From positions 8,929,340-8,993,339 of the forward strand of contig JABAKD010000023.1 of NCBI GenBank assembly GCA_012845835.1: a DNA stretch of 64,000 nt. The letters are read 5' to 3'. The DNA comes from Undaria pinnatifida. Its lineage: Eukaryota; Sar; Phaeophyceae; Laminariales; Alariaceae. The notes below the pieces were generated by a model. It did no database searches. It worked only from the letters and a program-made list of their open reading frames with translations, and had not been told where the DNA came from. The position numbers and the translations under genes were made by a program. This document shows, one piece after another, positions 1 to 64,000 of this stretch (within the stretch, counting starts at the first letter, position 1; each line of letters opens with the position of its first letter).

Positions 1-577
1 TGCGTGTTTGCGTTTTACTCCACATCCACGTTTTTGGTGAGAGTATGGACCCCCTGGTGTGAAGAAAGCGCCTTACTTATAAAAACGTTTTGGCACACCT
101 ATTGCGTACCGAGTAGTATCCCTTTTCATACCCGCACGTGCTCGTCCTATCTATGGAGCCGTACACCACGGTAAGGATGCTTGGTTTTTTGCCCAAAACA
201 TTGATGTATGTGACTCGCTCGGCCCCTCAAGCGAGAAGATAGTCTCTTGGGAGACCAAGAAACGCGATATGTGTATTTTGTCGTAATCTTGGTGAAGAAT
301 GTAGCTGGTGCATCCGACCACGTATCATCCATCTGTCTGGCTTAACCAACAATTTTTCTGTCAAAAATACGAGTGTCTCTTGGTGAGTGTCTTATAGAGC
401 TCCTCGTGTGAGGGACCGTACGTAAGAACTTTTTCAACGTGTCTTACCTGTCACCGTCGTAGAAGGCATCTGCAACACCTCTCATGCCCCCCCCCCCCCC
501 CCCCCCCCCCCTCTCTCGTCGCCCCCACCCCTCGCTCTCGCCCAACGCAACAACGTTGGCTTCAACGACAATAACAG

Positions 578-706
578 CTGGAGATGTGCAAAGCTCTGAT
601 GGCGGGCAAGCTGAAGGACTTGCTGAGCGACGTCGCCAGGAAGGTGGCCGCCAACAATTCCTCGGCCTTCTGTGTCGGGAACTCCCTCACCATCGCCGAC
701 CTACAG
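578..706 (+). CDS. GST-A exon equivalent to GST-B exon 4
   Basis: It encodes LEMCKALMAGKL through FCVGNSLTIADLQ. The acceptor is aacag before CTG and the donor is CAG/gttaat. Its 129-bp length and phase match the GST-B exon at 36011-36139. Confidence 0.85.
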
Positions 707-3700
707 GTTAATTCAGTTGTTTCCACTTTCATAATTCATAGTAAATTAACAGACGGGAACCGAGTATTTAGAGTACAGGCAGGAAATTTGAACACGAACC
801 CTTCGTTAATGATTGGGAGGGAAATTCAATACACACCTTCGGGAGGCTGTCACGCCTGTCTGGGTAGGGAAAATCATGCTACGTCTAACATGTACCAGAG
901 TATCTTCTATCCATGTCCGGGTTAGTCAAGGTGTTGTACGTTTGAAACGATATAGACAGTGAGCGGGTGGTTACGAGAGCTCTTTACGCGCTATGATCGA
1001 CTACAATGTTTTGTGCTTAGTGATTCCACGATCGCGTGTGTCTGCAGGAATCTACTGTACAGTCACCTCCGTGGGAAAATTATTACAGAGTACTCGAACG
1101 TGCGCAGTGCGTATCGAAGATCGTGGACCGTGAAAACACGCTGCCAAAACGAGTTTTTTTTTCATCATTTTGAAGTTCCCTTTTTTACATGTAGTTCCTT
1201 CCCTTTTCTCAAGCGAAGCATCTGTGTTTGTCTTCCCAAAGCCAAACCTTCTGACACAACAAAATCCTCCCGCCCTTTCTTCCCATGCACGGGCACTACG
1301 TCATCCTTAAACCCTCTTCAAATTTGTCGACAGCTCCACGCCGTTGTCGCCACCGTTCAGAGCGGGTTCCTTGCCGGAATCCCAACCACCATGGTGGAGG
1401 CCATCGCCCCCTCCCTCGAGGCCATCGACAACGCCGTCACCCAGCACCCCAAGGTTGGTTGTTTTGATCTACACGGTATCATAATCTCGGGGCCTAACAA
1501 GAATTTGTTTTGGGAGATAAACGTGCGGGTGATACTTTCAGAGGGAGACATTTCCATCCCAACAACCGCATTTCCATGCCAACAACCGCGGCAGCCGACG
1601 TCGCGCCCGCGTTTCCCGGCTATCGACAGCGCCGTAGTCCAACGCCCCGAGGCTGGCTGTGTCGACACACACGGTATCACTATGTCGGAGCCTCGCATGA
1701 TTGGTTGGGGGAGAAACATGAGGGTGACCTAGTTATGCTAACAGAGGTGTGAAGGGGAGAGACATTTCCATCCCGAAAACCGCGGTAGCCGACGTCGTGC
1801 CCGCCTTTTGAGGCCATCGACAACGCCGTAATCCGACACCCCAAGATAGTTATGTCGACCCACATGGTATCATGGTGTCGAGGCCGCGCGCGGGTGCTCG
1901 GGAGAGATACGTGACACGGTGATGGCGTTACACTTGCGGAGGTACGAGAGAGGCATTTCCATGCGGAAAACTGTGGTAGCGAACACTTTCCTCGCCTTTG
2001 ACCCCTTTAGAGCCCTTAAAGCCGCTCCCTCTACAGAATACTTCAAGTAATTTTGTCCCAAACTGGGGTTCCCATCTGCGAAGGAGTCAAGGCCATCTCG
2101 ACAACGTCGTCATCCCGAACCCCCAAAGACCAACGACGCGTGCTACGACAGAGGGGTCCACCGCTTCTTGTCTGGGGTTCCTCAATTTCGGGAGCTTAAG
2201 ACCCCTCCCGAAAAATGATATGAAAGAAAATAATACTGCCACCTGATGAAAATACCATGGCCTGGATACACAACAAGACCCATGCCCAAAAAAATGGACA
2301 TTTTCCGACGATTTTGGGTTAAGGAGCCCCGCCTTTCGTAAACCATTTCACACGAAAATTGATACCTCTATCGTAGCATGCGTCCAATGCTACGGTAAAG
2401 GAAGGGGGGGGGGTGGATTACCCCCTCTTGGCCACTTTTTTTTCGGTTGCTCGGTGTCGCTTGCGCGAGGGCCCCCCACTGTCCCTTCGACGGATCACAA
2501 GCTTTCGCTCTGCAGTTTTGACATTCTCGAACACTCATACGAAAAGAGGCGGTTAGCCGCGAGCGGGCTGCAACAAAAAGTATCCCCGAACGTGTTTTTG
2601 TCAGTGAGGTGCAGAGTCCCGCGCGCGAGTATGATGTGGTATGATGTGGTATGATGTGGTATGATGTGGTACGATGTGGGACACTCAGACCAGGTAGTGA
2701 AAATTGTGGGTACCTCGCTGCCGTAGCCTTGATCCAAAATACGTTTCACACCAGGCGCCAGTCTCGGCCAGCCGGGTATATGACCAATAGAGTCGCTAGT
2801 ACAATGAGACTTATGTCGTACCTAAGGCATGCACGGTACGCTTCGAAGCTATCAATGCCCGCGTCATCCGCCCTCGAGGTCAGTTTTGAACCCTTGTGTC
2901 CAGTCTCGGGCCGGTAAGATGTACGTGGAGCTGGCGTAAAACATGCCGTACTAAGGGATGCCAGATATCGACACTGAAACCGCCTTACGCAGTTTGGAGT
3001 TTGCGTGGAGAAGCAGGAAGGTAAGTTCGTACGCGTTCATCGTTTGGAGAATGCGGTTGTACCCTGCCAAACAGTTCGTACTAGTCAGGCATGTCTTAGA
3101 GCTATTCAACAGTGTTGCGTTATAGTATGTCGGGCCTTGGGCAAGGAATTGCGTAGCTGCCTTTTGGTGTACCTGGCCAGAGTGACTTGGTTGTAAGTCT
3201 GTCCGTAGGTATGGCTTGGCTGCTTCGCTGTCTTAATGTCAATACCGGTTGTAGTGTCTGAGCGGGAAGTCGTCTGGCTACTGGACTCCTCAGCAAGGTG
3301 TTACCCCCGCCCTCAGTTGCCGTGGCTTGTCTGCTTCGCCGTCTACAAGTCAATATCAGCTATAGGATGTCGTGGGGCTACTTGATTTTTCAGCAAGGCA
3401 TTACCCCCGCTCTCCACACAACACACAGAGAGAAACCACTTTCCTGTACGTGGTATGTCAGTGTTTCGCCTCGCCCACCGCCATCCCCCCACGCACTCAC
3501 CTCGTATCTTGGGCGTCGTATTTCCAGTGTCTCCCTCATCACTCTCCTTTGAGGAATATTGTCACTCTGGTGTTTCGCCCCCCCCCCTCCTCAGCACGCT
3601 CGAACACTCTTGAGTGATATAGCACGTGTCTCCTGGGTTGGATATGTGCCACAACTATCCTGCACAACATACCTTTACGACTGATGTAGGAGTTTTGATG

Positions 3701-4985
3701 TTATCGAGATGGTGATCTATCCGGGGTGTAACAGCTTGTCCCACACTGTTTCCATGCAAGGTGCCTTTCTAAAGGAACACAGCATTTTCCTCAATCCATC
3801 TCCGCCACACCCTCCCTGTTGCGTTACTGGTGCCGACCGTACTACGTTTCTGCCTCTGAAGCGTGGTACAATAAAGGCGCACCACGTTTTTCTGAGGTTC
3901 CTCCGTGTAAGAGCTTAAGACATGTCCTTCTTAACCCGAAAATGACTGATTCGGAGAAAAACAAAACGGCCCACCGGATGGAAAATCCCATCGCCTAGGT
4001 ACACGACGAGAATCATGCAAAACAAATAACCTATTTTCGACGATTTTGGGCTAAGGAGCGCCGCCATCCAGAAACCTTTTCGGACGGAAATCGCTACCTC
4101 TATCGTAGCACGCGTCCAACCCCAAGCCGTGTCTATCCCACACATGTCATATACAGTTTATCTCCAATGTAGCTAGTAGTGCATCATTATGGGGGGCATG
4201 AGCTATCCTTATCATCCATATCTCTACAACTCCCTCCGTGTCAACCTTGCTGGCGAAGGCGTACGGACGCATGTGGAGGTGGAGGTGCACTAGTTGTCTT
4301 CAGAAGGCCCTCACTCAACGATATATGTCCCGTCAATCCAAAGTCGGTTTACGTACAGATATCCTTTTTAAGTGACGAAACCCATTTTCGAACAATAATT
4401 GTCTTTCGAGGGTTAACCCCATGGACAAGGCATACAGCCGAAAACACACATGTGGGCCATATCTGCAAAAAAGAGAACGGACGCATGCATAGCTAGAGGG
4501 AGCAGTTTTCGTCCGAAATGGTTTTTGAACGACTGGGCTCGTTATCCCGAGATCGTCGGAAATGGGAAAACTTTTTTTTTGCACGATTATCGTTGCGCAC
4601 CTAGGCCATAAGAATTTTGATCCGGTCGCAGTTTGTATTTTCCCGAAATCAGTCTTTGGGAAAAGGTCATAAGCTCCCAAACCGAGGAACCTCAGAAAAG
4701 GAGTGGTGCACCTCTATTGTAGCACGCGTCAACGGAATTGCTCTCAAATGTTCGGTTAAGGAGCCCCGTCGTTCAGAACTCGTTTCAGCAAAAACGTGCT
4801 GGCTGCTATCGTAGGACGCGTCTACGACCGACGCTTCGAGAGCTATCTCACTCATATTCCAAGTTGTTTGATCCCCCCAAGCGACTGGTGATGATGTAAA
4901 GGGAGTTAATGTATACCTGAATATCTCTACAACTCCCTCATTGTGTACCTTGCAGGTGAAGGCGTACTACGCTTCGAAGGAATGA
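578..4985 (+). CDS. Glutathione S-transferase, sigma-like (GST-A), 3' part of gene
   Basis: This is the C-terminal half of a cytosolic GST, which would use glutathione to conjugate electrophiles or reduce peroxides. Three exons are visible: 578-706, 1334-1453 and 4956-4985, all phase 0 with AG and GT borders. They encode 43, 40 and 9 residues followed by TGA. The first holds the GST C-domain signature FCVGNSLTIADLQ (N-capping box, S/T-x-A-D). The second is an alpha-helical segment starting LHAVVATV, and the last is VKAYYASKE. Exon lengths of 129 and 120 bp match GST-B exactly; by eye 32 of 43 and 31 of 40 residues agree. The N-terminal glutathione-binding exons should lie left of the window. 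The 3.5-kb last intron carries tandem partial exon copies and MITEs. The gene looks intact as far as visible, but transcription is not shown. Confidence 0.85.
1334..1453 (+). CDS. GST-A exon equivalent to GST-B exon 5
   Basis: It encodes LHAVVATVQSGFLAGIPTT through NAVTQHPK. The acceptor is cgacag and the donor AAG/gttggt. The length of 120 bp is the same as GST-B exon 5. Confidence 0.87.
1371..2135 (+). repeat. Tandem duplication of exon-5 tail plus intron, about 190-200 bp per unit
   Basis: The end of GST-A exon 5 and about 110 bp of following intron recur as diverged tandem units. Relics of the reading GCCATCGACAACGCCGT...CACCCCAAG appear near 1620-1660, 1813-1845 and 2090-2125. Linking stretches such as GACATTTCCATCCC recur at about 1549, 1760 and 1953. 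The copies lost the donor GT or carry substitutions, so they are non-coding relics. The last unit is split by an 85-bp TTAA-type element (2002-2086). Confidence 0.7.
2002..2086 (+). mobile_element. piggyBac-like mini-element (TTAA family) copy
   Basis: This 85-bp copy begins CCCCTTTAGAGCCC and ends TGCGAAGGAG. It interrupts the fourth relic of GST-A exon 5: TTTGA stands on the left and TCAAGGCCATC continues on the right. The flanking four bases TTGA and TCAA fit a decayed TTAA target duplication. Confidence 0.55.
2136..2384 (+). mobile_element. MITE-1 copy (family reference description)
   Basis: MITE-1 is a non-autonomous inverted-repeat element of about 250-310 bp with no coding capacity. 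The left end reads ACGCGTGCTACGATAGAGGT, then GCACCAC and a T-run. Next come CTGAGGTTCCTCAATTTGG, GAGCTTAAGACCTCTCCC, CTACCGGATGAAAAATCCC and ATGGCCTAGGTACAC. The right half reads GAGAATCATGCAAAA, CCGACGATTTTGGGTTAAGG, AGCCCCGTCATTCAGAAACC and the inverted end ACCTCTATCGTAGCACGCGT. This copy contains all blocks, with substitutions. It lies in the GST-A last intron. No transposase is visible, so the superfamily is not assigned. Confidence 0.85.
2408..2725 (+). mobile_element. MITE-2 copy (CACTCGCGCGAGTG family) with short inner repeat
   Basis: It begins GGGGGGTGGATTACCCCC and continues with a T-run and TTGCGCGAGG. Near its right end it holds about five GTATGATGTG units (2629-2676) before CTCAGACCAGGTAGTG. 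The same order is seen at 51455-51872, where the inner repeat is much longer. Both are followed by GTAGCCTTGATC, so the homology extends at least that far. Confidence 0.6.
3859..4115 (+). mobile_element. MITE-1 copy
   Basis: The left end is degenerate (GCGTGGTACAATAAAGGCGC) and the right end good (CTCTATCGTAGCACGCGT). Middle blocks are present, including ACGATTTTGGGCTAAGGAGC. Confidence 0.8.
4201..4280 (+). pseudogene. Broken duplicate of the GST-A last exon and its acceptor
   Basis: The stretch ATATCTCTACAACTCCCTC, then CCTTGCTGGCGAAGGCGTACG, copies the acceptor region of the true last exon at 4918-4970. In this copy the acceptor CAG/GTGAAG has become CTGGCGAAG and the reading after AKAY is lost, so it should not splice. 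Confidence 0.6.
4481..4729 (-). mobile_element. MITE-1 copy, inverted
   Basis: Inverted copy with ends ACGCATGCATAGCTAGAGGG and CCTCTATTGTAGCACGCGT. Core blocks in reverse complement are clear, for example GAGATCGTCGGAAA and CACCTAGGCCATAAG. Confidence 0.8.
4755..4829 (+). mobile_element. MITE-1 right-end fragment
   Basis: Only the last third of the element is present: GGTTAAGGAGCCCCGTCGTTC through CTATCGTAGGACGCGTC. It abuts the inverted copy that ends at 4729. Confidence 0.65.
4956..4985 (+). CDS. GST-A last exon
   Basis: It follows the acceptor CTTGCAG and encodes VKAYYASKE then TGA. It corresponds to GST-B exon 6 (VKAYYDSIKA). The terminal VKAYY pattern is typical of the end of algal sigma-like GSTs. 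Confidence 0.8.
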   Translation: MKAYYASKE

Positions 4986-6380
4986 GCGTTATAGGTGCTG
5001 CGTGGGGGAGGAGTGACGGTCCACACACCAAGGGGTAGAGGGGAAGCTTTGAGCTAGGGGAGAGCGGACGACCACGGCGAGGCACACAGCCTGGGCACCG
5101 GCCGCTAAACGCGAGGCGACAATGTTCTTTGGTTGATGTGCGTTACGAAATTATTTGCACGAACGTGTTGGGTTGTCGGCCTATATGTTGAATTAGGGTG
5201 TGCGTTGACGAGCATCTTAAGCCAAGATTGCCAAGCAGGCGCTTTGTTCTTGGGGAGCTAGGGGTCTGGAGGACCGGGGGAGTTTCGCTCTTCTTTAAAG
5301 TTTTTTGCTGAGGTATTGTACACCGTAAATCTATAGCAGAGTGCCTTCTGTTAGAGAAGGCTGGGGGTCAGGGAAGACGGGGTTTATGCTCAAGGGGTCG
5401 CTAATTTGCCGTCTTTGTCGCCCTCTCGCTTGTCCGTGACGCTAGCTCATGAAGAACGCACCACATTTTGAAGTTATGTTGGTGTGGCAATCACAAAGTT
5501 TCGTGGTCATGGCCTAGTCGGTGATCACAGGGCAGACGTCTGTATAAACCCCCTCGTGTGAGCCCTCTCCGTCTAGAAGCGTCGGGGTTTAGTATGTAGT
5601 TGGTTTCCACGTGATGGGACGAAGGGAGGCCCCTGTTGGCCGGTCTCGACCAGATTGTATATTGAAGCAGGTATCGTTTTTCTGCAGTTGTGTGTTGTAG
5701 CAGTGAAGGGGACAAGGTTTTGTTGTATGACAGTGTCTGTAATGTCATATTGTAGGCCGGAGGGGGCGGGGGGGGGCGGGGGGGGTAGAGGAGCAGGAAG
5801 CTGTGCTGATGAGCAAATGATTTTGGGGAGAGAATGCTTGTTGATTATGATATATCTCTGTAATGAAACGTTGGATGTCGGTAGCCTTGGTTTTCGCTCA
5901 CAGTGTACGGATGGAACTATTGAACTGGCAGTAGAAGTGCCAATAGTTGCCGGTACCTGCCTCGCTGTTACTCAAGAGTTTTCCGAGCATACTCGGATGA
6001 TTCCTTAGTCTTGTGTATGTTGATGTTGCGCTTTACGTACACTGCTGCCACGCTTACCTTGCTGTTGGTTTTGTCTGGGGGTGTGTTTAAGTGTTTGTCT
6101 TGATAATAGTGTGGTTTGCTGTGGGGGTGTGTAGTGCCGCAAACCGCATGCATGCATGCATGCTCCGGTGCGGGTATGTCGCTGGTAGAATGCAGAATAT
6201 ATATGTGAAAAGTGCGTTGGCGTCACAATGTTGACTCCTGAGGCAACGCAAGAACAATCAATCAAGAAATCACTGCCCCAAAATGGCGCCCGTCGTTACC
6301 CGGATCGCACCGGGATGTTGATGCCGTCCACGCGTTCTCGGTTGGCGACACATGCGCTAGAATGGAGGTGAATCTAATCT
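4986..6380. other. Spacer after GST-A, no gene recognised
   Basis: This presumably contains the GST-A 3' UTR. G-rich runs occur at 5760-5787 and a CATGCATGCATGC stretch at about 6149. Short open frames exist on both strands (for example 5655-6008) but show no recognisable protein and no splice-supported continuation. Confidence 0.4.
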
Positions 6381-6404
6381 TGTGTGCGACTTCTCACATG
6401 AAGT

Positions 6405-6692
6405 GCTCTATACTACACACTATACCATAGACTATACTATAATACTCCGGCGTATATACTATACTCTATACTATACTTTATTGTGTTCTCTATACTTTAT
6501 ACGCTATACTATATACTACCTTATACTTTGTTGTATTCTCTATACTTTATACGCTATATTATGTATTCTACACTATACCCTATACTATACTCTATACTAC
6601 CAGGTGCTCTCTATTATATACGTAGTTCGTACTACAATCTACTCTATATACTCTATGATATACTCTGTACTATAAAACTATATACCTAGACC
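6405..6692. repeat. TATAC/CTATAC-rich simple repeat
   Basis: About 290 bp are built mostly of CTATACTATAC and TTATACGCTATA words. Open frames in it (Tyr, Leu and Ile only) are repeat artefacts. Confidence 0.85.
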
Positions 6693-7804
6693 TCGCCCCC
6701 CTCGGACGTCTCGCTCGGCATATCCTCCCCCCTCTCAGCCCTTCTCAGCCCGTAATTGCCAAAAAGAAAATTAGTTGCTGGGGAAAAGAACCGTCCCGAA
6801 GTTTCTTGCCTTCCTTGCTTTCCCTATAATTCTTAGCTCTCATTCTCTGATCTTTTTCCTGCTTGCTCTCGCAAATTTTTATTTCGCGCTTTCAGCAACT
6901 TCTTTTTTGTACTTTTTACATTTGAAGTTGGCCAATTGCTGGCTGTTGAGAGGGAATTGCCGTTGACGGCTGCAAACAAATTGATTTTGAAATTTGCCGG
7001 ATCGGCAATAACAATTTGAAGTTGAAATTTACGAAGCGGACCAAGGCTAGTGTGGGAGGAGACTCCGCCAACAGTGGGGGTGGTGGAGGCTCAGGATCAG
7101 GCGTGTGGACGCTGGTCGGGCAAGAACGGGACTCAGCTTCTTGTGGCAATCCTCATTGGCCGTGCCCGAGCAAGGGTTGTGACGGCTTCCTCATCGCACG
7201 AAATAGAAAAAACAGGAGTTCCCAGTACGCTGTCTGCGACACCGGCAGTGAGTGACGACCCTTCCACGTGCCAAGCTTTTCATGACCTTAACAAGAAGCA
7301 CTGGGGAAGCGGCGACAACCCTCGTGTATGTGACTGGTGTGACGCGGGCACCTGTGATTCACCTTCGATCGGCGTCCCTAACGAAGGAGCTGAGAGCTTG
7401 ACGGAACGTGAGTTTCATTTCTTCGTGTTGTTGGAATGTGATGTTTGCTGTCAGCTACTATACTACTGAAATGATGCTGAGAGTTTGTTCCCGTTGTCAG
7501 TGTGTTCAGCGCCGTGCGACATAGGTAAGACACTAGATATCAACACCGTGCATTTTCGGTAGTGCTGCGTTGAGTGTTGGCTGAGTGTGCTGCAAGTTGT
7601 GCGCAATAGACTAGGTGGTTTTGGGTGTTGGTGAACTCAAGCGAATCCTGTTTCAAATAATGATGCACATTGAAATTTACATGGTTTGACCTTGTGTGCC
7701 GTTTGCTGTAGCATGTGTGTGCTACACCAGCGTGGTCTAACTACTACACGGTGTGGAAGCTGTGCTTGGGGACGCGTAGCCTTAACAAACTCAAGTTCGC
7801 CTTG

Positions 7805-8245
7805 GTGGTCACGGAGGGCAGTCCCGTCGTCGGGGTAAGCATGTTGTACTAGTTGTCTACACAGTGACGTTGCGTGCTGTGATTTCTTTTTCATGTGTAC
7901 AACCAAACACACTTTTTGTGTGTACGAGTACGTGTACGGGGCAGTCCCGTCATCGGGGTGTAAGCGGGGGTTGTACAACGTACAACCAAACACACTTCAT
8001 GCATGTACGACTACGAGTACGGGGCAGTCCCGTCGTCGGGGTAAGCGGGGGTTGAACAAGTGGTCCATGCAGTGACGCTTTGCGCTGTGATATAAACACA
8101 CTTTTTGGATGTACGACTACGACTACGTGGCATCTATACATGTAAGACGCAATGAAAACGGGCAAGTCCCATCACGGGGGTCAGCCAGGGTTGTAAAAAT
8201 GGTCCTTGCAGTGATAAATACCACAGCAGCAGGTCCTTGCAGTGA
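7805..8245 (+). repeat. Tandem satellite, unit about 85-140 bp (left part)
   Basis: The words GGGCAGTCCCGTC-TCGGGG and TAAGCGGGGGTTG recur at about 7811, 7937, 8020 and 8160. They alternate with ACAACCAAACACACTTTTTG and GTACGACTACGAGTACG. A further unit lies at 9383-9490, beyond the inserted element at 8289-9307, so that element probably landed inside the satellite. Confidence 0.7.
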
Positions 8246-8288
8246 TAAATAACGCAGCAGCGTGATACCATCAGCACCAGTCGCAGTA

Positions 8289-9307
8289 CAGTCAACCCCG
8301 CTTTAAAGACACACCGCGTTTTTGGGAGTGTCTTTAACGCGGGGAAGTGTCTTTAGGGTTCCGGGGCCACTAACTCACCGTCCCCGGGGCCAATGGAGGT
8401 GAAACATATGTCAAAATACGCGCATGTGAAGCAGGAATGCGACCACGAAACTGTGTTGCTTAAAAACTACAACACGTGATTTGAAAGGCCGCAACACTAC
8501 AGCTGTAGTACACTCCAATACTTTACACAATTTGAATTTCCCTCCACCACCGAAACGCGGGAAGGAGTGCAGCACGACCTATTGTAATGTGTACGGCAGT
8601 GCGCTGTTGTTGATGCAGGATCTTGCTGTAATGTGTACGGCAGTGCGCTGGTGTTGTTGCAGGCTTTTCTTATTGTCAAGGCGTTATCCTCACGTTGAAC
8701 ATCATGCCCGAGATATCGCGAACACACCTGAGACACATCAGTTCGTTGGAACTACCTCTGATACGATACACGCAAGTTACCTGCCACATAGGGACCAAAC
8801 AAACCCAGTAGACCCCTTAGAAGGACACTAGGAAACTGTCGGTAGCGCAGACCACAACATACAAAAAAATCGGGCAAATACACCGAAAAGAGGACACCGT
8901 TCTTCCCCAAAGGTCAACACGAGGCAAAAACACAAAACAAAAATACAAAAAATGAACTCCACGAGAAAGGCAAAAGCCCCAAACTTTGACTGCCTGACAC
9001 GAGTTGAGACTTTTGCTGGCACGTGGGTTCGCCACATGGCTTCAAACCGGCAGCTGACGACCCGCCAGCAGATGGGAGGAATCTCTCCATACCCAAACGC
9101 GGTAGTGCGGGCTGCAGCAGACCACTGTCGATGTTATACAGCAGTGTGCTGCCCCAGCAAAAAAAAATTGGGGGGGGCCGCAAAGTGGAAAATGTACACC
9201 CCCCCCTTACTATTGTGCATCTGCGGGGCACCATGTTCTGGGAAAAAAATGTGTCTTTATAGCGGGGAGTTTCCTTAAGAAGAGTGTCTTTAAAGCGGGG
9301 ACGACTG
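8289..9307. mobile_element. Non-autonomous pogo/Tc1-mariner-like DNA transposon
   Basis: Terminal inverted repeats of about 25 bp are seen. The left end reads CAGTCAACCCCGCTTTAAAG then ACAC. The right end, in reverse complement, reads CAGTCGTCCCCGCTTTAAAG then ACAC. Each end is flanked by TA (8287-8288 and 9308-9309), the target duplication expected for this superfamily. A second inner motif (GTGTCTTTA next to GCGGGG) is repeated inside each end. The 1019-bp body has no transposase; its open frames are short. The inside carries a 50-bp repeat around 8590 and 8634 (GTGTACGGCAGTGCGCTG). Confidence 0.75.
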
Positions 9308-9374
9308 TACACACTGGAGGTTGATATATCGATATAGAATTAAACAGAAGCTGAAGTTAACCTGGGTGGTGCTG

Positions 9375-9495
9375 GAGAGCAGTCCCGTGATTGGGGTTAG
9401 CGAGTTGTTCATGTAGTGACCCGGTGTCCTACTACTGTTACTCATTTTTCATACAACCACATAAACTCTTTGTATTAACGTGTACAAGTAGGGTG
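9375..9495 (+). repeat. Satellite unit, right of the inserted element
   Basis: GAGCAGTCCCGTGATTGGGG, then TTGTTCATGTAGTGAC, then ACAACCACATAAACTC repeat the unit described at 7805-8245. Confidence 0.6.
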
Positions 9496-9627
9496 CGCAA
9501 CCTCTTCTTCAGGAATCGCAGTACACGTCGGTCGTAATAGTATTGATAGCAGCAGCAATACAGTAGTACGGAACAATAATAAGACACGTCCCAATAAAAA
9601 CTCACTCATATGGTATATTACGAGTAC

Positions 9628-9701
9628 CAACAACGCAGCTTGCAAATATGAGTATTGACCTGAAATTCGTCAAACTCACGGCTGACGTCCTTGAAAATTA
9701 G
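9628..9701 (+). repeat. Short repeat with a conserved mini-frame (LTA repeat), type 1
   Basis: It has the order GTACCAACAACGCAGCTTGC, an ATG at 9648, and a frame reading MSIDLKFVKLTADVLEN then a stop. Near-identical copies occur at 24558-24637 (+) and 31450-31545 (-). Function is unknown. It may be the end of a small inverted-repeat element or a repeated start exon. Confidence 0.6.
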
Positions 9702-10082
9702 TTATATAATAATATATACATCAGGTACTGACTCTTACCCTTCGTTGTCGGTATTCCGCCGGTAGGCCTTATATAGCAGTATACCGGGGCTCACGCTTAC
9801 CAGTTGCGACTGTGAATCCCGTTCGCTCCTGTCCCAGTTGTGGTTTCATAGGTGTTAGCAACGTTGTGGTACCAGGCAGGGCTTTGCCCATAAACGACCG
9901 CTTTCATTACAACAGTGTTAAATTGTACGACTTCCTTTCAAACTTTGGAAACCGACGACAGCTACGTGGCCTTACTATTTTGAACATTCACTGAACGCTA
10001 GGTATTCCCATCCGTTGTTGTCGTTTGCAGAAGCCCTGGGAAGCAGTCGCCGAGGGCCGCCAAGTCGGCGAGGACATAGTGC

Positions 10083-10945
10083 ACCGGCGACATCAAGGTC
10101 GGTGACCTCCTGAAGAAGGCAGGCTACCACTTGCTCGATATACATCCCGCATTCCATTCCCACAGTGCCAAGAGGGCGTTCGACATCGAGGTACGTTCTA
10201 CTCTTATCTTGCCTCCTGTGTGTCACGAGTCGAGATATCCATGTCTCTTGCTCAAGACTAGGGGATAGCGTGCGGATATAGTCTATGAAGTGCGGCTCTT
10301 CTTCCAAGTACCAAGAGCAAGTACAACAATACCACAACAATTACTAACAACGAAAGAAGGAGCTCCAATAGTTTGGATGGTTACGACGTCTGCTGGAGAG
10401 AAGTACGAATACTTTTTTACACATACATACTTATCGACGTCCTCCCGCTATGCTTCAACGTTTGCGGACAGATTCACAAGATCATCGACAAAAAACAAGA
10501 GCGCAAGGTGCTGGGTACCTCCGCTGAGGAGGAGTCCAAGCAAGCCTGCATGCTCCTTCGGAAGCAATGTTGACAGCACATTCTTTATAGAACGTTGAGT
10601 TGTGGTTTCTATATACCAGCATCGTTTTTTGAGCACTATGCCTAAATGCATGCTCTTCGTCCTTCGGAATACAAATGTAGTTCACATGTTTGCGGTGTGT
10701 GCGTTCAAGTTCCTGCTTTCAGCATGTTTTTTTTGGCACTGCGCTCCTTTACATCTTGAGTTGTAGTTTTCCTGTCTCTGCCCTTGACAAGCGCGTGTCT
10801 GGTGTTTATGCACTGCGATAATTTAGTTTTGATGATCGACTTAGAGAGAGCTACTAATAAGTGTACAGGTGCTACCTGAGAGGTGGAAGGATATGCCAAG
10901 CAAGTCCTCCGACGTGCCCATCATGGACTGGGCGAATGGATGATA
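10083..10945 (+). other. Possible exons of an unrecognised gene
   Basis: Three stretches look like codons but cannot be named. At 10083-10191 a frame reads DIKVGDLLKKAGYHLLDIH, then a possible donor GAG/gtacgt. At about 10466-10573 a frame after CGGACAG reads IHKIIDKKQERKVLGTSAEE and ends in TGA. At 10869-10945 a frame reads VLPERWKDMPSKSSDVPIMD then a stop. A stop or frame break precedes the first stretch, and the pieces do not join into one phase-consistent model by eye. The GYHLLDIH segment has a loose rhodanese-like look, which I regard as weak. Confidence 0.25.
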
Positions 10946-11123
10946 ATAACATAATAACATAATAACAAACGCATAACCATAATCGTCTCCATCGTTTACC
11001 GTTTATGGACCTCTTGGCATTTTCAAGTCGCCAGTTGCGTCATTTGTGCTTCTTTTCCGACGTTCTACTGAATGTCCGTTCCTCCTTCCGCGAGCGAAGC
11101 CCTTGTACTCTATACCATAGAAA

Positions 11124-11405
11124 CGGTCGCCCCCGGTGGCGTATGAGGTTATCCTCGAGCCTGTGGTGTAGGTCAGTTTCGTGAGTTCGAGTCCCCCCGA
11201 GCGCATACTCATACATTCGCAAAGGGACTATTTATTGTGCACAAGTTGACTTGCGGAAAGCGCGAAAGCGTGGGTTGGCAAACCCTCGATAAAACATCGA
11301 CGAGCGCGCAGTGGGATTGCCGAACCATATGAATGATACGAGCGAAAAAAAAAACGACGAGAAGAATCGGGGGGGGGGGGAGAAGAGACAACACTCCTGT
11401 GACCT
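11124..11405 (+). mobile_element. tRNA-derived SINE, copy 1
   Basis: The 5' head resembles a tRNA gene: a box A-like GGTGGCGTATGAGG and a box B-like GAGTTCGAGTCCC spaced as in tRNAs. The body contains TTGTGCACAAGTTGACTTGC and GGAAAGCGCGAAAGCGTG. The 3' domain is a G-run followed by AGAAGAGACAAC and CCTGTGACCTGG. Inverted copies at 27281-27575 and 33450-33759 share head and body in order. Confidence 0.7.
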
Positions 11406-12185
11406 GGTAGAAAAAGTTACATATAGTCTAAACTATAATAGGTATATATAGTCTATATATGTAGATATATATGTACTGGTACATGTATACCTCACCCTCA
11501 AAAATCGACTTTAGTTTGGGGAAAAATGAAAGTGAAAGCCAACAATGATCAACCAACCCCACGCGCTACCTAGGTGCATGAAAAACGTCGCAGATTGCAT
11601 TGCCTCAATCAAGCAAATAGGATGAAACTCCGAAAAAAAATGTTTTTTTGGTTATTAAAGGTGAAGGCTCTCCGCGTTCTTATTATCCAGAAAACGAAAG
11701 CAAAATACGAAAAAAAGTGTTCCCCCCCCCAGGTCGAAAACACCCGTATAACGTCTGCGGGAAATTATTTTCTGCGCTACGACGTGTCGACGATGGCTAC
11801 GATTCGGGGGGGTAGGGGGGGTAAACGGACTTCTTCACTTCACCTGATTTGAGCCTCTCGCAGGAGTGACTTCGTACCGGACTGCCCAAAACCTTTGAAT
11901 TTAGCCCGGACTTTATTCACGAAGCGTAGCTCTAGTACTAGAATTGTATTTTTTTGCGGATTTTCACGTCGCAAAATCGAAGCGGCACGAAAGCTCAAGA
12001 CCTCGCTTCAAAGGAAATAAGGGGGGGGGTTCCCTTGCGCTGGTGACCGCGAGGCAGTGCAAAGAAAAGGTCCTTCAAAACCGTGATTCCCCTCTCCGCC
12101 GTAGCATGCGCGTCTACCGCATGACTACATATATATATCCTGGCCTCGCTGCTACAGAGAGGCATGCCGGCACGAAAGGCGTCTG

Positions 12186-12279
12186 TTTTCACGGGGCAGC
12201 AGGGGGCAGACATCGCGTACACCAAGAGGGCGAAGCGCCGTGAGGCGTTCGACGAGTCCCACGGAGTGAAAGCCGCATG
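12186..12279 (+). other. Possible terminal exon, product unknown
   Basis: After an acceptor-like GGCAGCAG a frame reads GADIAYTKRAKRREAFDESH, then GVKAA and TGA. The composition (basic-acidic, no homopolymers) looks coding, unlike the flanks. It could belong with the fragments at 10.1-10.9 kb. No upstream exon joins it convincingly. Confidence 0.3.
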
Positions 12280-12542
12280 AATGGCGGGTGCTGCGCCAGA
12301 GTTAGCCCATACGTACCATGTATGCTGCATTTTTGTTGTTCTGAATGTTTGGACTCCTTTTCCCGGAAAACCGTCGGAATGTGAGCCTTGTTAAGGCAAC
12401 ATCATTGTATGCTAGATACCCTAGGCCACGTGGTAGTGCATCTCGGGCTACATGTATATCATCCAGAGATTTCCACGAAAATCAGACTTCAGGGCACATG
12501 CTACGGTAACAGGTAGGTGCCCCCTTTTGTTCATGAGGCGTG

Positions 12543-12811
12543 ACGCGTGCACTACGATACAAAGTGCACCCCACGTTGAGGTTTCCTCTAGATTTGAGAG
12601 CTTAAGGCCTCTCTAAGTAAGGCAAAAACTGATCTGAGGGAGAAAAATAAAACTGCTACCAGATGAAAAATCCCATCTGGTATCTAGGTACACAACGAGA
12701 ACCATGCAAAAACATTACCATTTTCACCGACGATATTGGGTTGAGGAGCTCCGTCATTCAGAAACCTTTTCAGACTCGAAAAGTGCTCGCACCTCTGTCG
12801 TCCCACGCGTC
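12543..12811 (+). mobile_element. MITE-1 copy
   Basis: It runs from ACGCGTGCACTACGATACAA to CTCTGTCGTCCCACGCGTC. Both halves are present, with GACGATATTGGGTTGAGGAG near the right end. Confidence 0.8.
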
Positions 12812-12834
12812 TATTTCGTCACTACTGAAGTGAG

Positions 12835-13075
12835 GCAGGACCTCCCTATCCCTCGCCCAAAAACAAACTTCGAGTAAGAAGCTGAAAGTGCAACACGATG
12901 ATGACCAAACTCATCGGGCTCCTAGGCGTAGCACATACGAAGTACTCCTATTGAAAGCAAGAGAATGGCATATATATTTCCAATGATTTGGGGTGAAGAA
13001 TCAAAACGTCAAACTTAAAAATAACCATTATCTCCTAAATGTGCTCTAACTCCATCGTAGTACGGTCGCCTGGGT
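12835..13075 (+). mobile_element. Diverged MITE-1-related sequence
   Basis: Only weak similarity remains: GAAGCTGAAAGTGCAAC, CATCGGGCTCCTAGGCGTAG, TTTGGGGTGAAGAATC and a right end of ACTCCATCGTAGTACGG. Confidence 0.4.
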
Positions 13076-13140
13076 TGAGGTATAGAGGAGCGAGCTGTTA
13101 TAGCGAGGCAATACTTTTCGGAGAAATCGTTTCACAATTG

Positions 13141-13238
13141 ATGGCGCTTTAGAGCCCCAATGATCCCTCCGCTATATACCAATTTCAACAAAAAAAAATG
13201 TCGTCCACAAAGAGAGAGGGTTTCCAGTTGTAAACGCG
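13141..13238 (+). mobile_element. piggyBac-like mini-element copy, decayed
   Basis: GCTTTAGAGCCCC, CCCTCCGCTATATACC, TTCAACA and GGGTTTCCAGTTGTAAACGC align with the 81-bp element at 31278-31358. A TTAA follows directly (13239-13242); the left TTAA is no longer visible. Confidence 0.5.
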
Positions 13239-13245
13239 TTAAGCC

Positions 13246-13507
13246 ACGCGTGGTGCGATAGAGGTGTTCAAACCACTTTTTTCTGAGTTTTTCCTCAATT
13301 TGGGAGCTTAAGACCTATATCCCAAAAACTGCTTTGTTGGAGAGAAAAAAAACTGCTACCGGATGAATAGTCCCCATGGCCTAGGTACACGACGAGAATC
13401 ATGCAAAAAAAAATGTTCTATTTCTGACGATATTGGGTTAAGGAGTCCCGTCATTCAGAATACATTTCAGACGAAAAGTGCTATATACCTCTATCGTAGC
13501 ACGCGTC
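13246..13507 (+). mobile_element. MITE-1 copy
   Basis: Nearly complete: ACGCGTGGTGCGATAGAGGT to ACCTCTATCGTAGCACGCGT. The middle blocks CTACCGGATGAATAGTCCC and ACGATATTGGGTTAAGG are readable. Confidence 0.88.
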
Positions 13508-13686
13508 AACCGACGATCGTCAGAATGCCATTCTTGGCGCTCCCACGCTCTGAGCTCGAGAAGATTGGACAAATCCATCTCCGCCTCGCCACAGATTCAA
13601 GGGCCATGTGCGTTGAAGGATTCACTACGGAATACAAAAGCATCAAGATGACAACGTACCAGGACCCCACATTAGACATTCTCGGA

Positions 13687-13945
13687 CACGTGCTACGGTA
13701 GAGATTCAATTTTTTTTTCTAATACTACTCCTCGTTTTTGGAGCTTAAGACCTCTCTGAAAAAAAAAAACTGATTTGGAGAAAAATAGAATTGTTGCCGG
13801 TTCGGATGAAAAATCTCATATGAATGGCCTAGGTACACAGCAACGAGAATCAAATGCGAAAACAAATGACCTAGATTCCCGACTAGCTAATTGGGGTTAA
13901 GTGAGTCCCGCGTCATTCAAGAAACCATTTCAGAGGCGCCCTCTT
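13687..13945 (+). mobile_element. MITE-1 copy, right end lost
   Basis: It runs from ACGTGCTACGGTAGAGATTC through GGAGCTTAAGACCTCTC to GTCATTCAAGAAACCATTTC. It is cut there and joined to another copy. Confidence 0.7.
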
Positions 13946-14191
13946 CTTCTTTCTGCAGTTCCCCCTCATGTGACGAGCTCCACACCCCTACATAAAATCT
14001 GATCTTTGGATAAAAATGGAAGTGCCACCCGATGAATAATCCCAAGGCCTAGTAGATGTTAAAAAAGATCACCTTGTTAATAAAACAACAACGACATACA
14101 AAACATAAGGATGATGTTTTTGGTTAAAAAGTCCGGTTATTCAAAAAAAAAAAAAAAAAACAGCCAGAGAGTGCTACCTCTATCGTAGCAC
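13946..14191 (+). mobile_element. MITE-1 copy, left end lost
   Basis: It starts inside the left block (CTGCAGTTCCCCCTCATGTG) and ends TACCTCTATCGTAGCAC. It is fused head to tail with the copy ending at 13945. Confidence 0.65.
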
Positions 14192-14288
14192 TTTTAAGCC
14201 GAACGAGCACACTGCGCCATCTTGTTGTCTTGGATGATCTTCCCCGCAGCAATGGTGCCAAGGTCGCTGGTCGCGGCATAGTCTAACC

Positions 14289-15150
14289 ATGAGAGCGGGA
14301 ATGGAACAACGACTTTCAGCTATTATCGCAGAAGGCAAGAAAGGTCACTACGCCCTCCATTGCTTAAAAAAGAAGGACAACAAAACGACAGCAATCCACT
14401 CGATCCCCACAGAGCAAGCAGAGAAGAGCAACGATTCTTCCAAAGGGCAAGACAGGATCCATAGGTACAGTTGAGCAAAGGTGGTATTCTGTCACACAAG
14501 ATCACATATCACGGCGATGAGGACTGCTACAAGCGGGGAGCGCGACGCCGACCGCAGAGTGGGGGCACTTACATCGACTCTGCTGTGTACTGGGCGCCCC
14601 CACGCGTCCGCTAACGACAACGAGACGCCGTCCCTCAACTTCGATGATTATTTCGATAAGGAACACGTGTTTACAAGGCCCTGCTGGCTGGCAGTGTCGA
14701 AAGGGTTTTCACCCGCAACAACGACAGGTTCACGATGGTTGTGGACGGCGGCGCGTCGGACCACTTGACAGACAACGACTTCATTTCAAGACCGTGGGGG
14801 ACAAAGCGTGAGGGATTACAAGAAGCGGGAGGAGCTGAAGACCATCGTGACCGCCGGAAACGGAAGGCAATCGCAACAACATCAAACGCCATTTATGATC
14901 TTGGGATACCTCATTGAACCGACCGGTAAGCGTGTTCCTGTTCATGTCGCGGCCATGCTCGCACCTGGACTGCTGGGGCATGCAACCCTTTCTCCTTCGT
15001 CACAGCAGTGCAATCAGGGAGTATAAGCACAGTCCTCGAGACGGGAAACTGCCGGCGCGTTCCTGTTCGTGTTTCGGCCGTGTTCGTACCTGAAAAGACT
15101 GGGACGCAACCGTCTCCGTTCCAATGCAGAGTGATCGGGGGTAAGCATGA
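14289..15150 (+). pseudogene. Decayed Ty1/copia retrotransposon (gag end and protease region)
   Basis: At 14322-14390 a frame reads GKKGHYALHCLKKKDNK, the second half of a copia Gag zinc knuckle; the first two cysteines are missing. At 14735-14800 another frame reads VVDGGASDHLTDNDF, matching the copia protease active site D-S/T-G-A, but with DGG in place of DSG. Further on, ELKTIVTAGNG and RVPVHVAAMLAPGL match the conserved strands that follow the protease. The last segment is duplicated with changes (RVPVRVSAVFVPE near 15058). Stops and frame changes break the frame. No integrase, reverse transcriptase or long terminal repeats were found. Confidence 0.65.
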
Positions 15151-15810
15151 TCCACGAGGCGACATACCCCCACATGCTGTTCGTCAGTCAACACTTCAAT
15201 TCCGCCCACCCAACACACAGCGGGGAAGGGCCTATACTCCAAGGCGAGATGTTTCTTCGCGCCCTGGGAGGTACAGTTGATATGCCATCAACGCCTGCCG
15301 TAGTTCCTGCGGCACACGCAAGCGCTGACACCGAGCGAGGCGAGTCCACTTTGAAAGAGCTCCTTCAATATGCGTCAATTCCATCATCGGTATATGGGGT
15401 ACATCACGAAGGTAACGCCCCAACCGAAGGGGATTTTGTGGACGGACGCTTGCGACAAAGAGTAGGTGCACAATGATGGAGGAGGGAAACACGCCTGGAG
15501 AAGCTACTGCCACGGAGACTGAAATTCAACATGCGTAAATCCAGGGCAGCAAGGCCATGGAGGCCAGTCACTGGGACGGAGGGGTCTTGTGCGCAAGTCT
15601 AAGATATGCTACATTCCTGCGAGAAATATGTGCTGGAAGAGGAAAAATCATAACCAGCAGCCGGAGCGTCATCGACGGGAGCTAGAGCACCCTCATCGAA
15701 AGAATAAGCGTCCCATCGTCACCAGAGATCAAAGAATCTTCGTCAAGGGCTGGAGAGCATTACGGCAAGAAGTCGATGGGTTCTTCCCAAGAGTCACACC
15801 TACCTAATTT
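15151..15810 (+). other. Spacer after the copia relic
   Basis: Open frames such as 15147-15473 and 15589-15804 have ordinary composition and may be more of the decayed retroelement. No conserved motif was recognised. Confidence 0.3.
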
Positions 15811-16007
15811 TCTAGGAACGCATACTAGTCTAGAGCTACTACCCCTGGTTCAGGTTCCCGGGTGCGGCAGCGGCCTTCTCCTGGCTACACCTAGAAGGAC
15901 ATAGAGCTACAAAATACCCAAAGTCGAGCGCGTTTGTTAGAGATACAGGATGGCTCTCGGGTGAAGGTGAGCGACACCCCCCTTCTCACCCTTCGTTTGC
16001 AGGCGGA

Positions 16008-16297
16008 TTTTTTCTCCGGCTTGGCCGAAACCGTAATCACGAACGCCCCACCCGCGGCGGCACGATCACCGCCACCATCTACTTCTCTCTCCATCTTTCG
16101 TTGTATACAATAGTTTTGGGTAGCGTATGTACAGGGCTCCTCGAGTGAGAAGCGTGTCATAACAAAAATGGCGCACCTGTACCGTAGCATGGGCAAGGCG
16201 GAGGGGACTCGGAGAGAGAAGATGATGGGGCGGTGATCGTGGGCGCGGGTGGGGCGTTCGTGCTTACGGTTTCGGCCAACCCGGGGAAAAAGGAGGG
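16008..16297. mobile_element. Foldback element with roughly 85-bp inverted arms
   Basis: The left arm (about 16008-16094) contains TTGGCCGAAACCGTAATCAC, GAACGCCCCACCCGCG and GATCACCGCC. The right arm (about 16210-16297) carries the reverse complement (GGCGGTGATCGTGG, GGGCGTTCGTGCTTACGG, TTTCGGCCAA). The spacer of about 115 bp includes ACCTGTACCGTAGCATGGGC, resembling a MITE-1 end. It ends just before the CCACGG array. Confidence 0.65.
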
Positions 16298-16334
16298 ATG
16301 TGCACATTATTTGTACTCTTGGCGGAGCACTGCA

Positions 16335-17085
16335 GCAGTATCCATGGACCTCCACGGCATTCCACGGCCATATCCACGGCGTTCCACGGACAACCGCGGA
16401 CACTCCACAGACTACCGCGGACGTTCCACGGGCTTCCACCGAATGCAGCGTCAAGTACCGGAACACCGTGAAGGCCCATTGTGCTAGCCATGGTAATTTC
16501 CACGGCAATCTCCACGTGAAGGTCCACGGCATTCTCCACGGCAACCTCCACAGCAGCACCTACGACATACCACGGCAAACCGCGGTCACCCATGGAACCG
16601 TCCACGGAAGCGCCCACGGCAACGCCCACGGACACACCCACGGACACACCCACGGACACACCTACGGACTTGTCCACGGAAACGTCCGCTGACATCCCCA
16701 GATAGGTCCACGGCAACACCCACGGCGAGACCCACGGCCACGCCCGCGGACACCCACGGCAAGACTCACGGCCACACCCGCGGACGGATGCGGATGGGCG
16801 TGGAAATTGCTGCGGTTGGACGTCCATGAAAACTGCCGTGGCAATTGCCGCGGGCTTCCGCGGACTTCCGTGGTGATTGCCGCGTGGCCGTGGCAGTGGC
16901 CGCGGATGCCCGTGGAAATTGCCACGAACTTCCGTGGGTGGCCATTCTTGCTACGACGGAGTGTGCCACGGACAGAACCGCGGCACGTGCCGTGGCCACA
17001 ACCGTGGCATTTGCCGTGGAAGTGCCATGAGCCGTGCCACTTGCCGTGGAAACGGGCGGATTTCCACGGTAACCCGTGGCGTCGC
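16335..17085. repeat. CCACGG-rich array that switches strand
   Basis: About 750 bp are dominated by the hexamer CCACGG. From about 16340 to 16775 it reads CCACGG on the + strand, often as CCCACGGACACA. From about 16815 to 17080 it reads CCGTGG, the reverse complement. The join lies around 16780-16815. Open frames of His-Gly or Val-Ser-Val-Gly repeats on both strands follow from the repeat and are not taken as genes. Confidence 0.75.
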
Positions 17086-17887
17086 CAGCGTAGAGCAGCA
17101 GTGTTCCGCACAGCATATCTACAAAGTAGGTGTTCTACTCTTTTTTAGACTGCTCTCCTTCCCTTACCCATTGACTTTGCAGGCTTTTGTGCCCTTCTTT
17201 TTATTTGCTCTTCCTCCACTCCTTCCCGTTCTTTGGTCGAAGGTGGTGCATGATCTATAGCAGCATCGTCGAGGAAGCATTTCTCTGTCACACACAGCAC
17301 GGCCGCCACCAAAAACATGCGGTAGGGGTCCAACACAAACGTTTGCCGAAGACCTGCTCAAGGTACTGGTATGTAAATATGTAAAACATTATATCCGAGC
17401 GCACTTGCCATCATCCGGCAGCATGCATGCTCGTTACCAAACATGCCGTCGTGAATTGGCCTGGTGACGGCCAGCAGTGCAGCTAGCACAACAATCGAAA
17501 ATTGTAACTCACAACATGATCCACTGGAAGGCTCGTTCAACGGCGTCATACGCTTTGGTGCGAGGTCGATAAGAGCCTAAGTGGTTGTGCTGGAATACCT
17601 CCGCAAAAGAAGCCTGCAGCTGTACAAGAAACGGAATATAACGCTTTTTGGATGGAACACCGGGAATGGGGGAGGATTCAACTCTCGCCGCTACCTGATT
17701 AAATGTAATGTACGTTTTATTTTTATATATATGAAATATATATTAGACCTGTTATTATGTTTAAGTCCAAATGGGTATCGGAAAAACATTGAAAACCTGA
17801 CAGTCCCGCCGGGTTGTGTGTGTCCCAGCCGGCGCGGAACGCGGAACAAAAACGGGGTCGCAGCTTGCCCCGCTTTCACCGACATAC

Positions 17888-17950
17888 CCCTAAGTTACCA
17901 CCGCCACCACCACTACCACCACCACCTCCACTACCACCACCACTACCTGC
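17888..17950 (+). repeat. CCACCA trinucleotide tract
   Basis: A run of CCACCACCACTACCACCACC words. Nothing coding is seen around it. Confidence 0.75.
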
Positions 17951-18119
17951 CACGTGCTCGTTTCCTCCCACGAAACACCACACCACCAACTTAGCTGGGT
18001 GAGTTTTGCTGAGACGGTGGTGTTCTTGTGCTTTGCCTTGTTTGTGTGTCGCAAATGCTCTGCTGCTCTGATGCTGCGGTGGTGCTGGTGACACTGCTGT
18101 ATCATGCGATACCGCCAGT

Positions 18120-18750
18120 ACGTGTTCGCAGGCAGCTCGGGCTATAGGTACTGGTGTGATGTACGATACAGCTCGAAATCGATGCTGTGTTTTGGGTCAT
18201 GGGTTTGAGCTGAGTGGCTTGTAGTCAGCAATCGGTGCGAATTGGTGATCTTGCGCGAGTGCTCTTGAAGTAACATGGGTGTGTGTGCTGTCATGCAACA
18301 ATGCACAAAGCTGCGTGTGCTGTGGTGATGCTGGCAGTGCAACGGCCATGCGTGCTGTTTTAGGATGCAGCTCGAAGGTGCCACTCGTAGGTGCAGGATG
18401 CTACCCAAATTAAGCGTTGTGTCACACGCTTGATCACCTGGCCTGCTGGGTTGGCTGTAGTGAACAGACAGACGCTTCATTATGTTCTTGGACCTCATTT
18501 TGACGTCATGCGCGGATGCGTGCACAACTATTTCAGACATATTGTTGACTGTGTCCAGCGATGTACTACCTACTACAGAGTACCACTTGGTAGCATGCGC
18601 GTCGAGCTGGGGCGTTGTCATGCCGAACCAGGTACACATGCATTAGGTGAGATGCAGGTCGAGCTCGGCGCAAAGGGTGCAGTTTGAGCTATCAATAGTA
18701 TTATTGGTGTTGTGTCTTGCGAGCTGGGTGGATGGGTTGCAGTCAGCGAT
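18120..18750 (+). repeat. Weak old tandem repeat
   Basis: The words GATGCAGCTCGAAG and GATGCAGGTCGAGCTC recur, as do TGTGTTTTGGGTCATGGG and TGTAGTCAGCAATCG (later TTGCAGTCAGCGATC). They suggest diverged units, but borders could not be set. Confidence 0.35.
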
Positions 18751-18759
18751 CATCAGGCG

Positions 18760-19016
18760 ACGCGTGCAACGATGAAAGGTGTACACCACTTTTTTTCTAA
18801 GGTTTTCGTCAATTTGGGAGCTTACGACATCTATCGCCCAAACACGGAGTTTGGAGAAATTAAGTTGTCACCGGGTGGAAAATCCCATGGCCAAGGTATA
18901 TATCGAGAATCATGCAAAAACATAGACTAACCTTTTCCCCAAGATTTTGAGTACCTAGCCCAGTCTTTCAGAGACCATTTCAGACGAAAAGTGAGACCTC
19001 TATCGTGTAGCACGAG
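18760..19016 (+). mobile_element. MITE-1 copy
   Basis: It runs from ACGCGTGCAACGATGAAAGG to ACCTCTATCGTGTAGCACG. CAATTTGGGAGCTTACGAC and GGAAAATCCCATGGCCAAGG are readable inside. Confidence 0.82.
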
Positions 19017-19179
19017 TTGGGCATCGATGTTCTTGCACTTACCTTTCTTGTACGAATACCACGCGAGGGAGTATACTGGTGGGTTGCGGGTGTGACATGC
19101 CAACTCCGAGCTAACGTAGGTGCTGCGCCCTGCGACGTAGTCGTAAGACGCGGGCCGAGCTACGTGACGCAGAAGTTTC

Positions 19180-19380
19180 ATGCAATCGAGTCAACGATCG
19201 CGCCTCGATATTTCGGGTGTCCCCTACATGTTTACCCTCTTGCGAATACCGACTGCTACTGCTGTGCGATGTCACGAACATACGATGTTGGAAAAGCAGC
19301 TCGAGTTGCAGCAAAAGACACGAGAAACAGCAGCAGCATTAGAAAAACTGGTGTACCGGTCCGCCGGGCAGCACTTTTAA
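19180..19380 (+). other. Exon-like frame with coiled-coil character, unknown
   Basis: A frame of about 66 codons ends in MLEKQLELQQKTRETAAALE, then KLVYRSAGQHF and a stop. The Leu/Glu/Gln spacing would suit a coiled coil. No start context, partner exon or family was recognised. Confidence 0.25.
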
Positions 19381-19452
19381 AACTTTGGGCAGACGACAGA
19401 AAGCGGTATACCGCAACCATTCCGCGCCACCGTGGGGTACAGCAGAATACAC

Positions 19453-19701
19453 CTAGGTTTTTGACCGCGATCCGCGACGCGGATTGGTCAACTCTGCCTC
19501 GTACAAGTTTTTGACACCAAGTCCTTGCGGTACATCGTACCGCGGCTTCTTAGCTCGGCCGTCGCCGTTTCCTGACGCGACCCATAACTCTTTCTGTCGC
19601 AAATTACACCATGCGGGCCGACTTTGCCCCAGGCTCTTCACAGCCCATAGCCTTTCAATTTCCCACCGAATCTCAACCATGGGCACAGCGTCATGTAGCA
19701 T
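19453..19701 (-). other. Possible small protein-coding frame, unknown
   Basis: An ATG-started frame of 82 codons on the minus strand (MLHDAVPMVEIRWEIERLW near its start) has balanced composition with no repeats or homopolymers. The product is not recognised, and chance is possible at this length. Confidence 0.2.
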
Positions 19702-20312
19702 CCATAGAACGACACGCTTTCATAAATATATATAAAATCATTCCTTGAATATCGAGTCATTCCTTGGTGTTATGGACTTTGGTCAGGAGTTTTTTGTCTC
19801 GGCCTAAGTATGCGATTCGCGGAACTGGAATTCTGGGTCGAATATGGCTTGGTTCGAGCGCCGCCTTCGGGGGGCGGCTCCAACGCCCCTCGCCCTGCCG
19901 TGTCCGTTCCGGACATCGACGTGAACACGGACAGGTGCCGAGCGAGACGAGCGAGTGTCGAGGAGGAATTTTGGAAAAAATGTTGAATCTTACTGGCTGC
20001 AACGCCTGAATGATTTACAAAATTGGCATCATTTCCAAACGGTACGTGATAATGTTTGGAATTTTGCGGTGGCATACTCTCGAGCGTTAGTTTCTTTGCT
20101 GTACTTTTTTACTAGTTCGTTTGGTTTCTTGCTCGGCATTTTATTGCTTTTGTTTCTGCTCGTTTTGCCAGCTGGAAATTCTATTTTTTAGTGTGGGTTC
20201 ACCTAAAACGTGACACAACTTACCGACGATATCCAACAACTTCGTGACACAAATTACCGACGGCAAGACGTTTCGTGACAAAATAACTCCCAAATCATTA
20301 TACTTTCACGGA

Positions 20313-21235
20313 ACAGAATTTCGAGACAAAATCAAGCAGGTAGAGCCGTCTCTTTGGCCTTTGGCCCTGGCTTTAGCACGGCCGCTGACACTCCAGGCAG
20401 CCTCTGCTGTCGGCATGAACGAATGCGGTTGATTCGCAGCGAACTATCCCGCTGTGCTTGCTTCTATGTGGCCATTGTCCATGCCATTTCATGTCACCTC
20501 CCTTCTGTTTTGAGCTCGTCGTCGTCCGGTTGAGGTACGAGGAAACCCGTACGTACTCGGTGAGAACAGCAGTATGTACGACGAGCATGATCGCCAATTG
20601 ACGACATTGGCAAGCACAAAACAGCAGGTGTAGCAGCAGTAGCCGAAGGGCGAAACGTCTAGCACATAATGCAGCAACTAGTAGCAACCAGAACAACAGC
20701 AGATAGCTCAAAGTGCAGTGCGAGTGCCGTTGGCAAGTTTAGTCGTACACGCATCACTCTGTCCAATATATATAACAGAATCTCGAGACAAAACCAAGCA
20801 GGTAGAAGAGCCGTCTCTTCGGCCTTTGGCCCTGGCTTTAGCACGGCCGCTGACACCCCAGCCAGCCTCTGCTGTAGGCATGAACGAGTGCGGTTGATTC
20901 GCAGCGAACTATCCCGCTGTGCTCGCTTCTATATGTGGCCATTGTCCATGCTATTTCATGTCACGTCCCTTCTATTTTGAGCTCGTCGTCGTACGGTCGA
21001 GGTACGAGGAAACCCGCACGTACTCGGTGAGAACAGCAGTATGTACGACGAGCATGAACGCCAACTGACGACATTGGCAAACACACAACAGCAGGTGTAC
21101 AGCAGTAGCCGAAGGGCGAAACGTCTAGCACATAATGCAGCAACAAGTAGCAACCAGAACTACAGCAGATAGCTCAAAGTGCAGTGCGAGTGCCGTTCGT
21201 TGGCAAGTTTAGTCGTACACGCATCGCTCTCAAGA
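20313..21235 (+). repeat. Recent direct tandem duplication, unit about 460 bp
   Basis: The segment 20313-20760 (GAGACAAAATCAAGCAGGTA, GCCTTTGGCCCTGGC, TTCATGTCAC, CGAAGGGCGAAACGTC, GCAGATAGCTCAAAGTGCAG) is repeated at 20775-21235 in the same order with few changes. The offset is 462-468 bp. Frames in the two copies shift relative to each other through small indels, which argues against a conserved protein. Confidence 0.85.
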
Positions 21236-21965
21236 GCCAACAAGAGGCAGGGCAGGGGCCCCCAACACAGAGACACGTGACAACCACGGCCAGCTATCGA
21301 TCGCGTAATTGGCCGGTAGTCCGTGCTTCGGTGGGTGTATCGGAAGTCGTTCGTAGTACTACTGCTGTAGACCGTCGAAAGACCACGTGACATGTGACAT
21401 CCCGTTCTGGTGGCAGCCTCGCCAGTAGACCCCCCATATGTTTCTTTTCTTTTCTTTTTCTTGGCCCCATGCACCCATTTCCTTTCCTTTCTCTTCTTTA
21501 TTCTTCGTTTCTTTTTTCCAATTGACTTGCGTCTGTTGTGCGTATGCGTAGTGATAGATACGACGTGTGACATATACGTGGTAGTCTTTCTTGGGTGGCA
21601 AGCGGTATAGTCGGTTTTCCCAGGCGCGAGTAATGAGACGTATGCACCGGTATGGACCTGGCACATCGTATACTGACTCCCGATCTCACTTTTATATGTT
21701 TCTGGTGGAGGCATGAATTGCGTTAGCTGTGATTTATGCGTGTACCACCTTGGGTTGTTTGTGTTTTTCCCTAGGGTATTCCTCTGCTCCAGGGTGACTG
21801 GAACCAGTCCTGTGACCACTGACTGGATTGTGCAAGTTAATGTGAGAACAACAACAACTGAAATATTGCCTGTTTCTTGACCTTTCAGCTGCTTCCTGCA
21901 AATTTGATTTTTCTGCCAACACGATTTTGAACCCTATGCAAAGATCCTGTTTTGTTTTAATCAAT
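21236..21965. other. Spacer, no gene recognised
   Basis: A minus-strand open frame spans 21160-21819, but it is lysine/arginine-rich from a pyrimidine tract (21430-21515) and overlaps the duplicated segment. Nothing else is seen. Confidence 0.3.
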
Positions 21966-21969
21966 TGTC

Positions 21970-22275
21970 AGCCGGCTTCCCGGGTGGTCTAGTGGTTTTA
22001 CCCTCGAATACCTCCAACGTTTGGTTGTCCTTGAGTTCGACACCCACCACGATGAGTATGAACTAATTTGCGAAAATGCAATAAAAAAAAGAGATCAACT
22101 GCTGAGAGCGCCTGCTAGGTACAATTCGACGCGAGTCGACGAGGGACGAAAATGCTCGATTCTCCTCGCGGTAAAAATGAAGGCACGTGCCGAAGTGGGG
22201 AGGGAGGCGGAGGGCCCGCTATGTGACCCCGGATCTGAGTTACTACTGGGAGGGAGCGCGAGAATGGTGCGGGGA
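21970..22275 (+). mobile_element. tRNA-derived SINE, variant head
   Basis: The head has a good box A-like GGTGGTCTAGTGG and a box B-like GAGTTCGACACCC about 45 bp later. The body has AATTTGCGAAAATGC. The 3' domain TGAAGGCACGTGCCGAAG, a G-rich run and CTATGTGACC resembles that at 30470-30530. The head differs from copies 1 to 3. Acceptor-stem pairing is poor, so this is not taken as a working tRNA gene. Confidence 0.55.
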
Positions 22276-23085
22276 TGATAAATGGGATGAAGAAAAAAAA
22301 ATCTTGCAAAGAAAGGTATATGATTATTTCTACCAGTAAATAATATGTCAGTCTCTGGGAAATACGCACGGCACCATCAGCAGTCGTCATGGTAGAGACA
22401 CTCCGGATATTATGTATTGAGGGGACGCGTCCGATTTCGACAACGTGAAAGCACCCTCGAAGCAAAGATAGCAGACACACATATCCCGCCTTCTCGAGAA
22501 AAAACAGAGAAGAAGCGCTACGCCAACCTCCCGTACGAGCAAAGCCACCCCCGCACCTATCTTAGACAACGCCGCTTAAACGAGAGATCGCCCTCCTCTT
22601 CTTCGTTTTTCTCCTCGCCCGCAACCACGCAGACCAATCAATGCGACAGCCTTCACGTAACAAACAAAGCAATCTTCTTCCAAAACCTCGCCGGCTGACA
22701 TGGCCCCATGTCGACGTTTGATGCAAACCGACTTTGCATCCTGTCGACTTCGAACCTCCATTGCCACGGGGACAGCAGTGCAGTCTCTTCATTAATGCCA
22801 AGGCCTCTTTCGTTTCGCCTAGAGGCGACGCAGGTTCTCAATAATACTATTTTCGGTATTTTTGTTTGATAGACGCCAACTTTTTCTTGACGGCGCATTT
22901 AACATAGTGTGTTTCGCCTATCCTTGCCTTCTTTGTTGTATAATATTACGTTTTTTTCCCGTCAAATCATTACTTTCATAATCCCATGTTTGTATTAAAC
23001 TCTTGGCGTTACTTTAAAGTTCAATGCATGCCAAATCGGACAGCTACACCTTAAGTTGTCGAAGTGCTGCCCTGCCCTACCCGAA

Positions 23086-23117
23086 GCATGGGCGCCGGCG
23101 AATGCCGGCGCCCATGC
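23086..23117. repeat. Perfect 14-bp GC-rich hairpin
   Basis: GCATGGGCGCCGGC and its exact reverse complement are separated by GAAT. It lies in otherwise AT-rich spacer. It could be a transposon end pair or a structured site; the role is unknown. Confidence 0.75.
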
Positions 23118-23253
23118 GGAGCCCTTGTATTCCTTCATGTTTCGGATCCCTTTAGAGCAATTATTGCAACACCCCTTCCGCACACAGCACGAACCGCTGC
23201 TCAACCATACATTGCTCGCACTTTACGTAGCTCGCACACCCCACGTACACGTA

Positions 23254-23330
23254 TTATAAAAAATTAAAATACACTCCAGCTGTGAGATCGAAGATTTTGT
23301 CGAAACTCATATTTGCAAGCTGTGTGTGAT
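23254..23330 (-). repeat. LTA repeat, type 2
   Basis: On the minus strand ATCACACACAGCTTGCAAAT precedes an ATG (23310) and a frame reading MSFDKIFDLTAGVYFNF. It parallels the copy at 41851-41931. Confidence 0.6.
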
Positions 23331-23337
23331 ATATTAT

Positions 23338-23355
23338 TATAGCTGTTGTTGTTGC

Positions 23356-23401
<46 letters not shown>

Positions 23402-23418
23402 GCTGTTGCTGTTGTTTT
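23338..23418 (+). repeat. (TTG)n microsatellite
   Basis: About 25 near-perfect GTT units with a few GCT interruptions. Confidence 0.95.
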
Positions 23419-24069
23419 GTTGTTCTCACATACATTAATTCGCATAATCAAGTCCGTGGTCGCAGGAAAGGCTCTAGTATTGGGTCAGGTATTGCATGGA
23501 TGGCGGGAAACGGCTGGGGCAAAGGGACAATGAGGGAGTGACAGTCCCGCTACACGCGCGCCGACCCCGTTGGCCCACACATACACCCTCTGACGTCCGC
23601 CGTCCGCCTTGCGAGTTCGGGGAGGGGGGGGGGAACGGGGGGGCTCGAGGCTGGCAGGAATGGTCGCGTGGCTCGGCGGTGTGTTTTAGGGGCGTTTTTC
23701 CATCAAATATACGGACGGCGGAAAGGCCAACCTCGACCAAGCAAACCAACGACCGGCTGCATCGCCTTTATAACTTTCTCAACACCCAAACCATACCCGA
23801 TAAAGAATTCGCTTCACACGAGAATATGTACTGTCGGATTTGTGTGTGCGCGTGTTTTTTTTACAAATCGCGAGACGAGGGCGTCCAACCACCACCCCAG
23901 CCATGACCGTACTCAAGGCACAGGCTCCGTCCGGCCGGGGCATTGCTTTTGTGCAATTCTGAGAGGCAAAAAGTGCTGGCCAACACAAGAGTCGCACTGT
24001 ACTTGGTACCTAATCTGGTACCACTTTTTGCGGGTTGGGAACGCCGTGGAGGATAGATAGATACCGAGT

Positions 24070-24345
24070 GGGCGTATGGTACGATAGAGGTATACCTTTT
24101 CTTGGCCCTTTTGTTTTCTGAATGACGGGGCTACTCAACCTGGGCTAAATCGTCGTCGAAACGCCATTTTGTTTCGCATGATTCTCGTTGCGTGTACCTA
24201 GGTCATGGGATTTCTTCATCCGGGATCATATTATAAGCAGTTTTATTTTCTCCAGATCGGTTTTTGGGTTATGACATGTCTTGAGCTCCCAAATTGAGGA
24301 ACCTCAGCAAAGAAAAAGTGGTGCACGTCTATCGTAGCACGCATC
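24070..24345 (-). mobile_element. MITE-1 copy, inverted
   Basis: It runs from GCGTATGGTACGATAGAGGT to CTATCGTAGCACGCATC. GATTCTCGTTGCGTGTACC, CTAGGTCATGGG and CTCCCAAATTGAGGAACCTC are clear. Confidence 0.85.
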
Positions 24346-24557
24346 GAAGGACCGGCAGGAAAAAGCGTCCGCCGGCCAATCTCGCTGCATTTTAGTCGAG
24401 TCCATAATTCTGCTTGTGATACTCTAAAGCAGTTGTACGTGTCACATCTACTAATATATGCTGCTTTTAGGCCCGATTATACCTGACAGGTCCGCTGTCA
24501 GACTACTCCTGTGCTACGGAGACCCGCTGTTAGCAGGAATAATTGTAAGACAAGTAC

Positions 24558-24637
24558 CAACAACGCAGCTTGCAAAGATGAGTATCGAGCCTAAATTCGT
24601 CGAACTCACAGCTGACGTCCTTAGAATGATTTCATAA
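24558..24637 (+). repeat. LTA repeat, type 1
   Basis: CAAGTACCAACAACGCAGC then an ATG at 24578 and a frame of 19 codons reading MSIEPKFVELTADVLRMIS and a stop. Confidence 0.6.
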
Positions 24638-24639
24638 AA

Positions 24640-25726
24640 GGGGGCAAAAAAGGACCTGCCTTTGTTTAATGGTGGTTGACCCGAGTTGATTTTGGTGGTT
24701 CGTCCTGCCACTGTACAGAGCCTCAATCGAACACAGTCGTGTAGCGTAGGAGAGCTCGCCTGAAATGTGGCGAAGGTTTCCTCTTTGGTATAGTTTTATC
24801 CTTGTTAACAATGGATCTCCGCAATAGTGCACTACGTTTTGGAGCCGCTTGCTTTGCTGTGCAGCTTTTTCGTCCTATATGCAGTGTTACTGCTGCTGTA
24901 AGGTCCTATCTGACATGCCTCCCTCCAATGCGTTTTGTTTTGCTTTTTTTTTTTGCTTTTTTTTTTCAGTTTTATAGGCATCAGTGACAGCACCTGTTAT
25001 CATGCGCATCGTCAATGCCCTGCTTCTGCTACAGCAATCGCTTCAAATAAGCCAACGAGGATATGGGTTTCTTCTCTCCACGAGGACGGCGGCCGGCTTC
25101 CCTGTCTCGTGCCGCGAGCCGTCATCGGTATGTGTGTGATATGTGTGGCCTACCCATGTTTTGAGGACTGTGAAATGACTGACTACACGACCGGCTCTAT
25201 CGTAAGGAAGAGTCGCGCAAGAAAACTGTCAATAGCCAAAACACGTTTCGCAACGAACAACTTTGTAGAGCTGTTAGTCGGCACGACTTATTCACCCACT
25301 AGTGAATAGTCGGAGTAATTTCCACTCATTTTCCGAAGGTGCCGACTATCCGACCTGTTGGGTTTCCATGCTCGTAGGAAGGATTGTTAATGCGGAGTGC
25401 TTTTTGTCTTTTACTTTTCGGGCCCCGGGGGGGGCGGGGGCGGGGGCGTGATTTGGCTCCCTTTGGTCTCCCTGACTTGAGTCGGCAAAAGTCGGCTGAC
25501 CATGATATCGTTTCGCCAACCGACCTGACGACTGTGGTTACTTAGTTGGCTAACGGGCACCTACCGATCAGGTTTTAGTCGTGACATCAATATTGCCGAC
25601 TCGCCACACCTCGAGAAATTTGACAGGAGACATGCTGCCATGGAAGACGTTGACCTACTCTAATCCTTCTAGGCATCCTCGCTTCAAAAATCTCGATTTC
25701 GGAAAATAAAAAAATAAAAATGTGCG
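24640..25726. other. Spacer, no gene recognised
   Basis: A + strand frame at 24935-25306 starts in a T-run and has no recognised motif. A G-rich tract lies at 25420-25450. Confidence 0.3.
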
Positions 25727-25809
25727 CTTTTAGTAGCCCAATCAACCCTGTCCCCAAGTTATTTTCAAGTTGCTTCCGCAAGAAAACGGGTTTCCCGTTA
25801 TGAAAGCGT
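25727..25809 (+). mobile_element. Probable piggyBac-like mini-element copy, decayed
   Basis: The order CCCAATCAACCCTGTCCCC, TTCAAGTTGCTTCCGCAAG and ACGGGTTTCCCGTTATGAAA matches the middle and right of the 81-bp element. Confidence 0.4.
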
Positions 25810-26042
25810 AGCGTTCACCAGGAAAACATCACTATGTATGGCCCATAATGGGGTTTCTAAAATCAAGGTTATCGAAACGTCAAGGAGGATATTCGAACGA
25901 CATACTGAGTAATTCCTCAGCGGTGGAGCCGGTAGAAGAAGAGGTTCACATACTGTAGTGTGCTACGTTTTGAGCCTACTACTCGCTTGAGCAACTCTGT
26001 GTCTCACCCAAGAAAAGTCGCTTTCGGAATATATGTTCGTTT

Positions 26043-26121
26043 TTATGAGCCCCAAAACCCCTCCCGATACTAGTTCCGAGTTGATTTCCGCAAAAAAACG
26101 GGTTTCCAGTTGTAGAGGCGT
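26043..26121 (+). mobile_element. piggyBac-like mini-element copy
   Basis: GAGCCCCAAAACCCCTCCCG, ATACTAGTTCCGAGTTG and ACGGGTTTCCAGTTGTAGAG align with the reference copy. Flanking TTAA is not preserved. Confidence 0.5.
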
Positions 26122-27123
26122 CAACAAGAAAAATGTCGCTGTTGACAGGGGAGCGCTAAAAAGACGATGTGACCCACAATTTATTTCTTAGGAGCCAGAC
26201 AACAGGGGAGGTGGTTGCTAAGCCCAAGTTTAAAAAAAATTGTAAAGAAAACAAATATCTCGATTCGCACATTAATCACAGTGCTTTTCTTTTTCTTTTC
26301 TTTTTCCTCGTATTGACCTGTTTTTAGGAGTATGGATCCGTTGTCTCTTTTTTTTTTGTGTGCTCCCCTGCTATGGCCTATGGCAAGATTTCGGCCTACA
26401 ACGATGGGGAAGCATGAATGAGATCCGAACGGGCATATTGAGCAATTCCTCTGTGGTGGAGCCCACGATATTTAGACATTCTTTTTTTTGGCCGAGAAAC
26501 ATATGCGACAGAAACCTCTATCGTAGAATGCGTCCCAACCGTAGTACCTGGTACTGCTTTTTGTATTGGGCACACACCCTTCTTCGTTGAATATGAAATT
26601 CGAGCCTAAAACCAATACTTTTTTCGTTTTTTTTTGTCAAATTAAGTCGCTGACTGATGAAGCCGAAACAATTTTAAAAGTGCAACAATAGATGACGTAA
26701 AAAAAAAAAATTCAACTTTAAAATTACAGTCATGTGTTGGCTACAGTCGGTCTTTCAGATGGTTGCGGACCCCTGTACTTTTTTTTTTTTTCACAGGCTT
26801 GACTTTTATGGGGTGCTGGTTTTCGTAGTAGTACATACCTGGTAGGCTTTCCTTTAATGCTGTAAGAAACGTGTCCCTCGTCCCCCCTTCCAGATTTTTT
26901 TTTTTTTTTTTCTGCAAATCGTAGCATGCCAGCCTTTTCTTGTAGCACGTTTTTTTTTTTTTGGCAGCCGTTTATATCGTGCGCTGTGCGTACCTAGTAC
27001 ACGACGCACCCCCTTGCCTGGAGCGCGATTTTCTTTTTCTTTTTTCCCGTATATCATTCTTCGCACACCCTGGCTTTCCTACTTCCCGTGTCTTTCGAAA
27101 GATCCGAGCTGCCATAACGGGGG

Positions 27124-27191
27124 CGGGCTGAGTGGGGGGGGGGGAGGGGGGGGGAGGGGGGGCGAGGGGGGGGGAGGGGGGGGGGGGGTAC
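27124..27191. repeat. G-run / GGGGGGA tract
   Basis: A nearly pure purine stretch on the + strand. Long homopolymers here may also carry sequencing length errors. Confidence 0.9.
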
Positions 27192-27280
27192 CTTCTGTTT
27201 TTTACTACTCTGCTTAGGCTACTCGCGGGAACGACCTTGTCACCTCTCAACAAAAACCTTTACCCTTGGATGACTCTAAC

Positions 27281-27575
27281 CTCTTTTTTTTTTTCACACA
27301 CATCTAGTTTTCAGCTTCTGGACAAGCCGTGGTCACAGGAAGGTGTTGTCCTCTTCTTCCCCCCGGTTCTTGCCTTCATTTTTTTTTGTCGCGCAAAGAG
27401 TTCAGCAATCCTACTGCTCGTCGATTTTTCGACGAGTGTTGCTAACTCACGCTCTCACGCTTTGCGCAAGTCAATTTGTGCACAAGAATAAAAAGTCCCC
27501 ACAATTTTATACGAGTATGCACTCGGGGGGATTCGAACTCACCAGGATAACCTGATACGCCACCGGGGCGACCGG
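27281..27575 (-). mobile_element. tRNA-derived SINE, copy 2, inverted, with poly-A
   Basis: Read on the minus strand it starts CCGGTCGCCCCGGTGGCG, then TATCAGGTTATCCTG and box B-like GAGTTCGAATCCCC. It continues TGCATACTCGTATAAA and CACAAATTGACTTGCGCAAA, then the 3' domain GGCAAGAACCGGGGG and TGTGACCACGGCTT. It ends in a run of A (a T-run at 27281-27290 on the + strand). Box spacing plus poly-A supports an RNA polymerase III-derived retroposon. Confidence 0.75.
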
Positions 27576-27598
27576 TATATGTACCACGGTGGGTCAGG

Positions 27599-27888
27599 AC
27601 ACGTGCTACGATAGAGGTGAGGCGCACCACTTTTTTTTTCCTGGTGTTCCTCAATTTGTGAGCTTAAGACATGTCCTTCTCAACCCAAAAACTGTTTTGG
27701 AAAAACAATCCAAAACTGCCATCATCATACCAGATGAAAAATCCCGTAGTCCTCGGTACATAACGAGAATCATGCAAGGAAAATGTGGCCTATTACTTTT
27801 TTTTTTCCCGACGATTTTGGGTCAAGGAGCCCCGTCATTCAGAAAACATTTCAGACCAAAAGTGCTTCGTGCTTCTATCGTAGCATGC
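27599..27888 (+). mobile_element. MITE-1 copy
   Basis: It runs from ACACGTGCTACGATAGAGGT to TTCTATCGTAGCATGC and contains the full block order, including ACGATTTTGGGTCAAGGAGC. Confidence 0.88.
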
Positions 27889-28191
27889 TACAGAGGTGGG
27901 TGGCATCACCACGTATTTTTTCTGATGTTCTTCAATTCGTCGGGAGCTCTTGAGGCATCCCTGCCCCCAAGAACCTATTTCGATAAAAATGAAACTGATA
28001 CACTGCATGCCGGATGAAAGAAAAACGTAGCCCTTGGCATATGCCGAGAATCATGGAAAAAATAATATATACTCCGTATATATAACTAATTTCCGACGAT
28101 TTTGCGTTAAGGAGCCCTGGCATTCGGAAACCATTTCAGAAAAAAAAAGTGCGGCCTCTATCGTACCAGCGTAGGTAAGGTAGCACGCATC
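27886..28191 (+). mobile_element. MITE-1 copy, head-to-tail with the previous one
   Basis: It begins at ATGCTACAGAGGTGGGTGGC, sharing the junction with the copy ending at 27888. It ends GCCTCTATCGTACC... and GTAGCACGCATC, with a 12-bp insertion in the right end. Confidence 0.75.
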
Positions 28192-28324
28192 ATGCCTGGG
28201 TTGAATCAGCCCGCTCTTCCCGGCGTACCCGATGGTGGAACGAGATTGTTATTTCGCATTTTACTACAACCATAGCCGGAACCGACTCCAATACCATACA
28301 TCCAGTACTATCCTTTGAGTCGTT

Positions 28325-28598
28325 TTCTACGGTAGCCCCCCCCCCCCGCCCCCCCCCCCCCCAAACTTTTCTTTAGCGAAATCGCCGGTTTTGAAACCAG
28401 CTCCCGCCTGTGTTTTCTGAAATACGGTGCCCCTTCCCCCCCCCCGACGTCATCGTTCGATCCTCCTTTGCCAACACGAAAATACATGAGGATGGTTTTT
28501 TTCGTCGCACCCCTCTTCGTCCTGTCGCGAGCAGCCGTGAAACGTTCGAGAAAAGCAAATCGCTCGTTTTGAGAGAGCGAGGCTACCACATCGTAGAA
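28325..28598 (+). mobile_element. MITE-3 copy (C-run inverted-repeat family) touching the GST-B start
   Basis: MITE-3 has ends of the form GAGTCGTTCTACGGTAGCCC plus a C-run and AAACTTTTCTTTAGCGAAAT. The other end is inverted (AAACGTTCG, AGCAAATCGC, GCTACCACATCGTAGAA). Other copies are at 46803-47072, 48866-49099 and 52711-53178. The inside shows GGTTTTGAAACCAGCTCC, GACGTCATCGTTCGATC and GCAGCCGTGAAACG. The right end stops directly before, or overlaps, the ATG at 28599. Confidence 0.75.
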
Positions 28599-28919
28599 AT
28601 GCTCAAGAAGTTAAACCTTCTTTTTTCTGCCGTCGCCCTCTTCTGCCGTGTTGTTATTTCACGACCGCAGCAGCCTCGCGTTATGCTGCCAGCTAGTACC
28701 ACCGACGACCGCAGATCGAGACACGCTCTTGACGCCGCCACCACCACCACCACCACCACTATGGCCACAACAACTCCAGTGCTCAACTACCTAGTGATCC
28801 CCGGTCGAGGGGAGGCTACCCGAGTGGCTCTCGCCGTGGCAGGAGTGGACTACGAGGACAAGCGCATGAACTTCGACGAGTTCGCCGCCTGCGAGTTTAA
28901 GACCGTCCCCGTATACCAG
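28599..28919 (+). CDS. GST-B exon 1 (with leader option)
   Basis: From 28761 it encodes MATTTPVLNYLV, PGRGEATRVALAVAGVDYED and ends TVPVYQ. The donor is CAG/gtaagg. The upstream in-frame part from 28599 encodes a hydrophobic leader and seven threonines from a CCA/CAC microsatellite. The in-frame open sequence before 28599 is MITE-3 and is not counted. Confidence 0.87.
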
Positions 28920-31900
28920 GTAAGGTACTCGTTCGGAAGGATATTTCAGTGTGGGGCACCCCAGCAAGGCGATCTGAGTAAATGCCGTATCCCAAACCGT
29001 CCGTGGATTGGTTGGTGATGGTCATACAGCCCTACGGAGGGAGACAGCTTAGCCACGGTGACTGAGTGGATCTCGCCCGCTTCATACTCCTTCTTATTTT
29101 CCGGGCGTGCACGCTTGAGAATGTTATGAATTGCTATTATGGTGTACTCCTTAGATGCTCGCCGGGTGGCGAGGGGAGGCCCCAGGAGACTACCAGCGGA
29201 CATGATTGGTGCTATGAGCTCCGAAGTATTTGTGGGTTGTATGGCACTATCCACTGAACCACTCAGTCAGTCATTTTGGATAGTGGAAACTATCTAATCG
29301 TTGGGCTTTGAGGCGTTACGCCCTGCTGTACCGCCACGTGCTTCGGCACGGGTGAGCGTGGAAGGTCTGAGTCTCTTCACGCGCGTAACCCCTCCTCCGC
29401 CCCCCCCCCTCCCCGCCTCCCCCCCCCTCCCGCCCCACGCCGCATTCAAACATTTATCGCTATGTGTTGTGTGGTGTACGATGACAACAACCACAATGGC
29501 GCTAACGACAACCACAACAACATCTTCAACCTGACCTTCAATTTCGACTTCAACTCCAACTTCAACTTTAACCTCAACTTCATTTTTAACAGATGGACGG
29601 CACCGACTACACCCAGTCTCTCGCTCTGCTCATCTACGCTGGAAAGCTCGGCGGTCTGTACCCGGACGACCCCCTTACAGCTCTTAAGGTGGGGATGACA
29701 TGGTGCTATAGTAGGGGGCGATTGCACTGAGGCAGTATTTTGTAGCTGACGCACGCTTATACTCGAGTATCGACTTCAAGGTATGACCATTGTAACAAAA
29801 CACAGTATCCAGGTCCCAGGGCATAATTTTGCTTCCTTTCCTTTCCTTTCCTTTCCTTTCCTTTCCTTTCCTTTCCTTTCCTTTCCTTTCCTTTCCTTTC
29901 CTTTCCTTTCCTTTCCTTTCCTTTCCTTTCCTTTCCTTTCCTTTCCTTTCCTTTCCTTTCCTTTCCTTTCCTTTCCGTTCCTTTCCTTTCCTCTCTCAAA
30001 GTGGGAATACGCTCGATATTCAAGCGGTGTTTTATTCATACGAAGTGCTTACCACGTATGCGACACGACCAATTAGTTGGTTAGCCCCCTTCAAACCCCA
30101 ATTTCCCTGCCTATACTAAACCCGAGTAGTTTGCGCCCATCCCGAAACGGGTTTCCCATTTGTCAAGGCGTTAGCAACTGAATGTGCTGTATAAAAGGTA
30201 TCCCCTCTGTGAATTCGTACGCGAATCTCGTCCCTGCTACATCAATAGTGCAGGTTCGAATCTTGCGGAGTGCACACTCGTGATCGCAGTGAGCACTCGT
30301 GATCGTAGGGAGCACACGTGATCGTCGGGAGCACTCGTGATCGTCGGGATATTTTTTTTTTGCGCAAGAAATAGACGATCGGAACCACGCGCAAGCATCG
30401 GTTAACGAAATTTGATGAAGATCGAATACGGCTGAAAAATGGGTATGCTGAACTCTATACGCAATGGAAATTAAGGCACGTACCAGGGGGGGGGGGGGGG
30501 GAGAGAAGAAGGTGCAGACACCCGTGACCACGCCTTACCCAGAAGGTCGCTGAGGGTATAAATATATGAAGCTATCACGAGGTGGGCTGGAAAGTAGAAG
30601 TGGTGACTTGAAAAAGAGAGACAAAAGAAATTGCGGGTTGATCAACGCTCGCGCACACGACGAAAAACAAAAGAAACACGCAAAATACAAAAGTGCGGGG
30701 CACATGGTCAACACTCGTGTGCACACGGAATGTTTCGCCCCGCTTGGCTTCCTGATCCCAACCATGCCTGACCCTACCCGACTGTAAGCCCCCCCCAAAA
30801 GCTGACCTTGGGTATAGATGTAGCCGCCGGCAGGGGCTACGAAGCGCACTGCTCCCGCTGAGCCGAGCCAAAGATCGAGGAAGCGCTTCTTATGGCATTT
30901 TTTCGAGCTAAAGCTCGAGGAAGCGCTTCCTGCGGCATTTTTTTCTTTCTGAAGGATGTGGGGCTCCTTAACCCAAACAAATCGTCGGAAAAAAATATCA
31001 GTTCTTATTTTTAGCGATTGAGACTTTATTTTTTTTTGCGCGGGGGGGGGAGGGAAGGGGGGGGTTCTGGACGCGTGCCACGATGGATAGAGGTGCACCA
31101 CCTTTTTTTTCTCGAGGTTTTCCTCAATTCGGGAGCTTAAGATATGTCTTAAACCCAAAAAAACTGGTTTGGATAAAAATAAAACTGCTGACACCGGATG
31201 AAAAATCCCATCGGACTAGGTACACAACGAAAATCACGAAAATAAAATGGGCTATTTTCGACGATTGTGGGGGTTAACCCCTTTAGAGCCCCCGAACCCC
31301 TCCCTATACTAACTTCAAGTAAAATTGTCCCCAAGAAGGGTTTCCAGTGGTGAAGGGGTTAAGGGACCCCGCCCGCCATTCCGAAAACACAAAAGCAAAA
31401 AAAAGGTATACCTCTATCGTAGAATGCGTCTCTGTTATATGCCGATTCAATGGTTTTGTTTTTTGTAAACAAATTTCAAGGACGTCAGCCGTGAGTTCGA
31501 CGAATTTTAGGTCAATACTCATCTTTCTTTGCAAGCTGCGTTGTTGGTACTTGTAGTATACAAAATGGGTGATTTTTTTTCGTTTGTTTGTTTGTTTGTT
31601 CATCGCAGGTTTACTTTCACTTTACCGTACCCTTGGTCCTTGTTTTATTTCATTTTTATTTATTTTCGTATTTTTTGCGCGTTTATTTTAACTGGAGGCC
31701 ATATAATCGTTTTCGTTCTGAGTTTTTCTGCATGTTTTTTCGTTCTTGAAAAATAAAAAAGTTGGGGTGCTGTGTGCGCTAAATCTCCTTATGTGACGAA
31801 TCTCAGAAAAAGGTGTGCAGCTTCCACCACGGCACGTGTCACGACGGTCTATCTTGTGTTGTATTTTGGCTTCGCCAGGTGGACCATATCGTGGTGATGA

Positions 31901-34900
31901 CGATCGCGGAAAGTCAGATACTACAAGGAAGCCTGAAAATTGACGAATCTGTCAAGAAAGATAAGCTCCTTCCTGCTTGCCGACTTCCGGCTTAATTAGC
32001 CCTTGGTGGGCCACTGCCGAAACGTCTGAGCGATTATTTGCAAGTTGTTCGTGCCCGTGAATGCGCGCACAGTTCTAAAGGAGCTTGCCGCGACCTACTC
32101 CCCGTTTGTACCCATTCCTTGCTCCAACTTCTCCACCACGTCGTACAGATCACCCCGGTCCCCACTCGATGATCTAGATATTGCAGGAAAGATCTGTACG
32201 GTGAAGCTCATGCTACCGGATGGGAGCGGTACGATCCGCACCATCTAGCTGATGCTTCCAGAGGGTTGTATCTGTACCCAACACGCATATGTATACAGAT
32301 CCTGTGTAACATCTTAGGACGGGGAGATACAGGGTCTACTGCTGTAGATGATCTACATAATCTATATTATCTATATGATCTAGCTCATGATCTGTTGGAG
32401 ATATGTACCGTTTTTGTCAAGACACCATTATAGCTGCTACCTGGTACAACACAGCAGGACATCAAAGAAGAAACGGAAGAACGCACCCAGGCTGGTTCGT
32501 TATGTGGGAGAGGGTGGATACCTCTCTGGTGCAGCTCATGTAATCGGGTGGAAGTCGCGCGATCTGCATGATCTAGCAAATGCATCCAGAGAGTTCGATT
32601 TGTACCCTCTCTTACGTATTGATCCTGCGCAACGTCTTTAGAGCGATAAATACGGGGTCCGCTGTGTAGAGGATCTGCTTCAAAGCATATTGTCTGAATG
32701 CTCCACATGATCTATATGATCTATATGATATGTATCATCTGCATGATCTATATAAATATATGTAATCTATATGATCTATGTGATATATGATCTACACGAT
32801 TTAGATGATCTAAATGATACATAAGATACATATGATACATATTATCTATATATGATCTGCATGATCTGTATGATCTATATGATTTTTATTATCTATATGA
32901 TCTATACGAACTGTATGATCTATAGATATCATCTAGATTATCTATATGATCTACATCATCTATTCAATCTGTACGATCTAGATTATCTATATGATCTGTA
33001 GGATCCGTATAATCGATATGATCTGTATGATCTATATAATCGATATCATCAATATCATATATATCATTTGCGTGATCTACTTGTTCTATATGATCTGTAT
33101 ATGATATATGTTACCTGCATGATGATCTATACGATCTATATGATCTATACTGATCTATATGATATGTATGATCTGTATGGTCTATATATAATATATAATC
33201 TGTATGATCTGCATGATGTGTATGATCTGTATGACCTGTATGATCTGAACATGATGATATGTTCAAGGTGGGGACCGTTCCTATCTAGACACCGTTTTAT
33301 CTTCTACGTTACAACAGGACACCGAGAAGAGAAACGGACCACTTAGTTACCTTATGTGGTTGGTGGGATCCTTATGTGGGACAGGGTGCGTGCAACTGTG
33401 TAACCGCTCCCATTTTTTTTCTTTTTCCCCCGTTTTTAATTTTTATTTTAATTTTTTTTTTTTCACACACATCTACTTTCCATCTTCTGAAGAAGCCGTG
33501 GTCACAGGTGTCGTCGCTTTTCCCCCCCGGTTCTTGCCTTCAATTTTTTATCGCGCTTAGGGTTCAGCGGTTCCACTGCTCGTCGTTTTTCATCAAGTAA
33601 GTGTTGGTCACTCACGCTCTCGCGCTTTCCGCAAGTGAATTTGTGCACGAGAAAAAATCCCCCCGAGTTTATACGAGTATGCACTCGGGGAAATTTGAAC
33701 TTACGACACTGACCTATACTAGGCTCGAGGATAACCTGATACGCCACCGGGGCGACCGGCTCACTATCTCAGCATGGCCTTCTCACTCTACTACCCTGGC
33801 CTGGCCTGTACTGTTTGCTGTTTTGTTTGTTTTTTCTGCCAGGTGGACGAAATTGTGATGATCGCGGAGGATGTTTTCATCAGCCTCTTCTCCACCGCTG
33901 CAGAGAAGAGCGAGGCCAAGAAGGTGAACCATGGTACTCGTATATACCAGCAACACGGTCGCGGTAGCGGTAGTGGGAACGGTAATAAAACCGGTATCGG
34001 TAACCGGTAACGGAACAGGTAACGGTGTACCGATAACGTTTTGGACAGTGGTATCGATGAGCATGGTGAGCTGTCCCACGCGCAAGGGGCGCAGAGCAGA
34101 GGTTTCCGAGCTCCCGACACGAGGAGTTCCAATACATCGCCCGCTAAAAAGCAAGATTTCTCGAACGCGTTCGTCGCGCAAAACCGACGGCGAGCAAGGC
34201 TCTCTACCGGTACGCTCTAGCCTTTGAAACAAAACTGGCGTCGTAAAATCGTCATGCTAACCGATGGTGGAACCGCGCTTGAGGAGCTTAACCTGTAACA
34301 AACATTTGCCGCAAAAAAATGCGACCCCTGCTGTGGAGGTGGTTCTGGTAGTGATATTGGAGGGATGTGTACGTTAACCTCGCATTTGGCGCTGGAGAGA
34401 ACGATGAGGCCTAGAGGGCGAGCTACGCGCAGATGGTTCCTTTTGAAGGGGCCACAATGTGCGTCGAGGCGGCTGCTGCTGTGGATCCCTTGTATACCGA
34501 CGTATCTCCGTAACAGAGTTGGTCGCTCTTGATATTTCTAGTCAGTTGGTGCAGTGTTTTTCAAGAGCGGTAGACTGTGCGGTGGTCCCTTGTGTGCGAC
34601 TTGAGGTCCCTTGTTGAGAGCTTTGTCGACTGTTATATTTGAACACGAGGTCTTTTGCTGTGTGGAAAAACACGGCACGGAGAAGCTTGAGATTCCTTAC
34701 ACACGATTTTTCCTAATGGCGAGGTCCATTAAACTGGGCCACCTGCTGCATATCTTTTTAGCGGTACTTATCGATGACGGTAACGGTATCGGTAACGGTG
34801 TCGGTATCGGTAACAGTATTGGTGACGGTAACGGTAACGGTGACGGTAACGGTATCGGTAACGGTGACGGTAACGGTGACGGTGACGGTGACGGTGATGG

Positions 34901-35493
34901 TGATGGTACTAGTAACGGTATCGGTAACGGTAACGGTATCGGTAACGGTAACGGTAACGGTGTCGGTGACGGTGTCGGTAGCGGTAACGGTAACGGTGAC
35001 GGTGACGGTATCGGTATCGGTAACGGTAACGGTAACGGCAACGGTGAAGGTGACGTAACGGTAACGGTAACGGTGACGGTGACGGTAACGGTAACGGTGA
35101 CGGTAACGGTGACGGTGACTGTGATGGTGATGGTACTAGTAATGGTATCGGTAACGGTAACGGTAACGGTGAAGGTAACGGTAACGGTAACGGTGACGGT
35201 GACGGTGATGGTGATGGTACCAGTAACGGTAGCGGTCACGGTAACGGTATCGGTAACGATAACGGCAACGGTAACGGTAACGGTGATGGTGACGGTGATG
35301 GTGATGGTACCAGTAACGGTAGCGGTAACGGTAACGGTATCGGTGACGGTAACGGTAACCCCCGCCGGGCTTATACTACCAAAACGTAAGCGATACTTCT
35401 CCCGTACCTTTCGGTGCTTTCTCCTCCTCCCAATCCATGCCTTCTGGCCTTGGGACGAAACTTCGCACGTTTCTGCTTGCTAACAAAACCGAT

Positions 35494-35538
<45 letters not shown>

Positions 35539-38500
35539 CAAACCTTGACTTGGACGTGTGGCTTTGACTTTTGACGTTTGACTTTTTGACGTTCGACTTT
35601 GACTTTGACTTTGACTTTTGACTTTTTTAGCTTTGCTTTGACTTTTACTTTTGATTTTTGATTTTTACTCTTACTTTTGAGTGTTGGTTCATTCACAGTG
35701 TTAGTTTTGATTTCACACCTTTTCTTTCACTCTCACGCTTTTACTTTCGCTTTCACATGAGTTTTTGTTTATTCCCACTTCTTGCGTTCACCTTGACACT
35801 GATTTCACTTTCTCTTTCGCTGTAACCTGAACTTTTAATATTGATTTCGACCCTCAACTTGTTACTTTACAAAAAAAAGTAGCTCAAAACTTCGCCTTAT
35901 AATTTAATGTCAACTTGAAATTTTACATTATTCTTCTTTCACGCCAACCTTAACGTCAACTTCGAGCTAACCTTCGACGACTCCAACGCCCCCTTAAACA
36001 ACATCGGCAGATTGAGAAGAGCAAGGCTCTGATGGCGGGCAAGCTAAAGACCCTGCTGGGGGACATCGAAAGGAAGACGGCCGCCAACAAATCCTCGCCT
36101 TTCTGCGTCGGAGATTCCCTCACCATCGCCGACCTACAGGTTGGTTCCTCGCTGCTGCTGGGTTTCTAAAGTAGTGAAGCTCTATTGGTCTCGATACATA
36201 TGCGCACGCCCTGGTGGCAGACGCGCCCTATCTGAGGAGCGGCCTGCATACGGTAGAGGTGCGCGCCACTTTTTTTCTGATGAGATTTCCTCAATCTGGG
36301 AGCTTAAAACCTCTCCCAGAAACTTTTTTGGAGAAAACAAAAGCAGCTAGACCGGATGAAAAACCCCATGGTCTGGAGGTACACGACGAGAATCACTAAG
36401 AAGAAAGAAAATGGCGGATTTTCGACTCGGTGGTAGGCTTGAGCTACGGACTTTTTGACCAGCGATAGCGCGTCAACAGCATATTTTTTGTATACAGTAT
36501 GTTTTCCGCGTAGGAGGTCCCCTCGCTGTCGCTGACCTACCCACAGCAGTAGGGCCGGTGACCTGTACACCAGACAGGGCATGTTCCTGGTCAACGAGTG
36601 ATCTGTGTCATTTCGGTAAGCTATATCCTTCATTTGGCCAATCACCGACGTACCTACAGGTTAGCTCATCGCCTTGCTGGGTTTCTATGTTTTGCTGAAG
36701 CGTTTCTATAGATTAAAGCGCATTCTACTACGGTAGAGGAGCACCTTAAATTTCCTGGAAAGCTCCTCGCTTTGGCGGGAGCTTTATATTTGGCCCACAA
36801 ACTGAATTTTGAAAATGATATTTCATTATGAAGCACATACATAACGGCCCAGGGTCAACGCGACCAAATAGTACACGAACTTCGCTAAAAAACGCCGGAT
36901 TCCTTATGCTCTTCAAAGTATATACTCCGGAGTACATGACTACGGGTTTTCACCTACTCCCTGTTCCTTGCTAGACGTTAGATGTGCATTGCAACTATTA
37001 TATACCCCATACGCCCGCGAACAAAAAAAGGCAGGGATGATGCCTGCACCGAACCCGCTAAAAGGTAATGGTGCAGCAGATTCCAAGAAATTCGTGAACG
37101 CTCTCCTAGCATGAGGAGCGCAGTAACTCTCACCCGCGATCCCACATGACAATCGAAGGCGTTTATTCGCGCAACCTCGTCGACCTGAAGCTTCTATCCC
37201 CTATCAATAGTCGTAAAACAAAGCGTGTCCCCGTAAAATGTTTTTCAAGACCAACCGATAGCGCTCCTCAGTCGAGGAGCTCAACCGGGGCAAGGTATAC
37301 CGTTTGTTGGCTAAAAAAACTGCAACTCCTACGGTGGGGTGATTCCAAACCCCCCTCCAGACTAAGGTGGGTCGGGGTCACTCGCGCGAGTGCCTCCCCC
37401 AGTTCCTTACGGTCACGGGCTTTCGTGCTTGATTTTGGCTTTCCGTGAAAAAAACGGCCACATGGAAGGGCTGTAACCGCACCGCCCCAAAGAAAACCGG
37501 TGGGTAAAAAGGAAAGTTTTTTTTTTCTTCTTCTCATCATAACAGTGTACAGGGTTCACTCGGGCGGGCAGTGGGAAACTCGCTGCGGTTGTGTTCAAAA
37601 TCGGGAATAGGCAGGTAGCAGGTTTGGCCATTTTCGTTCGTTTCTGATTGACGGGGGTCCCTGAACCCCTTTGGATCCACCAAACCCACTCCCCTATACT
37701 AACTTCAAGTAAATTTGTAACAAAGAAAGCGCTTCCAGTAGCGAAGGCGTTAAATCGAAGTCGTCGGACTGTCCCGTTTTTCATTTCCGCGAAAATATTT
37801 GTTTGCATACCTGGGGCCCGACGGGTTCGTTAATCGCACAAAGACGCGTGCTACGCTAGAGGTGCACCACTTTATTTCTGACGTTCCTCGATTTGGGAGC
37901 TTCAAACCTCCCTAAAAAAACTGATTTGGAGCAAGAATAAAACTGCTACCACAGAATGAAAAAAATGAAAAATCCCATGGCCTAGATACATCACGAAAAT
38001 CATGCAAGGAAAATGTGGCCCATTATTTATTTTTTTTCCGGCGATTTTGGGTTAAGGAGCCCCGTCATACAGAAAACATGTTGGGTTTTGGAACACCTCT
38101 AGCTAGCTACTCTAGGTCATATGAGATTTTGCGCCCATCGTTTTTTCTCGCGCTTTTCCTTTTTCTTTCAGAATCGGGTTTTGCGTCAGAGGGCAAGGCG
38201 AATAGACCACCTCGAGGTGGTTGTAAGCCCTCAAAAAAAAAAAAAAGTGTGCGCACAACCTCCACCGTGCCATTACGAGTCATTTTGAAGGGATCTAAGG
38301 GTGCCACCACTTTTCTTTTCTTTTTTGAGGTTTCCTCAATTTCGGAGCTTAAGACCCCTCCCCCGGAAACTGACTTGGGGAGAAAAATAAAGCTACTACC
38401 GGAAGAAAACATCCCGTCCATGGTGTAGTCTAGGCATACAACGAGATTCAACACGCAAGAACAAAATGTTGTATTTCCGACGATTTTGCGTTAAGGAGCC

Positions 38501-41500
38501 CCGTCCTTCAGAGGCCATTTCAGACTTACGAAAACTGCTACCTCTTTCGTAGCCAGAGTCCCGATCAAATTTAAAACCCCGTGGCCCTAGGTATACGACG
38601 AGAAGGAATATTTTTTGACATTTGAATGGAATTCCCTCGGCGATTTTTGTTCCCCATCCACTCGGTCTCTGCCCCCTCTCCCGCGGTATGCTGCGCGGAT
38701 ACTGTCTCGTCAAGGCGAACCACGCGGCGTTATCTCTACGCCTGCTACTGCTACTACAGCTACGGCATCAGAGGTGGTTTCAAGAGACTCGCTTGAAGAG
38801 CCCAATACCTCTCTCACCCAAAAATTGACTTTTGGAAATACAAGGTATTCGCGACTTCCAAAATGTTTAGAGTCGGAAAATACACACGGTTAAAATACAG
38901 CAGTGTTAAACAGCCAGTGCTATTTTACGGAGGGCTATATGTAGCAAACAGAACGCACGATGAACGCAAAACCTTACACACTTTATTTACACTCTGTTTT
39001 ATTCTTACTATATATGCCCAAATTTGGCCTTGTTTGCTGTGTGTCCCCATAAAATTGAACGAAACCAGCGAACGTCGTACTGGTCGAAGTCCAACCGATC
39101 CACGGAAAGCTCCGGTAAATATCTTCAGGCCTTTTACGGGTCGGATAAGGCAATCGCTTCAGTTTCAGCGGATCCCAAAATAGCAATTCAAGAATAACTA
39201 CTCCTAAAGCTGTCGCGAGATGTGTTGTATGGCCACCTAAAAGTGCCACCTCTAAATCATTCCCAGCTGTAGGAGTGCAGCAGAATCTTCTGAGCTGCTG
39301 ACAGGAGGGCATTCGTTGGCGCAACCCGACCAGCAGACAGACCCATGCTACGATACGGAGGTGCGCCATTTTTTTGTTTTGTTCAAGGTTCCTCAATTTG
39401 GGTGCTTGATACCTCCCAAAAAAAAACTTTATTTGGAGAAAACTAGTTAAAACTGCTATTAAATATTGCCATACGTACCGGATGAAACAATCCCATCTTG
39501 TAGCCTAGGTACACCACGAGAATAATGCGAAAAAAAAAATGCCCATTTTTTGTTTTTTTTTTCCGGCGATGTTGGGTTAAGGGAGCCCCGCCATTCAGAA
39601 AAAAAAATCACACGAAAAAGTGCTATTAAAATATATACCTCTATCCTAGCACGCGTTGTTTTTTTGCTGGAATATGCGCTGGTCCAACAAAAACAAGCTA
39701 TAGTCGTGAGACTATGAGTACTACTGAGTATTAACAACCGAGCGTTTCACACCGAAGGATCTCAACCGGTCAGCAACGTTTGGCGCCAATAGTGCCACCG
39801 GAAAACGCCACATCGCAGCGTTCATAGCACGCGCGTCCCTCTGAGTGCGTGCGTGCGTGCGTGCGTGCGTATGTGCGTGCGTGCGTGCGTGCGTGTGTGC
39901 GTGCGTGCGTGCGTGTGTGCGTGCGTGCGTGCGTCCGTTCGCTCTGCCCACATCTTTGTTTTCCCCCCTCTCCCCCCCCCTCATGTTGTGTGCGGCTACG
40001 GGAATGTGTTGTCCCCCGCCCTTCCGTTTGTGTGACTGACCAGCTCCACGCCGTGGTGGCCACCGTGGAAATGGGTTTCCTTGCGGGCATTCCCCCGCAC
40101 ATGGTGGAGGACATGGCCCCCTCCCTCAAAGCCATCGATAACGCCGTCATGGAACACCCCAAGGTGAGGCGTGCTACGATAGAGTTATTAAGGTATACCT
40201 CTTTTTGGCGTGCTACGATAGAGGCATTAAGATGTGCGTCTTTTCGGCGTGCTACGATAGAGTAATTAATATATACATCTTTGTGGCGTGTTACGATAAA
40301 GGTATTAAGGTATACCTCTTTTTGGCGTGCTACGATATAGTTATTAAAGTATACCTCTTTTTGGCGTGCTACGATAGAGATATCAAGGCATACCTCTTTT
40401 TGCCGTCCTACGATAGAGTCATTAAGGTATACCTCTGTTTGGCGTGCTACGATAGAGGTATCAAGGTGTGCCTCTTTTTGGCGTGCTACGATAGAGTTAT
40501 TAAGGTATACCTCTTTTCGGCGTGCTACGATAGAAGTATTAAGCCAACCTCTTTTTGCCGTGCTACCTTAGATTTATTGAAGTATATCTCTTTTTGGTGT
40601 GCTACGATAATGGTGTTAGAAGGTATACCTCTTTTTGGCGTGCTACGATAGAGTTATTAAACCTCTTTTTGGCGTGGTACGATAGAGTTTTCAAGGTATA
40701 CCTCTTTTTGGCGTGCTACGATAGAGGTATCAAGATATACCTCTTTTTGGCGTGCTACGATAGAGGTATTAAGGTGCACCTCTTTTTGGCTGAAATGGTT
40801 TCTGAATGAAGGGGCTCCTTGACCCAAAAGGTCTGAAAAACGGTAAAATATAATTCTTCTGCATGATTCTCGTCGTGTACCTCGGCCATGGGATTTTTTA
40901 TGTTTTTTGCTATCAGGTAGCCTTTTTTTGTTTTTCTCGAAAACGGTTTTTGGGAGAGGTCTTAAGCTCCCAAATTGAGGAAATCTCAGAAAAAAAAGTC
41001 GTGCTTCGCCTCTATCGTAGCCCGCGTCAGGTACAATGTACGTATATGTGCGTCTTTGGACTCTGCATTAGTCTCGGGTGCCTCGATAGATACGTAGGGA
41101 AAGGAAGTGTTTTGTAGGAGAAAAAAATGGAAGACGTGGGTGAAAGGAAACGGGGAAGTGGTTGACAAAACGTCATGAATACTATTAATACTGATTTATT
41201 ATACATTGAGAAGACGCGGGCCTAATAAATGGGCAAGCCTTAATATATTTGGGTGGGGACACAGAGTGTCCCCTGCAGGTCTGCCTGTTGAGCAGGTCCT
41301 CGGTGAGTACTCGCTTTCTTAGCCTTGGTAGAGAAGCAGCTCCGTTGTTTCCACAGAGCCTCGGATAGCAGTAGCTCAAGAGCCGAGGCGCATCCCTCGG
41401 TTAATTTTCCTGACTACTACCCCTAATAGATAACCCAAAAACATATCAAACGAAAACGGTCGGCTGTGAAGGTCCTACCGAGGTGGATACTTTCTGGTTT

Positions 41501-44500
41501 TTGAAAGGATATACGTATACCACTTTACGTCGGACCGGCATCTATCCACGCCACATTGTCGGAGGGCAAAATATGGCAACGGTTGCTATTATAGAAGCAT
41601 CGTTTTTGTTTTTTTTCGGACGGGACTCCTTAATCCAGAGATCGTCGGAAAAACGCCTCTTTTTTTTTTGGTGGTATTTCACACAATATTTTTTGTCCCC
41701 CTCAAAAGTGGGTTTTAGAGTTTCCGCGCGCAGACTGACGAACATCAGCCCTGTTGACCCTGATAGCTACACTGCTGTAGTTGCAAGGGGAGTCGCCGAC
41801 CTATATCCTTGATGAGGACACACAACCCGTAATACGCGCGATCGGAGTATCACACACAGCTTGCATAGATGAGTTTCGACAAAATCTTCCATCTCACAGC
41901 TGGAGTGTGTTTTACTCTTGAAAATATATAGTGGTATAACTATCCAATGGGTCTTTTTTGCTCATCGGGTTTTATACTCAGTTGAATCGGAGGTACAGCT
42001 AGCTAGTTTTCTTTCGATGAGGTGTAGAGAGCTCCTGAAGCCGCCGTCCCTTCGTCCCGTCGCAAGGTGATGGCGGTGTCGCCTGATGTCGCCTGTACCG
42101 TCGCGTGCGTTTAGGGTGAGCTCAGGGTCGACGAATACATCGGGCCATGACGCTCCCTTACGATGGAGATATACCTCGTATACCCTCTTTTGTCTTGTTC
42201 GTTTCTGAAGTACCCTTTTTTGTCTCGTTGACCCAAAAATCGTCGGAAATTTTCGAGGTCATTTTTCTTTTTGCCAGATTGCCTTTTTTATCGGGTGGCA
42301 GCAGTTTTTGATTTTTCTCCAAATCAGTTTTCGGGTTAAGACATGTCTTTACCTCCAAAACTGCGGAACCTCAGATACAAGGTGGTTCACCTTTATCGGA
42401 TTATACGCAGTTTTGCGTGAGGGTCGATTTTATGTGGGATGAGTCAGTTCTTGAACATAGACAGCGTGTATTGGCGTGAAGCTGGTTTACACCACGCCGA
42501 TGGTGGACGACGTCGCCCCCTCCCTCGAGGCCGCCGTCGATAACGCCGTCATGGCACGAACCGGGGGACATTTTGATTTAACACATATATATGTATATAT
42601 TAATTTTTGGTCCTCCGTAAAAGTCCTTTTGGAGTGGGTCCACGTTTTGGGAACAAACTGCTTATAACTACTTGTAGTGCGGGATTGTGTATTCAGTTCT
42701 ACAACCTTTTTTTTTTCTTCTTCTTGCGCGTTTTCAGCGCTGAAAAACGAGCCGTTCTTATTCTGATGTTAAGATACGGCCTCGAAAAAGTTAGGAAGTA
42801 GATCGGAGGCACGCGCCTCCGATCTCAGAAGCTATCCCGGGCTCTGGTGCAAACGAATTTAAAGCTATATCTCTACGAAGGAACGAAAGTGAGTACTCTC
42901 CGAGGACCTGCTCAATTGGCGGACCTGCAGGGGGCACTCTGTGTCCCCCACCTTTAATTTAACACTGAGCATATAGGGGAGCTCACAAGCTTACCCCGAA
43001 GGGATGAGTTCGAAAAGTCGCATTCATTCGTTCGCGCAATCCGAACAATTTTTTTTATTGCGCTGGTCCTAACAAAAAAATGTACTCCGTTGAAAAAAAA
43101 TTATGCCTGGAGTATCAACTACGGATTAGTAAATAACCGATGATGGCGCAACCCGACCAACATTTTCTGTGCGCCACGAGTAGCTCCAGAAACAAGCACG
43201 TGGTGTACTCGCAAAGGTATGATGACGAATGCTACGATAGAGGTATAAACATTGTATACCACGCTTTTCGTATGAAAAAATGTGTTTTCTGAATGACGAG
43301 GGGTCCTTAACCCAAAATCGTCGGAAAAAATATAAATAATAGGCCATATTTTTTTGTTTTTGCGTGATGTTTCTCGTTTCTTGTGCCGAGCTAGCTCGCT
43401 AGCTAGCTCACTCGCTAGCTAGGCGATGAGATTTTCAATCCGGTGGTATATATACGGTGCATTTTTTTCTTCTTCTTCTCAAAATCTGTCTCATTGGGGA
43501 GGAGGTCTTAAGCTCCCAAAATTAAGGAAGAATCCCAGAGGAAAAAAAAAAATAACGTGTTGCACCTCTATCGTCGCGCGCGTCGTATACTATTACTAGC
43601 ATATAACTCCCCAGGGGCGAGGAGCTGAACCGGTCAGAAACGTGCTCGGACGCGTGCTACGATCAAGTTGGCACTCTTCGCCTGAAAAGGTTTTTTTTTT
43701 AATGACGGAGATACTCAACAACCCAAGATCGTCGCAAAAAGGGCCATTTTTTTGTTTTTTTTTTGCACGATTCTCGTGGCGTACCTAGGCCATGGAATGT
43801 TTCACCCGGTGTGGCGTCAGACATATTATATATATATATATATATATATATTTGGCTCCAAGTATAAATCCGTTTTTTGGGGTTTAAGACATGTCTTTAT
43901 CCCCCAGATTGAGGAAACCCCAGAAAAAAAAAAAAAGAAAGGTGGTGCACCGCTATCATAGCACGCGTCTTCGAAAGAAAAATTCAACTCCCACCGTCGG
44001 CATGCGGGATGAAACAAACGTCACGCACAATGTTTCCTGAGGTCTGCCCTGTTGTCACCATGCCCACACCCCCTCGTAACCCCTCCCGCCCTTTTTCGCG
44101 GCCTGTGACAACCAGTGAAAAGCCGTTCTACGGTCCCGTGGCCGTGCGTGTCGAAACAGCCCCAAACGCACGCCCTCGTCTCTCCGTCTCTCCTCCCTCC
44201 CCCCTCCGCCGGACCCCCGTCCCCCGTCCCTCTCTTCCCCCTGCTGTCAATGATGTCGGTTGACGGCACTCTTGACTTTCGACGGACGGCCGTCAAGGAC
44301 CGCCTCGCTCCACACTAAAACCAATGTATTACGTCTAAAGAGGCCTTGACGTGACAAAACTAGACCGCCAACCGATATATTCGCCTGCTATCCCTCCCTC
44401 CCCGCCTCGCCCTATCCCCTCATTTCTCCATGTTACGTGTTGTTGTTTATATTCAAAACGCTGATGCTTTTCAGGTGAAGGCATACTACGATTCGATCAA

Positions 44501-44507
44501 GGCTTGA
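28599..44507 (+). CDS. Glutathione S-transferase, sigma-like (GST-B), complete six-exon gene
   Basis: The cytosolic-type GST fold would bind glutathione in the N-terminal thioredoxin-like domain and electrophiles in the helical C-domain. Exons: 28599-28919, 29593-29688, 33843-33923, 36011-36139, 40044-40163 and 44475-44507, all phase 0 with GT-AG introns of about 0.7, 4.2, 2.1, 3.9 and 4.3 kb. From the ATG at 28761 the protein has 205 residues, the usual size. Y10 sits at the catalytic Tyr position before PGRGEATR, P50 at the cis-Pro, Q61-S62 at the glutamyl-binding pair, and FCVGDSLTIADL at the C-domain signature. An in-frame ATG at 28599 adds 54 residues beginning MLKKLNLLFSAVALFC, which look like a signal peptide followed by a poly-Thr stretch. 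Which start is used decides a secretory or plastid versus a cytosolic location. The introns carry pseudo-exons, MITEs, a SINE and satellites. Confidence 0.9.
29593..29688 (+). CDS. GST-B exon 2
   Basis: It encodes 32 residues from MDGTDYTQSLALLIYAGK to YPDDPLTALK. The acceptor is TTTTTAACAG and the donor AAG/gtgggg. The TQSLALL segment is the glutathione-binding strand-turn-helix. Confidence 0.88.
29829..29997 (+). repeat. (TTTCC)n pentanucleotide array in GST-B intron 2
   Basis: About 33 almost perfect units with one CCG interruption near the end. Its Lys-Glu-Arg-Gly and Phe-Leu-Ser open frames are artefacts. Confidence 0.97.
30085..30170 (+). mobile_element. piggyBac-like mini-element copy
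   Basis: It is bounded by TTAG on both sides (30081-30084 and 30171-30174), consistent with a TTAA-like target duplication. Inside are CCTGCCTATACTAAACCC and ACGGGTTTCCCATTTGTC. Confidence 0.55.
30190..30530 (+). mobile_element. tRNA-derived SINE, second head type
   Basis: The head contains a box B-like GGTTCGAATCTTGC after CATCAATAGTGCA. Four copies of GTGATCGTNGGGAGCAC follow (about 30280-30350). The 3' domain AAGGCACGTACC, G-run, GAGAGAAGAAG and CCCGTGACCACG matches the shared SINE tail. It lies in GST-B intron 2. Confidence 0.55.
30935..31005 (-). mobile_element. MITE-1 fragment, inverted
   Basis: TTTCTGAAGGATGTGGGG, CTCCTTAACCC and AATCGTCGGAAAA only. Just upstream a 37-bp segment with CGAGGAAGCGCTTC is repeated twice (30866-30945). 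Confidence 0.6.
31071..31430 (+). mobile_element. MITE-1 copy carrying a nested element
   Basis: It runs from ACGCGTGCCACGATGGATAG to CCTCTATCGTAGAATGCGTC. At the TTAA inside the conserved GGGTTAAGGAGC block a separate 81-bp element (31278-31358) is inserted. After it the MITE-1 sequence resumes (GGGACCCCGCCCGCCATTC). Confidence 0.85.
31278..31358 (+). mobile_element. piggyBac-like mini-element, reference copy with TTAA duplication
   Basis: An 81-bp element begins CCCCTTTAGAGCCC and ends GGTGAAGGGG, with TTAA on each side (31274-31277 and 31359-31362). The empty site is known from other MITE-1 copies, which have a single TTAA there. TTAA duplication with a CCC start is the hallmark of the piggyBac superfamily. 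The terminal inverted repeat is very short (CCCCTT). Confidence 0.8.
31450..31545 (-). repeat. LTA repeat, type 1, inverted
   Basis: On the minus strand AAGTACCAACAACGCAGC, then an ATG at 31522 and a frame MSIDLKFVELTADVLEICLQ that stays open into the neighbouring MITE-1. Confidence 0.6.
31879..31959 (+). pseudogene. Degenerate copy of GST-B exon 3 in intron 2
   Basis: After an intact acceptor (TTCGCCAG) a frame of the same length as exon 3 reads VDHIVVMTIAESQ to DESVKK, against VDEIVMIAED to SEAKK in the real exon. Nucleotide identity is clear for the first 30 bases with a 3-base insertion, then fades. The donor GT is lost (AAGAAAGATAAG), so it should not be spliced normally. Confidence 0.5.
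32193..33365 (+). repeat. ATGATCTATAT satellite with duplicated flanks
   Basis: The core (about 32690-33255, with a smaller block at 32340-32390) is built of TATATGATCTGTATGATC-type words, giving dozens of GATC sites. The non-satellite flank is repeated: 32193-32355 resembles 32518-32675, and 32397-32510 resembles 33260-33370 (shared GACACCG/GACACCATT, ACAACAGGACA, AGAAGAAACGGA, TTATGTGG). It lies wholly in GST-B intron 2. Confidence 0.8.
33450..33759 (-). mobile_element. tRNA-derived SINE, copy 3, inverted, with poly-A
   Basis: Same order as copy 2: the head (GCCGGTCGCCCCGGTGGCG on the minus strand) ends at 33759. The 3' domain and TGTGACCACGGCTTC lie near 33500, with an A-run at 33450-33463 (seen as T). 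It ends 84 bp before GST-B exon 3. Confidence 0.78.
33843..33923 (+). CDS. GST-B exon 3
   Basis: It encodes VDEIVMIAEDVFISLF through EKSEAKK, 27 residues. The acceptor is TTCTGCCAG and the donor AAG/gtgaac. It matches GST-C exon 62677-62757 in length and start. Confidence 0.87.
34770..35362 (+). repeat. GGTAAC/GGTGAC hexamer array in GST-B intron 3
   Basis: About 95 hexamers of the form GGT(A/G)(A/T)C fill nearly 600 bp. A smaller related patch lies at 33960-34040. Because six is a multiple of three, all frames stay open (Asn-Gly-Asp-Gly or Val-Thr). I do not take the 290-codon frame as a gene. Confidence 0.92.
35488..35537 (+). repeat. (AAC)n microsatellite
   Basis: About 15 ACA/AAC units. 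Confidence 0.95.
35560..35690 (+). repeat. TTTGAC-type imperfect repeat
   Basis: TTTGACTTTTGACG words grade into TTTGATTTTTGATTTTTAC. The T-rich intron sequence continues to about 35900. Confidence 0.8.
36011..36139 (+). CDS. GST-B exon 4
   Basis: It encodes IEKSKALMAGKLKTLLGDIE through FCVGDSLTIADLQ (43 residues). The acceptor is ATCGGCAG and the donor CAG/gttggt. It contains the C-domain N-capping signature. Confidence 0.88.
36245..36432 (+). mobile_element. MITE-1 copy, right part lost
   Basis: It runs from GCATACGGTAGAGGTGCGCG to GGCGGATTTTCGACTCGG. It starts about 105 bp after GST-B exon 4. Confidence 0.72.
37335..37575 (+). mobile_element. MITE-2 copy, partial
   Basis: GGGTCACTCGCGCGAGTGCC, TCCCCCAGTTCCTTACGG and, at the far side, GGGTTCACTCGGGCGGGCAG. 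The middle is unlike other copies. Confidence 0.45.
37676..37749 (+). mobile_element. piggyBac-like mini-element copy
   Basis: CCCCTTTGGATCC, CCCTATACTAACTTCAAG and GCGCTTCCAGTAGCGAAGGC, followed by TTAA (37750-37753). The left flank is TGAA. Confidence 0.6.
37843..38079 (+). mobile_element. MITE-1 copy, right end lost
   Basis: It runs from ACGCGTGCTACGCTAGAGGT to AAGGAGCCCCGTCATACAG. All blocks between are present. Confidence 0.82.
38297..38556 (+). mobile_element. MITE-1 copy, left end lost
   Basis: It starts at GGGTGCCACCACTTTTC and ends TGCTACCTCTTTCGTAGCC. GATTTTGCGTTAAGGAGC is readable. Confidence 0.8.
39343..39656 (+). mobile_element. MITE-1 copy
   Basis: It runs from CATGCTACGATACGGAGGTG to CCTCTATCCTAGCACGCGT. 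It has enlarged A- and T-runs. Confidence 0.85.
39844..39935 (+). repeat. (GTGC)n tetranucleotide array
   Basis: About 22 GTGC units with occasional GTAT and GTGT. It ends 109 bp before GST-B exon 5. Cys-Val-Arg and Thr-His-Ala-Arg open frames are artefacts. Confidence 0.95.
40044..40163 (+). CDS. GST-B exon 5
   Basis: It encodes LHAVVATVEMGFLAGIPPHM through NAVMEHPK (40 residues). The acceptor is GACCAG and the donor AAG/gtgagg. The 39-bp MITE-end array starts a few bases into the intron. Confidence 0.9.
40167..40790 (+). repeat. 39-bp tandem array made from MITE-1 ends
   Basis: About 16 units of the form GGCGTGCTACGATAGAG, then TTATTAAGGTATACCTC and TTTTT. Unit starts (GTGCTAC) lie at 40171, 40210, 40250, 40289 and so on to 40752. 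The unit equals the outer end of MITE-1 as seen in inverted copies (for example 24070-24105). The array runs straight into the inverted MITE-1 at 40790. Since 39 is a multiple of three, a frame with the 13-residue period ACYDRGIKVYLFL stays open; I read it as an artefact. Confidence 0.92.
40790..41028 (-). mobile_element. MITE-1 copy, inverted, end amplified
   Basis: GAAATGGTTTCTGAATGAAG through GATTCTCGTCGTGTACCTCG to CCTCTATCGTAGCCCGCGTC. Its outer left end is replaced by the 39-bp array. Confidence 0.85.
41250..41420 (+). repeat. Inverted-repeat partner 1 with terminal hairpin
   Basis: GGGGACACAGAGTGTCCCC, TGCAGGTCTGCC, GAGCAGGTCCTCGG and GAGTACTCGCTTTC recur in reverse complement at 42795-42960. 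It ends with a hairpin (CCGAGGCGCATCCCTCGG). Confidence 0.65.
41575..41700 (-). mobile_element. MITE-1 fragment, inverted
   Basis: CTATTATAGAAGCATCG, GGACGGGACTCCTTAATCC and GAGATCGTCGGAAAAAC. The remainder is missing. Confidence 0.5.
41851..41931 (+). repeat. LTA repeat, type 2
   Basis: ATCACACACAGCTTGCATAG, then an ATG at 41869 with the frame MSFDKIFHLTAGVCFTLENI and a stop. Confidence 0.6.
42150..42409 (-). mobile_element. MITE-1 copy, inverted
   Basis: CTTACGATGGAGATATACC to TGGTTCACCTTTATCGGATT. GACCCAAAAATCGTCGGAAA and CTGCGGAACCTCAG are readable; the ends are decayed. Confidence 0.7.
42494..42562 (+). pseudogene. Partial copy of GST exon 5 in GST-B intron 5
   Basis: A frame reads TPMVDDVAPSLEAAVDNAVM, matching residues 17-36 of exon 5 (MVEDMAPSLKAIDNAVM). 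It lacks the first half, the acceptor and the HPK/gt donor. It is a relic of exon duplication. Confidence 0.65.
42795..42960 (-). repeat. Inverted-repeat partner 2 with terminal hairpin
   Basis: Reverse complement of 41250-41420 (GGACCTGCAGGGGGCAC, GAGTACTCTCCGAGGACC). It carries a perfect hairpin, AGATCGGAGGC and its complement around ACGC (42800-42825). Confidence 0.65.
43224..43583 (-). mobile_element. MITE-1 copy, inverted, enlarged
   Basis: GAATGCTACGATAGAGGTAT to CACCTCTATCGTCGCGCGCG. It contains an inserted AGCTAGCT-rich patch (43388-43425). Confidence 0.8.
43650..43968 (-). mobile_element. MITE-1 copy, inverted
   Basis: ACGCGTGCTACGATCAAGTT to CCGCTATCATAGCACGCGTC. It has a (TA)n run at 43826-43852. 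Confidence 0.85.
44475..44507 (+). CDS. GST-B exon 6 (last)
   Basis: After the acceptor GCTTTTCAG it encodes VKAYYDSIKA and TGA. Confidence 0.85.
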   Translation: MKAYYDSIKA

Positions 44508-45386
44508 TTCCGTGCGAGAGGCCGGGGTCGCGGAGCAATTATAGCGAACAGTGGAGATATTAGCACGCGCGCGAGAGAGGGACACGTGGGAGAAGGGCGG
44601 GTAGCGACGGGGGCTTAAACTTCATGTTGGATTTTTACAGCCCGCGGACTATGTCGAGAGGCGGAGCGGTGCTCGGGCTGTGATCATCGAAAGGCGCACT
44701 GCCAGTCCTGGTGGGGCGTTTCCGCAGTCGTTTTTGAGCGGGATAGTGCAACAACAGATATGTCCTTGGTTGGTTAACGTTTTGAAGCACGCTAGGAGTG
44801 CGGCGTGTTTGCAGTCTCTGTGGAGTGGTCCTCGTCAAGTTTAGCGTGAGAACTTACAGAGACTTGTTGTTAAACGGTTTGAATCAGTCCGGCAGTCGTC
44901 GTGGAAGGTTACTTCGACAGATCGACGCTTCCCGTGGTACCGGCGGAGGCGTTATTTTAGAGCTTTTGTCGGAAGTTGGAGCGTTTTGTTTAGGAACCTC
45001 GGAAGGGGAGAACACGGGCTCGTCGCCGTTCGTGGCCGGTTCGTCTCTAGATGAGCTTGAGTTTTTTTTTTTTCGGAAAAAAATTAGAACTACGAAAAAC
45101 CTTACTTAAATAATAGCAATTTTGGTTGACCCGTCGTGTCTCCCAAGGTATCGCCTCGGCCTGTTGGTCGCGGTGTGGTTAGGGAACAGTGTCTCGCTTG
45201 GAGACGGGCATCATTTTCCATTTTTATAACCATGATGGACGAGTGCGACCGGTGGTCATTTATATCATCCAGTCTTTTGTTGTGGTGTTGCACGGCAGGC
45301 CCTTCGCATGGTCACGAATCGAGGCCTGCGGAGGAGGCGGCGGGGGGAGGGGAGCGAAAGCTACGATGGAGGGGGGGGGGGGGGGG
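44508..45386. other. GST-B 3' flank and spacer
   Basis: A + strand frame at 44798-45106 (103 codons) has no recognised family and ends in a T-run; I leave it unassigned. No polyadenylation signal was identified with confidence. Confidence 0.3.
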
Positions 45387-45625
45387 TAAGGTGGGGTCAC
45401 TTTTTGATCCTTTTTTTCGGCAGGTGACGTGGAGTTTACACGCGCGAGTGGCTCCCCCCGTCCCTTTTGCCTCTTGTTTAAAGTTTTCGTGCTGGCTCAA
45501 TTTTGCGATACTGTATTTGAATCCACCAATCGGAGTGGTTAGACCACGCTGCGTCAAACAAGCGGCCTGATGAAGTCGGCGAAGTGCGGGGTCACTCGAG
45601 TGCGAGTGGCCCAAACCACGCAGTG
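45387..45625 (+). mobile_element. MITE-2 copy
   Basis: GGTGGGGTCACTTTTTGATC, CACGCGCGAGTGGCTCCCCC, CGTCCCTTTTGCCTC and, near the right, GGGGTCACTCGAGTGCGAGT. The layout is as at 51455 but without the inner microsatellite. Confidence 0.6.
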
Positions 45626-45776
45626 AAAACGAGGGGTGCCCCCAATGCCGTACAGTATAGTCTAAGTCGGGGTTGCGTTGCGTACCGCATAAAGCACGCA
45701 CGATGATACGTCTCCCCCTCGGTATAATTTCCGCTTCAACTTTCTCCATACAAAGAGTGGCACGATACATGCTTCA

Positions 45777-46052
45777 ACGCGTGGTACGACAGCGAGGTGC
45801 ACCACTTTTTTTTTTCTGAGATTCCTTAACTTGGGAGCTGAAGACATCTCCCCGAAAACTACTGTTTTTTTTGGGAGGAAAACTAAACAAATCTGGTACC
45901 GGACGAGCAATCCCATGGAGCTTCGGTGCACAACGGGAATCATGCAAACAAAAACGACCGTTTTTTTTCCGACGAAAATTTGGGTGAAGGAGCCCCATCT
46001 TTCAGAAAAAAAAAATAGCAAAAAATTGTATACCTCTATCTATCGTAGCTTG
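45777..46052 (+). mobile_element. MITE-1 copy
   Basis: ACGCGTGGTACGACAGCGAG to ACCTCTATCTATCGTAGC. CAATCCCATGGAGCTTCGG is readable. Confidence 0.82.
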
Positions 46053-46099
46053 TTTCTTTGAGAAAAATAAATAAATAAAAGTTTAAGTCTATGATTCAA

Positions 46100-46266
46100 C
46101 GGATCAACCTCACGGCGCCTACGTAGGCATTCAAAACCAAAACGTGACAATAAAAAATGGAACGAAATCTCCGACGATTTGGAGGGTTAAAGAGCACCGT
46201 GGTTCAGGGATACGCTTTAGCCAAAAATCGGTATACCTTAATAATACATCAATCTTACCACGCGTC
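46100..46266 (+). mobile_element. MITE-1 right-half fragment
   Basis: CGACGATTTGGAGGGTTAAA to ATCTTACCACGCGTC. Confidence 0.55.
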
Positions 46267-46362
46267 CAACGGTAGAGGTTGTGCACCCTTTTTTTTTCTT
46301 GATGAGGGCTTCTTACCGAGGGTTTTTCGAAAAAAAAAAACAAAAAGTTCAAGCGCGGCGGA

Positions 46363-46660
46363 CGCGCGTGCTACGTGCGGTAGATGTATGAACCCCCTTT
46401 TTTTTCCGAGGTTCTCCTCAATTTGGGAGCGCTTAGGACCTCACCCCCGAAAAAAAAAAGCAAGTACACCCCGGGTTAAAAAGCACACATATGCCTAGGT
46501 ACGCGACGAGAAAAACTCAAACAACCAAACAAACAAACGAACGAACGAAACAAACAAGCAAACAAACAAGCAAACGGACGATTCTAAACTAAGAATTTTC
46601 CGTTCATTCAGAACCTCCATTTTAGACGAAAAGTGACACCTAAGACACCTATCCATATAG
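46363..46660 (+). mobile_element. MITE-1 copy, decayed
   Basis: CGCGTGCTACGTGCGGTAG, CTCAATTTGGGAGCGCTTAG and CATATGCCTAGGTACGCGAC; then an AAAC/AACG simple repeat (46517-46575) replaces part of the right half. Confidence 0.65.
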
Positions 46661-46802
46661 ATCCGCCGAAAGTGCAACCCGAACGAAAACAGCTTCACAA
46701 GGGTATTTCGCGCACCAACAAGAACACGTTCGGAAAATTTAGTGTGCCAAACAAAATAATCACAGCGACACCGCCGGTTTTTAGTTAAGATGCCCCGACT
46801 GA

Positions 46803-47072
46803 CTCTACGATAGCCCCCCCCCCCCCCCCCCCCGAAAAAAGCAACAGTTTTCTTTGACTAACGTTTCATCATCATCATCACGGCTGCTCGACACGAGGAA
46901 GAATGCTATAAAAAAAACCATGTCTTACAAATATTTTCATGTTTCCCAAGAAAGGGGCTATCGAACAGTCACGTCGGGGGGGGGAAGGGACACCGTATTT
47001 CAGTAGATACGGCCGGAAGTTGGTTTCGAAACCCCGGCGGTTTCGTTAAAGAAAATCTGTGCGGGGGGGGGC
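46803..47072 (-). mobile_element. MITE-3 copy, inverted relative to 28325
   Basis: CTCTACGATAGCCC plus a C-run, GTTTCATCATCATCATCACGG, GGGGCTATCGAACAGTCACG, GGTTTCGAAACCCC and GGGGGGCTACCGTAGAACG. Confidence 0.72.
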
Positions 47073-47102
47073 TACCGTAGAACGACCGCCCCCCCCCCCC
47101 CC

Positions 47103-47185
47103 GCCATCCGGAGCCCATTACAGCGTAACAAGGGGCCCCCACCCGTCATCCGGAGCCCATTACAGCGTAAAAAGGGGCTAGACGC
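47103..47185 (+). repeat. Short tandem duplication
   Basis: CATCCGGAGCCCATTACAGC and GTAA-AAGGGGC appear twice, about 44 bp apart. Confidence 0.8.
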
Positions 47186-47775
47186 GCGTTACACACGATA
47201 GGAGCAGTGGCACCCTTGGTTTGGTCATAACATTTTCAGCATTAAGGGGCTCTCACCAACCACGAAAAAATCGCCGCGGAATCTCTCAATTCTAGCTGTG
47301 CGCTTTGTAAAATTGTTGTATTTTGTGTACGTGTCTGGAGAAACACCCGTTTGTGTCCGTCTTATGAAAGAGCTCTTCTTCAAAGGGTAAACCGCCGTTT
47401 TCAGGCTCTCTGGACAAACCAATCTTTTGTTGAAGGGACACACTCGCTCGCGGCCACGGTAACACATCTCAATCTGTACCCACTCGTAGCTTGCAGAGTT
47501 GGTCAGCGTTCACGCCCAGAAACATGTCAAAACATTTCGGGCAGAACTACGGCAAGCGCATGTATGTATGTGTGCGGAACTACATTAGTAGGAGAGAGCT
47601 GTGAACTACGTACCCCATGCTTGAGCCCCAGCAAACAAACGGTGTTTTTTCGGAAGGACCTATCTCCCCTCCACGGAAAGACGGATCGCTCGGCCTTTTT
47701 TCGCACTTTTGTGCGAACCGTCAACTTTATTTCATATCGATCGGGGGAATCAATCAATCAATCAAAAGTTGTTTC

Positions 47776-47885
47776 GACGCGCGGTACGATAGAGGTATCA
47801 CTTTTTGACCATTTTTTTTCTTGTCTGGACGACGAGAGTTTCTAAACCCACCTAACTAAATAAACCAAAAATCGGCGGGAACGTG
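47776..47885 (-). mobile_element. MITE-1 fragment, inverted
   Basis: ACGCGCGGTACGATAGAGGT, ATCACTTTTTGACC and CCAAAAATCGGCGGGAAC. Confidence 0.55.
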
Positions 47886-48015
47886 CGTCACTCTTGTTTT
47901 TGGCAAAAACGATTTATTAAAATTGTGTGCCTGGATCAGGGGTTCGTTCATCGGACGGGAGTGCGCGAAGCTTCCACGGTTCGTTTATCAAACCGTTTTT
48001 TTGGGCGAGGGATGG

Positions 48016-48392
48016 ACGCGTCCTCCGAGATATAGCAGAGGGTGCACTACAACTTTTTTTTTTTTTCCGTCAGGTTCTTCGTTTTGGGAGAGCTTTACAT
48101 ATGTCCTTCTTCTCAACCCAAAAATACTGATTTGTGGAGAAAAACAAAACTGCTCTTGGGAGGGCTTTAGATATGTCCTTCTTCTCGACCCAAAAATACT
48201 GATTTGTGGAGAAAAACAAAACTGCTCTATCTACCTACCGAAAAAAAAAAAGTCCCATGGCCTACGTACATACAACGAGAATCATCACGCGCAAAACAAA
48301 ATTGATTAATTTCCTACAATTTTGGGTTTAGGAAACAAAAAATAGCCAAAAAAAAGGGTTTTTTTTTTCGTATGACTCTGTCGTAGCACTCT
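48016..48392 (+). mobile_element. MITE-1 copy with internal 74-bp duplication
   Basis: The segment TTGGGAGAGCTTTACATATG to AACAAAACTGCTC is repeated once in tandem (48085-48158 and 48159-48232). Right end: CTCTGTCGTAGCAC. Confidence 0.78.
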
Positions 48393-48444
48393 CCTCAAAT
48401 GAAGAGCCCCAGGAAAAAGCGTGGTGCACCTCTATCGTAGCACA
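48393..48444 (-). mobile_element. MITE-1 end fragment, inverted
   Basis: CCTCAAATGAAGAGCCCCAG and GCGTGGTGCACCTCTATCG. It abuts the previous copy. Confidence 0.6.
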
Positions 48445-48497
48445 TCTCGGGCTTGTTGTGAAAGATAAAAGGGGAGGGTTTTCTGCATACCGAACAC

Positions 48498-48533
48498 CGG
48501 GGGGGGGGGGGGAGGAGGGGGGGGGGGGGGGGA
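48498..48533. repeat. Poly-G tract
   Basis: A G-run with two A interruptions. The exact length may be unreliable. A C-run lies at 48786-48835. Confidence 0.9.
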
Positions 48534-48865
48534 CACAACCTGGTGCACGCGACAACGCGAAACGACCGTCAATACACCCGACCTCGAACCACCCACGAAG
48601 CCGGTGGTAGTGTTTACCCCCCCCGCCTCATGAAACAACCCCGGCGAGTACGCGTGCTTCATGCGGCCCGACGCGTTGAAGAAGGTTCACGCGGTAGGTC
48701 GTCTTTTATGTGTTTTCGCGTGGACTTCCGTAAAAGGGAAAAATTCCAACACGTTTTTTCCCAACGCGAAACCACAATCACCCCCGCCCCCTCCCCCCCC
48801 CCCCCCCCCGCCCCCCGCCCCCCGCCCCCGCTCGCGAACGTATCACGTCATGACGCATGGAGTCG

Positions 48866-49099
48866 TTCTACGATCGCCGGTTTCAAAACCAGCTCCAGGG
48901 CTTATCTCCTGAATTACGATGCCCCTTGCCACCCCGACGTCATCGTTCGATAGCCCTTAGCAAAACAAGAAAATAAATGGGGAGATATTTTTTTCATGGC
49001 ATATTTCCTCCGTCGTGTCGAGGAGCCATGAAACGTTTCGTTGAAGAAATCGCCAGTCGGTTTGTTTTTTTGCGGGGAGGGGGGTTATCTATCGTAGAA
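48866..49099 (+). mobile_element. MITE-3 copy
   Basis: GTTCTACGATCGCCGGTTTC, AAAACCAGCTCCAGG, CCGACGTCATCGTTCGATAG, GAGCCATGAAACGTTTCG and ATCTATCGTAGAATC. The left C-run is deleted. Confidence 0.7.
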
Positions 49100-49505
49100 T
49101 CCGGTCATCGTGCGGTAGAGGTGCTTGATATGGTGGTCCAAGCGGTATGATCTGCAAGACGCTTCTGGGCAGGAGGGTTCTCTCCTCTGCGCACCATCGA
49201 CACCTGCTCAGCACGCGCGTGCTTCTTGCAGTTCGCCCTTGTCCAGACGCTTCCGATCCTTGTTGGGGATGGCGTACGTACTGGAAGGTCGAGGGCTCCT
49301 CCTCCGACCAACAAGGTCATCAGAATAATTCGATCGCGTCGTCGCCTATTATACCTCGAGACACGACGCCATCGTCTTCTCGCCCCGACCCTACGGCTCA
49401 CGTCGCCAACATCCGCGTTGCCTCTTCGAGCGCCTCGAAGTGTGGCGGTGCCTGATATCCGGGGGCGTGGGTTTGAGCTGCATCATTTTTTTTTCTTAGG
49501 CTTAG

Positions 49506-49779
49506 ACGCGTGCTGGCTACGATAGAGGTGCACACCCCGTTTTGTCTGAGGTTCCTCAATTTGGAAGCTTGAGATATGTCTTGACCCAAAAGTCATCTTT
49601 TGGGAGAAAAATCAGGACTCTTGCTACCTACTGGATAAAAATAGCCCATGGCCCGAGTACACAGCAAAGGATCTTGCAAAAAAAATGGCGTTTTTTCCTA
49701 CGATTTTGGGTTAAGGTGCCCCGCCATTCAGAAAACCATATTGCAGACGAAAACTTCTATATACCTCTATCGTAGCATG
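49506..49779 (+). mobile_element. MITE-1 copy
   Basis: ACGCGTGCTGGCTACGATAG to ACCTCTATCGTAGCATG. Full block order, with CTACGATTTTGGGTTAAGG. Confidence 0.85.
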
Positions 49780-49832
49780 TCGCTGTCGTTGTTCGACTCA
49801 CTTGAGAACTTGTATGCTATTGATAGTGCACG

Positions 49833-50114
49833 ACGCGCGTGCTAGGATAGAGCTGCGCCACTCTTTTTCTGAGGTTTCCTCAATTTATTTGGGAGCTCAA
49901 GATTTCTCCCAAAAAAAACTCATTTTTTGGAGAAAAAAACGAAAACAGCCTTGTTGTGTACCGGATAAAAATCCGATGGCCTATAGATACACACACGACG
50001 ATAGTCATGGGAAAAAAAAATGAACTGTTTCCGACGGTTTGGGGCTAAGGGAGCCCCGTCCATCTGAACAAAAAAAGCAAGAAAAAAAGGGTACACCTTC
50101 ACGGTAGCACGCGT
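49833..50114 (+). mobile_element. MITE-1 copy
   Basis: ACGCGCGTGCTAGGATAGAG to CCTTCACGGTAGCACGCGTC. Confidence 0.83.
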
Positions 50115-50350
50115 CATGCCTCGGGAAAAAAACGAATACAGATATTTATGCACCCCTTTCTTTGTTTTTTCTGGAGCTCCTCACCACGTCAATGCGAGCT
50201 TCTATGCCTAACCCCCCCCCCCCCCCCCCACGAAAATGATTTACATATACAAGCATATATTGGGCAAACGGAAGTGGAATCGGACGATGCCACCAAATCC
50301 ATCCGTGGTTCACGTCGTAGAAAAAACAACATTTTTTTGGTAATGCAATG

Positions 50351-50642
50351 ACGCGTTCTGCAATAATAACAGAGGTGCACCACTTTTTTTTTCCTAGGAT
50401 GGTTCTCGATTCAGGAGCTAGCTGAAGACCTAGCTCCCAAAAAACCGATTTGTCCACGAAAAAAAGATAAAACTCCTACCGGAACGAATGAAAAATCCCA
50501 TGATGATGATGGCCTAGGTAAACAACGAGAATCACCACGAAAAAACACGGCCGGCTCATTTCCGACGGTTTGGGGTAGAGAAGCCCCGTGGTTCAGAAAC
50601 CGTTCTTGCCAAAAAACGGTATACCTTTTTCGTAGCACGCGT
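50351..50642 (+). mobile_element. MITE-1 copy
   Basis: ACGCGTTCTGCAATAATAAC, AGAGGTGCACCAC to CCTTTTTCGTAGCACGCGTG. A GATGAT insertion lies in the CCATGGCC block. Confidence 0.8.
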
Positions 50643-50675
50643 GCGCGTCTAAACGAGAATTATTACCTGGTACAA

Positions 50676-50790
50676 CTTTTTTTTGACGATTTTGGGTATA
50701 TATAGAGGAGCCTCGTCATTCAGAACAATATATATACATATATATATTGGGCCCATAAAAGAGGGTATTATACCTCTGTCGTAGCACTCG
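50676..50790 (+). mobile_element. MITE-1 right-half fragment
   Basis: TGACGATTTTGGGTATATAT, CCTCGTCATTCAG and ACCTCTGTCGTAGCAC. Confidence 0.65.
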
Positions 50791-50830
50791 TCCCCCCCCC
50801 AAAAAAGAAATCTGGGGCCTAGAGGTAGCA

Positions 50831-50911
50831 TTCCGACCATTTTGAGTTAAAAAATGCCTCCTTCATTCTGGAAACAAAATACCGGAAAAAAAGAAGTGAC
50901 ACCACGCGTCA
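50831..50911 (+). mobile_element. MITE-1 right-half fragment
   Basis: TTCCGACCATTTTGAGTTAA, CTTCATTCTGGAAAC and GTGACACCACGCGTC. Confidence 0.5.
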
Positions 50912-51077
50912 CTATTTTCCTTCTGATTCTGAGCGAGGGGTGACGGCTTGAACAGCCCCAACGAACCTCTCCCACAAAGACTTCTTTTTCGAGTTAATTA
51001 ACCTGAGAGGGTAACTCGATGAGAACTCCCACATGGCACATACGTAGGTATCTAAAACGGAAAAGTATTGCCAACAG

Positions 51078-51365
51078 ACGCATGCTACGATATAGAGGGG
51101 GGTGCACTTTTTTTGCTATTTTGTTTTCGTCTTATTAACATAAAATCGTCGGAGAAAAAAGGCATTTTTTTCTTGCGTGCACGAGATTCTCGCTGTGCGT
51201 ACCTAGGCCATGGGCTTTTTTCATCCGGTAGATAGAGGTAGCAGTCTTGGTTTTGCTCCCATTAAACAGTTTATTGGGTTAAGAGGGACGTGTCTTAACC
51301 TCCCAAATTGAGGAAACCTCCGAAGAAAAATGTGGTGCTGCACCTCTATCGTAGCGCACACGCGT
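51078..51365 (-). mobile_element. MITE-1 copy, inverted
   Basis: ACGCATGCTACGATATAGAG to CACCTCTATCGTAGCGCACA. GTACCTAGGCCATGGGC and CTCCCAAATTGAGGAAACC are clear. Confidence 0.85.
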
Positions 51366-51454
51366 AAAAAAAAACAAACAAACAAACAATCTGAACATTC
51401 GGACGTTAAGGAGCCTCGTCATTCAGGAAACGATTCTGACCAATGAATGGCCAC

Positions 51455-51872
51455 GGGGGTGGATTACCCCATTTCTTGGGCACTTTTTTTTTCAGTGGCT
51501 CGGTTGTCACTCGCGCGAGTGACCTACCCCCCTGTTTCTTGCTTCTTTATTATAATGTTTCGATATTAATCGTAAATGGGATGGTTGGCCACGTTGCGCC
51601 TCACTATCCACCAAACGCGTTTTGGTCTGTTGAGGTACCGAGTCACTCGAGCGCGAGTATGATGTGGTATGATATGATATGATATTGTATGATATGATAT
51701 GGTATGGTATGATAAGGTATGATATGGTATGATATGGTATGATGTGGTATGATATGGTATGATATGGTATGATATGGTATGATATGGTATGGTATGATAT
51801 GATATGGTATGATATGATATGATATGATAGCTCAGACCCGGTGGCGAAAATGGGGGATCCCCCCTACCCGTA
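51455..51872 (+). mobile_element. MITE-2 copy with expanded inner microsatellite
   Basis: GGGGGTGGATTACCCC, a T-run, TCACTCGCGCGAGTGACC, GAGTCACTCGAGCGCGAG, then about 17 TGATATGGTA-type units (51657-51828), CTCAGACCCGGTGGCG and GGGGGATCCCCCC. Compare 2408-2725. Confidence 0.7.
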
Positions 51873-52001
51873 GCCTTGATCTTCTCAGCGAAAAATGTGC
51901 TGCATTCATCGTAGCACCAGTCGCGCGTGCATCATATCATAAGAGACGAGTGCGGGGGTCGGTCGGGGCCCGGTCCCCACAAAGCTTGCGGTGGCCGTCC
52001 C

Positions 52002-52313
52002 TAGCTGGGCGCTGGCGTGAACAACAACATTGCTCTGGCCATCGTTGAGTGTGTACCTTTTTTCATACCTAGCGTGTGTTTTCCCGTGCTCCCGAGGGGC
52101 AGCGCAAAATTAAGGTACCAGTACAACGTGGGGTCTTTAGAACGCACAGCTACGTGGGACCGCTACAACAGGCTCTTCTTGCTGTTTGTGCTATTTGTGG
52201 CGTTCTGTACCTCTAGTACCTGGTACGTGTTGTTGGTGCCGCCATTCTTTTTTGCTACGTACGTGACGGTTTACTACTGCGTGCATTTAATATGCTGGTA
52301 TGAATCATACTAA
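52002..52313 (+). other. Possible exon of a small membrane protein, unknown
   Basis: After an acceptor-like CCCTAG a frame stays open for about 104 codons. It includes VNNNIALAIVECVPFFIPSV, a polar middle (YQYNVGSLERTATWDRYNR) and two hydrophobic helices (LFLLFVLFVAFC and YVLLVPPFFFATYVTV) before TAA. Codon and residue mix is less repetitive than its surroundings. There is no ATG in the frame and no family is recognised. Confidence 0.3.
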
Positions 52314-52369
52314 GTTATTGATAATAACAGACTCAAGATTACTAACTAGGGATGATGAGGTACGTGTAA

Positions 52370-52679
52370 ACGCATGCTACGACATAGTAGAGGTAGCACT
52401 TTTTTTCGACTTTTTGTTGTGAGCGATGGGGGCTCCTTAACCCAAAATCGTCGGATCGTCAAAATAGACAAAAAAAAAAGAACTCGGCATGGTTTCTTAT
52501 TGTGTACCTATATGCCAGGGGGCATTTTTCATCCGGTGTATATAGTTAGTGCAGTTTCATTTTTTCCTCCGAATCAGTTTTTTTTTCCAGGTCAAGAAAG
52601 GTCTTAAGCTCCCACATTGAGGAACTCTCCATCATGCAGAAAAAAAGTGGTGTGCACCTCTATCGTAGGCGCCCGCGTC
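52370..52679 (-). mobile_element. MITE-1 copy, inverted
   Basis: ACGCATGCTACGACATAGTA to CACCTCTATCGTAGGCGCCC. Confidence 0.83.
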
Positions 52680-52710
52680 CCAAATCGATACCGTTACTAC
52701 TGATGAGTCG

Positions 52711-53178
52711 TTCCACGGTAGCCCCCTACCCCCACCCAAACTTTTCTTTCACGAAATCGTGGGTTTTGAAACCAGCGTTTGGGGCCGCATCTCCTTCAGA
52801 GTACGGTGCCACCTTGCCACCCCGACATCACCGTTCGATCGTCCTTAGCAAGCAACAACATACTTTGGAAAAATATATCAGTAACGAAGACCACTGATAG
52901 GGACCGCTTACGCTATACCTACAATGGGACCCGAAGGGTGCGCCAGCTAGCGTTGGGCTGCGAAAGCAATTGAGTTAAATCGACACACGACTCGTATGAA
53001 AATACGTGGAAGTGTGGTGAGTCTAAAGCTTTATTTTTCCCCATCCACCGGAGGATGAAAATATATAAATATATACTCCGTATTATCTATCATGACATCC
53101 TTCCTCGTGCTGAGAGCAGCCATGAAACGTTCGTTAAAGAAAATCGCGGGTTCTGGGGGGAGGGGGGGCTATCGTAGT
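52711..53178 (+). mobile_element. MITE-3 copy, enlarged
   Basis: TTCCACGGTAGCCCCCTACC, GGTTTTGAAACCAGCG and CGACATCACCGTTCGATCG. A stretch of about 190 bp is foreign to the family (52895-53085). Then GCAGCCATGAAACGTTCG and GGGGGGCTATCGTAG. Confidence 0.68.
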
Positions 53179-53260
53179 AAGAATCAGTATGCTGATGTTA
53201 AAATGGGCTGTGCTGAAGATGTTCATCCTGCTCGTAGCAGCATTCAGGGGAGTCGTTTAT

Positions 53261-53294
53261 TATATATATCTCCGAAAAAATAACGGAGATATAA
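53261..53294. repeat. Short hairpin
   Basis: TATATCTCCG and CGGAGATATA flank AAAAAATAA. Confidence 0.7.
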
Positions 53295-53315
53295 TATGCA
53301 GAAACTAGCGACCGG

Positions 53316-53482
53316 TGTATCGCGCAGCTTGTAAAGAGATATATGAAAGTGTCGACCCGTAAGTCCATCGAACTCACAGCTGAGGGACGTGTTTACCACA
53401 AAAAATTAAAAAAAAATGCACTCATTCTATCCAGCTGTGAGATCGAAGGTGTCGTCGAAAATCATGTTTGTTTGCAAGAGCT
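53316..53482. repeat. Two LTA repeats face to face (inverted pair)
   Basis: The left unit has CGCAGCTTGTAAAG, an ATG at 53343 and AACTCACAGCTGAGG. The right unit on the minus strand has TCACACACAGCTCTTGC, an ATG at 53465 and the frame MIFDDTFDLTAG. The two form imperfect arms of one small inverted-repeat unit of about 165 bp. Confidence 0.6.
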
Positions 53483-53910
53483 GTGTGTGATGCACCGATC
53501 GCACGTGTTACCGGGTGTGTGTCCTCATTAAGAATTTAGGCCGCCGACTCCCCTTAAAATTTCAGTAGCTTGTACCAGGGTCAGCAGGGTGGTGCTATTA
53601 GACAAACTGTGCACGGAAACATAAAATCCGATTTATTTATTAAGAGGGGGGATGAACTCTGACGGGCGGCTGTGGAATGCATCAGTTTACATAATGTACA
53701 TATATATATATCCTGTAATTTGTGTAAGCGGCTTGGTTTTTTTGGGGGAGGCGGACGATTTCTAACCTTTTTTGGGTCGCATTATAAATGTATGGGAGCT
53801 TAAGGTGTACGCGTGATGCTAGTTTTAAGAGATGTTGGGGGTGGCGTGGAGAAGGAGGAGGGTGGCGGGGAGGTTACTTAAGAAATTTCGACATGGCCAC
53901 ATAAAAGAAG

Positions 53911-54206
53911 ATGCATGCTACGATAGACCGTTTTTTTTTCTGAGCCCCCTCGCTTTATACGAAAAAAATGTGTGGGGGGGGGGTGGGGGGATGGGGGATT
54001 CCCTACCGCATGAACGAGGCCACATGACCTCGGAGGACATTTATATGCATTGCACAAAGAAAATGATGCAGCAGAGTGTGGTTCCAAAAATGACACATAT
54101 ATATGTTTGACGATTTTGGGTTATGGAGCCTCGCGCGTCACTCAGAAACCGTTTCAGACAAAAAAAACAACAACAACACCACAGGTCTCTGCCGTGACAC
54201 GCGCGT
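53911..54206 (+). mobile_element. MITE-1 copy, decayed
   Basis: ATGCATGCTACGATAGACCG, GACGATTTTGGGTTATGGAG, CAGAAACCGTTTCAGAC and CGTGACACGCGCGTC. Confidence 0.7.
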
Positions 54207-55541
54207 CTGAATTTGAGCTACTGCTTGCATGGATGGCTCGAAAGGTAAAGAGGAGATGTCACCTCTCGGGTAGTAGTGTTTGTTGTGCTGGCGGGTTTAT
54301 ATTTCAGGTGCGAGGGCGGTGGGGGAGGGAGAGGAGGAGGGTGTTTGTGTGTGGTACAGGGGGAGGTGTGTGTTGGGGGGGGCGGTGTTTTGCGGGGATG
54401 GCGGGGGAGGGGTGTGTGTATGGTTGGGGGGGAGGGGGGGAGGAGGTGGTGGACGCGAGAAAAATACTCTATGCCTACTCTAATTGCAGCTGCCCACTAT
54501 TAATATTTCAAAGATTAAAACCTCAGATCATCGATGGATGCTGCTCAGCGAACTTCGATCCACACAAGACACTTGTGGTGGGCGTTTCCGTGGCCCTGAC
54601 GAGAACGGTTTTTTCCGTGGTCGAGCGCTGTTCGGGCAGCCAGACTCCATCAAAGCGTGATGATGGCTTCTTCAGCCGTCATCGCCAACAATATGATCCT
54701 GTCGTCCATGCACTTCGAACCAGAAGAAGAATATTCCCCCCAACACCCAAGCAGCCGCCCTAAAACACGCACAGAGTGTGAACACGAAATCGCAAACACA
54801 ACCCACCGAATGTCGCACTTGAGTTCATAAGAACGCGGGCGACGTTCGGGCGGCGTCGACCCTTCCAAGGCTTTGGTGGCAGCTATCCAGGCGCCGCCGT
54901 GGGCAAGGGTGTGCTCTCGTCTAGACCTATACGTTAATACCCTTCACAGGGTATTTTCCCGTTCTTCCGCAAGCAGCGAGAAATAATATGGCACAACGTG
55001 AACGCGAAAAAAATAAAGCAACTCCCGCATGTTGAATTTCATCTCGCGTCAAGGAATTGGTTCTATTCCGGCGGTCCGACCCAACAACGACCCGGTGGAA
55101 AAACGAAACACTTGTCGCGTTGTTCGGCGGTGGATGCAAGTTGGTGGTCTACAAACGCAGGGGTGTGAATCGGAGCCGATTCACCTACATAATCGGAGCG
55201 ATTCAAATCAGAATCGGGTTCAGAATCGGCAGACCGGCACGACGTGTATTCGCCGATGTTTGTCAGTCTCACGTCGGTCGGTACCCCCCCCTACACATTG
55301 CTATTATCACTAGGAGCTCGCCGCCCTAGCCGGCTTCACCGGCGATATACCGTCTTCTCGCCGACATATCGGATATAGGCTTCGCCGATGTACAGCAGGC
55401 GTCGACTGCGCTACAACCGACGTTTTACACATATCGGTAAACGCGCAAGATTTCACAGCGCCCTAGACACGAAACGGTTCACCCGTCGGGCAACTTCCAC
55501 CGCATAAGCTGTCTGCTCACAATCTCATATCGCCCCGCCGG
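54207..55541. other. Spacer with unassigned frames
   Basis: A G-rich stretch lies at 54310-54450. Frames around 54661-54830 have balanced composition (for example MMASSAVIANNMILSSMHFE on the + strand) but match nothing I know. Around 55150-55260 the word AATCGG recurs several times (TCGGAGCCGATTC, AATCGGAGCGATTC). Confidence 0.3.
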
Positions 55542-55855
55542 ACGCGTGATGCGATAGAGGTAGCCCTTTTCGTCTAAAATTGTTTCTGAATATGTGGGGA
55601 CGGGGCTCCTTCACCCCAAATAGTGGGGAAATAGGCCATTTTTTTTACATCCATGAAATTCTCGTGGAGCACTTATTGTGTACCTGAACGGCAATGGGAT
55701 TTTTTTCATTCGGTCAGCAGCTTTGTTTTCTCTCCAAAAATATTTCTTTTTTTTTCTTGGGGGGGGGTTAAAGAAGGACATGTCTTAACCTCTTAAAAAG
55801 CGAGGAACCTCTCCGACAAAAAAGTGGTGGAGCGCACCTCTACCGTAGCACGCGT
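55542..55855 (-). mobile_element. MITE-1 copy, inverted
   Basis: ACGCGTGATGCGATAGAGGT to CCTCTACCGTAGCACGCGTC. Confidence 0.85.
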
Positions 55856-56099
55856 CCCCGCGGGATATTAATGGACTGGTGCTTGGACAAATGTCTTGAA
55901 TCTCTCCCGCGCCAAAAAAAGTGTGATCGCACTCTTCCCTCTCTTCGCTTCCCCTCACGGCTACGTCCCCCCCCCTCCCACCCTTCTTTCCGCCCCAACC
56001 TCCAACCTCTCCTTCCAACCTCCCCACCCCGACCCACCTCTTCACCTACCCTCCCGCATCTCACACATATTATTGTCGCTGGAGGGGGCCAAACCATAG

Positions 56100-56337
56100 A
56101 CGCGTGCCACGATAGAGGTGCAGCACATTTTTTTTCTGAAATGTTCCTCAATTTTGGAGCTTGAGACCTCTCCCAAAAACCGAGATTTGTGGAGAAAATT
56201 TAGGGACACAACAAGAATCACGCGAAAGAAAACAGCCCATTTCCGCAGGTTTTGGGTTAGGGGGCCCCGTCATTCAGAAAAGAAAAATTAATAGCACAAA
56301 TAAAGGGCTACCTCTATATGGTAGCACATATGTGCGT
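56100..56337 (+). mobile_element. MITE-1 copy
   Basis: ACGCGTGCCACGATAGAGGT to CCTCTATATGGTAGCACAT. A short copy lacking part of the middle. Confidence 0.83.
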
Positions 56338-57700
56338 CGATTATTTTTTTTTTGTTAACTTCATCAAGTTGCCTTACAAATATGCACAGGAAGAGTGCGC
56401 ACAACAAGTTGCTGAAGGGGCCGTCTTCCTTGACACTCTCTCACAGTGGTTCTTCTGTAGGACGCTGTTGTACGGGCTTGGTTTGGCACTAGCTCCTTAA
56501 CGACGCACCCTCATCCTTCATGCGACTCGCCGGATAACATCACGGAGCCTAGTCGTTGGTGCCGGGGCGATGTCTTCGTGGGTCGTCGGTTAAAACCCAT
56601 GGGTTCTCCGCCCCGACATCGCTGGGATATGCGAGAGGGTCAGTGGTCTTCTGACTGTTGTACGGCTACCGCGTGAGATACGTACCCCTCCCCACCCCGC
56701 CGGGTTTTTGCAGGGATAACGAAACCCACTGTTCGTCGCGTTCGACCCAGCTCCCTCTATCCCCTGCACACCCGGCCCACAGTATGTTGTCATACGACTG
56801 CTGTACGACCATGCACGGAGTATGTACCGCCTCCTCATCGGCGACTTTACACCGACCAGCAAAACCAAAACAACTATATCGCGCCGTAATAACCTGTCGG
56901 CGCTATCCCCTGCTCCCAATCCGTACATGCCTTCCACGCCCTTAGGACGACCCTTCAAAAACGTTCCTCTCTTGTGTTTGTTATATTTAGTCTATATTAA
57001 TAGTATATTGATAATCATGTATGGATCGCCCCATTTTCCTGCGTCAAGTACAACGTAAGGCCTTGTACAGATATGCACACGTAGGTTGGACTTATCGCGA
57101 GATGCTCCTGGGTTGTTAGCGGCGAACCGAACGTTGATGGCACGGGGTCAACGGGGTAGGGCGCGGCTCTCTTAATAGCGGACAGGGCGGCCTTTTGTCG
57201 ACGGCGCGAGAGGGTGGAACTTCTCACACAGTGGCTTGCATGGTTGACCCTGATGGCGGGTATACCCATCGTGAAACCGCCAAAATCAGTCCTTTTGGAA
57301 GCGAAACGTACCTTGCACATCGATTTATCGTATCGAAATTGGAAACTGTTCAAAACATCATCCATCAAAACTAGGTTCTTCTTTGGTAGTTCATCGCATT
57401 TCACCCACGGATTCTCTCACCCACCACTACCTCCCATCCACATACAACACCGTCCGAGAGCCGATAGCCGACGGGTACACCTCTGTCTGCCTCCTCCCCA
57501 CCGCCCCAGAGAGCCGGCAGCCGCATTCATCACCACAGGTAAATCAATTGTGCAAAGGTACATTCCAGTTACTCGATCACAGGCGTGATGCTACGGTTTG
57601 CTTTTGTTTGTCGAGGTGTATCGTGCACCAATCACGTGGTGTGATGCGGGTTGGCCGGGCAGCCTTGAACAAGATAGAGAGAAATATAGGGACACAAGCC
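56338..57700. other. Spacer with unassigned frames
   Basis: Frames on both strands at 57015-57404 (minus, 129 codons) and 57214-57585 (plus, 124 codons) overlap, and neither shows a recognised motif. At most one can be real, possibly neither. Confidence 0.25.
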
Positions 57701-57719
57701 GAAAGAGCGGATTGTATGA

Positions 57720-59420
57720 GGTCCGTTAGAGCCACCGGTTCAGACGAGAACGCTGCTCTGCTGTGGGGCTAGTCCCGTGCTTAGCGAGCGACGGGACGCG
57801 CGATAGTCTCTGCCCCAGGCCGTACAATTTGATACTTCGGTTACCGCAGCTCAAAATTTCAAAGTGCAAGCGCATGCATGCACCAGGCAGAACATTTAGT
57901 TTTAGCATAGTCTGCTGCAGCTGAACATGCCAAACTCACAAACCTCGAACGATCGCTACAGCCTACTATTTGAAGGGTACCAGGGTACCTGGTACATCTA
58001 TGACCAAACATATGGAATTGTTGCTCTCCTTGTTTGGTTGTACGTACATCAGGCCGGTCAGAGCCGCCGGTTCGGTCGAGAACACTGCTTTGCTGCGGGG
58101 TCGGTCCGGTGCTGGACGGGCAGCAAAACTCGCGATAGTCTGCACCAGGCGGTGTTTTTTTGGGCTCTTTTAATTCCTCTGCCTAGAAATGAAACCGTTC
58201 ACCAGATAGTAGCTTGGGGATCTTTGGCAATAGCTGCCTTCAAGTGCAAATATCTAATACCGTGATCAATCGACACGTACGTAGACAGTCCGAGCGGCCG
58301 CTCGGTCGAGAAAGCTTCTCTTCTGTGGTGTCCGTCCCGTGCTTGGTGGGCGATGTCACGCGCGGCATTCGGCACCAGACAGTTTGTTCGATCTTTAAAA
58401 ACAAGTATTTGGATACTAACCGCATGCAAAAAAGTCTCAACGTGCACCAGGCACAGCAGTATCTTTTGATCTTTGGATAATATTCAGCAGCTTGAACATG
58501 CAAGAATGTCATACCACGATCGGGTTCGGCATGTAAACTGCCAGTGCTACCGACTCTGACGAGAATACTGCCCTGTTGCGACGTCGGTCCCGCACTTGAC
58601 GGGGTGGCAGGACGTGCGATTGTGTGTACCAGGTCGAATCTTCTGAACTTTCGACACCGCAGCTACGTATAATGCAAAGGCGACAAACCGTGATCGATCG
58701 ACATGTACCAAGATGCCAAGCATAGTAAGATTTACTAGAGTAACATGATGAAACTGAGAGTTGTTTGTTTCCTTCCCCGTTGTAGCTTCGCAGAGCGGAG
58801 CGGTCGTACATCAAGCACGTCGGAGCCATCGAGTTGGACGATAGCGCCCTACTCTGCCGTCCTGTGCTGACTGGCGTCAAAACGCGTGTTTGTCAGCACG
58901 AGACACGGTGTGTTCGGTATTGGGATACCGCGTACAAACAACTGTCGCAAATCGCACCATGCAGTATCTTTAAATATTTGAATACCGCAGCTTTAAAAAA
59001 ATTGCCTTTATCACATATTAACACAAACGATGCGTGCTCCGATAGAGGTAGCACTTTTCGCCCGAAATTTTTCTGAATGACGGGGCTCCTTAACCAAAAA
59101 TGGTTGGAAATACGACCTTTCTTCGTTCATGATTCTCGTCGCGTACCTAGCCCATGACATTTTTCATTCTTTAGCAGTTACATGTCGGATCTTTCTCCAA
59201 ATCAGTTTTTGGGTCAATAAGGACATGTCTTAAGCTCCAAAAGTGAGGAACCCCTGAAAAAAAAGTGAAGCACCTCCATCGTAGCACGGTTCAAACCGCT
59301 ATTCCGATCGACATTTCGACCGTCAGATCCACCGGCGCGAACGAGAACACTGCTCTCTCGTGCGGTCAGCCGCGCGCTTGGCGGTCAACACGACGCGCAA
59401 TAGTACAGGTGTACCGTTTC
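57720..59420 (+). repeat. Tandem satellite of about 225-330-bp diverged units, six copies
   Basis: A common order recurs: ATCGACA-GTAC, GTCAGAGCCACCGGTTC, GACGAGAACACTGCTCTGCT, GGTCCGTCCCGTGCTTGG, ACGCGCGATAGTCTGCACCA, then TTTAAA-ATTTGGATACCGCAGC. The anchor GAGAACACTGCTCTGC lies near 57745, 58080, 58305, 58560, 58845 and 59346. The larger last gap is explained by the MITE-1 at 59030-59288. Confidence 0.75.
59030..59288 (-). mobile_element. MITE-1 copy, inverted, inside the satellite
   Basis: ATGCGTGCTCCGATAGAGGT to CACCTCCATCGTAGCACG. Removing it restores a unit length of about 245 bp. Confidence 0.85.
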
Positions 59421-60407
59421 TTTGCCATTTACCCGGATACTCGCGCGTGCATTACGCCATACAGCCATCTCCCAAATGCTGGTCACGGATGGGTACGGGT
59501 GGCACTTGATTACTCGCCAAGTAGTTGCCCCACCGTGTACTCGCGTACCCGCAAGCATCGAGTTCCCGGAAACTCCGCTATTTCACCTCTGGAAACCTCG
59601 AGGTTGGGAATCTTTCATCATTTAAATCACGTCCCCTGAATAGAAAGTAACGGGGCTGTGGCTTGATCGCTGTGAGGACTGTTTCGGAGCTGCCGGGAGT
59701 GCCCAGGATGCCACGGCCACGGCTCGGCGCGGCACGAGGCCTGGTGATCTGCTAGTTGTGCGGACCAACCTCCTTACCCATACGGCAAGACGCGGCTGAA
59801 ACTCTGGCAGTACCGCGACGCTGATGGCAGACATAGAGATAGACAGACATACAGACAGACAGACAGACATAAACCGGGGTTTTCAGTATTACATAACAAG
59901 GATATAGCACCACACACGGCGGGGGCGGAGGCGGGGGGGTAAGGAACGAGATTCATACTTGTTCAGGACTGCCACAGAGGCAATATCATCCAGTTGCAGC
60001 CGCAGTTGCACTCGAGGCGCGCACGAGGAACGGCTACGGTAGAGAAATGTAGGGGGGCGGCTGTGAGAACCGTAGCTCCCGTAGCGTCTCCCTTAGAGCA
60101 AGGGCGTTATTCTTTAGCGTCAACGGTGCACAATTTCTTTAAAAAATACAGAATACGAAAAGTATATGGATAATAGTAATAGGTCATTTCTTCTCTTGGC
60201 CGAAAATATCGGGTATTGGGTGCGCGGCAGTACCCCCATCCTCTAACAGTACACCAGGTTGGGTGACAGCTCGATTTCTCTTTTGGTTGAACGGCCATGA
60301 CCGCCGACGAATAGTAGGAGGCCAGCTACCGTTCTCGGACGATTTTCCACCGGCTTGACTGGTAATAGCCGAGAAGCGCTCGGCCCGGGCGCCAACCATG
60401 TTGTTAG
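59289..60407. other. Satellite end and spacer
   Basis: A GACA microsatellite lies at 59838-59872 and a G-rich patch at 59918-59940. A minus-strand frame at 60184-60399 is not recognised. Confidence 0.35.
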
Positions 60408-60655
60408 ACGCGTGCTACCGTAGAGCTAGCACTTTTCGCCAGAAATGTTTTCTGAATGTCGAGGCCCCTTAATCCAAAATGGTCGGAAATAGGAAGCTTT
60501 TTTCTAATGATTCTCGTCTTGTACTTAGGCCCATCGGATTTTTCATCGGGGGGCAGTGGTAAGTGTGCTCCAAATAAGTTTTTTGGATGAGGTCTTAAGC
60601 TTCCGAGTTGAAGAACCTCAGACCAAAAATGGTGCACCTCTATCGTAGCACGCGT
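60408..60655 (-). mobile_element. MITE-1 copy, inverted
   Basis: ACGCGTGCTACCGTAGAGCT to CCTCTATCGTAGCACGCGTC. One of the best preserved copies. Confidence 0.9.
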
Positions 60656-61047
60656 CGTTAGGGTAACTGTACCGTGCTGTCGTTAGACCAACTATCGTGT
60701 GGGGGTTCCACAAGCCAAGTTAAGGCTTCCCTCGGTCTCGTCAGCAGACTGATTACACGTTGGTGTTCTTTGCTGACACGATGTATCTTGTCATTCTTGC
60801 CACTCTCTCGCCATCGTGTCACCAGGCCTCCAAGGAGAGTTAAATCGCCAACAGTTAACAATGATTTTATCTCCTGCGCACTGCCTTCGCACCACGTAAC
60901 GTGCCATGTTATGCGTTCATTTTAAATGGCGCAACACAGCATGGGACCGGTTGCACGTACACTGCTTGATTGCTCACTGTGCATCTAGCATCACCTTTCA
61001 CCACCCTCACCACGCATCCGCCCATCGCACAATGCCACATTTTTCAG

Positions 61048-61155
61048 GAAGCGCGGAGGAAGAAGCCCATACTTGTAGTCCAGCCCATGGCTGCGCTACG
61101 CTATGCTGGAAAACGGACCCGACTGTACCCGGAGGACGAGCAACTCGCTCTGAAG
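61048..61155 (+). CDS. GST-C exon equivalent to GST-B exon 2
   Basis: EARRKKPILVVQPMAALRYA then GKRTRLYPEDEQLALK. Acceptor TTTTTCAG, donor AAG/gtggaa. Confidence 0.75.
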
Positions 61156-62757
61156 GTGGAAAAGGGAATATTTTAACTTGTTTTAGATCTATACATCCTA
61201 ACGTGGAGCTCGAAAATGTCGTCTTTGACCATCTTGCATTTCACCCCGCACGATGTCCCAGAAGCGTTTAGCCTAAGAACGGGCGCGACTGACACTAAAG
61301 CTGCCTCAACATATACAGGTGAATTCGTCATGGTGCCGAACAGGTGCTTGGGTTGGAGCGAACATAATACGCACTCGAAGACTCGTGATTGAGACGACGC
61401 AAACACAGCGTGGCCTTGCGAAGTTGAAGGCCTCTCAAACAGACGCCAGCTGCACTGGTTCGATTTCTAACATTGCGCAGATCCGATGTCTTAGACGTGA
61501 CAGCAAATAACGGGAGAGTTGCTACAAAGACGGCGGAAGTAGTTGCGAACCAATCACTGCCTTTGTGACTTTCGCCACCGCCCAGCCGAGGATTTTCCCG
61601 GGCTCGCCGTAACCGCCGCGTGGGAGACTTCGCGATGTCAACGCCTCACTGCAGTCTCCCAATTCGAAGCTTCGCGACGATAACTCAACCCTGGAATGGA
61701 CCAGTTATGTGACCGGGTGTTCTTGTGAACACTCCGGGCCCTTCGAAATAGGAGACGGCAAACGTAGCTCTCTAAGCCAGCGAAACAATACTTTTGCACG
61801 TGGCTCAGAGGATGTCAACATTCGCACACTGATACTTGTTGAAGCACCATAGCGTGGTGGGCGACTTCGTGCGTAGTTCGCCACACAAAAGGCGCACCGC
61901 GAAGTGTGGAGGCATACGCATCCGTCGTCATCGTGGCGCGGGTGCTGATATGCCACAGTGCTTTCTCATTGGCTCCACCTAGAGAGCACATTTTTGCCCG
62001 CGGTGTTAATCAATGTGCTGACAGTAGGGAAAAGTGGTTGTTGCTGCATGGTCACCGTGTACGTATCGACCGCTACTAGTATGTACCGACAGCGCTGACG
62101 CAGGCGATGCCACGGCACACTGCGAAGAACGCGCCGGCCAGGTCACCTGCAACGGCATCCCAAGCGGCGTTGACAGAGCCCATCTGCGAACTTTGTTGGC
62201 ATCTTCTACAAAACTACACAAATGCGCTGTCCACTCGTTGGATCCCTCCATCTTCAGAGACCGTTACGTAAATCTGAAGTGATATGGATCGACTTGTCTC
62301 GTTGGTGATCCGACACCCCAGGAGTTTTGTTGTGTACACGTCGTTTCTTCTCGGAGTCTTCGGTAGGTCATGAACGAACACACGAAACTCCTCGTACCTC
62401 TCCATTCCTTTTTCGTCAGACGTAATGCGTCTTGTACGTACCGGCACTGCATATTCATGCCGATATACCCACTCCCATAAATGCTAATTCAGCCCCCCAA
62501 GAGATGAACCCCCCGTCAAACGGAAACTAGGAGTGATTCCGGCGCAGTGCTAACGTTTGAACGACATCGCCATTTGTGTTGCGGTGCAGGCTCGCTGCCC
62601 GACGACCAAGCCTTCAAATCTATGTGCGGGGCTTTCTCTCAGAGTATTGCTTTCCCTTGCCACACGGTGCCACCAGGTCGAAGAGATCGTCATGTTGGGC
62701 GACGACTTTACAGCAGCCTTCATGGCCGCACACAACGAGAAGGACCCGGAGGAAAAG
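61048..62757 (+). CDS. Glutathione S-transferase, sigma-like (GST-C), partial
   Basis: Two exons equivalent to GST-B exons 2 and 3 are seen: 61048-61155 (36 codons, ending PMAALRYAGKRTRLYPEDEQ LALK) and 62677-62757 (27 codons, VEEIVMLGDDFTAAFMAAHN to DPEEK). Both have AG acceptors (TTTTTCAG, CCACCAG) and GT donors. The LYPEDEQLALK/VEEIV join corresponds to LYPDDPLTALK/VDEIV in GST-B. The glutathione-binding pair is Q-P rather than Q-S. The first exon was not found upstream, and C-domain exons must lie beyond 64000. The first exon here is four codons longer than its GST-B equivalent, so its 5' border or the gene's integrity is less sure. Confidence 0.75.
61156..62676. other. GST-C intron, nothing recognised inside
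   Basis: Frames at 61319-61507 and 62034-62279 on the + strand and 61705-61956 on the minus strand have normal composition but no recognised motif. This intron lacks MITE-1, unlike the GST-B introns. Confidence 0.35.
62677..62757 (+). CDS. GST-C exon equivalent to GST-B exon 3
   Basis: VEEIVMLGDDFTAAF to KDPEEK, 81 bp, phase 0, acceptor CCACCAG, donor AAG/gtgact. Confidence 0.8.
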
Positions 62758-62879
62758 GTGACTGGCGTGATGACGAATGCACGTATTACCGGGATATCCT
62801 TGCGCCCCAACACCTTGCGACTACGGGCACATGCCAATCACGGACCAAAGCTTTGGGAGGGGGATCACGTTTGGCGACT

Positions 62880-63010
62880 TGTTTGCGGAGGCTAGGGGTT
62901 ACTGGGGACTCACGCGAGCGACCTCCCTGTTCCTTTGCGGTCTTAAGATTTTGTGCCGTACGTTACAGCTGTTGTTGGTCTTCCCCTCTTCTTTGGGAAC
63001 ATTTTCCGAG
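62880..63010 (+). mobile_element. MITE-2-like fragment in GST-C intron
   Basis: GGGGACTCACGCGAGCGACC and TCCCTGTTCCTTTGCGG resemble the CACTCGCGCGAGTG block and its following sequence. The borders are unclear. Confidence 0.35.
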
Positions 63011-63199
63011 GACAAGTTGTCGTACGCGCTTCGTACTCTACGTGGTAGCTTGAAGAAACGGTTTTAACACGACTTCGCGGGTTTGATTTTAGCGCGAACC
63101 CGCACTCCATGCCTGCTACACACACGTGAAAGCGCTAGCAGCCTTCTTACCTGTTTCACGCGTAGAAAGTGGCAAGGCAGTATCTTCTCTCTCGAATAG

Positions 63200-63393
63200 T
63201 CCTGGTGTACTTGGCGTACTCGAAATTGTGCCTCTGCGTCGAGGCTGCTGATCTTGCTCCTTGGAGAACGTTTCAAAACACCCCCCGCACTTGCTGAAAT
63301 GGACATCCTTGCCTCAAACGTCTCGGAAGAGCTTGACGAACGCAGAGCGAAGCCGTCGCGTGGTGCCGGTAGACCAAAAGGGCGAGGCTCGTA
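63200..63393 (+). other. Possible exon or relic, basic C-terminus, unknown
   Basis: An open frame after a stop reads EMDILASNVSEELDERRAKP then SRGAGRPKGRGS and TAA (end 63393). The GRPKGRG end looks like an AT-hook. It does not resemble a GST C-domain. It may be a transposon relic, and the opposite strand is also open. Confidence 0.25.
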
Positions 63394-63743
63394 ACCTCTT
63401 ACAATGACGTGTATAAAGGCTCTGGTTCTACGATAAGAGCTGCAGAAGTGGCACCGAAGTGTCAATCAAAGACCTCTTGTGATGGAGAAGAAAAAAAGGG
63501 TCAATTTTGAAAAGTGGCCCTTATGTGGCCAAAAGGTGCAAACCAAAGAACGAAGTGCACAGGACATGGAAGGAGAAGAGAAGATAAGAGAAAATACACG
63601 GAGACTTCAGGAAATGCAAGGTGACGTAAGCAGGCGTAAGGAGTGGCTCTAGAAGAAGACACTGTCGTGAACTCGGGGTGGTGACGGTACGAATCAAACA
63701 GATACTAATGGGACTGCAGAGTCCATATTCCAATGAACACCTG

Positions 63744-63986
63744 ACGCGTGCTACAATAGAGGTGCACATTTTTTCTGAGGTTCCTCAATTTGGAAGCTTA
63801 GGACCTCTCCCTAAAACTGATTTTGAGAAAAAATATACCGCTGGTCCGGATGAAAATTCCCATGGCCTAGGTACACAAAGAGGATCGTTCAGCAAAAAAA
63901 TATATTTCCGACGATTTTGGGTTAAGGAGCCCCGTCATTCAGAAATCATCTCAGACCAAAAGTGCTACCTGTATCGTAGCATGCTT
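63744..63986 (+). mobile_element. MITE-1 copy
   Basis: ACGCGTGCTACAATAGAGGT to ACCTGTATCGTAGCATGC. A compact (243-bp), well preserved copy with ACGATTTTGGGTTAAGGAGC. Confidence 0.9.
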
Positions 63987-64000
63987 CACTTCTAAGCGCC

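Follow-up and report, generated by a model that had tools for sequence, protein, structure and literature searches.

The 39-bp tandem array at the splice donor of a GST-like gene belongs to a single transposon copy. Positions 40166-41028 of the 64,000-nucleotide stretch of Undaria pinnatifida DNA analyzed here (the window, C30:8929340-8993339) are one MITE-1 element with a multiplied end B, located inside its own target duplication. As the most probable origin (about 0.6), we propose from sequence comparisons that a MITE inserted at the AGGT of an existing intron of the GST-like gene, and that its left 39 bp were then duplicated via microhomology, grew to 16 units, and decayed. The genome searched for related copies comprised 511,146,479 bp in 68 contigs. 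The features of the locus are listed below in window coordinates, with a slash marking splice sites.

40044..40163, + strand: GST-like exon (exon 5), ending ...HPK in AAG; tblastn in the window, 77.5% identical to the paralogue at 1334-1453
40162..40165, + strand: left target duplication AGGT, which is the junction AG/GT; 4/4 match with 41029-41032, family-wide 4-bp duplication
40164..44474, + strand: predicted intron holding the element, 4,311 bp; found at this position in the paralogue too (1454-4955), and the joined exons align with GST_C_3 over the junction at scores below the cut-off
40166..41028, + strand: whole element, MITE-1 with multiplied left end; limits, family model, and target duplication
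40166..40785, + strand: array built of 16 end-B units, each about 39 bp long, the last of them the MITE's own end; unit cutting and Tandem Repeats Finder
40750..41028, + strand: complete MITE-1 copy (last unit, body, and right end); family model
41010..41028, - strand: right terminal inverted repeat, GACGCGGGCTACGATAGAG on the - strand; end pairing
41029..41032, + strand: AGGT, right copy of the target duplication, reading GTCAG/GT together with the end of the MITE; 4/4 match
44475..44507, + strand: predicted last GST-like exon, VKAYYDSIKA and stop; pattern scan, paralogue VKAYYASKE and stop at 4956

The MITE-1 element and the GST-like gene

MITE-1 is a non-autonomous MITE family with ends GACGCGTGCTACGATAGAG and a 4-bp target duplication. 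Ends were paired in the window and 30 loci, with 17 overlapping ones dropped beforehand, and the 25 clean pairs delimited short elements of 250-391 bp with terminal inverted repeats. The copy number is high, with 6,596 genomic occurrences of the exact end 14-mer GTGCTACGATAGAG against 0 of its reversed pattern. When end positions and duplication lengths were scanned, GAC...GTC with a duplication of fixed length, 4 bp directly outside, stood out (65% matching bases vs 26% for mispaired ends), and perfect duplications were found in 6 of the 25 copies, where 0.3 would be expected and 200 shuffles gave no more than 3. The family model has 268 positions and was built from 16 window copies, with a mean pairwise identity of 69% on that alignment. 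The terminal repeat differs between the ends, with end A reading GTGCACC... and then GGTTCCTCAATTTGGGAG, and end B reading GTA... and then CTGAATGACGGGGCTCCTTAACCC. The literature searches made on terminal-inverted-repeat transposons of kelp or Undaria and on MITEs of brown algae yielded, judged by titles, no account of this family.

At the GST-like donor, Tandem Repeats Finder, run on the 64-kb window, reported a period of 39 at 40168-40790 (16.1 copies, 81% matches, score 808), and cutting at the terminal repeat gave 16 units, with 12 of 15 spacings at 39 bp and the others at 38, 41, and 34. These values agree with the approximately 16 units of 39 bp given in a preliminary description of this DNA, and the terminal repeat of MITE-1 together with its subterminal sequence, reported there for each unit, was found in all 16. 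Chance was rejected as an explanation: across 511 Mb, the exact 17-mer GGCGTGCTACGATAGAG was counted 164 times and its reversed pattern 0 times. The last unit and the body (40750-41028) cover model positions 4-268 of 268 with 206.9 bits, indicating that the 16th unit is the MITE's own left end and that the MITE is complete. The proposal that the transposon end itself had been amplified is supported. A complete MITE continues the array in register. The same description had the array run into an inverted MITE whose outer end is missing, but that end is present as the first unit, which starts at 40166 beside the AGGT duplication, reads GAG followed by GCGTGCTACGATAGAG, and forms the outer end of the whole element.

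The AGGT copies at 40162-40165 and 41029-41032 are identical at 4/4 bases, an agreement expected by chance in 1 of 256 cases, and all 16 copies of the end lie between this one pair. As described earlier, the array begins three bases downstream of the donor GT, which lies at 40164-40165. The relation of the element to the donor is closer than proximity: the donor is the target duplication itself. The target AGGT is the exon-intron junction, which places the start of the MITE at intron base +3 and makes its first bases, GAG, donor positions +3 to +5. Self-insertion was rejected for this locus, where the right end is followed by AGGTACAATG instead of MITE interior and the inner 4-mer agrees at 1/4 bases. 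Identity between units is independent of their distance (0.82 at lag 1, 0.85 at lag 8, mean 0.83), suggesting that the array expanded quickly and then decayed without homogenization. No sign of constraint on the units was seen on inspection.

The predicted gene structure rests on the paralogue and on Pfam matches below the cut-off. When the exon pairs of the gene and its paralogue are joined, they match the C-terminal part of Pfam GST_C_3, to its end, with 16.3 and 15.4 bits (curated cut-off, 21.6), and no GST was found in PDB with this gene's joined last two exons. The candidate last exon, joined as 40163/44475, is directly preceded by TTTTCAG; the pattern scan gave one further match, at 10883, which was left unused. 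An open reading frame at 28395-29016 matches GST_N with 20.0 bits (cut-off, 20.9) and has weak GST matches in PDB (best E 0.0059); it may be part of the GST-like gene. Since the paralogue has an intron at the same position, the predicted 4.3-kb intron is older than the MITE insertion.

With an AG/GT kept ahead of the element by the duplication, splicing of the gene probably starts at that first copy, AAG/GTGAGG. The general donor consensus is nearer, by eye, to this present donor than to the displaced one, AAG/GTACAA, which may have decayed since the insertion. Selection for the GAG ending, which provides G at donor position +5, was considered and found unsupported: GAG was present in 8 of about 100 ends listed, all on contig C1, and is thus a common variant. 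The end at the GST-like donor is the only GAG ending among the 14 ends preceded by AGGT.

Several side observations concern the same genes. Partial extra copies of exon 5 lie behind the paralogue's exon at 1607-1651 and 1798-1845 (region 1334-1845), and another is located within the intron of the GST-like gene at 42500-42553 (MVDDVAPSLEAAVDNAVM).

Tandem ends in the genome and routes to their formation

Pairs of the exact end 14-mer 26-54 bp apart gave 40 matches, compared with about 1.2 pairs expected by chance; grouping placed them in 23 loci, all of which were read, and the requirement for exact words makes this count a lower bound. Six further clusters came from the word CGATAGAGGTATTAAGGTATACC: among 100 listed of its 227 places, 24 fell into 6 clusters (same strand, neighbors within 250 bp), that is, 6 of 82 loci, a rate that is not strictly comparable with that of the exact pairs because the allowed spacing differs. 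Two of these six clusters were read. With three additional loci (L050, L058, and L060), the total was 32 loci, 28 of them read; L059 was read as well, is not an array, and lies outside the 32, and L001-L008 are known as pattern matches only. In scoring ends, 4 mismatches in 16 were tolerated, and 5 in the case of L058-L060.

At least three tandem ends were present in 22 of the 28 loci read and two ends in the other 6, so further MITE-1 copies with tandem ends exist in the same genome. The preliminary description would have been contradicted by 39-bp arrays recurring in many places without a MITE beside them. Such a pattern was not found: MITE body sequence adjoins the innermost unit in 21 of the 22 arrays, and the remaining array, L060, reaches the edge of the stretch read, where no body is visible. 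The usual unit lengths range from 28 to 81 bp and the junctions differ among the loci, suggesting that most arrays arose separately. End B forms 20 of the 22 arrays (L060 by its subterminal sequence only), end A forms L020, and both are mixed in L047. A form of end B with TATTAAG before GTATACC points to an effect of subfamily: it is common in the arrays, including that at the GST-like donor, and none of the 20 non-array rows among the 25 listed window end pairs has it. In the automatic comparison, a right end was found at 14 array or pair loci; the outer 4-mers agreed at 4/4 bases in two of them (the GST-like donor and L045), at 3/4 in two, and at 2 or fewer in 10. These results suggest that most target duplications flanking entire arrays have decayed or shifted, or are missing.

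Internal 14-mers were also found in tandem, with 10 matches at 4 loci for one word (4,863 exact occurrences) and 11 matches at 2 loci for another (2,219). Per exact word, the 23 loci from 6,596 ends correspond to approximately four times the interior rate (Fisher p 0.003 and 0.06; pooled, 0.001). The end is therefore favored for tandem growth, and the interior is not exempt. Arrays of internal MITE segments lie at C19:10353872-10354041, C23:7068124-7068289, and C34:6907395-6907767.

Two of the other arrays differ in size and apparent age. L060 (C20:2749700-2750700) has at least 29 ends in units of about 31 bp, which fill the 1 kb read, and exceeds the array at the GST-like donor. In L048 (C21:10558400-10561500), most of the central 81-bp units are identical and the outer ones diverged, which is the picture of a young array, probably of recent origin.

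Three routes to tandem ends can be distinguished, namely duplication including host flank, self-insertion, and microhomology inside the element, the last of which is the most likely route at the GST-like donor, judging from the junction. Host flank contained in the unit agrees with the outer flank over 10 bases in L009, 16 in L022 (the limit compared), and 5 in L043. In L045, the unit end equals the outer flank over 6 bases, all that the trimmed flank allowed (12 by eye), with CCAA on both sides, and in L040 the flanks agree by eye over a longer stretch with an indel. Those arrays arose in place after insertion. Self-insertion is seen in L042, where the rest of the first MITE (model 27-268) follows the inserted one, with TTTT on both sides, and in L018, where model 40-268 follows the inserted MITE; here AACG stands on both sides by eye, the automatic comparison gave 2/4, and the last unit has an extra G. 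L026 resembles a self-insertion by eye, but its 4-mers agree at 0/4 bases. The commonest unit starts exactly with GAC, without host flank of 5 or more bases, at 10 of the 26 loci in the automatic comparison (L018, L020, L024, L026, L037, L039, L042, L044, L048, and L049), of which only L018 and L042 are explained, by self-insertion.

Origin of the array at the GST-like donor

The sequence of events that we favor starts with the insertion of a MITE into AGGT at the exon-intron junction of the pre-existing intron; the empty site would be expected to read CCCAAGGTACAATG. The left 39 bp would then have been duplicated by slippage or end-joining at 2-4 bp of microhomology between the terminal repeat (GAC[GC]GTG) and a subterminal stretch (TTTG[GC]TGAAA), and the resulting pair would have grown quickly to 16 units before decaying. 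Joining TTTG[GC]TGAAA to GAC[GC]GTG gives the junction TTTGGCGTG; this is a fit of letters, and microhomology is most likely the mechanism by which the junction formed. Several points count against this explanation. The microhomology is short, being 2 bp with the GST-donor locus's own interior; internal MITE segments form arrays too; outer 4-mers around whole arrays agree fully at just 2 of the 14 loci compared; the exon join depends on the paralogue and on Pfam scores below the cut-off; and two other loci carry the same 39-bp junction, for which a mobile ancestor with a doubled end is at least as simple an explanation.

The idea of such an ancestor, a MITE with an already doubled left end that transposed to several sites, including the GST-like donor, with the arrays growing locally, is possible but rather doubtful. 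The shared junction recurs in L058 (C30:9703.6 kb), an array of 9 units with TTCG on either side by eye. It is also present in an array of 7 units at C52:3314.4 kb, which is probably flanked on either side by AATA (by eye, assuming the loss of one base from the first end) and in which the stretch common to both partners of the junction is GCGT. The body at C52 is the closest to the GST-donor element among 17 compared (0.874), and the variant GATCGAG occurs in both other arrays (2/7 and 3/9 units). However, body identities of 0.874 and 0.850 to the GST-donor element, and of 0.860 between the other two, are barely higher than that of the closest ordinary copy (0.854), and the units of the three 39-bp loci are no closer to each other than to arrays with other unit lengths. 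GATCGAG is found in 0/16 units at the GST-like donor and once in L031, and most of the arrays read have their own junctions. The comparison of unit identity within and between loci proved uninformative.

The element's right border raises a further hypothesis. Positions 41026-41032 read GTCAG/GT, in which the MITE's terminal GTC and AGGT form a candidate 3' splice site abutting the old 5' site. The insertion might thus have created two nested steps, with 40164-41030 (867 bp) removed first and the old intron second, as in recursive splicing or stwintrons, and the transposase might have multiplied the end by cutting at its terminus. Cutting exactly at the terminus is allowed by the GAC junctions at about ten other loci, and we regard this combined scenario as improbable.

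Still less credible is the idea that selection retains the array for a role in splicing or regulation, or to act as a decoy for the transposase. This would be in accord with the position of the array at the donor and with the transposase sites held by terminal repeats of other families, as described for Mutator in PMC3310237. However, the units have decayed to a mean identity of 83%, changes affect the terminal repeat too, other arrays have other units, and AGGT is not enriched as a target, preceding 14 of 4,525 exact ends (0.31%, where a random 4-mer would give 0.39%). Most probably the array has no function, and its extra putative transposase sites would be a by-product.

Creation of the intron by the MITE, as an introner, is very improbable. 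The 4-bp duplication AGGT at the junction does supply the GT, as in some introner families (PMC9860276, as excerpted), but the next exon is 3.4 kb past the element, the paralogue has an intron at the same place, and AGGT lacks enrichment. The intron (40164-44474) and the element (40166-41028) do not coincide, and the 14 AGGT-preceded ends show no AG/GT-like concentration. Finally, the possibility that the array is an error of assembly, or a minisatellite that has nothing to do with the MITE, can be practically dismissed. Tandem arrays are indeed prone to assembly errors, but the units differ by 17% on average, each holds the MITE end, and the complete MITE lies next to the array in register. 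Taken together, the multiplication of ends seems to be an accident that has happened repeatedly within one transposon family.

Relation to known elements and other repeats in the window

The element at the GST-like donor is a tandem-ended MITE combined with an insertion on a donor, and elements with tandem ends are already known. In Xenopus, the Xmix MITE with Xstir repeats (Hikosaka & Kawahara 2004, as cited in PMC9659126) carries tandem repeats derived from the MITE terminal inverted repeat, and this resembles the present case of such repeats riding on a MITE. Going by that secondary description, MITE-1 differs in that unit length and junction vary by locus and that a splice donor carries one of the arrays. 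MULEs with tandem terminal inverted repeats (Ferguson & Jiang 2012, PMC3310237) have an extra tandem copy at the end, inside the target duplication. According to the sections available, their repeats are at least 100 bp long with one extra copy, are mostly at both ends, and move as such, whereas MITE-1 has short ends, as many as 29 copies within the sequence read, and one end affected. Some MULEs are also multi-copy, and mobile, as tandem-ended elements; in MITE-1, two more loci share the junction of the GST-donor array, with bodies not clearly related. In the foldback transposon Tetris of Drosophila virilis (PMC4079207, as excerpted), tandem repeats within the terminal inverted repeats grow to longer arrays; these are 220-bp repeats in long terminal repeats and give a kb-size satellite, in contrast to units of about 39 bp that are the end itself in MITE-1.

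Two further comparisons concern the splice site. Introners with 4-bp duplications, e.g., in Symbiodinium, obtain donor bases with the duplication (PMC9860276, same excerpt) and share with MITE-1 their nature as non-autonomous transposons, the duplication length, and the donor bases from it; here, however, the intron pre-existed and AGGT is not enriched. In stwintrons, as outlined in PMC12403724, an inner intron lies at the 5' donor of an outer one. The possible inner intron here would have the same position, but the old donor downstream of it would remain whole instead of being split between its first and second base.

The available text of PMC3310237 leaves the origin of tandem ends undecided among slippage, recombination, nested insertion, and acquisition. 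Because many MITE-1 loci have their own junctions, the routes can be read from sequence, which addresses that question. In one MITE family of one genome, the emergence of tandem repeats out of transposon ends can be followed through several stages: pairs, decayed arrays like that at the GST-like donor, and the near-homogeneous L048. Additionally, the insertion at AG/GT is a clear candidate for a transposon taking over the donor of an old intron.

The window also contains other repeats. Long simple arrays of ACGGTA (97 copies) and of the 9-bp unit ATGATCTAT (60 copies) occupy 34777-35359 and 32707-33246, respectively, and two 450-bp direct copies with 93% identity lie side by side at 20312-20760 and 20774-21230.
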